NCBI GenBank assembly: GCA_005808665.1
Contig: SYLG01000082.1
Span: forward strand, 1-33,104
Direction of reading: 5' to 3'
DNA length: 33,104 nt
Source: Planctomycetia bacterium
GTDB taxonomy: Bacteria > Planctomycetota > Planctomycetia > Gemmatales > Gemmataceae
A model generated the notes under the pieces. That model was not told where the DNA came from. It saw only the letters and a program-made list of their open reading frames with translations, and searched no databases. The translations under genes and the position numbers were made by a program. Below, one piece after another: positions 1 to 33,104 of the stretch (positions within the stretch are counted from its first letter, which is position 1; each line of letters opens with the position of its first letter).

Positions 1-465
1 AGTCTCTCGCCAATCAGGATCAAACGCCTTGAAACAGAACCTGTAAAGAGGATTTGTAGTCCCGACTTTTGCAGCCTGATTTAACTTTTTCCCGGGAAAA
101 ACACGGTTTTCATGGTCCCAACTGCGTAACTTGGGTTAATGGTATGTCGACAGGATACATCCCTCCATTCCAAACAAAAACGGGTGGATTGGTATTTCAG
201 GGCCGACAAACCAGATTTGACAATATCGGGATTCCCGTAACGGTTTCAAAATATTTGAAGGTAAAGGAATCCGTTAACAAATGGCAATGCTAAAAAAGTA
301 TATCAAGGTCAAGTATTTTCACGGAAACCAGATCACCCGTTACCAATCCATGCGGTGCCCTTAGGCCCATTTGGCGTGATTTTTCGATCCATTTAACGGT
401 TACCGGAACTCCATTGGATTCGTAAACTGACACGGTTGGGTGCATACTCCACAGGTGCCCAATCC
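1..465. other. Non-coding lead-in upstream of first propeller gene
   Basis: I see no convincing gene here. The one short open frame on the + strand (69-293) has no recognisable motif and no ribosome-binding site. The stretch holds a perfect 16-bp palindrome at 86-101 and a smaller inverted repeat, CGGGATTCCCG, at 227-237. It may contain the promoter of the first propeller gene, but I could not find a well-spaced -35/-10 pair. Confidence 0.5.
86..101. promoter_or_regulatory. Perfect 16-bp palindrome, possible operator
   Basis: The sequence TTTTTCCCGGGAAAAA is its own reverse complement over all 16 bases. With no loop it is a poor hairpin terminator and fits better as a binding site for a dimeric regulator, or as a chance palindrome. 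It lies about 365 bases before the first propeller start. No second copy was seen in the window. Confidence 0.25.
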
Positions 466-2814
466 ATGCCAACGGAGATTCTTGTGTTGCATTATCCAGC
501 CCTTCGTTATTGTGTTACCATTTTGTCGATCTTTGCTTTTGGAGCCAATGCCGTAGAAGCCCAATGGTCCCATTGGCGCGGACCAACCCAAAATGGGGTA
601 GCTTACGATACCGGGTTGCCTGAAAAATGGTCCCCCAACCCCGCTACTGAAGGAAATAATCTCCGCTGGAAAGCCCCTTTTGGCAGTCGCACCACCCCAA
701 TCATTCAAAATGGGCGGGCCTATTTCATTGGCCGTCATGGGGAAGGGGTCCATGAACAGGAAAGAGTGGTTTGTCTGGATGCTGATACGGGAAAATTTGT
801 GGCGGAACATCGCTTTAATGTGTTTCACACCGATATTGTCAGCGTTCGGCTGGGATGGACTACCGTTTGTGGCGACCCTAAAACGGGGAACATTTATGCC
901 CACGGGACCCAGGGACTCCTTTTTTGTTTTGACAAAGACCTCAAGGTGGTTTGGCAAAAATCCCTAACAGAGGAATTTGGCAGGGTAAGTGGTTATGGCG
1001 GGCGGGTTACTAGCCCCATAATCGATGGCAACCTCCTTATCCTTGGCATTATCAATGCCAGTTGGGGAGAACAGGCCATAGGCAACAATCGATTCATGGC
1101 GATCCATAAAAATAGTGGCCAAATTGTCTGGTGGAGCTCCACAGGCTTTGCCGTTCGGGATACCTACTACTCCACTCCGGTTGTCGCTGTTATAAATGGC
1201 GAACGCCTTATGATTACCGGGGGTGGGGATGGTGGGGTTCATGCTTTTAAGGTGCTTACCGGTGAAAGGGTGTGGAGCCACCTGTTCGGTCCTGGGTCGA
1301 TCAATTGTTCCCCGGTGGTTTCTGGAAATTTGGTGTACATAGGCCAAGGCGAAGAAAACGATGGCGCAAGCACCCAAGGGGCGGTCCTTTGTCTGGATGC
1401 AAGCCAGGTCAAAAATATGCAGCCCAAATTGGTATGGCAAAAAGATGGCATCAAGGCCAAGTTTGCTTCACCGATCATTCACGAGGACCGGCTATATATC
1501 TGTGGGGATGTCGGTACCCTTCATTGCCTTGACGGCAAAACAGGCAAGGAATATTGGGATTTCCAATACGGAAAAAACACCAAAGGTTCGCCCGTTTTGG
1601 CGGATGGAAAGATTTACCTTGCCGAGGTCAACAGCAAGTTCCACATTCTTAAACCTGGAGTGGATTCTTGTGAAAGGCTTCATGCCCAATTTTTCCGAAA
1701 AACCGGAAGTGGCGAGGATATCGAAATCAATGGTAGCCCGGCTATTGCCAATGGTCGTGTATATTTCATGACAGGGACCGATTTTTATTGTTTGGAAACA
1801 AAAGACGGCAAAATAGGCAATGTTCCAGAGCAACCCGGCATCCCCACTGGCACGGGCGCCGTAACCCATATTCAAATCTACCCTGCAGACCTCATGGTGG
1901 AAGCCATGGATAAGGTTAAGCTATCCGCTTGGGGATACGATAGCAAAGGCCACCTCATTGGCCCGGTAGAAGTAAAGTGGGAGTTGGCAGGACTATTGCC
2001 TCCGGTTCCCCCCCGAAACGCCCCCCCGGCAGCTACCAAGACTGGGCCAGCCCCAGCTACCACACCACCGCCCCTATTGGCAGCAACCCTTTCGGCAGCT
2101 TTTGGCTCAACGACGGATCTTTCCCTCAAAGGTCAACCTCCCGCCCAGTTTGGTCGGGTGATTGCCAGCAGTGGGATGGTAAGCGGTTATGCCCGGGTTA
2201 GGGTGGTTCCCAAACTCCCTTATGCACCCAATTTTGCAAACATTCCCTTAAAACGGACACCGGGCGGTTGGGTTAATTGTCAAGGCAAGTTTGAGATCGT
2301 TCAACTAGACGATAAAAAATTCCTGAAAAAAGTAAATATCAATCCCAGTCCGTTGGTGGCCCGGGCCAATGCCTACATTAATCCCCCTTCCAGCACAGGT
2401 TATACGATTGAATCGGATGTCATGGGTACCAAGGTTCGGGACGACCTCCCCGATATGGGTGTGGTCGCCAACCGATATACCCTGATGCTGGCAGGAAACA
2501 CACAACAATTACGGTTGGTTTCCTGGGATGCTTTGCCCCGTGTGGACAAAACCATCAGTTTTCCCTGGAAGGCCGGGGTTTGGTATCGCCTCAAATTAAC
2601 CGTAGAGGTCGGGGAGGGTGGCAAGGGAATTGCCAAAGGAAAAGCTTGGCCCAAGGATCAAAAGGAGCCCGCCGAATGGAATGTGGATTTTTCCGACCCT
2701 ATTGTAAATGCCAACGGGTCGGCGGCAATCTATGGGTATGCCGCAGGAATCCTCGACAACCAACCTGGTTGCGAAATCTTTTATGACCGTGTGACCATTA
2801 ATCCAAACAAGTAA
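466..2814 (+). CDS. Secreted PQQ-like beta-propeller protein with C-terminal LamG-like domain
   Basis: A large exported protein of 782 residues. An ATG at 466 is preferred over the in-frame TTG at 436 because it puts a signal peptide at the N-terminus: a hydrophobic stretch ending in VEAQ just before the first mature Trp residues. Roughly residues 25-470 carry repeated propeller blades of the PQQ-like (Pfam PQQ_2/PQQ_3) kind, with recurring LDxxTGK and SPIIxxxxLYICG patterns. A Pro/Ala-rich linker follows near residues 515-555. The last 150 residues look like a LamG/DUF1080-type sandwich, with a VVANRYTLML segment. It is not a quinoprotein dehydrogenase by any residue I can see. In planctomycetes such proteins are exported and of unknown function, probably in binding or assembly. 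The next gene, 36 bases downstream, is another propeller. Confidence 0.85.
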   Translation: MPTEILVLHYPALRYCVTILSIFAFGANAVEAQWSHWRGPTQNGVAYDTGLPEKWSPNPATEGNNLRWKAPFGSRTTPIIQNGRAYFIGRHGEGVHEQERVVCLDADTGKFVAEHRFNVFHTDIVSVRLGWTTVCGDPKTGNIYAHGTQGLLFCFDKDLKVVWQKSLTEEFGRVSGYGGRVTSPIIDGNLLILGIINASWGEQAIGNNRFMAIHKNSGQIVWWSSTGFAVRDTYYSTPVVAVINGERLMITGGGDGGVHAFKVLTGERVWSHLFGPGSINCSPVVSGNLVYIGQGEENDGASTQGAVLCLDASQVKNMQPKLVWQKDGIKAKFASPIIHEDRLYICGDVGTLHCLDGKTGKEYWDFQYGKNTKGSPVLADGKIYLAEVNSKFHILKPGVDSCERLHAQFFRKTGSGEDIEINGSPAIANGRVYFMTGTDFYCLETKDGKIGNVPEQPGIPTGTGAVTHIQIYPADLMVEAMDKVKLSAWGYDSKGHLIGPVEVKWELAGLLPPVPPRNAPPAATKTGPAPATTPPPLLAATLSAAFGSTTDLSLKGQPPAQFGRVIASSGMVSGYARVRVVPKLPYAPNFANIPLKRTPGGWVNCQGKFEIVQLDDKKFLKKVNINPSPLVARANAYINPPSSTGYTIESDVMGTKVRDDLPDMGVVANRYTLMLAGNTQQLRLVSWDALPRVDKTISFPWKAGVWYRLKLTVEVGEGGKGIAKGKAWPKDQKEPAEWNVDFSDPIVNANGSAAIYGYAAGILDNQPGCEIFYDRVTINPNK

Positions 2815-2850
2815 CCCTATTTATTTAGACGAACAAAAAAGGAGTATCCT

Positions 2851-4527
2851 ATGACCAATAGTCAGCGAAAAAAAAAGGGACTTTTGACGGCGATTACGAT
2901 GGTTGTTTTCGGTGGAACACTTTGCTGGGGGATTTGGGGCCGCAACACCACCTTGGCCTTGAACAGCCCAGCCACAAAGCCATTGGTTCGCCGGGATCTT
3001 GTCCGCAATTGGCCCATGTTTGGGGGCACCCTTTCACGAAATCTGGTTAATTTGGTGGAGAAAAACATTCCAACCGAGTGGTCGGTGGAGGCTGGCAAGG
3101 AACAAAACATTGACTGGTCGGTTGAACTTGGCTCCAAAGCCTATGGCGGTCCAGTGGTTTCTGGGGGGAAAATCTTCATTGGTACCAACAATGACAAACC
3201 CCGTGATGCCAAAGTTACCGGCGACAAAGGTATTCTCATGTGCCTTGATGAGGCAACCGGCCAACTGATTTGGCAGGCAGTCCATGACAAATTGCCTGCT
3301 GGTCGGGTCAACGATTGGCCTCGTGAAGGCATTTGTTCCAGTCCGGTGATCGAGGGAGACAAACTCTATTATGTTTCCAACCGTTGCGAGGTCATTTGTG
3401 CGGATGTAAATGGTCTCAAAAACGGCAATCAGGGGGTGACAGACGAGAAATATTCCTCTCCTTTGGACGCCGATATTTTATGGCGGTTGGACATGATCAA
3501 GGAGCTTAATGTTTTCCCCCACAACCTTGCAACATGTTCACCCCTGATTCTTGGGGATACCATTTTTCTGGAAACTTCAAACGGGGTTGACGAGGGCCAC
3601 ATAAACATCCCCCAACCAGGAGCTCCCAGTTTCCTGGCGGTGGATAAAAACAGCGGCAAAGTTTTGTGGTCCAGTAACCTTCCTTCCGCAAGTTTGGTGG
3701 AAGCCCGCAAAGCCCTTGGCAATAAGGTTGACATCAAAACCTTGGTGGATCAGGGCAAGTTATTGATGCATGGCCAATGGTCCAATCCGGTTTTCGCCGA
3801 GGTCAAAGGCAAACCGATGATCATCTTTCCTGGAGGAGATGGTTGGGTTTACGGGTTCAAACCCCAAACTGGGGAGTTATTGTGGAAATTTGACTGCAAT
3901 CCCAAGAAATCCTTTTACAAGCTTGGTGGGGAAGGAACACGAAATGATTTTGTTTCCACGCCGGTTGTAGCAGATGGTTTGCTTTATATTGGTGTTGGGC
4001 AAGACCCGGAACACGACAAGGGCGTCGGCCACCTTTGGTGCATTGACATTTCCAAAGAGCCTGGGGCCGACAAGGACCTTTCCCCCAAAGATGAAAAGTA
4101 CAATCCTGCAGATCCCCAAAACGCCAATAGTGGGTTGGTTTGGCATTACGGGGGCCAGGCAGGGGAGGATTACGAACGCAATTATTTTTATGGGCGAACC
4201 ATGAGTACCTGTGCGGTTCACGATGGCCTTTTGTATACCTCAGAGTACGACGGTTGGGTTCATTGTCTCGACGCCAAAACAGGAAAGAAATATTGGGACC
4301 ACGACATGGGTGCGGATACTTGGTCGAGTACCCTTTGGGTAGACGGCAAAGTTTATATTGGCAATGAGTCGGGCAAGATGCACATTTTTGCCCATGGCAA
4401 GTCGAAGAAAATACTCAAAACCATCAACATGAAGTGCAAGATTCGTGCTACCCCGGTGGCCATCAATGGGAATCTGTTGATGATTACCGAAAATCCTTGC
4501 CGATTGGTCAGCATTGGGGCCAAGTAG
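2851..4527 (+). CDS. Exported PQQ-like beta-propeller protein, paralogue A
   Basis: A 558-residue propeller with a clear AAGGAG ribosome-binding site at 2839-2844, which fixes the ATG at 2851. The N-terminus is basic (QRKKKG) followed by a hydrophobic helix, so it is a signal peptide or a membrane anchor. The body is a run of blades with SSPVIEGDKLYYVSNR, FPGGDGWVYGF and CLDAKTGKKYWDHD type motifs. It aligns by eye along its whole length with the next gene (shared GDKG, WQxVHDKLP, NDWxxxGI, GDKLYYVSNR, LDMIKEL, GRTxST and HCLDAKTGKKxW blocks), so the two are tandem paralogues. Family knowledge gives only a beta-propeller scaffold; substrate or partner is unknown. It is probably co-transcribed with its neighbours, since gaps are short and no terminator was seen. 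Confidence 0.85.
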   Translation: MTNSQRKKKGLLTAITMVVFGGTLCWGIWGRNTTLALNSPATKPLVRRDLVRNWPMFGGTLSRNLVNLVEKNIPTEWSVEAGKEQNIDWSVELGSKAYGGPVVSGGKIFIGTNNDKPRDAKVTGDKGILMCLDEATGQLIWQAVHDKLPAGRVNDWPREGICSSPVIEGDKLYYVSNRCEVICADVNGLKNGNQGVTDEKYSSPLDADILWRLDMIKELNVFPHNLATCSPLILGDTIFLETSNGVDEGHINIPQPGAPSFLAVDKNSGKVLWSSNLPSASLVEARKALGNKVDIKTLVDQGKLLMHGQWSNPVFAEVKGKPMIIFPGGDGWVYGFKPQTGELLWKFDCNPKKSFYKLGGEGTRNDFVSTPVVADGLLYIGVGQDPEHDKGVGHLWCIDISKEPGADKDLSPKDEKYNPADPQNANSGLVWHYGGQAGEDYERNYFYGRTMSTCAVHDGLLYTSEYDGWVHCLDAKTGKKYWDHDMGADTWSSTLWVDGKVYIGNESGKMHIFAHGKSKKILKTINMKCKIRATPVAINGNLLMITENPCRLVSIGAK

Positions 4528-4554
4528 GCTTGAAATCGGGATTTGGGAGCGTTC

Positions 4555-6033
4555 ATGATGAAGAATCGTTTTTTTCCGACACTCGTAGTTATTTGTTTTT
4601 CGATTACCGGTTTTTGCCGGGCCGACTGGCCCTTGCTTGGAGGGAGCCCCTCCCGGAATATGGCCAACCCAACCGCCAAGGGTATTCCTTTGGCATGGTC
4701 GATCAAAAAAGGTGCCCAAAAGAATATCCTTTGGAGTGCGGAACTGGGTACCACCACCTACGGATCCGTTGTGGTTGCCGGTGGCAAAATTTTCCTTGGT
4801 TCCAATAATGAACGGGCCAGGGATCCTGCCATTACCGGAGACAAGGGTGTCCTTTATGCATTTGATGCCGCCAACGGAAAATTCCTTTGGCAAAATGTTC
4901 ACGATAAGTTACCCGATCCCGATCTCAACGATTGGGCTAAACAAGGCATAGCAAGTAGTCCCGCCGTGGATGGTGACAAACTTTATTATGTCTCCAATCG
5001 GGCCGAACTAGTCTGTCTTTCGACAAACGGTGAAGGGGCCAAGGGAAAAGCCTTATGGACTTTGGACATGATCAAAGAACTTGATGTATTTCCCTGTTTT
5101 TTGGCGATGTCCTCCCCGGTTGTGGTGGGAGATTTGGTGTATGCCCTAACCGGCAATGGGGTGGACCATGGCACCCACAAGGTCCCCCACCCCAAAGCAC
5201 CGAGTTTCATAGCTGTCAACAAAAACACAGGAAAGGTGGTATGGCAGGATTCCTCTCCCGGAGAGGCTATCATGGAAGGGCAATGGGGCAGTCCATGTGC
5301 CTATCAAATCAACGGATCCTGGCAGGTTGCTTTTCCTGGAGGCGATGGAGTTCTTTATGGCTTCGACGCCAAGTCGGGGAAAAAACTATGGGCTTTTAAC
5401 GGCAATCCTTTAAAGGCGGAGTTCAAACCAGGCGGTCGGGGAGAGAAAAGTTATTTCATGGTTAGCCCCGTTTTCCATGACGGGTTCATTTATATTGGTA
5501 CCGGTAACAACCCGGATGATGGACCAGGAGTGGGGCACCTTTTCTGCATCGACCCTACCCGTGCCAAAACCGGGGAATTCACCGATCTGACACCTCCAGA
5601 AGGCAATTTCAAACCAGGCGGAACCAATGCTTCTTTGGGGCTTGTGTGGCACCTTGGGGGAAAGGTTGAACCCAAACCGGAAGAAGGTCGCGAAGTCCAC
5701 TTTGGTCGGACATTAAGTACAGTCGCCATTGCCGATGGTTTGCTTTATGCTGCAGAACTGGACGGGTTCCTGCATTGCCTCGATGCCAAAACCGGGAAGA
5801 AACATTGGGAACATGACCTTAAAGACGGAACCTGGGCCTCGCCGGTTGTGGCGGACGGCAAGGTTTACATGGGTACGGACTCTGGCGATGTTTACCTGTT
5901 CGCACACGCCAAGGAAAAAAAAGAATACCCCAAAGTCGATATGGAACAATCCATAAAAGCCGGTCCAACAATTGATGGCAACACCATTTACATTCATAAC
6001 GGGACAACGCTTTTTGCCATCCGGGCCAAGTAA
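4555..6033 (+). CDS. Secreted PQQ-like beta-propeller protein, paralogue B
   Basis: A 492-residue propeller. The start is taken as the first of two adjacent ATGs (4555/4558), not the TTG at 4543, because MMKNRFFPTL begins a normal signal peptide that ends at FCRA before the mature DWPLLGG. The blades repeat the pattern of the preceding gene and the two are clearly paralogous. This copy lacks the longer N-terminal anchor region and an insert of about 20 residues (around residues 270-295 of paralogue A, containing EARKALG). The spacing to paralogue A is 27 bases, with no terminator between, which fits a shared transcript. Substrate unknown. The following gene, 51 bases on, starts an enzyme cluster that may share the transcript. 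Confidence 0.85.
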   Translation: MMKNRFFPTLVVICFSITGFCRADWPLLGGSPSRNMANPTAKGIPLAWSIKKGAQKNILWSAELGTTTYGSVVVAGGKIFLGSNNERARDPAITGDKGVLYAFDAANGKFLWQNVHDKLPDPDLNDWAKQGIASSPAVDGDKLYYVSNRAELVCLSTNGEGAKGKALWTLDMIKELDVFPCFLAMSSPVVVGDLVYALTGNGVDHGTHKVPHPKAPSFIAVNKNTGKVVWQDSSPGEAIMEGQWGSPCAYQINGSWQVAFPGGDGVLYGFDAKSGKKLWAFNGNPLKAEFKPGGRGEKSYFMVSPVFHDGFIYIGTGNNPDDGPGVGHLFCIDPTRAKTGEFTDLTPPEGNFKPGGTNASLGLVWHLGGKVEPKPEEGREVHFGRTLSTVAIADGLLYAAELDGFLHCLDAKTGKKHWEHDLKDGTWASPVVADGKVYMGTDSGDVYLFAHAKEKKEYPKVDMEQSIKAGPTIDGNTIYIHNGTTLFAIRAK

Positions 6034-6084
6034 AACTGTAAGGGTTTTCCCAAATTCCAAATTCCAAATTGTGAGGATTTGATT

Positions 6085-7299
6085 GTGAACAAATACGAAC
6101 GCAATATAGGGTTCAATGATTATTTTTCCCCTGCCCAATGGTTTGACCCCAAGGAAACCCTGGAATCCAAGGTCAAACGGGCCAAGGAACAATTGGATCT
6201 CCATGTTCGGGACACGGTTGCCTGGCATTTTTCTCCCGAGACCGGAACCCCTTTTTGGCTAGAAAAAGCAAAGTCCTACCAATTTAATCCGATTAAGGAT
6301 GTTCAATGCTTTGAGGATCTCCATTTATTTGGAACTTTTGAGGATGAGTGGCTTCGGGGCGGGCCGGTGGATCGATGGGTTCCAAGGGGGCTTATTGGCA
6401 ATCCGGTTTATGTTTTCGAAACAGGGGGTACTACCGGGTTACCCAAATCACGCATTGTCCTGGATGACTTTCGGATTGACTATGAAATGATGTCAGAAAC
6501 CCTTCCCGATCAGCATTTTCCCAAAGGCTCCAATTGGCTCATGCTCGGGCCTTCTGGCCCAAGGCGGCTTCGGCTTGCCATTGAACATTTGGCCCAACAT
6601 CGTGGCGGAAAGTGTTTCTCGATTGACCTGGATCCACGATGGGTGGTCAAGCTGATCAAAATGCGTCAGATCGAGATGGCAAACCTTTATAAGGAACACG
6701 CCATCGATCAGGCCCTAGCCATCTTGGCGGGGGGGCACGACATCAAGTGTATGTTTACCACTCCCAAGTTATTGGCAGCATTGGATGAAGCCCTTCGGTC
6801 AGGCAAGTTGGAAGACAAGTTTCGGTCCTTTGGGCGAAAAGTTCCTCTGGGCGGGCTTAGAAGTATCAAGGCAACCGGAATAACCGGGATTTTTTCCGGG
6901 GGAACCGAATTCACCCCCCAGTTCACCCGTGAAGCCTACGAGGAAATGCTGGATTCGGGAGATGTTTATATGACCCCAACCTATGGCAATACCCTGATGG
7001 GACTTGCTTGCTCCCGACCGATTGGTCCGCATGATGGGTTTAAAATCACCTATTACGCTCCCCAACCCCGGGCCGCCACCGAAGTTGTGGATCCCAAAGA
7101 CTATTCCAAAAAGGTGGATTACGGCCAAACGGGCCGGGTATTGTTGACAACCCTGACCCGCGAATTTTTCGTGCCACGATTTCCAGAAAGGGATGAAGGC
7201 GAACGCGAAATGCCCTATGAACGATATCCCTGGGATGGTGTAAGTGGGGTTCGCACTTTTAGCGAATTGGCTGCAACCACCGTGGTTGGCGTCTACTAA
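6085..7299 (+). CDS. AMP-binding acyl-activating enzyme, PaaK/LuxE-like
   Basis: A 404-residue adenylate-forming enzyme. The phosphate-binding loop GGTTGLPKS is at residues 114-122. A second signature, GQTGRVLLTTL followed by FVPRF and an acidic RDEGE, matches the family's A8-like region. It is short and lacks the full C-terminal lid of ordinary acyl-CoA synthetases, so it is closer in size to phenylacetate-CoA ligase (PaaK) and acyl-protein synthetase (LuxE). The expected reaction is carboxylate plus ATP to acyl-AMP, then transfer to a thiol. GTG at 6085 is chosen over TTG at 6079 because GAGG at 6073-6076 is correctly spaced. The next gene is an aldehyde dehydrogenase superfamily protein, which suggests that the activated acyl group is handed on for reduction. 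No signal peptide, so cytoplasmic. The acyl substrate cannot be told from the sequence. Confidence 0.75.
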   Translation: MNKYERNIGFNDYFSPAQWFDPKETLESKVKRAKEQLDLHVRDTVAWHFSPETGTPFWLEKAKSYQFNPIKDVQCFEDLHLFGTFEDEWLRGGPVDRWVPRGLIGNPVYVFETGGTTGLPKSRIVLDDFRIDYEMMSETLPDQHFPKGSNWLMLGPSGPRRLRLAIEHLAQHRGGKCFSIDLDPRWVVKLIKMRQIEMANLYKEHAIDQALAILAGGHDIKCMFTTPKLLAALDEALRSGKLEDKFRSFGRKVPLGGLRSIKATGITGIFSGGTEFTPQFTREAYEEMLDSGDVYMTPTYGNTLMGLACSRPIGPHDGFKITYYAPQPRAATEVVDPKDYSKKVDYGQTGRVLLTTLTREFFVPRFPERDEGEREMPYERYPWDGVSGVRTFSELAATTVVGVY

Positions 7300-7335
7300 A
7301 TCCCCGGCAAACCAAATCCTTTCACGGAACCTACC

Positions 7336-8760
7336 ATGATTCGCATTCCTTCCTTACGCCTGGGTAAACCTTACGAAAGCCTGTCAAAAACAACCCTTGT
7401 CCATCATGTGACCGGGGAGCCGGTGGCCGAGGTGAGTCAGGTTACTGGCAGCCAAATCATACGGGATATTTCGCAAATGGCCAATGCCAGACGCGAGCTT
7501 GCTTCGATCCCGATGAAGGAGCTCATTGCCCGGGTGAAGGAGGCGGCCAAAATCTTCCTCGAGGACACTTTGGAGTGCGGCAATACCTCGCAGAATTTTG
7601 AGGACTATATCCGGACGCTTTCATCAACCACGGGCAGTCCCATGGTTTTTTGCCGTCGCAATGCCGCCAAGGTTGGCTATGTGATGGGGAACATTGATGA
7701 AATCCTTGCCGGGCTTACCCGGGGAATGGACCTGGCTATTCTTGATAAGGGTCACAGCAAGCAGGATGGCAGAACCCTTTGTTTTTATCCAACCACGGAT
7801 GCCCTCGGGGCGATCCTTCCCAGTAACAGCCCTGGGGTCCATTCCCTGTGGGTGCCTGCCATTGCCTTGAAAATACCTTTGGTAATCAAACCTGGCCGCG
7901 AGGAGCCTTGGACTCCTTACCGGCTCCTCATGGCCATGAAAAAGGCAAAAATCCCATCTTCGGCCCTTAATTTTCTGCCAACGGACCATGGCGGTGCGGC
8001 GGACATTTTGCGTGGTTGCCAAAGGAGTCTCCTTTTTGGCGACTCTGCCACAACGGATCCTTACAAGTCGGATCATCGTGTGGAAATCCACGGACCCGGC
8101 TACAGCAAAGTGCTTTTGGGATCGGATACATCCGCCCAATTTGATAACTATCTGGATTTATTGGTTGAATCGGTTGCGGCCAATGGCGGGCGTTCCTGCA
8201 TCAATGCATCCGCCATTTATACCCATAGTCATGGTAAAGAACTGGCCGAAGCTTTGGGAAAAAGACTGGCCCGGATTCAGGCCCGGTCCTGGGATAATGC
8301 CGAGGCGGAGGTTTCCGCCTTCGCCAATCCCGATGTGGCAGACCGCATTTCAGGAATGATCGATGGCTTGTTGGCCACCCCTGGTGCCGAGGATGTTTGC
8401 CAACGAATCCGGGGGACACCCAGGGTCTACAAAGAGGGGCGGTGCGCCTGGCTTTTACCGAGTGTGATCCTTTGCGATTCACCTGAGCATCCCTTGGCTA
8501 ACAAGGAATTTCTTTTCCCGTATGTTAGCGTTATCCAATGTCCGCAAGAGGAAATGCTTGCCCGCATTGGCCCAAGTCTGGTGGTTTCAGCGTTCACGGG
8601 TGATCCGGAGTTCACCCAACAGCTTCTTGACTCCAGGTTAGTGGAACGGTTGAATATCGGGCCAATCTCCACCGTAAGGCTATCATGGGACCAGCCGCAT
8701 GAAGGAAACCTTTTCACCCACCTTTACAGGCAGCGGGCCTTTGCCGAAGCATCCCTCTAA
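7336..8760 (+). CDS. Aldehyde dehydrogenase superfamily protein, probable acylating/acyl-CoA reductase (LuxC-like)
   Basis: A 474-residue cytoplasmic protein of the aldehyde dehydrogenase fold. LPSNSPGVH (161-169) stands where oxidising enzymes have PWNFP, and VIKPGREEPWTP (183-194) is the cofactor-binding Lys region. The nucleophilic Cys is in GGRSCINAS, at residue 288. The usual catalytic Glu motif (ELGG) is not recognisable; the equivalent region reads VEIHGPGYSKVLLG. Loss of that Glu is typical of acylating enzymes (acyl-CoA reductase, LuxC), which make or use a thioester and so do not hydrolyse it. Lying between an acyl-activating enzyme and an alcohol dehydrogenase, it would reduce an activated acyl group to an aldehyde, or run in reverse. 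ATG at 7336 has only a weak ribosome-binding site. A plain NAD-dependent aldehyde dehydrogenase is the alternative. Confidence 0.75.
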   Translation: MIRIPSLRLGKPYESLSKTTLVHHVTGEPVAEVSQVTGSQIIRDISQMANARRELASIPMKELIARVKEAAKIFLEDTLECGNTSQNFEDYIRTLSSTTGSPMVFCRRNAAKVGYVMGNIDEILAGLTRGMDLAILDKGHSKQDGRTLCFYPTTDALGAILPSNSPGVHSLWVPAIALKIPLVIKPGREEPWTPYRLLMAMKKAKIPSSALNFLPTDHGGAADILRGCQRSLLFGDSATTDPYKSDHRVEIHGPGYSKVLLGSDTSAQFDNYLDLLVESVAANGGRSCINASAIYTHSHGKELAEALGKRLARIQARSWDNAEAEVSAFANPDVADRISGMIDGLLATPGAEDVCQRIRGTPRVYKEGRCAWLLPSVILCDSPEHPLANKEFLFPYVSVIQCPQEEMLARIGPSLVVSAFTGDPEFTQQLLDSRLVERLNIGPISTVRLSWDQPHEGNLFTHLYRQRAFAEASL

Positions 8761-9883
8761 TTTCGCCCCCTTCGATTTCCAACCTCGCACCCGGGTCATC
8801 TGTGGACGGGGTACGATTTCAAAAGTAGGGATGCTCGTTCGGGAGTTTTCTGGCAGCAGGGTCATGCTTGTAACGGATCCCGGGATAGTTGCCACAGGGC
8901 ACCCTGAGCGGGCCATTTGTTTGCTTCGCGAATGTGGCCTGGAGACCTTCCTTTTCTCTGAGGTTCGTGAAAATCCCGACAGCCGTCTTATCAGCGAGGC
9001 GACCGATTTTGCCCACCAAAATGCCGTCGATTTTATGGTGGCTTTGGGTGGTGGCAGTTCCATGGACTGTGCCAAAGGGGTCAATTTCCTGCTGACCAAC
9101 GGCGGGACCATGGCTGACTACAAGGGCTATGGCAAAGCTCCCCAACCCATGCTCCCATCTATTGGTATTCCAACGACCGCAGGGACAGGGTCCGAGGCCC
9201 AATCCTATGCCCTTATTTCCGAAGCGAAAACCCAGACGAAAATGGCTTGTGGCGATCCCAAGGCCGCTTTTCGGGTGGCTATTCTGGACCCGGAATTAAC
9301 AGTTTCCCAACCACCCATGGTTGCTGCGGTTACAGGAATTGATGCCCTGGCCCATGCATTGGAGGCGTTTGTTTGCCTAAGGCGCAATCCTTGGTCCAAT
9401 TCCCATGCCCGGGAAGCCTTCCGGTTGCTCTCCTTGGCTTTTCCCATTATTTTTGCCGAACCAAATAACCTCGACGCGCGGATGGCCATGCTTTGGGGTG
9501 CCCATTTGTCAGGGATGGCTATTGAAAACTCGATGTTGGGGGCGGCCCATGCCTCCGCCAATCCGATTACCGCCCACTATGGCATCACCCACGGAATCGC
9601 AGTTAGTCTCATGCTGCCCCATGTGATTTGGTTTAACAGCGAAGTGGTGGGGGACCTTTATCAAGAGTTGTCCGGCCAATCGGATGGGGCAAAATTCCTA
9701 GTCGCCGAGGTCGATAGGCTCGCCCTCATGGCGGGGCTTCCCAGAAAGCTAAGGGAGGTTGGAATAAGTAAAAGCATTTTTCCGATTTTGGCAGAAGAAG
9801 CGTTGCAACAATGGACAGGTACCTTTAACCCTAGGCCTCTGACTGAGGATTCCCTGATCCAGCTTTATGAGGCTGCCTGGTAA
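8699..9883 (+). CDS. Iron-containing alcohol dehydrogenase
   Basis: A 394-residue group III (Fe-type) alcohol dehydrogenase, the usual length for the family. The nucleotide-binding GGGSSMDCAK is at residues 117-126 and GIPTTAGTGSE follows near 156. All four expected metal ligands are visible: Asp215 and His219 in GIDALAHALEAF, His284 in GAAHASANP and His298 in YGITHGIA. It would interconvert an aldehyde and an alcohol with NAD(P)H, and it completes the acid-aldehyde-alcohol series of the two preceding genes. The ATG at 8699 overlaps the end of the aldehyde dehydrogenase gene by 62 bases, which implies translational coupling. A TTG at 8741 would shorten the protein by 14 residues without touching the conserved fold, so the exact start is unsure. 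Confidence 0.88.
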   Translation: MKETFSPTFTGSGPLPKHPSNFAPFDFQPRTRVICGRGTISKVGMLVREFSGSRVMLVTDPGIVATGHPERAICLLRECGLETFLFSEVRENPDSRLISEATDFAHQNAVDFMVALGGGSSMDCAKGVNFLLTNGGTMADYKGYGKAPQPMLPSIGIPTTAGTGSEAQSYALISEAKTQTKMACGDPKAAFRVAILDPELTVSQPPMVAAVTGIDALAHALEAFVCLRRNPWSNSHAREAFRLLSLAFPIIFAEPNNLDARMAMLWGAHLSGMAIENSMLGAAHASANPITAHYGITHGIAVSLMLPHVIWFNSEVVGDLYQELSGQSDGAKFLVAEVDRLALMAGLPRKLREVGISKSIFPILAEEALQQWTGTFNPRPLTEDSLIQLYEAAW

Positions 9884-9927
9884 CCGGGAAGGATGGCAGG
9901 ACCCAAGGTAAGGAAAGGAATTTCAAC

Positions 9928-10401
9928 ATGAGGAACAATTTGAAAAGGTCCATCTTGCAAAGTGCTGGTGCAGTTGGCTTTGGCTTGGTAATCGCCTTTG
10001 TTCTGGTGGTTGGAATCGAAGTGCTTAGTGATTTTTTCCACCCCTTTCCAACCGGGTTGGATCCCCATGATTTTGAGGCCTGTTCGGCCCATGTTGCCCG
10101 CTATCCCACTTTGCTTTTAGGGGTATGTGGCCTGTTGTGGGCCATTACGGCATTTGTTTCCACATGGATAGCAACCCGCTTGGGAACCGTTCGGCACCCG
10201 GCCCATGGAATCGGCCTTGGAGGATTCCTTTTGGGGATGGCGGTGTTTAATATAGTAATCCTTCCCTACCCGATCTGGTTCAAGGTTCTCACGCCAATTA
10301 CCCTTGCATTGGGTGTTTATTGGGGCCAAAAATGGGCCAGGGTTGGCAATAACAAGGAGTCTGTTGCCTCACCTATTGCCTCGGATTTCCGTAATCCTTG
10401 A
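9928..10401 (+). CDS. Small membrane protein, four predicted helices
   Basis: A 157-residue protein I do not recognise. Hydrophobic segments lie at about residues 14-36, 60-82, 92-112 and 114-131. The N-terminus is basic (RNNLKRS), and a short polar loop of roughly 25 residues between helices 1 and 2 contains a FHPFP stretch. The purine-rich AAGGAAAGGAA just upstream is a good ribosome-binding site for the ATG at 9928. It starts 44 bases after the alcohol dehydrogenase and is followed by a terminator-like hairpin, so it is probably the last gene of that operon. Nothing in the sequence shows whether it takes part in the same pathway. Confidence 0.65.
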   Translation: MRNNLKRSILQSAGAVGFGLVIAFVLVVGIEVLSDFFHPFPTGLDPHDFEACSAHVARYPTLLLGVCGLLWAITAFVSTWIATRLGTVRHPAHGIGLGGFLLGMAVFNIVILPYPIWFKVLTPITLALGVYWGQKWARVGNNKESVASPIASDFRNP

Positions 10402-10413
10402 AGTGGGCCCGTT

Positions 10414-10437
10414 GTGGTGCCAATGCACGCCACTTTT
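10414..10437 (+). terminator. Probable intrinsic terminator after the alcohol dehydrogenase operon
   Basis: GTGGTGC pairs with GCA and CCAC across a CAAT loop, with a two-base bulge in the right arm, and TTTT follows directly. It lies 12 bases after the stop of the small membrane protein. The bulge and short T tract make it moderate, not strong. Confidence 0.4.
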
Positions 10438-10669
10438 GTAACTTGCCGCCAATGGATAGAATTTCGGAATTACCTTGCCCTTTTGAACCCGTAAGGTCAG
10501 GTACCTGGTATTTCCCCAATTGTCCTTGTAAATCTCAAGGCCAAAGACAATTGAAACCAATTGGTGGATAAGGTTTTGAATTTGTAAGGGTGAGGGCTAA
10601 TGGGGAATCATCCAAGCCTTATTTGTAAGGGGCAAAATGGTTCCTGTTTCGCCTTCTTCGATGCGGATA

Positions 10670-10698
10670 TTTCGAATGGGACCCGATTACGCTATAAT
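10670..10698 (+). promoter_or_regulatory. Possible promoter of the fourth propeller gene
   Basis: A perfect TATAAT sits at 10693-10698, 26 bases before the start codon. The hexamer 17 bases upstream (TTTCGA, 10670-10675) matches the -35 consensus at only three positions, so only the -10 box is persuasive. Confidence 0.3.
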
Positions 10699-10724
10699 TA
10701 ATCCAGGCACCCCGGGAATGGTTT

Positions 10725-11843
10725 ATGAAGTTTTTACCCCCTGTTTGTTTGGTTCTTTCCTTGATTTTTGTGGCCCCCCTTTGGGGAGATTCGGTCCTTG
10801 CGTGGCCTATTTTTCGAGGGACCCCAGCGCAAACAGCCGCTTCTACCACCAGCATAGCCGATAAACTGGATGTCCTTTGGTCGTTTTATGCCGGGGATGG
10901 GGTTGAGGCGACTCCGGTTCATGATGGAAAAACCGTCTTCCTGGGGACACTGGATGGCAAATTTCATGCTGTAAACCTGGCGGATGGCAAATTGGTCTGG
11001 ACCGTAAAAACGGGTCCTATCAGGGCGGCGGCTTGTATTCTCGCCGACTTGGTGGTGGTTGGGGATGCCGATGGCAAGGTCGTCGCTTTCGAAAAAGCAA
11101 AGGGGGCGATCAAGTGGACTTTGGACACCATGGGCGAGATAAGTGGCGGGGCCAATACCGATGGAACTTCGATCCTGCTGGGGACGCATGACAACAGTCT
11201 TTATTGCCTGGACCCACTTGGGAAGGTGCGCTGGAAATTTCCCATGGAAGGGCCTTTTTATGGAACCCCGGCTATTGCCCACGGCAAAACCTTTGCAGCC
11301 GGTTGCGATAGTACGCTCCACATCATTGACATTGAATCCGGAAAAGAGGTTGCCTCCGTTGCCCTTAATGGGCAAACAGGGGCCTCGGCCTCGATCCTTG
11401 GCGACAAACTTTATGTGGGAACCATGTCCAAAGAAGTTCAGGCCATTCAAATCAAACAGGCCAAAGCGGATTGGACCTTTTCCCCGGAGGTTCGGCCTGC
11501 GGAGTTTCGTGCTTCGGCCTCGGTCACCCAAGAGTTGGTAATCATTGGGGCCCGGGACAAAAGGGTTCATGCGCTTGATGCGGTCACAGGCAAACCACGC
11601 TGGTCCTTTCTTACCGGGGGCTGGGTGGATGGTTCTCCCGTGATTGCGGCAAAAAAAGTGATTGCTCCCTCGCTCGATGGAAACTTGTATGTATTGGGAT
11701 TGGAAAAAGGGGAACTATTGCAAAAGGTTGTCCTGGATGGGCCCATTGCCGGATCGGTGGGTTTGGCCGGGAACCGGGTTTTAGTCGCCTCGGATCGCAA
11801 GGATGAAAAAGGTGGGACCCTTTTTTTGTTAGGTGAAAAATAA
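10725..11843 (+). CDS. Secreted PQQ-like beta-propeller (BamB-like) protein
   Basis: A 372-residue exported propeller. The N-terminus MKFLPPVCLVLSLIFVAPLWG is a typical signal peptide. The mature part is a compact ring of about seven or eight blades, with repeats such as TPVHDGKTVFLGTLDGKFHAVN, VVVGDADGKVVAFEKAKG and DGSPVIAAKKVIAPSLDGNL. Its length is close to BamB-type proteins and shorter than the three propellers at 466-6033. It lacks the Lys-rich tail and the extra C-terminal domain of the first. It is set apart from the enzyme cluster by a terminator-like hairpin and has its own TATAAT box, so it is probably a separate unit. A scaffold role at the cell envelope is an inference; BamB itself cannot be claimed, because no Bam neighbours are present. 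Confidence 0.8.
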   Translation: MKFLPPVCLVLSLIFVAPLWGDSVLAWPIFRGTPAQTAASTTSIADKLDVLWSFYAGDGVEATPVHDGKTVFLGTLDGKFHAVNLADGKLVWTVKTGPIRAAACILADLVVVGDADGKVVAFEKAKGAIKWTLDTMGEISGGANTDGTSILLGTHDNSLYCLDPLGKVRWKFPMEGPFYGTPAIAHGKTFAAGCDSTLHIIDIESGKEVASVALNGQTGASASILGDKLYVGTMSKEVQAIQIKQAKADWTFSPEVRPAEFRASASVTQELVIIGARDKRVHALDAVTGKPRWSFLTGGWVDGSPVIAAKKVIAPSLDGNLYVLGLEKGELLQKVVLDGPIAGSVGLAGNRVLVASDRKDEKGGTLFLLGEK

Positions 11844-12322
11844 GTATTATAATCATCGATTTAAAATTCAATGATTATTAAGTATTGAAATCGATATTGT
11901 TGGATATTGCTTTTTATTTTTAAGGTAGAATTCTTAGCATCGATAACCCAACCAATCGCTTGGAAAATAAGTAATACCAGCTGGTCAAGTCAGGACTGCC
12001 CAAATGGGGGGATAGGGCCTGTGGAGAAAATTGGCAATTGCCTTGGTGGTTTCATCGCGTATTCGACTCAAGATGATTGCAAATACCAAAATCAACGAAA
12101 TTTGAGTGGCTTTTCGGCAAGCCGCCCTTTTATGACAGGTTGAGCAGGAGTTAGTTTGGGAATAATGGGGGCAATGCGGTGGCATTAGCCGTGTCGCCGA
12201 TTCTTCCCATAAGTTGGATTGTTCAAGTTCGTTGGGTTTTGATGCCGATCTTTGCCAATGAACGAACATTCTTTCGGCGTTTCCATGCCCGGAAACAACG
12301 ATTGATCGCAGGAGCGATCCCC
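11844..12322. other. Intergenic region with an AT-rich stretch
   Basis: No gene is supported. The first 100 bases are much richer in A and T than the surroundings and contain an inverted repeat, ATAATCAT (11849-11856) and ATGATTAT (11871-11878), with a 14-base loop. Neither strand has a T tract in the right place, so it is not a typical terminator. The right end carries the AGGAG (12310-12314) that serves the next gene. Confidence 0.45.
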
Positions 12323-14233
12323 ATGCATGCAAATCATCGAAAAAAACGAATCACATTGGCTTTGGTGGGTGCCTTGGTTTTTGGAAATGGCGGATTCCTT
12401 TACTCGCAAACCCCGGGTAATGGGCCCTTAAATCCTTTGCCTCAACCAATGGTTGCCAATGCGAATACCCCAGTCCCTATTGCCTCCACTCAATCGTCAG
12501 TAATTTCTGCCAAAACAACACTTCCAGGAGTCCCACGCCAGCACAACCTGGAAATTCCCGTGGTCAATACATTTTCCTTGTCAGGTGGGCAACCTTCACC
12601 ACCTTCGGGGGTACCCTCGACCATTGTCCAGGCACAAAATGCCGCTCCAAGTGATTCCAGTTCAGGCACAACGCTTCCCAGGCCGTTTTTAAGTCGGCCA
12701 AGCGGCCCTTCCCTATCCAGTCCGGCAAATGGTGCTTCCATTTTGCCAGGCTCAGGGGTACCCCAAATCCTTTCTGCCCCCGGGTCGTCCCCTTCCGGTC
12801 CAACCCATGGCGGGATGATAACACTTCCCCCAGCCAATGGGCAGATCATTAACCAGCCAGGCGGCAACCATGGCATGATGATGGCTCCCGGCACTTTTGG
12901 CATTGCCCAGCCTCACCCCCAAGGATTTGGTTCCAAAGTTTGGAATTGGATGAACCCAAACCCCGCCGATGCCCATGGGGTCACCACGCTACCCATTACG
13001 ACAGGGGGCATGGGTGGGACCTCGGTGCCTTCGGGTGGGAATTATCCCCTATCCGGGCCAGGGATGGCGGGCCCAATGGATGGGAGCATGATTGTCAATG
13101 ACCCCTCTGCGTTTGGAGGCCAGGATCTTTGGGGAATGGGATCGATGCCTGATATGGGCTCGGGAGGTCGTTGCAATTCCCGCACCAAATTCTTTTTGGA
13201 TGCGGAATTACTCCTTTGGTGGATCAACGGTCAAAGTCTGCCCCCTCTTGTGACATATGGGGAAATATCGGATCCAGTTCCTGGTGCAATGGGCCAACCT
13301 CACACTCAAGTGGCTTTCGGTAACGGTTCCCAGGACTCCCTTCTTCGTTCGGGTGGTCGCATCACCGCTGGCTATTGGTTTGGAAATAGCAATATCATCG
13401 GAGTGGATGGTCAATACCTATTTGTTGGGGAAGAGGAAACAGACACCCTTATAACGGGATTTGGCAACTCCGCCACCGTGGGTCGTCCCTATACGGATGC
13501 CTTGAATAACCTTGCCGCCGCTCAACAGGTTTTTCAACCAGGGTCCGTGGCGGGATCGATCCTTGTCAACACAAAAAACAATTTTGAGGGTGCCAACATT
13601 AACCTCAGGTGGGGTCTTGTCCGTCGTCCCAATTATGTCCTCGACCTTCAGACAGGTGGTCGATGGCAGCGGTTTGACGAGGATTTGGGCATATTTGAAA
13701 ACCTGGCAGTGACAAACGGCAAGGGAGGGGGATTTTTGGTCGGGGACCAATTTAACACCAATAACACCTTTTATGGGGTTAATTTAGGCCTTCTAAATAC
13801 CCTTTATATGGGGCGTTTCAGCTTTTCTGCGAACACCAAATTGGGATTGGGTGTAACCAACCAATCCGTGGACATTCTCGGCCAGACCGCCATTAACAAT
13901 GTATCCGCCATTACCTCTTACAATGGTGGCCTTTTGGCCATGCCCACAAACATAGGCACCCATACCCAATCCAAGATTACCGCCATACCCGAACTTGAAT
14001 TTCAAGTGGGGTTTCAGCTTAGCCAACGATGGAGGATCTCTGTTGGCTACAACCTGCTTTATTGGGGTAATGTTGTCCGGCCAGGAAACATCCTTGACAC
14101 CACTGTCAATCCCAATCAGTTCCCACCGCCCCCATCGGGTGCCTTGGTTGGCCCCGCCAGACCCGCCTTTAACTGGGATACTTCGGACCTTTTCGTTCAA
14201 GGTGCCAACCTTGGCCTCGAATTCCGGTATTAA
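12323..14233 (+). CDS. BBP7-family outer-membrane beta-barrel protein
   Basis: A 636-residue envelope protein. The ATG at 12323 is chosen over the far upstream GTG at 12179 because AGGAG at 12310-12314 is well spaced and a signal peptide starts there (basic HRKKR, then a hydrophobic stretch ending LYSQ). Residues about 30-280 are rich in Pro, Gly, Ser and Thr and look disordered. From about residue 280, after GGRCNSR, the sequence FFLDAELLLWW begins the planctomycete BBP7 barrel, with alternating strands and a C-terminal Tyr (LGLEFRY) as in outer-membrane proteins. The family's role is unknown; a pore or surface structure is likely. The next gene, 33 bases on, encodes a large surface protein, so the two may be expressed together at the cell surface. 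Confidence 0.82.
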   Translation: MHANHRKKRITLALVGALVFGNGGFLYSQTPGNGPLNPLPQPMVANANTPVPIASTQSSVISAKTTLPGVPRQHNLEIPVVNTFSLSGGQPSPPSGVPSTIVQAQNAAPSDSSSGTTLPRPFLSRPSGPSLSSPANGASILPGSGVPQILSAPGSSPSGPTHGGMITLPPANGQIINQPGGNHGMMMAPGTFGIAQPHPQGFGSKVWNWMNPNPADAHGVTTLPITTGGMGGTSVPSGGNYPLSGPGMAGPMDGSMIVNDPSAFGGQDLWGMGSMPDMGSGGRCNSRTKFFLDAELLLWWINGQSLPPLVTYGEISDPVPGAMGQPHTQVAFGNGSQDSLLRSGGRITAGYWFGNSNIIGVDGQYLFVGEEETDTLITGFGNSATVGRPYTDALNNLAAAQQVFQPGSVAGSILVNTKNNFEGANINLRWGLVRRPNYVLDLQTGGRWQRFDEDLGIFENLAVTNGKGGGFLVGDQFNTNNTFYGVNLGLLNTLYMGRFSFSANTKLGLGVTNQSVDILGQTAINNVSAITSYNGGLLAMPTNIGTHTQSKITAIPELEFQVGFQLSQRWRISVGYNLLYWGNVVRPGNILDTTVNPNQFPPPPSGALVGPARPAFNWDTSDLFVQGANLGLEFRY

Positions 14234-14266
14234 GGTAAATTCGCCAAAGCTTAGGAGTTTCCCTTC

Positions 14267-16693
14267 ATGTTTTCCTGGTTGTCCTTTTCTGCAAGTCCTG
14301 CAAAAGCATCCCGCAATCGTTGCAAGGCTCCTTATTCACCCCTTCACCTCGAGCTACTTGAGGATCGTAAGGTGCCCGCTCTTTTAACCCTTGGTGGATC
14401 CGTTTATGACGATAAAAACGGCAATGGACTGCGTGAGGCATCCGAAATTGGCATAGGTGGCATTCCCATGGAGTTGCGAACCTCCGCAGGAGTTCTTGCC
14501 GCCACGGCAGTTACATCAAACGAAGGCGGGTACCGTTTTGATCGTTTCAATGGCCTTCCCATCCAGCCCTTGACCCAAAAGGTCGAGCAGGTTTTGCCAT
14601 TAACCAAAGCCAATTTTTTGAAAAACATCACTTTCAATGGATTTGATTCCCAATTGGGATCGCTTGAAAAGGTTGATTTGACGGTAACCTGTGAGGGATC
14701 AACAGCACTCAAAGTGGAAAACATGGAAGAAGAGGCTGAAACCATCACCCTAACTCCCAAGGGTTCCATCCGGGTAACAATTCCTGGGCTAAGCCCACTT
14801 GATTTGGTGATGAAGCCCAATCCTTCGGTGTTGAATCTTGGTCCCTATGATGGCAAAACGGATTTCATGGGTAGCTCAGGCCAAAGCCCGGCGCCCATTC
14901 CTTTGGTTGGAAGCCAAACGATTTCCTACATGACCCCTGATTCCCTGGTGCCGTTTCTTAAAAGTCAAATGACTGCGGCTGTTACCTCAAAAGTAACCCT
15001 TTCCACCGAGGGGCCTGCCAACCAGGAAATCAAGGCTCAATCCATGGTTGGGCTGAAAGTTCTCGTGGTTTATCAATATAGGGCAACACCCCTTTTGGAT
15101 CCGGGAACTTACACTATAAGTCAACCGGTCCAACCGGCCGGTTTTTTGAATGGTGCCATTACCGCAAATAATATCACTCCCATCCCGGGGTCCATCAATC
15201 AGGACAGCATGCAGGTGGTATTGGGAACCACCTCGATCAACACCATCAACTTTGGTGAACTCAAGCCATCCACCCTTTCAGGTGTGGTACGAATGCTACC
15301 TGACACCTTCTCCAGTGCTTCTACCAATGGGGTGGGTATTGCGGGAATCCTTGTATCCCTTCGAGGCAAGGACGACACCGGACAAACGGTAAATGTCGAT
15401 AAATCGTCCAATTACGATGGCACATTTGCGTTTTCTGATTTGCGACCGGGAACCTATTCATTAGCTGCCAGTTCGGGGAAATTGCTTGGATCGGATGCGC
15501 AAGCGGGGACTTCTGGTGGATCCCCTGGCATCAATACCATTTCTCAAATTCCCCTAATACCAGGATCGGTTGCCAAGAATTATACCTTTTATGAAATCAT
15601 TCCATCCGCTTTGGTTGGGATGGCTTATCAGGACAACAATGCCAATGGGGCATTCGATAGTGCCGATACTGTCCTAACCAACCTGGTCCTAACCCTGGCG
15701 GGGACCGATTATAAGGGGAACCCTGTAAAAGTCACAGCCAACACCGACTCCTATGGAGAATATGGTTTTGGCACCATCCTGCCTGGTTCCTATTCAGTGA
15801 CCCCCGCCATGCCAAGCGGTTTGATCGCTCTTGGGGTCAAGGCGGGGTCTCAGGGGGGCACCGTGGATGGGGCTTCGGTAACCAAAATCCGCATGGGTCA
15901 GGATGTTTATGCGGAGGGTTATGACTTTCCGTTTGTCAACCCGGCAAAAATTTCCGGTTATGTTTTTCTCGACAAAAACAATGATGGCAACCGAGCTACC
16001 CAAAACCAGGGAATGGTAAGCACCCTTGCGGTTGACCCCGGGATAGGTTCGGTGGTTGTGAACCTTTCGGGAACCGATAGTGCCGGCAAATCCCTAACCT
16101 TGACCACCAATAGTAATCCTTCAGGCTTTTACAGTTTCCCAGCCGTTCGACCGGGAAATTACAAAATCCAGATCGTCACTCCCCAGGGATACCTCGAAGG
16201 GAAGGCAATTACGGGCTCGGTAGGTGGTTCATCCATTAATGGCAAGACGATCTCAAGCCTTAATCTCAGCTCCGGGCAGAATGCCACGGATTATAACTTT
16301 GGCCTGATCAAACCCACGGTGATAAGCGGATTTATCGGAAATGACCTCTCTGGCAACAAACGGCGTGACCTGAACGATCCTGGAATTGCAGGGGTTCTTG
16401 TAATCCTCTCCGGGACGGATGGATATGGCAAGGCCATTTCCTTTCAAACCAATTCCGATGTTAACGGAAACTATACCTTTGGAACTGTTTCCCCAGGCAA
16501 TTACAACTTGCGGCTTGGAAAAACACCGGTGGGTTGGTCGGCCCCTGTAACCACGGTGGGAACTCTTGGCGGCAAATCGGTTGGCCAGGAGCTGGCCCTT
16601 TCGGTGGGCCAAGACCAAAAGGGCGTGGGATACAATTTTCTCATGCGCTCCATTAGTCTTTCAAAAAGACAATTTGTCAATGGTTCGAAATAA
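14267..16693 (+). CDS. Large surface protein with SdrD_B-like (CNA-B fold) repeats
   Basis: An 808-residue protein. AGGAG at 14253-14257 fixes the ATG at 14267. The N-terminus has no standard signal peptide; instead it has LELLEDRKVP at about residues 28-37, the LExLEDR motif seen near the start of many planctomycete surface proteins. Five modules of the SdrD_B/CNA-B type follow, each opening with a GxVYDDKNGNG- or SGYVFLDKNNDG-like calcium-type segment and closing with a YSF...PGxY turn. A longer non-repeat region lies between the first and second modules. There is no LPXTG sorting signal and no C-terminal membrane helix. Family knowledge suggests a rod-like stalk or adhesin. It directly follows the barrel gene, which may help anchor or export it; that link is inference. 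Confidence 0.82.
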   Translation: MFSWLSFSASPAKASRNRCKAPYSPLHLELLEDRKVPALLTLGGSVYDDKNGNGLREASEIGIGGIPMELRTSAGVLAATAVTSNEGGYRFDRFNGLPIQPLTQKVEQVLPLTKANFLKNITFNGFDSQLGSLEKVDLTVTCEGSTALKVENMEEEAETITLTPKGSIRVTIPGLSPLDLVMKPNPSVLNLGPYDGKTDFMGSSGQSPAPIPLVGSQTISYMTPDSLVPFLKSQMTAAVTSKVTLSTEGPANQEIKAQSMVGLKVLVVYQYRATPLLDPGTYTISQPVQPAGFLNGAITANNITPIPGSINQDSMQVVLGTTSINTINFGELKPSTLSGVVRMLPDTFSSASTNGVGIAGILVSLRGKDDTGQTVNVDKSSNYDGTFAFSDLRPGTYSLAASSGKLLGSDAQAGTSGGSPGINTISQIPLIPGSVAKNYTFYEIIPSALVGMAYQDNNANGAFDSADTVLTNLVLTLAGTDYKGNPVKVTANTDSYGEYGFGTILPGSYSVTPAMPSGLIALGVKAGSQGGTVDGASVTKIRMGQDVYAEGYDFPFVNPAKISGYVFLDKNNDGNRATQNQGMVSTLAVDPGIGSVVVNLSGTDSAGKSLTLTTNSNPSGFYSFPAVRPGNYKIQIVTPQGYLEGKAITGSVGGSSINGKTISSLNLSSGQNATDYNFGLIKPTVISGFIGNDLSGNKRRDLNDPGIAGVLVILSGTDGYGKAISFQTNSDVNGNYTFGTVSPGNYNLRLGKTPVGWSAPVTTVGTLGGKSVGQELALSVGQDQKGVGYNFLMRSISLSKRQFVNGSK

Positions 16694-16745
16694 CCAACTT
16701 TTCCATCCTTACACAGATCGGGCAATTTTTCCCTGGCTGGTCCTT

Positions 16746-16764
16746 CCCAATTACTCTCATTGGG
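16746..16764. repeat. Short inverted repeat in intergenic region
   Basis: CCCAAT and ATTGGG form a perfect 6-bp inverted repeat around a 7-base loop. It lies between the surface protein and the oxidoreductase genes. No T tract follows on either strand, so a terminator is not supported; it could be an operator or chance. Confidence 0.2.
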
Positions 16765-16821
16765 GATAGGATCAAGGTAACCCCCACTTTCCTCTGTTTT
16801 TCCTTCCGGAGTTTGTTTGTC

Positions 16822-18189
16822 ATGCAAGAGCAAAAAAACACCAAGACCCAAGCATTATCCCGCCGAACCGTTGTTAAAGCGGCGGCCACCGGTGCTTTTG
16901 CTGGAATGGTGATTCCCCCGATCTATGCCTACGAGGATAATACCATTCGTATAGCCCTCGTGGGTTGTGGTGGCCGTGGTACCGGTGCCGTCCATGATGC
17001 ATTTACAGCCAAAGCTGGGCCTGTTAAGCTCCACGCCATGGCCGATGTGTTCGGTGATCGCCTTGAGTCGAGTGCCGGGCGACTCGAAAAAGCATTCCCT
17101 GATCGATTTGAAGCGCACAAGGACCGTCGGTTTGTCGGGTTCGAGGCTTACAAAGCTGCTGTTGATTTGCTGAAACCAGGGGACATTGCCATTTTTGCAA
17201 CCCCCCCTGCCTTCCGCTGGGCCCATTTTGGTTATGCGATTCAAAAAGGCATCAATGTTTTCATGGAGAAGCCAGTCACTGTGGACGGTCCTTCCACCAG
17301 ACGAATGTTGGCTTTGGCAACCCAATCGGAAAACAAAAAACTCAAAGTAGGCGTTGGCCTAATGTGTCGTCACTGCTCCGTCCGCCAGGAGTTGCATGAC
17401 AAGATCAAGGATGGTCTCATCGGTGACATATTGGCACTTCGCGCTTATCGGATGCACGGTCCGGTTGGAACCGCTCTTACCAAACCAATGCCCAAGGGAC
17501 AAAATGAGCTTGAGTTTCAAATCCGGAACTTCCATGGTTTCCTATGGGCATCGGGCGGTTGTTATAGCGACTTTTACATTCACAACATCGACGAGAGTTG
17601 CTGGATGAAGGACGCCTGGCCCGTCAAGGCTCAAGGTAACGGCGGACGAACCTATCGGGATGGTTACATTGACCAAAACTTTGATGCCTACTCCGTTGAA
17701 TACACTTTTGGTGATGGTACCAAACTGTTCTTTGAGGGCCGCACCATGGACGGATGTCATCAGGAATTCTCAAGCTATGCCCATGGAACCAAAGGTTCAG
17801 CGATCATCTCGCAATCGGGCCACTTTCCCACCAAGGCCAGGGCCTTCAAAGGGCAGAATTTTGTCAATTCCGATGTGATTTGGCGCGGGCCCAAGGATGA
17901 ACCCAATCCTTACCACCTTGAGTGGCAACACCTCCTTGATGCCATTCGTCAGGATAAACCCTACAACGAGGCCCGCCGTGGTGCCGAGGCTAGCCTTGTT
18001 ACCGCTATGGGCCGTATGGCTTGCCATACGGGAAAAGTCATTACCTATGATGAGGCATTAAACTCCGAACAGGATTTGGGTGGGGAAGTAGACAAGTTGA
18101 CAATAAGTGGACCTGCACCTGTTCGGGCAGACGCCAATGGAAAATACCCCATTCCTCAACCAGGAAAAACCGGCAAGAAAGAGTTTTAA
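16822..18189 (+). CDS. Tat-exported Gfo/Idh/MocA family oxidoreductase
   Basis: A 455-residue NAD(P)-dependent oxidoreductase of the glucose-fructose oxidoreductase family. ATG at 16822 is used because GGAG lies at 16808-16811. The N-terminus carries a twin-arginine signal, SRRTVVKAAA at residues 13-22, followed by a hydrophobic region, so it is probably exported folded with its cofactor. The Rossmann motif GCGGRGTG is at about 48-55, and the family's MEKP stands at 148-151. The downstream FYIHNIDESCW segment is common in planctomycete members. Such proteins act on sugars or sugar derivatives; the substrate here is unknown. A strong terminator follows the stop, so the gene ends its transcript. 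Confidence 0.88.
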   Translation: MQEQKNTKTQALSRRTVVKAAATGAFAGMVIPPIYAYEDNTIRIALVGCGGRGTGAVHDAFTAKAGPVKLHAMADVFGDRLESSAGRLEKAFPDRFEAHKDRRFVGFEAYKAAVDLLKPGDIAIFATPPAFRWAHFGYAIQKGINVFMEKPVTVDGPSTRRMLALATQSENKKLKVGVGLMCRHCSVRQELHDKIKDGLIGDILALRAYRMHGPVGTALTKPMPKGQNELEFQIRNFHGFLWASGGCYSDFYIHNIDESCWMKDAWPVKAQGNGGRTYRDGYIDQNFDAYSVEYTFGDGTKLFFEGRTMDGCHQEFSSYAHGTKGSAIISQSGHFPTKARAFKGQNFVNSDVIWRGPKDEPNPYHLEWQHLLDAIRQDKPYNEARRGAEASLVTAMGRMACHTGKVITYDEALNSEQDLGGEVDKLTISGPAPVRADANGKYPIPQPGKTGKKEF

Positions 18190-18225
18190 GATTTCTTTGA
18201 CCTTTCCTTTGAGACAGGCCAATGG

Positions 18226-18259
18226 GTCCTCGGCGGGTTAAACTCCCCGGGGACTTTTT
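18226..18259 (+). terminator. Strong intrinsic terminator after the oxidoreductase gene
   Basis: A 12-position stem (18226-18237 with 18243-18254) has 11 pairs, two of them G-T, around the loop TTAAA, and TTTTT follows at 18255-18259. It is GC-rich and starts 37 bases after the stop codon. This is the best terminator seen in the window. Confidence 0.75.
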
Positions 18260-18332
18260 AGTTTGTTGGGGTTCCCCAAAAAAGAATTTCTTACAAAGCC
18301 CTGTAATCGAAAACAGTTCACGAAAAAAGCAA

Positions 18333-18415
18333 TGCCGAAGGTGGGACTTGAACCCACACGCCTGTAAGGACAATGGATTTTGAGTCCATCGCGTCTGCCA
18401 TTCCGCCACTTCGGC
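18333..18415 (-). tRNA. tRNA-Leu (anticodon CAA)
   Basis: Read on the - strand, the 83-nt sequence folds as a class II tRNA. The acceptor stem is GCCGAAG paired with CTTCGGC plus discriminator A. The anticodon arm ATGGA-CTCAAAA-TCCAT gives anticodon CAA, which reads the codon UUG. A long variable arm and a T arm with GGTTCAAGTCC follow. The 3' CCA is not encoded. Leucine identity agrees with the long variable arm and with the discriminator A. Confidence 0.95.
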
Positions 18416-18833
18416 TATCTTATCAGAAAGATTGGCATCCCCATCTTTCCAATAGTGGTATCCTAGCAGAGGGTAAAAAAGTGTCCAGCCTGATTCCCTG
18501 ACGAAACCAATTCTATTCTTTGGCTCCCAACCAACCCCTAAATCCTAATACTCGCCCTGAAATGAAGAGAGGCCAGTCGGCAGCTCCATATATCATCCTT
18601 CTCTTAGGCCGGTTTATGCATTGTCCCAAAAAAAATCCGAAGGCTTGACATTATCATTCAATTAATGCCCAAACAAGCTCTTTAAACGAGTTAAAAATTG
18701 GTTGAATCATAACTTTTTTTACCCGAGAACCTTTTGATAAAGGACTGTTTTTCTGAATTGTACATTCGATTAGGTGAACCACCATCTTACCAAAGGTCAA
18801 TAACAGGCATTTGCCTTGTTCAAGCGAATGGGT
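18416..18833. other. Intergenic region between tRNA-Leu and the LOG-like gene
   Basis: No gene is supported. A hairpin-like repeat at 18427-18448 (AAAGAT with ATCTTT, plus two inner pairs) lies just upstream of the tRNA 5' end on the - strand. A TTGACA at 18645-18650 has no -10 box at the right distance. The rest is unremarkable. Confidence 0.4.
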
Positions 18834-19394
18834 TTATTCCGTTTTTTGCCCTTGAAGGATGGCCAGAAGCAATTCAGGTGTTGGGGCTACTTCCACAAGG
18901 TTACGGTCCATGGGACTTAAAAAACCCTCCCCCACTATATGGTCCAGCCATGCAAGCATCGGTGTGAAAAAACCTCGGGTGTTGAGCAAGGCAATGGGCT
19001 TTTTGTGGAGGTTCAGTTGCCTCCATGTCAGGATTTCGAAAAACTCATCACAGGTTCCAAATCCTCCCGGAAGAGCAACAAAAGCATCGGCCTGGGTGGC
19101 CATGATGGCTTTGCGTTCATGCATGGTTTCAGTTGGGATCAATTGTCCGAGTTTGGGATGACCCAATTCAAGTTCTAGCAACCGTTTTGGAATAACCCCT
19201 GTGACATTTCCGCCTTGGGCCATGGCGGCATCCGCGGCAATCCCCATCAGTCCGATATGCCCGCCTCCAAAAACCAACCCAATATTTGATTTGGCCAGAA
19301 TGTGCCCTAATTGGGACGCAGCCTCGGAATATTCGGGATGTTGACCTTTGCGAGATCCGCAAAACAATGCCACCGTACGGATTTTATGTTTCAT
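18834..19394 (-). CDS. LOG-family (TIGR00730) nucleoside-monophosphate phosphoribohydrolase
   Basis: A 186-residue Rossmann-like protein of the LOG/lysine decarboxylase-like family. The signature PGGFGTCDE is at residues 109-117, and MHERKAIM, with the catalytic Arg and Lys, is at 91-98. VFGGGHIGLMG near residue 41 completes the family pattern. Members cleave the N-glycosidic bond of nucleotides (cytokinin riboside 5'-monophosphate in plants, AMP-like substrates in bacteria) and are often wrongly named lysine decarboxylase. I prefer the ATG at 19394 because MKHKIRTVALFCGS begins the fold directly; an alternative frame start at 19448 adds 18 unconserved residues. It is divergent from zwf and separated from it by 134 bases. 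Confidence 0.88.
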   Translation of the reverse strand: MKHKIRTVALFCGSRKGQHPEYSEAASQLGHILAKSNIGLVFGGGHIGLMGIAADAAMAQGGNVTGVIPKRLLELELGHPKLGQLIPTETMHERKAIMATQADAFVALPGGFGTCDEFFEILTWRQLNLHKKPIALLNTRGFFTPMLAWLDHIVGEGFLSPMDRNLVEVAPTPELLLAILQGQKTE

Positions 19395-19528
19395 ATGCCT
19401 TTTCTTGCTGTGGTTAGTACAGGAGGATATTCTACCCCTTCCAACCATGGCCCCAGACGATAAATTACCTGCATTGGAGTGTCCAAAGACGGGTACTTCC
19501 CCAGATTGGTTTTTTATGGAGTCTGGTT

Positions 19529-21010
19529 ATGAGTGATCAAACGCCCAAGACGCTTGTGATTTTTGGAGCCTCCGGGGACCTTACCGCCCGAAAGTTGATC
19601 CCCTCGTTGTACCGGTTGGACCGCAAAAAAAGGCTTCCAGAAGGCGTCCGCATTGTGGGAGTTTCAAGAACCAAACTCACCCATTTGGAATTTCAGACCA
19701 GGATGGGAACCGCAGTCAAGCAATTTGCCGGTCCCGACTGGAACCAGGAGGATTGGGATCAATTTGCCCAAAGGCTTCAATATTGCCCGGGTGATGCCTC
19801 CACCACCGAAGGGTTGGTAAGCCTTCAGGAATGGTTTAAAACCCACGAAGGATCCGGAGGAGCTCGCCTTTTTTACCTTTCGGTTTCGCCTGAGCTTTAC
19901 GGAAGCATCGTTTCCAGGCTCGCCGGGGCTGGACTTACCAAACCACCCAATTTGGAATTATGGCGGCGAATCATTATTGAAAAACCATTCGGCCACAACA
20001 CGGCAAGTGCCCAGTTGCTAAACGAAGAAATCCGCCAATTCCTGAAAGAAGACCAGATATACAGAATCGATCATTATTTGGGTAAAGAAACGGTTCAAAA
20101 CTTGCTGGTCTTCCGGTTTGGGAACACCCTTTTTGAACCTCTTTGGAACGCCAATTACATCGACCATGTTCAGATTACCGTGGCTGAAACGGTCAAGGTG
20201 GGAAGTCGTGGAGACTATTATGACAAGGCGGGGGTACTCCGCGATATGTTCCAAAATCATTTGCTTCAGATCATGGCCATAGTGGCCATGGAGGCCCCTG
20301 CCCGTTATTCGGCGGACATGCTTCGAAATGAAAAAGTCAAGTTGCTTGAAGCCATTACCATTCCCGAACCAAAGGAAGCTTCCGAATCCATTTGGACCGG
20401 CCAATACCAAGGGTACCTCGGAGAAAAAGGGGTCAACCCGGCAAGTAAAACGCCAACCTATTCAGCCATTCGGCTCAATGTGGACAATTGGAGGTGGCGG
20501 GGGGTTCCCTTTTTCCTCCGTTCGGGAAAGGCCCTTGCCAGTCGAACCAGCGAGGTTCAGATTCAATTTCGGTGTCCTCCACACCTGATGTTTTCCCTGC
20601 CTCCGGGGGAAAAGCTGGAATGCAACCGGCTGGCGATCAGCATTCAACCTAACGAAAGCATTCATCTCCGATTTCAAAGCAAGGTTCCCGATCAGGAGAA
20701 AATGACCATCGCACCCTCCGAGATGGAATTCCAATATGGCAAGTCCTATTCCGGGGTACCAATTCCTGAGGCTTATGAACGCCTCCTTCAGGATGCACTC
20801 GGGGGAGACGCATCTCTTTTCATGAGGTCCGATGAGATAGAACGAAGTTGGGCGATCATTGAACCTTTTCTCAATGTGACGGAATCCCAGGATGCCCAAA
20901 CCCCGGAGGAGTATATGTTGGGATCCATGGGGCCCGTCGGGGCGGATGGTTTTATGGACAAAAACCTGCGCGAATGGCTCCCGCTTTATGGCAATCGCAC
21001 CTGCGGATAG
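19529..21010 (+). CDS. zwf: Glucose-6-phosphate 1-dehydrogenase
   Basis: A 493-residue enzyme, normal in length for the family. The nucleotide-binding GASGDLTARKL is at residues 13-23, EKPFG at 151-155 and the active-site RIDHYLGKE at 179-187, including the substrate-binding Lys and catalytic His region. It oxidises glucose 6-phosphate to 6-phosphogluconolactone with NADP and opens the oxidative pentose phosphate pathway. GGAG at 19518-19521 supports the ATG at 19529. No gnd or pgl gene lies beside it, so it is not in a pentose phosphate operon here. No promoter was firmly recognised. Confidence 0.97.
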   Translation: MSDQTPKTLVIFGASGDLTARKLIPSLYRLDRKKRLPEGVRIVGVSRTKLTHLEFQTRMGTAVKQFAGPDWNQEDWDQFAQRLQYCPGDASTTEGLVSLQEWFKTHEGSGGARLFYLSVSPELYGSIVSRLAGAGLTKPPNLELWRRIIIEKPFGHNTASAQLLNEEIRQFLKEDQIYRIDHYLGKETVQNLLVFRFGNTLFEPLWNANYIDHVQITVAETVKVGSRGDYYDKAGVLRDMFQNHLLQIMAIVAMEAPARYSADMLRNEKVKLLEAITIPEPKEASESIWTGQYQGYLGEKGVNPASKTPTYSAIRLNVDNWRWRGVPFFLRSGKALASRTSEVQIQFRCPPHLMFSLPPGEKLECNRLAISIQPNESIHLRFQSKVPDQEKMTIAPSEMEFQYGKSYSGVPIPEAYERLLQDALGGDASLFMRSDEIERSWAIIEPFLNVTESQDAQTPEEYMLGSMGPVGADGFMDKNLREWLPLYGNRTCG

Positions 21011-21216
21011 GTTGATTGGCTGAATCGATCCTGGTTGAATATCCCCCCACGCCTTTGGGAATTTTGATTAGAATTTGGTTGACCTATGGTTGACCCCAAA
21101 AGTTTGAGTCTCCCTAAAAAGGCAGCACTCTCAGGCTCCTCCAGTCTCTTGGGTTGTTTGCTTTTTTGTTTCCTCGCTCTATGACCTTGCCTTTCCAAGA
21201 CCCAACCGGATAACTT

Positions 21217-22026
21217 ATGGTCAGGTTTGTGGGGACCAGCTTGGTTATGGACATCAATTTGGTAGTGGATGCCGGGCTTCGCCGGGCACTTGTGGAGCCA
21301 TTTGGCAGCCAGTTACATACCGCAAAAAATGGGGAACCTGGGCTATTTCCCCAATCGGCGTTGGGCAAGCGTGCCGCCGCAAAAGCCCTGAAGGAGGGGT
21401 ATTTGGCGCCTGCTCTGGAGGTTGGGACCGAGGCGGCCAGAATTACCCAAAAAGGGCGGGAGCACATCGCCCAAAACTTGTGTCCCAAAAACATTCTTGA
21501 TGATTTTGTTCGCATTCTCGAACATCGCCAGGGTGTGGCAAGGCAATTGTTATTGGGGGTTCAAACACAAATTGACCAATTGGAAAGGATGCAATTGGGT
21601 TTGAGCGAACTTCGTTTGGCGATTTTGATACAGGACGGCCAATCGGCATCGGCGGTAAAAGCGATTTCTTTTGAACAAAGTGCTCTTGGCAAGGTCCGCC
21701 AGATTCTTGCCGACCATGAAGTCGCATTTGAAACCGATTACCTCCTTTACATACTTTATGACCAACTGAAGGAGCAAATTGGTGTTTTCCCAATTGGAGT
21801 ATTTCACGATTTGCTTAGGGTTTGGCATGGGGAGGGATTTGTGGCACTCCATCCATGGACAGGGCCACTCTATCAATTGCCAAGACCCGAGGTTGCCTTG
21901 CTAATTGGTCATGAAATTGCCTGCTATGTGCGTTGGTCGGCCCATGGGGACTCCCGACCGTTGGCTGTTAAGTATGCAAAATCAAAATCTGCAGATCCGC
22001 AAAGGGTGGGGTCCCTGGTGGGGTGA
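21217..22026 (+). CDS. Uncharacterised protein with winged-helix-like segments, partner of the AAA ATPase
   Basis: A 269-residue protein I cannot name. An early segment (LGKRAAAKALKEGYL through ARITQKGREHI, about residues 49-88) has the look of a winged-helix wing, with xLTxxGRxxL-type spacing. A helical, possibly coiled-coil part follows (about 90-135). A second compact domain near 150-240 ends with VALHPWTGPLYQLPRPE and ALLIGHEIACYVRW. No catalytic motif and no membrane helix were seen, so it is probably a cytoplasmic DNA-binding or adaptor protein. Its stop is 19 bases before the ATPase start, so the two are almost certainly co-translated and may form a complex. ATG at 21217 has no clear ribosome-binding site; ATG at 21247 would remove ten residues and is possible. 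Confidence 0.6.
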   Translation: MVRFVGTSLVMDINLVVDAGLRRALVEPFGSQLHTAKNGEPGLFPQSALGKRAAAKALKEGYLAPALEVGTEAARITQKGREHIAQNLCPKNILDDFVRILEHRQGVARQLLLGVQTQIDQLERMQLGLSELRLAILIQDGQSASAVKAISFEQSALGKVRQILADHEVAFETDYLLYILYDQLKEQIGVFPIGVFHDLLRVWHGEGFVALHPWTGPLYQLPRPEVALLIGHEIACYVRWSAHGDSRPLAVKYAKSKSADPQRVGSLVG

Positions 22027-22045
22027 GGATCAAGGGGAATTAGCA

Positions 22046-24313
22046 ATGATTATTAGCCTGAATCAAAGTGCCGCCGAAAAGATGCTCCAAACACTTCGGG
22101 TTGCGGGGAACCCGTTTCGCAATCACTTTGCCCGGAATCCCGATGATGAGACCTGTGCGAAATACCATGTTCCCGAGTTATATTCGAGGGAACGAAACAT
22201 CCTATTGGGAATTGTGGACCGCCACCGCTACGCTACCCGCCATCCTTCCGAGGTGGTTCCGATATTGGGAAACAAAGGAGCAGGCAAAACTCATCTCCTT
22301 CATTCGATCAAACATGGCAGGGAGGGAACATGGCAACTCCTCGTGACACCTGGCACTTTTCATCGCGACACCGATTTTCTGGAATACCTATTCTTTCAAT
22401 TGGTTGAAACGCTTTTGGGAGGGGCTCGCCAGGGAAACGCCAGACCCCTCGATTTTGTTGGCGAAAACCTGATCCGGCTCAAATTGATTGCCGCCCTTGG
22501 GGCAATGGGCCATAAAGAAAGGCAAAGCGTATTTCCCGGAGGCCCTTTCCTGGGTTGGCTCAAAATGTTTGGCTATTCCACCAGCCAATCCCGTGAGAGG
22601 ACAGAGTGGCTTTTGGAGCAACTTACAAGGTTGGGTAACCTCCCCTACAATCAGGGGGCTTTGCGGAAATTATGCGAACAAAGTGGATTAGGTGCCGATA
22701 CGGTTGTCCGTATTCTGGATAGTCATGCGGAACATACCGAGGGCAAGAGCCCTTCCGCCCTCATGCGTCGTGCCCTTGTTTGTGGCTTTGCAAAGGCGGT
22801 TTTGCAGGGCAACGAAAATGACCTGGCCGAATTTTTGACCTATGGCTTTGCCGAATTGAACATTCAAATCCGGCCCGGGAGGCAGGACTTGGTTTTGGCC
22901 CTCCTGAAGGTCCTTATGGAAATGTTTAGTGCCTTGTGTATCCCGGTGGTGGTTGCCTTTGACCAACTTGAAGACCTCCTTATGGCCCGCCGTAACGAGG
23001 ATACCCATCGAACAGCAGAAGCATTTTTTGCCGGGATCGTTCACGCAATGCATCAGATCGAAGGGATTACTTTCCTTATTTTTGCGGAAAGAGGCCTTTG
23101 GAATCGCTTCCTCCCGTCGATAGATGGTTACATCCAGGATCGGCTCAATCAGCCTCTTCATGTGCAAGGGCAGGGGACGGTGCATTCCCTGCGTCTTGAG
23201 GCCCCTCCGGTTGATTTGGTCAGGCGGATGGTGGAGGCCCGCCTAAGGGCAATTCACGCGAGCCTGATTGATGCTCGGGAACTATCCCCAATCTACCCCT
23301 ACACAACCGAACAGGTGAGTCGGATTGCCAGTACAGAACCAACCCTTCGCGATATGATTCAGCAGTTTCGCAGGCTATTTGATTTGACCGTGTATGGGTC
23401 GGAATGCTCCGAATCCAAGGAAACCACTCATAAAGTGGAGACCCTCCTTAGCCGAACTCTTGAGGAAGAATCGCACCAATCCCCAGAGGGACCAGAAATG
23501 GACCCTGACATGATAGAGTGTGAAATCCCTGGCATGAAAGGTTCGTTAAGCGAATCAAACAGTACCAAGGAGGAGGTCATGAATCCTGGGGTAGGCCCAA
23601 GGGAAGGATATTCTGATCCCGCTTCTCCGGGTCCATTGGTTCAATCTCAATTGGGATCGTATTTGGGGCTCATGGGAGGCGAAACTCTTCCTACGCCCGC
23701 CGACCTATGGGATCAGGAAGTCAGGGTAGCCCTCAGGAGGTTGGAGCCTGAAGGAGCGATCACCGGGGCCACCCGCGAATTACAGGCAGGATTGGGCCAT
23801 TTCCTGCGCCTGGCTATGGACCATGGCGTCAAGGTGGGACCATGGCGCATACAGCATGTCGTGGATGAATGGAACTTTGGGGAACACCCAACCTACGGAG
23901 TCCTGAGTATAGCCCATTGGGCCTGTCGGGGAGGCAATCCTTGGAGGGTTGGGATTGGACTATTTCTGGGGCGTGGGCAAGGAAAACTTAAGGATTTAAC
24001 CACCAAATTGAGTGCCTTTGACATTGAACCACCGGTTTTGGACCAACTCATTCTGCTTCGACCAGAAGATGATCCGACGCTTGCAGGGAAATCCAGACAA
24101 CTTTGGCAAGAGATGGAACAAAAGGGTCGACACGCCCGGTTGGAGTTGGTAGGGATTGAGGAGTTTTCGAAACTATTTGCCACGCCCCGGTTTGTTTCTG
24201 GGCTTTTCGAAAGCTTACCCGGTGGCCAAATCCTTTCTAATCAGGCTGACCTTATTCAGGACCGTTGCGAATCTCTTTTGAAGCAGCTTTGTATGCCGAT
24301 ACAGGGGGATTAA
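22046..24313 (+). CDS. AAA-type P-loop ATPase with an extra C-terminal domain
   Basis: A 755-residue protein. AAGGGGA at 22032-22038 supports the ATG at 22046 and rejects the longer frame that overlaps the previous gene. The Walker A loop GNKGAGKTH is at residues 75-83 and the Walker B strand IPVVVAFDQLED at 299-310. A sensor-like strand ITFLIFAERGLW lies near 341-352, and YIQDRL near 362 could give an arginine finger. This resembles Orc1/Cdc6- or STAND-like ATPases more than transporters. A polar, Ser/Glu-rich linker spans about 455-550. The C-terminal domain (about 555-730) has short beta-like strands, including WRVGIGLFLG and LDQLILLRPEDD, whose order recalls restriction-endonuclease-like folds, but no clear catalytic triad is visible. 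The function is unknown. Confidence 0.7.
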   Translation: MIISLNQSAAEKMLQTLRVAGNPFRNHFARNPDDETCAKYHVPELYSRERNILLGIVDRHRYATRHPSEVVPILGNKGAGKTHLLHSIKHGREGTWQLLVTPGTFHRDTDFLEYLFFQLVETLLGGARQGNARPLDFVGENLIRLKLIAALGAMGHKERQSVFPGGPFLGWLKMFGYSTSQSRERTEWLLEQLTRLGNLPYNQGALRKLCEQSGLGADTVVRILDSHAEHTEGKSPSALMRRALVCGFAKAVLQGNENDLAEFLTYGFAELNIQIRPGRQDLVLALLKVLMEMFSALCIPVVVAFDQLEDLLMARRNEDTHRTAEAFFAGIVHAMHQIEGITFLIFAERGLWNRFLPSIDGYIQDRLNQPLHVQGQGTVHSLRLEAPPVDLVRRMVEARLRAIHASLIDARELSPIYPYTTEQVSRIASTEPTLRDMIQQFRRLFDLTVYGSECSESKETTHKVETLLSRTLEEESHQSPEGPEMDPDMIECEIPGMKGSLSESNSTKEEVMNPGVGPREGYSDPASPGPLVQSQLGSYLGLMGGETLPTPADLWDQEVRVALRRLEPEGAITGATRELQAGLGHFLRLAMDHGVKVGPWRIQHVVDEWNFGEHPTYGVLSIAHWACRGGNPWRVGIGLFLGRGQGKLKDLTTKLSAFDIEPPVLDQLILLRPEDDPTLAGKSRQLWQEMEQKGRHARLELVGIEEFSKLFATPRFVSGLFESLPGGQILSNQADLIQDRCESLLKQLCMPIQGD

Positions 24314-24334
24314 AGCCCTGATAAGGGTTTAGTC

Positions 24335-25675
24335 ATGAGTTCAAAGCCTTGGGAAAAGAATGGTGAAGCCTGGGCTTGGTGGTTGGCATTAGCCAATTTT
24401 GAACAGCGTCCTGCCTTTCCCGGTGAAATGATTTTAGGTCGGATTGAAAAGATCCTTCACTTGTTGGGTGACCCGCACTTGGGGCCCAAGGTCATCCATA
24501 TCACAGGGACCAAGGGTAAAGGTTCGACAGCGGCAATGGTTGAGTCCATTCTTCGTCATTGCGGTAAACGGACAGGGCTTTTTACTTCCCCTCATTTGGC
24601 CGAAGTTACCGAGAGATTCCAAATAGGTGGCATCCCCGTAAGTCATGAAGACCTTGGCCGGGCCGTTTGGGAGGTGCAATGTGCCCTGGAATCGTTACCT
24701 GATTTGATTGTCCAATACGGCCTTCCCACTTTTTTTGAAGTGGCCACCATTGCCGCCTTTTTACTCTTTGCAAAGGCCCAAACAGAATGGATTATCCTTG
24801 AAGTTGGCCTTGGTGGTCGGTTGGATTCGACCAATATTTGTCAACCTGTGGCTTGCCTTATTACAACGATAGGCCTCGATCACACAAAAATCCTTGGTGA
24901 GACACTGGAACAAATTGCCTCTGAAAAGGCGGGAATCATTAAATCGGGTGTTCCGGTGGTTAGTGGGGTCACCCACGAACCAGCAAGGTCTGTGATCCGC
25001 TTGGCGGCGAAAACCGCCGGGGCAAAACTATGGGAATTGGATAATCATTTCCAGGTTTCAGGCGACGATGTTGCTTGGTGGGAAAAAGGAAGTCCCCTTG
25101 GCAGGGCAATGATTCATACGCCAGTTTTCCGGTATGAAGCCTTGCCCTGTCCCTTGATTGGGGCCCACCAACGATCCAACCTTGCCTGTGCCGTAGCCGT
25201 GCTAGCCATTCTGGAACCACCTATCGGGTTGGATGAAAGTGCCCTTCGTATTGGACTTTCACACACCAAATGGCCCGGCCGATTGGAAATACTGGCCCGG
25301 CAACCACTTGTTATTGTGGATGGGGCCCACAACCCCGACTCTGCAAGAAGCCTTGCTCAGGAATTGGCCCCATTGGCAAGAAAAAATAAGCCGGTCATGG
25401 TTGTCGCCTGTTCTGCCGACAAGGATATTTTTGGTCTTTTGGAACCCTTGGCACCCATGGCGAAATGCCTGGTTTTAACCCGTTACACGAAAAGTTCAAG
25501 ATCGGCCACCACCGAACAATTGTCCCGGGCCCTTCCCCCTGGAACCCATGCCAGGGTATTTGAGGAACCGGATCCTGTTAAAGCGAAAGGGCTTGCCATC
25601 CAATTAGCCGGGCCGGATGGCGTGGTGGTAATTACCGGATCCCTTTTCCTCGTGGGAGAACTTCGAGGTTCTTGA
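24335..25675 (+). CDS. folC: Bifunctional dihydrofolate/folylpolyglutamate synthase
   Basis: A 446-residue Mur-ligase-family enzyme. ATP-binding GTKGKGST is at residues 58-65, and SPHL at 85-88 is the second family signature. LEVGLGGRLDSTN, GLDHTKILG and the C-terminal VDGAHNPDSA are also present. It adds glutamate to dihydropteroate and to tetrahydrofolate, giving retained, active folates in the cytoplasm. Its ATG is 21 bases after the ATPase stop, so it may be transcribed with the two preceding unknown genes, though its own role is housekeeping. The length is normal and no lesion was seen. Confidence 0.95.
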   Translation: MSSKPWEKNGEAWAWWLALANFEQRPAFPGEMILGRIEKILHLLGDPHLGPKVIHITGTKGKGSTAAMVESILRHCGKRTGLFTSPHLAEVTERFQIGGIPVSHEDLGRAVWEVQCALESLPDLIVQYGLPTFFEVATIAAFLLFAKAQTEWIILEVGLGGRLDSTNICQPVACLITTIGLDHTKILGETLEQIASEKAGIIKSGVPVVSGVTHEPARSVIRLAAKTAGAKLWELDNHFQVSGDDVAWWEKGSPLGRAMIHTPVFRYEALPCPLIGAHQRSNLACAVAVLAILEPPIGLDESALRIGLSHTKWPGRLEILARQPLVIVDGAHNPDSARSLAQELAPLARKNKPVMVVACSADKDIFGLLEPLAPMAKCLVLTRYTKSSRSATTEQLSRALPPGTHARVFEEPDPVKAKGLAIQLAGPDGVVVITGSLFLVGELRGS

Positions 25676-25695
25676 GTTTGAGGATTGTAAGGGTA

Positions 25696-25718
25696 AAGTC
25701 TTCCCCAAAGGGAGGCTT
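25696..25718 (+). terminator. Weak terminator-like hairpin after folC
   Basis: A stem of about nine pairs with one bulge surrounds the loop CAAA, and GTTTCC follows. The weak T tract makes this a tentative call. Confidence 0.25.
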
Positions 25719-25807
25719 GTTTCCGCCGTCTCAAAAGCAGCCCACCATTTTGTGAAGCATATTTGCCATGCAGGAAGTTTCCGACCCCCGTTCATGGAGA
25801 TGGAACG

Positions 25808-27070
25808 ATGGGACCTATTGGTATGCGTGGTATATTGTCCCTGGTTTGTTTGGGAAGTGCCTGGTTTGCTGCCGAGGCAAGGCAGGATCTGTTAAACGAA
25901 GTCAAACAACGCCGTGAAATTGCTATTCAGCAGCTTGAAACAGACCTCCGGGATTTTGTAAACGAGGCCCAAAAACTTCAGCGAACAGATCCGGTCATGG
26001 CGACGGGACCTTTGGATAGTGCCCAGCGGATCCTTGATTCGGAAAATATCCTTCCGCCTGTAAAAAAAGATGCATGGGCCAGAAAGATTCGTCTCCTGCG
26101 GGCGAATTTTGCCAAAGAAATGTCATCTAATCCGGGAACTCGCATACCTCAAGGGGAGGTTGTCAGAAATCCAAAGGATACTCCAACATTTACCCGGATC
26201 GGTTCCAATCGAATCACCGAGGACAAAGTTCGTCAGGACTATGCTGAATTAAGCCGTCTTAAAGACGAGGGTAAACTCGATGAAAGGGCAAACAAGGCTG
26301 AATCCTTGGCCAGAAAGGATCCAGGAAGTGCCTTTTCGCAATTTGCCAGTCGCCAGGCACGCATTGACAGCAATAGATCCATCATTGGTAAAAACAAGGA
26401 ACAATTCAACCAATCCAATGAAGCAAATTTGAACGACATCGACAAGTCCAGTACTCCCCAATTAACTGATGTAAGCTTGCCTCCAGATTGGGCAGAGAAA
26501 TCCAAACGAAGGTTAAACAGCCAAATAAGTCCCAAAGAACGGCAACTCATGACCAAATTGGCAGCACCAATCCGGGTTGATTTGCAAAACCGGCCTCTGC
26601 AAGATTTTCAGGAAATCATTGAAAAGCATTTGGGTGTGGCAGTTATTATTGACCGTGGGGCAATCGAAGGTATCAGCGTTACCTCGGAAACAACCATTAA
26701 TTTAAAAGCAAATAATTGGAGCTGTCGCAGCGTCCTGAGAAAGGCACTATCCGACCTGGGGCTGACCTACATTGTCCGGAACGAAGAAATCCAAATCACC
26801 ACACCTGACCGGGCCCGGGAAATGATGATTACCAAAGCCTATTATGTTGGCGACCTTTTGACGCCCATGGGCCAGGGGGCCATTCAGGTAAACCAGATCC
26901 AGATGATGCAAACCATAAATGGTATCATCGACTCGATCAAATCCCAGGTAGATGCGGATAGTTGGGCTCCGCGTGGAACCGGAACCATTGTGTTCGAACC
27001 GCTATCGAAATCGATCCTTGTCAAACAAACTGCCGAGGTACACTTCCAATTAGGAAGTAGTCTCCGATAA
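25808..27070 (+). CDS. Secreted protein with STN (secretin N-terminal-like) domain
   Basis: A 420-residue exported protein. GGAG at 25796-25799 supports the ATG at 25808; an upstream TTG frame adds residues without sense. A signal peptide ends near AEARQD. The first 240 mature residues are highly charged and helical, with many Lys, Asp and Glu, and look like coiled coil. Residues about 255-335 form an STN-like domain of the kind found in secretins and TonB-dependent receptors (VDLQNRPLQDFQEII through IQITTPDRAREMM). The tail has a GTGTIVFEPLSKSILVKQT pattern like an N1-type secretin domain. No secretin pore domain follows, so it is a stand-alone periplasmic module. The cupin gene begins on its stop codon. 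Confidence 0.7.
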   Translation: MGPIGMRGILSLVCLGSAWFAAEARQDLLNEVKQRREIAIQQLETDLRDFVNEAQKLQRTDPVMATGPLDSAQRILDSENILPPVKKDAWARKIRLLRANFAKEMSSNPGTRIPQGEVVRNPKDTPTFTRIGSNRITEDKVRQDYAELSRLKDEGKLDERANKAESLARKDPGSAFSQFASRQARIDSNRSIIGKNKEQFNQSNEANLNDIDKSSTPQLTDVSLPPDWAEKSKRRLNSQISPKERQLMTKLAAPIRVDLQNRPLQDFQEIIEKHLGVAVIIDRGAIEGISVTSETTINLKANNWSCRSVLRKALSDLGLTYIVRNEEIQITTPDRAREMMITKAYYVGDLLTPMGQGAIQVNQIQMMQTINGIIDSIKSQVDADSWAPRGTGTIVFEPLSKSILVKQTAEVHFQLGSSLR

Positions 27071-27405
27071 TGAGCCGCTATTTCCCTGAAGGGGATGACC
27101 TTCACGCAATTGACCTGTTTCCCGGGGTTAGGGCGTTTACTGCACCGGGGGAACACATTCATATTTCCAGAGTCGAATTTGACCATGGTGGGGTCGTGGA
27201 AATTCACCAACATCCCCATGAGCAATGTGGTGTTATGGTAAAGGGCCGGGCAAGGTTTGAGATTGGTGAGGAAGTGCGTGAACTAGGTCCGGGCGACACC
27301 TACCGGATTCCTGGAGGAATTCCGCATAGGGTGGTAGGACTTGAAGCTCCTGCCCTTGCGGTTGACTTTTTCTATCCCATTCGTGAATCGTACTTGAAAC
27401 CCTGA
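27070..27405 (+). CDS. Small cupin-domain protein
   Basis: A 111-residue single-domain cupin. Motif 1 is HQHPHEQ, with metal ligands His46, His48 and Glu51 or Gln52; motif 2 is PGGIPH, with His86. The strand pattern between them (VMVKGRARFEIGEEVRELGPGDTYRIP) is the standard double-stranded beta-helix. No signal peptide is present. The ATG shares one base with the stop of the preceding STN gene (TAATG), so translation is probably coupled. Cupins of this size bind a metal and act as isomerases, dioxygenases or sensors; the substrate is not evident. It is the last gene before convergent - strand genes. Confidence 0.85.
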   Translation: MSRYFPEGDDLHAIDLFPGVRAFTAPGEHIHISRVEFDHGGVVEIHQHPHEQCGVMVKGRARFEIGEEVRELGPGDTYRIPGGIPHRVVGLEAPALAVDFFYPIRESYLKP

Positions 27406-27450
27406 TAATGATTTGGTTTTTCAGCAATACCAAGCCTTGGCTCCGACATT

Positions 27451-27475
27451 AAAAAGTCCTTCAAGGGGATTTTTT
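27451..27475. terminator. Possible two-way terminator between convergent genes
   Basis: A run of A, then GTCCTT, pairs with GGGGA followed by a run of T across a CAA loop. About 11 pairs form, some G-T. Both strands have a T tract after the stem, as expected between convergent genes (cupin + and WD40 -). Confidence 0.45.
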
Positions 27476-27614
27476 GGGTCTGAATATGGACTGTTCGCAG
27501 GGTGTTAAGGTAAAAATTTGAATGGGTAACCCAAATCGTTCAAAAAATCGAAACCACCCCAAATAGGCCGTCCAGTCGGGGGACGGGAAAAAAGCGGCTG
27601 CCTTTTTTTGGCGG

Positions 27615-28610
27615 TTACCCTTCCATCTGGAAAAGGACCATGCGTTGGTGGCCAACAACCATCAGGGATTTTAAAGCATTTCCTGAAGCCAAAGCGTGGA
27701 TATTCATGGGGACCTTTTCCTGATGAAGGAATTTCTTTTCCTTGGTATCCATGAATATAAGGAAACCTTCCCCTGCACCACCTGCCCCAAGTAGCCACCC
27801 TTCCGTGGGGTGATATTCAAGGTGTTCCACCAATCCCTTGTGTTTGTCCGAAACCAGTTCGGCGGTTCGTTCCGCTTTTTCCCACATAAAAACCTCAATG
27901 CGGGCATTGGCTTCCAAGTGGTCAACATTGCCAATCTTTCCCGTTCCGCCTACCGCCAGGTGTTTGCCATCCGGGGAAAAAGCCAGGGATCGAATGCCCC
28001 CGATGGAGTGCCTCCTTGCGGTGGGATCCCATGTGTACATAATGGGGGCTTCCATGGTGACCACTTTTTTCCCGGAGGCGGTTTCCCAAACGACGATATG
28101 ACCAGTTTTGTCGGCCGTGGCGAGGTATTTGCCATCGGGAGAAAAGGCGGAGGCATAAAGCATGGATTGGAAATTGGTGGGGGTCAAAGGCTTATGTTCG
28201 TTGGTCATTTCCCGAATCAACTTGCCTTGGCTATTCCAAAGCCTAACCGCCATATCATCCGCCACGCTGGCAATCCATTTGCCATCCGGGGAAAGGAGGA
28301 TCCTTCGGATCCATTTTTTGTGGGCATCAATGGAGCGAATTTTTTCGCCGGTAGCCACATTCCACCAGATCATTTTTCCATCGTAACCGGCGGAAATGAG
28401 GGCACCATCTGCCAGCAAAAGCGAAGTAATGTAACTGGAATGGCCGCCAAATGCCCGCAGTTCCGGCTTGGGTTGGTCAAAATCGATTTCATGAATTTTG
28501 AAATCACTTCCGCCGACAAACGCCTTGTTGGTATTTGGAATTCTGGCCAGGCCAAAGAGAATATCCTGGCGGCCATGGTTTTTCGCGGTTTTAATGGAGG
28601 AAAAGTTCAT
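27615..28610 (-). CDS. WD40-repeat protein
   Basis: A 331-residue beta-propeller of the WD40 type with no signal peptide. Blades show the family pattern well, for instance LLSPDGKWIASVADDMAVRLWN, AFSPDGKYLATADKTGHIVVWE and AFSPDGKHLAVGG. About seven blades can be counted, enough for one ring. AGAGG lies upstream of the ATG at 28610. It is the third gene of the - strand run with DUF1549/DUF1553 and DUF1501, an order common in planctomycetes. It is likely to be a protein-interaction platform. The other two products are exported while this one appears cytoplasmic, which is odd and worth noting. Confidence 0.85.
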   Translation of the reverse strand: MNFSSIKTAKNHGRQDILFGLARIPNTNKAFVGGSDFKIHEIDFDQPKPELRAFGGHSSYITSLLLADGALISAGYDGKMIWWNVATGEKIRSIDAHKKWIRRILLSPDGKWIASVADDMAVRLWNSQGKLIREMTNEHKPLTPTNFQSMLYASAFSPDGKYLATADKTGHIVVWETASGKKVVTMEAPIMYTWDPTARRHSIGGIRSLAFSPDGKHLAVGGTGKIGNVDHLEANARIEVFMWEKAERTAELVSDKHKGLVEHLEYHPTEGWLLGAGGAGEGFLIFMDTKEKKFLHQEKVPMNIHALASGNALKSLMVVGHQRMVLFQMEG

Positions 28611-28624
28611 GGGAAATAGTCCTC

Positions 28625-29899
28625 TTATGCCAGAACCTCTTTAACGGGCTTGGTTTCAGGATCGGTTAACGGGACAGGACGAGACCCAACATAGTAGTTC
28701 TTCTGGGGGTTAATCCCAAGGGCTTGATAAATCGTGGCCAATAGTCGGGCCGCCCCAATTTCCCCATCAGAAACCTTTTCTCCCTTGGTATCGGTTTTTC
28801 CATAAACCGAACCGCCGACTATTCCACAGCCTGACAAAGTGGTGCTCCAGGCGGAAGCGAAATGGTCCCGTCCAAGGCTTGAATTGATGGAAGGGGTCCT
28901 TCCGAATTCGGCAAGTGTTATCACCAGGGTGTTTTTCAACATCCCCCGCTCTTCCAAATCGTCCAATAGGGTGGCCATGACATGGTCGAGTTCAGGAACC
29001 ATTTCCTGATGCGTTTCAAAATTTTGGCCGTGGCTGTCCCACCATGCCCTGGCCACCCGGATAAAGGGAACCCCAGCTTCGGCGAGGCGTCTCGCAATAA
29101 GCACCTGTTCCGCAAATTGGGTGGGGCCAAAACGATCCCTGACCTTTTGTGGCTCTAACGAAACATCAAAGAGTTTTTTACTATCCATTAAGCCCTTTAC
29201 CCGACCATAGGCCTGTTGATGGCTTGCCAAAACGCCCGAAGACCGGCCCTTTTCAAATTGGGTACTCCAGAGGTCACGAAGTGCCATTCGGTCTATAAAA
29301 TCGGATGTGCTGATATGGTCAGGGCGATCAATATTTTCGGGCTGGACACTTTTTGAAAGTTCCATGGGGCTATAGCGTGCTCCCAGAAAACCTGAACCGG
29401 AAAAATCCCTGCCTTCGGTTTGCAGGAAGAACGAAACATAATCCGGGACCTGGCTTTGCGGGTTCCCCAATTCTTTGGCGAGGACAGCGCCCATGTCCGG
29501 GTATTTTAAAGAGGCTTCATCGCGGCGCCCCCGCATCATCAATTGGGCACCCCCACCATGGTCACCGTTTTTCGTGTTCAAAGACCTTATAATGCAGGTA
29601 TCCTTGAATCGCTTGGCCATTTTGGGCATGAGTTCCGAGATATAAACACCCGGAGTAGATGTCTGGATGGCCTGGAATGGGCCCCCGGTTACCGCACCTG
29701 GTTTTGGATCCCAGGTTTCCAATTGGCTTGATCCTCCTGCCAACCATAAAAGGATGACACTTTTTCCCTGTTTTTTTAATTCCCTGGAAAGCGCATCCTG
29801 AGCCAAAAGGGGAACCCCGGCCATTCCAGCGGTTGTCGCAAGAAACTTCCTTCGTGACCAAGGTTGCTCAAGGAAACCACCACCCATTGGATTGATCAC
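28625..29899 (-). CDS. DUF1501 protein with Tat signal
   Basis: A 424-residue member of the DUF1501 (sulfatase/alkaline phosphatase-fold) family. The N-terminus has the twin-arginine motif SRRKFLAT at about residues 15-22, so it is exported folded. LLWLAGGSSQLETWDPKPG is the usual opening of the family, and TLAEFGRTP near the middle is its most typical motif. GTG at 29899 is preferred because GAGGA is spaced eight bases upstream; ATG at 29887 is an alternative. The start is 15 bases after the DUF1549/DUF1553 stop, which shows an operon. In this phylum the DUF1501 and DUF1549/DUF1553 pair is very common, and a role in handling polysaccharides is often proposed but not proved. Confidence 0.9.
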   Translation of the reverse strand: MINPMGGGFLEQPWSRRKFLATTAGMAGVPLLAQDALSRELKKQGKSVILLWLAGGSSQLETWDPKPGAVTGGPFQAIQTSTPGVYISELMPKMAKRFKDTCIIRSLNTKNGDHGGGAQLMMRGRRDEASLKYPDMGAVLAKELGNPQSQVPDYVSFFLQTEGRDFSGSGFLGARYSPMELSKSVQPENIDRPDHISTSDFIDRMALRDLWSTQFEKGRSSGVLASHQQAYGRVKGLMDSKKLFDVSLEPQKVRDRFGPTQFAEQVLIARRLAEAGVPFIRVARAWWDSHGQNFETHQEMVPELDHVMATLLDDLEERGMLKNTLVITLAEFGRTPSINSSLGRDHFASAWSTTLSGCGIVGGSVYGKTDTKGEKVSDGEIGAARLLATIYQALGINPQKNYYVGSRPVPLTDPETKPVKEVLA

Positions 29900-29914
29900 G
29901 GTACCAGTCCTCGT

Positions 29915-31558
29915 CTAGTGATTGAAACGGAATTCCGGGCTTGCCATCAGGGACCAAACGACCTGCTTGCAGGCAGCCAATTCATTTTTGCCATGGCTAT
30001 TCAGATAAGCGGCAATGGCGGATTTTTCATCCATGGTTCCCGGGCGGCCAAGCACTGAAAAAATGGCAAGGTCTGCTTTTTCCTGCAACGATGTTTCCTT
30101 AACCATGGCGGTTACCAAACGGTCATTGCCTTCGGGAAGGCATTCGTTCTGAAAACGGGAACTGTTGGAGAGGAAAAGGGCCTCGTTTACCCCGATTTGA
30201 AAATTCTCGTTTGGGTACTGGAATTGTTCCGCCAAACCGCCTGCGCTACGGTCAACCTCTTCGGTTTTTTTCTCCAAATCCTTGAGAGGGATGATTAGGC
30301 CCGCCTGCTTAAGGGCGACCGCTAGTTGCATAGGGGTTAAAGGGCGCAACCTGGCAACGGCGAAATCCTTGGCAAGGGGGCTATTACCCCCACCATTGTA
30401 CTCGCTGGAGAGGGCGTATGTCTCACTTGATACCATCCCCCGAACCAATCGGGAAATATCAAACTGGTGGGTTACGAAATCCCTTTCAAGCCATGCTAGA
30501 AGTTCAGGGTGACTGGGCGGGTTTTCCGAGTGCATTTGATCGAGGGGCATTACCAACCCTTGACCATAAAAACGGTTCCAAAGTTGGTTGATTATTGCTC
30601 GGGCCAGGTATCCCTGTTCTTTTGGGGATAGGGCAAGGTCCACCAACATCGCACGGGTGGAAACCTTGGCTTTGGGAGGAGGGGTTTTTTCTTTTTTCCA
30701 CTTCTCAACTTTTTCTTTTTCCTTTTTCTGCTCGTCTTTGGAGGGTTCGGTCAGCCCGGGAGGATCCACTTTCTTTCCCGTCAGAAACATATAATCGGCT
30801 TGTTTTTCTTTTCCTTTGTTGGGAAGGAACCGGACAACGCCGTATTCCCGTTCGGCAAGAAATGTTCCCACTTCATAAGTTCGGGAGAAAAAGGATTTCA
30901 TCCCAAAAAAATGGTCCTGTTTCCAATCCTGAACCAGGGGATGATCATGGCACTGGGCACAGGATACATTCACTCCGAAAAATGCCACGCTGACATCGTT
31001 TGTAAGTCGATCCAGGTCTTTCACCCGTACTTTGAGGAATTCGGATGCACCCTTGGCATTGGCATTGGATTCATCGGCCACCAGGATTTCACGAAAGATT
31101 TTGTCCCAGGAACGATTTTCCCCAAGTGCTTTCCCCAAATAGCCAAGCAATTGGCCTCTGGTCCCATTCATCAAATGGTTTTCAAATTCCCTGGCCTGGT
31201 GGCGGATATGGCCGGGCGATTTCATCAAATGGTCAATGGTTTTTGTTTTTTTGGTCGGATCGTTATCCTGGGCAAAGGCCCGTGCCTCCCTAGGGGTGGG
31301 GATCCTGCCTACCAAATCCAGGGAAACCCGCCTTAGCCAAGTGAAATCATCGGCTGGCTGGCTTGGTTTGATATTTTTGTCCTGCCAGTTCGCCCGAATG
31401 TAATGATCAATTGCCTTTGCAATGGAAGTATTGGGGGGCAATAAAGACTCATCTCCCCGAGAAGGTAGGGTAAAGGTGAAGCAACAAAGGATTGAGGTAA
31501 AGGAAAACGAAGCTGTTTTCATTGGGGTCATAAAGAACCGCCCAATAGGTGGGATCAT
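29915..31558 (-). CDS. DUF1549/DUF1553 domain protein
   Basis: A 547-residue exported protein. The N-terminus ends its signal-like hydrophobic stretch near LPSRGDES. The DUF1549 part (about 40-210) includes WLRRVSLDLVGRIPT and a haem- or metal-type CAQCHDHP with Cys200, Cys203 and His204. A Lys/Glu-rich insert follows near 280-305. The DUF1553 part (about 310-545) has YLARAIINQLWNRFYGQGLV and PLTPMQLAVAL. It is shorter than most family members because the usual N-terminal cytochrome-like domain (PSCyt1) is absent. No good ribosome-binding site marks the ATG at 31558, and ATG at 31531 is possible. It is the first gene of an operon with DUF1501 and WD40. Confidence 0.88.
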   Translation of the reverse strand: MIPPIGRFFMTPMKTASFSFTSILCCFTFTLPSRGDESLLPPNTSIAKAIDHYIRANWQDKNIKPSQPADDFTWLRRVSLDLVGRIPTPREARAFAQDNDPTKKTKTIDHLMKSPGHIRHQAREFENHLMNGTRGQLLGYLGKALGENRSWDKIFREILVADESNANAKGASEFLKVRVKDLDRLTNDVSVAFFGVNVSCAQCHDHPLVQDWKQDHFFGMKSFFSRTYEVGTFLAEREYGVVRFLPNKGKEKQADYMFLTGKKVDPPGLTEPSKDEQKKEKEKVEKWKKEKTPPPKAKVSTRAMLVDLALSPKEQGYLARAIINQLWNRFYGQGLVMPLDQMHSENPPSHPELLAWLERDFVTHQFDISRLVRGMVSSETYALSSEYNGGGNSPLAKDFAVARLRPLTPMQLAVALKQAGLIIPLKDLEKKTEEVDRSAGGLAEQFQYPNENFQIGVNEALFLSNSSRFQNECLPEGNDRLVTAMVKETSLQEKADLAIFSVLGRPGTMDEKSAIAAYLNSHGKNELAACKQVVWSLMASPEFRFNH

Positions 31559-31592
31559 TCAAGGTAGGTAAGGATAGTCTACCACGGTGGGA

Positions 31593-31608
31593 GGGTTGGG
31601 GCCAACCC
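31593..31608. promoter_or_regulatory. Inverted repeat near start of DUF1549 operon, possible operator
   Basis: GGGTTGG and CCAACCC form perfect 7-base arms around GG. It is about 35 bases upstream of the DUF1549/DUF1553 ATG, in the right place for a regulator-binding site. No second copy was seen. Confidence 0.25.
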
Positions 31609-31843
31609 AAAGGGCAGGGGAAACCAAAACATTTTGGGTGGGGTTTGAGGAGACGATTTTAGGGGATTAATGATTTTGATGGAAACGATTGGAACTTTGC
31701 ATTGGTAACAGCTGACATAAATCCTTGGGATCATTGTTTGAAATGAAAATAGTTAGTTCAGTCAACTTGTTGTCGGCCTTCCAGGATAGGTCAAGGTTTA
31801 ACAACCTCAAAGAACCCGGTCTTTTGTAAGCCACTCTAGTCTT

Positions 31844-31872
31844 TTGAAACTCATAATATTCCTTTGTATACT
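31844..31872 (+). promoter_or_regulatory. Promoter-like pair, sigma-70 type
   Basis: TTGAAA (31844-31849) and TATACT (31867-31872) each match the consensus at five of six positions and are separated by exactly 17 bases. No protein gene follows closely, which makes a non-coding transcript possible. Confidence 0.4.
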
Positions 31873-31878
31873 ATTTAT

Positions 31879-32015
31879 ATTTTTTGTAATCCTGTCTATC
31901 CTAGATGATTCAGTACTGTAACTTGGGTCATGGTTGAAAACCAAAAACGATCCGGTTGGCGACCAGATTCCAAGAGCCAGGGATCGAGGAATCGAACCCA
32001 ATAGGGTTCATTTTT
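31879..32015 (+). ncRNA. Candidate small RNA of about 137 nt
   Basis: The transcript is inferred from a good promoter-like pair ending at 31872 and an intrinsic terminator-like hairpin at 31994-32015. No open frame with a ribosome-binding site was found inside. It does not match a known RNA family that I recognise. The call rests on two signals seen by eye and could be chance. Confidence 0.28.
31994..32015 (+). terminator. Intrinsic terminator-like hairpin without an upstream gene
   Basis: GAACCC and GGGTTC form a perfect 6-bp stem with loop AATA, and ATTTTT follows. No + strand gene ends nearby, so it fits the end of an untranslated transcript. Confidence 0.45.
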
Positions 32016-32353
32016 GCGGTAAGGTTTGTTGTTTGGTGAAGGTCAGGTGGATGGGATAGATGCAAAGCTCTGGCAATAAAGTTTCAGTCCAAGGGGTGGA
32101 TAACCCTGGTTCATAGGTCCAAAAGGGAATGAAAATCCGGGTCCAGTAAGGGGTTGGGGTGATTGAATTGGTTTTGGGTCCAGACTGACCCTGATAATGA
32201 GAGTTGATTTTCCTCTTTTTAGAAAAAAGTGTCCCTAAAAAGCTAGACAGGCGGGCCTAATAGTGACGGCGGAGCCCATTGGCTAAAAAAACGAAAAATC
32301 TTGAAATAAATTTGGACATTTCCCGTCGGGCTACGCTTTAGTTAGGTAAAGGA

Positions 32354-32380
32354 GGGATTGTAAAAGGAAAATCCAATCCC
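32354..32380 (+). terminator. Hairpin in the leader of the GYF_2 gene, possible attenuator
   Basis: GGGATTG and CAATCCC are a perfect 7-base inverted repeat with a 13-base loop, followed by TTTCTTTC. It lies about 95 bases before the GYF_2 start, so it could end an upstream transcript or act in the leader. The long loop weakens the call. Confidence 0.3.
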
Positions 32381-32474
32381 TTTCTTTCGAAAGGTATCCG
32401 TTTTAGGAATGAATGGTAATTTCAGGCAATGGTAAGGAAATTTAAGTAAGAAAACCCCTAAAAGGAGGGCCATC

Positions 32475-32987
32475 ATGTCCAATGCATATTTCTACAAAAA
32501 TCACAATGGCATGGTGGTTGGTCCGGTTTCCCCTTTGGAATTGAAAAAACTAGCCCAATTGGGAAGCATTCAAGGGGAAACCATGATCAAAATGGGGGGA
32601 GGAAATTGGGTCAAAGCGGGTAGTATTAGAGTCTTGTTTAATTTCCCATCTCAAATAACCCCCGTATCGCTTGGAGAGGGACCAACTCCCAGCCAAACCA
32701 TCCAACCAAGGCCAAGCACATTGCAGGATTACACAACTCCTCCCCCCGTACCACGGACTATAGTGGGAAATAGCCGACCTCAAAGAGAATACGATTCCGT
32801 AGAAATGGATGAAAAAAAGGGCCGAATTGGGCCACCCCAAAAAAGAGTACCTATCCAAGAACTAACGAACCGAGGATTTTGGACAAGGGACCTTGGTAAA
32901 TCCCCCAAGTGGATTTGTATTTGTGTTGCCTTGATAATTTTAGGATATAAACCATTTGTATTTGTTGTATGCGTTCACGGGTTTTAG
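32475..32987 (+). CDS. GYF_2 (DUF4339) domain protein with C-terminal hydrophobic segment
   Basis: A 170-residue protein. AAAGGAGG at 32459-32466 is nearly the full Shine-Dalgarno sequence and fixes the ATG at 32475. Residues about 4-52 form a GYF_2 domain: YFYKNHNGMVVGPVSPLELKKL, then WVKAGSI. A Pro/Gln/Thr-rich linker follows (about 65-125). A hydrophobic segment near 147-168 (ICICVALIILGYKPFVFVV) is probably a membrane helix, and the protein ends soon after it. GYF_2 domains in bacteria usually sit before membrane domains and are thought to bind proline-rich peptides. The short tail may mean a reduced version; no frameshift that would extend it was found. Confidence 0.7.
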   Translation: MSNAYFYKNHNGMVVGPVSPLELKKLAQLGSIQGETMIKMGGGNWVKAGSIRVLFNFPSQITPVSLGEGPTPSQTIQPRPSTLQDYTTPPPVPRTIVGNSRPQREYDSVEMDEKKGRIGPPQKRVPIQELTNRGFWTRDLGKSPKWICICVALIILGYKPFVFVVCVHGF

Positions 32988-33104
32988 TGCTAAACGGGTA
33001 TAGGAATAGTAGCCAGGGTCCCGATTTTCTCAACCCTGTAGTGGGATGAGTCGAGGTGAGGGAAGCTTTTTCCTGAAGGATTCGATGCAAGACCTGATGT
33101 ATTC

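Follow-up and report, generated by a model that had tools for sequence, protein, structure and literature searches.

Gene organization at the locus

The window, which is the whole 33,104-nucleotide stretch of DNA analysed here, comes from a Gemmataceae genome. Its closest relative with a name is the Gemmataceae MAG SIAL01000077, whose ATPase is 88% identical to the one described below. Two genes on the same strand, encoding a predicted winged-helix protein (referred to as the partner) and an ATPase, occupy positions 21217 to 24313, with the following features:

21217..22026, + strand: partner gene, 269 aa (ORF, 35-homologue alignment, AF2 model with pLDDT 87, winged-helix matches)
21253..21480, + strand: predicted N-terminal winged helix of the partner, MarR-like, residues 13-88 (AF2 and winged-helix matches)
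21484..21729, + strand: predicted helical/coiled-coil stretch of the partner, residues 90-171, variable in sequence (AF2)
21745..21936, + strand: predicted C-terminal winged helix of the partner, residues 177-240, its best-conserved part (AF2, alignment, matches)
22046..24313, + strand: ATPase gene, 755 aa (ORF, alignment, AF2, fold matches)
22268..22294, + strand: Walker A motif GNKGAGKTH, residues 75-83 (homologue alignment)
22940..22975, + strand: Walker B region IPVVVAFDQLED, residues 299-310 (homologue alignment)
23405..23692, + strand: fast-evolving linker, predicted to be disordered, about residues 454-549 (AF2, identity comparison)
23693..24310, + strand: C-terminal domain with a predicted PD-(D/E)XK-type strand order and no ExK, about residues 550-755 (AF2, Foldseek, alignment)

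The ORF calls bear out the spacing of 19 bases between the two reading frames that the original prediction had reported, with a GGGGAA stretch preceding the ATPase start. This start is the ATG at 22046, and the gene runs to a stop at 24313; a longer in-frame ORF of 802 residues beginning at 21905 was rejected as the ATPase gene because it overlaps the partner and finds no support among homologues. Judging by the homologue alignment, the native start of the partner is possibly the in-frame ATG at 21250. Both ORFs are real genes and are conserved among homologues. Neither product belongs to a curated family in Pfam, NCBIfam, PADLOC, PHROGs or PDB sequence searches, in which the top matches were to AAA_16, under the cut-off of that model, and to Sll1717, with 17.8 bits, and literature searches returned no description of the pair, in agreement with its having been called uncharacterised.

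Architecture of the ATPase

The Walker A motif and Walker B region, which had been described as intact, lie at the residues originally assigned to them, and 34 homologues preserve them almost without change; within Walker B, D306 and E309 are invariant and Q307 is nearly so. In the AF2 model (mean pLDDT 81.5), the fold of the AAA+ module is closest to those of Cdc6/ORC, TnsC and BrxC (VIA, Z 12-13.5), and this modelled fold identifies the protein as an ORC/Cdc6/TnsC/BrxC-type AAA+ ATPase. The VIA rows span only the AAA part and are thus silent on the C-terminal domain.

Between these two parts lies the polar linker recognised from the sequence, now predicted to be disordered with a pLDDT of 30-50. 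The C-terminal domain is well folded in the full-length AF2 model, where its elements follow the order alpha-beta-beta-beta-alpha-beta(-alpha-beta-alpha) of PD-(D/E)XK nucleases and the chain ends in helices. Foldseek placed EcoT38I second, with a probability of 0.99 but an E value of only 0.039, and its matches include phage restriction endonucleases and PD-(D/E)XK proteins. With a mean identity of 64%, the domain equals the AAA part (63%) in conservation and is hence under strong constraint, whereas the linker retains 20%. Alignment of 30 genomes revealed that the strand expected to bear the ExK motif, VGIGLFL in the window, holds no conserved acid, which makes an active nuclease unlikely; conserved residues are found elsewhere in the domain (E578, R601, K647, D650, K654, R672, D675-676, R698, and E700). 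The domain is thus probably a dead nuclease fold of the PD-(D/E)XK type, so that the endonuclease-like character first proposed for it holds for the fold, while the ATPase as an active endonuclease was rejected for the missing ExK motif.

Architecture of the partner

The AF2 model of the partner, built from an alignment of 35 sequences (mean pLDDT 87), comprises a winged helix (13-88), a long helical coiled coil (90-171), and a second winged helix (177-240), giving structural backing to the winged-helix character deduced earlier. The two ends match winged helices of the MarR type and the cullin-WHB/MCM type, together with MarR/PadR-type regulators, and the protein probably binds DNA. The HPWTGPLY (21850-21873) and GHE motifs, singled out at first only as conserved-looking, fall in the C-terminal winged helix and are strongly conserved in the homologue alignment.

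The resemblance to MarR/PadR-type regulators raises the alternative of a regulatory pair, in which a winged-helix regulator would act with a STAND-like signalling ATPase in neither chromosome maintenance nor defence. The FDQxE Walker B of the ATPase, which resembles that of nSTAND NTPases, would suit this role, as would the best NCBIfam hint, to the Sll1717 P-loop ATPase subfamily (NF047389, E 0.0014). However, the Sll1717 match reached 17.8 bits against a curated cut-off of 75 bits, the C-terminal nuclease fold suggests DNA handling, and no conserved target gene adjoins the pair, all of which render a regulatory pair improbable.

Distribution and inheritance

The order Gemmatales is taken here as the family of the window and its sister family, together 79 genomes, many of them MAGs. 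Searches with the window ATPase and its profile detected the ATPase in 75 of them, the four observed absences comparing with 5.7 expected from stated genome incompleteness, although two of the four genomes lacking it are 94% complete. No orthologue was present in about 180 genomes from other Planctomycetia families, eight of which gave weak partial matches to the AAA part alone. The conserved pairing that had been put forward as a check was found in planctomycete genomes: of 42 relatives with the ATPase, 39 have the partner immediately upstream in the same orientation, a recurrence that is not due to chance; the exceptions are two genes at contig edges and one gene fragment. Thus the partner stands beside nearly all homologues, and no confident match to a characterised family has displaced the pair from its uncharacterised status.

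The flanking genes are variable; the commonest is folC, which occurs in the vicinity at 12 of about 29 loci and is the immediate downstream neighbour at nine. No defence, mobile, FtsK or nuclease genes and no conserved target gene recur beside the pair in these loci, and screens of 72,556 plasmids and 50,697 phages yielded no homologue of the window ATPase. A mobile defence island, against which the proximity of folC had been cited, is accordingly rejected, and the two genes constitute a core gene pair across Gemmatales.

Distance comparisons over 28-30 genomes gave correlations of the ATPase with DnaN of r 0.66-0.67 (Mantel p 0.0005) and with LepA of 0.57, the two markers themselves correlating at 0.74; its divergence (0.39) is below that of DnaN (0.51) and above that of LepA (0.26). 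The pair is near-universal and largely vertical in Gemmatales. In an unrooted tree, the core clade forms one group with short branches and a support of 100/100, adjoining a patchy clade of paralogous two-gene loci and standing apart from the three-gene clade discussed below. The existence of this patchy clade means that the two-gene form alone implies no core role.

A paralogue of the partner of about 250 aa is also encoded alone, with no adjoining ATPase (the A5 family, e.g., L086:5725-6474, L091:2605-3402, and loci L239-L258). Strong matches to this solo adaptor were obtained in 30 of 44 Gemmatales genomes and none in the genus of the window itself, and in about 10 of 27 loci read its gene lies beside trpS in divergent orientation.

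ATPase and partner distances correlate at r 0.89, and at 0.84 once both markers are removed. On a shared set, the partial correlation with the ATPase is 0.72 for the solo adaptor versus 0.83 for the linked partner; since the solo adaptor comes close to the linked partner, the rate correlation lacks specificity, and as a sign of binding it is suggestive rather than proof.

Three-gene cassettes in other Planctomycetia

The weak class-wide matches lead to a three-gene operon in other Planctomycetia, encoding a protein with winged-helix features, an ATPase of about 660 aa, and a protein of similar size (about 660 aa) that combines a Cas4-like nuclease, an FtsK-alpha part, and an FtsK motor and scores strongly against SspH. 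At 13 cassette ATPase loci, the upstream partner is present in 12 and a full FtsK gene adjoins in eight, with a fragment in one more. Profile comparison of the window family with the cassette ATPase gave a match through the AAA part and C-terminal domain (99.6%, E 6e-25), the alignment ending before the last approximately 110 residues of the cassette ATPases; the corresponding comparison of the two partners was weak (E 0.0022, probability 13%). These cassettes are patchy in distribution and are the nearest wider relatives of the window pair. The Gemmatales genomes examined gave only FtsK motor matches and no Cas4-FtsK protein like that of the cassettes.

Several variations on this arrangement were seen. 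A cassette trio with readable nuclease and FtsK motifs resides on the cyanobacterial conjugative plasmid pPSE7367.01 (NC_019690.1, 187751-200716), neighboured by a DEAD/DEAH helicase, a SWIM protein, and an IS21 element. The cassette partners at three loci contain tandem wHTH-like module repeats of varying number. Many more ATPase subfamilies occur in Planctomycetia, as read at 14 loci; in several of them the gene upstream has a similar winged-helix motif at its end, and the third gene is Cas4-HerA-like in some (L189) and different in others (L190, L192).

Comparison with known systems

"HerA/FtsK capture" anti-invader systems have been described as mobile neighbourhoods combining an Orc/CDC6 ATPase, HerA/FtsK, and an active REase, in which an inactive REase is inserted before the C-terminal wHTH of the ATPase and of which a subset also encodes a fast-evolving protein of 2-4 wHTH domains (Rakesh, Aravind and Krishnan 2024, PMC10853773). 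In gene content, the three-gene cassettes fit this description. The window pair shares with capture systems an ORC/Cdc6-type AAA+ module (Z 12-13.5; cassette profile E 6e-25) and a multi-wHTH partner with two predicted winged helices; the tail that follows the AAA module, with its predicted PD-(D/E)XK-type strand order and no ExK, is a candidate counterpart of the inactive REase. In contrast, the window ATPase has no C-terminal wHTH, no HerA/FtsK gene recurs beside the pair, and no active REase is found in the ATPase tail or among recurrent neighbours; moreover, the pair is chromosomal, near-universal, and vertical in one order, whereas capture systems are mobile and patchy. The window pair is thus a relative that uses part of the capture toolkit and stands outside the capture class.

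The BREX protein BrxC (DUF499) likewise carries an ORC/Cdc6-clade AAA+ module, and its structures 9zdx and 9zll match the window ATPase with Z about 12. However, BrxC is a protein of 1200-1300 aa with a triad of wHTH, alpha+beta, and wHTH domains plus a coiled coil, encoded beside PglZ (PMC12839542), whereas the window ATPase has 755 aa and a nuclease-fold tail, with no BREX genes and no PADLOC match. ORC/Cdc6 initiators (1fnn, Z 13.5) and TnsC (7mcs, Z 12.7) share the AAA+ fold; unlike in the initiators, the AAA module of the window ATPase is not followed by a winged helix in the AF2 model, and the separate partner may supply the winged-helix role missing from it. As for SspFGH/DndFGH, the link is through the outgroup cassettes, whose FtsK-type third gene scores strongly against SspH, while no SspH/DndH-like gene adjoins the window pair and its ATPase matches no Ssp/Dnd model.

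Proposed function

The favoured reading, to which we assign a probability of about 0.6, is that the pair works as a single machine and represents the DNA-binding and ATPase half of a capture-type machinery, now vertically inherited and probably a housekeeping core factor of Gemmatales. The housekeeping role is suggested by its presence in almost every member of the order, and it is this conservation that favours such an output over fixed defence. Briefly, we infer that the double winged-helix protein would recognise a DNA site or structure and recruit the AAA+ protein into a complex, and that the latter would assemble as an oligomer on duplex DNA in an ATP-dependent manner, like ORC/Cdc6 and TnsC. 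The tethered dead nuclease domain would then serve as a clamp for DNA or a partner without cutting, and the output would be chromosomal, in the control of maintenance, organisation, replication or segregation, and more probably a housekeeping task than restriction.

The conservation of the pair speaks for a core role, yet the nearest outgroup is of a published anti-invader type. An alternative is a fixed innate anti-invader system, in which the pair would sense and capture foreign DNA and recruit a nuclease or translocase encoded elsewhere. Anti-invader systems repeatedly feature ORC/Cdc6 ATPases that carry inactive REase domains (PMC10853773), the wider relatives of the pair are capture-type cassettes, and its divergent paralogue clade is patchy, as defence genes are. 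However, the pair itself is near-universal, single-copy, and slow-evolving, it has no recurring defence neighbours, PADLOC match or active-nuclease motif, and Gemmatales genomes offered FtsK motor matches in place of the Cas4-FtsK protein of the cassettes. On balance, we consider fixed defence unlikely.

As an extension of the favoured housekeeping reading, it is tentatively proposed, at somewhat less than even odds, that domestication at the base of Gemmatales turned a capture-machine module into a chromosome factor that is essential or nearly so, built of an ORC-like AAA+ protein, a dead nuclease domain, and two alternative winged-helix adaptors, one linked and one solo. If true, this would be a clear case of defence-type machinery entering, or arising from, core chromosome biology throughout a bacterial order, parallel to the links among the ORC/Cdc6, TnsC, and BREX ATPases, and it would imply that a sub-module of AAA+, dead nuclease, and wHTH can persist without the FtsK motor. 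Gemmatales have unusual nucleoids and unusual cell division. The domesticated module would then be a component of their chromosome biology that is peculiar to this lineage, and the two genes a marker pair for the order and a testable candidate for its special chromosome handling.

A more specific alternative is that the pair makes up for the absence of a replication or segregation component, e.g., the helicase loader DciA or ScpB, the partner of SMC. Loading would be a fitting task for an ORC-like AAA+ protein that has a winged-helix partner, and the double winged-helix layout of the partner recalls ScpB/MukE. Yet ScpB is present in 44 of 44 and DciA in 42 of 44 Gemmatales genomes tested, so that neither has been replaced across the order; replacement is largely refuted for these two genes, and substitution in general is very improbable. 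Outside this set, ScpB (PF04079) was not found in four well-completed genomes of another family (f3); in most other genomes it is present twice.
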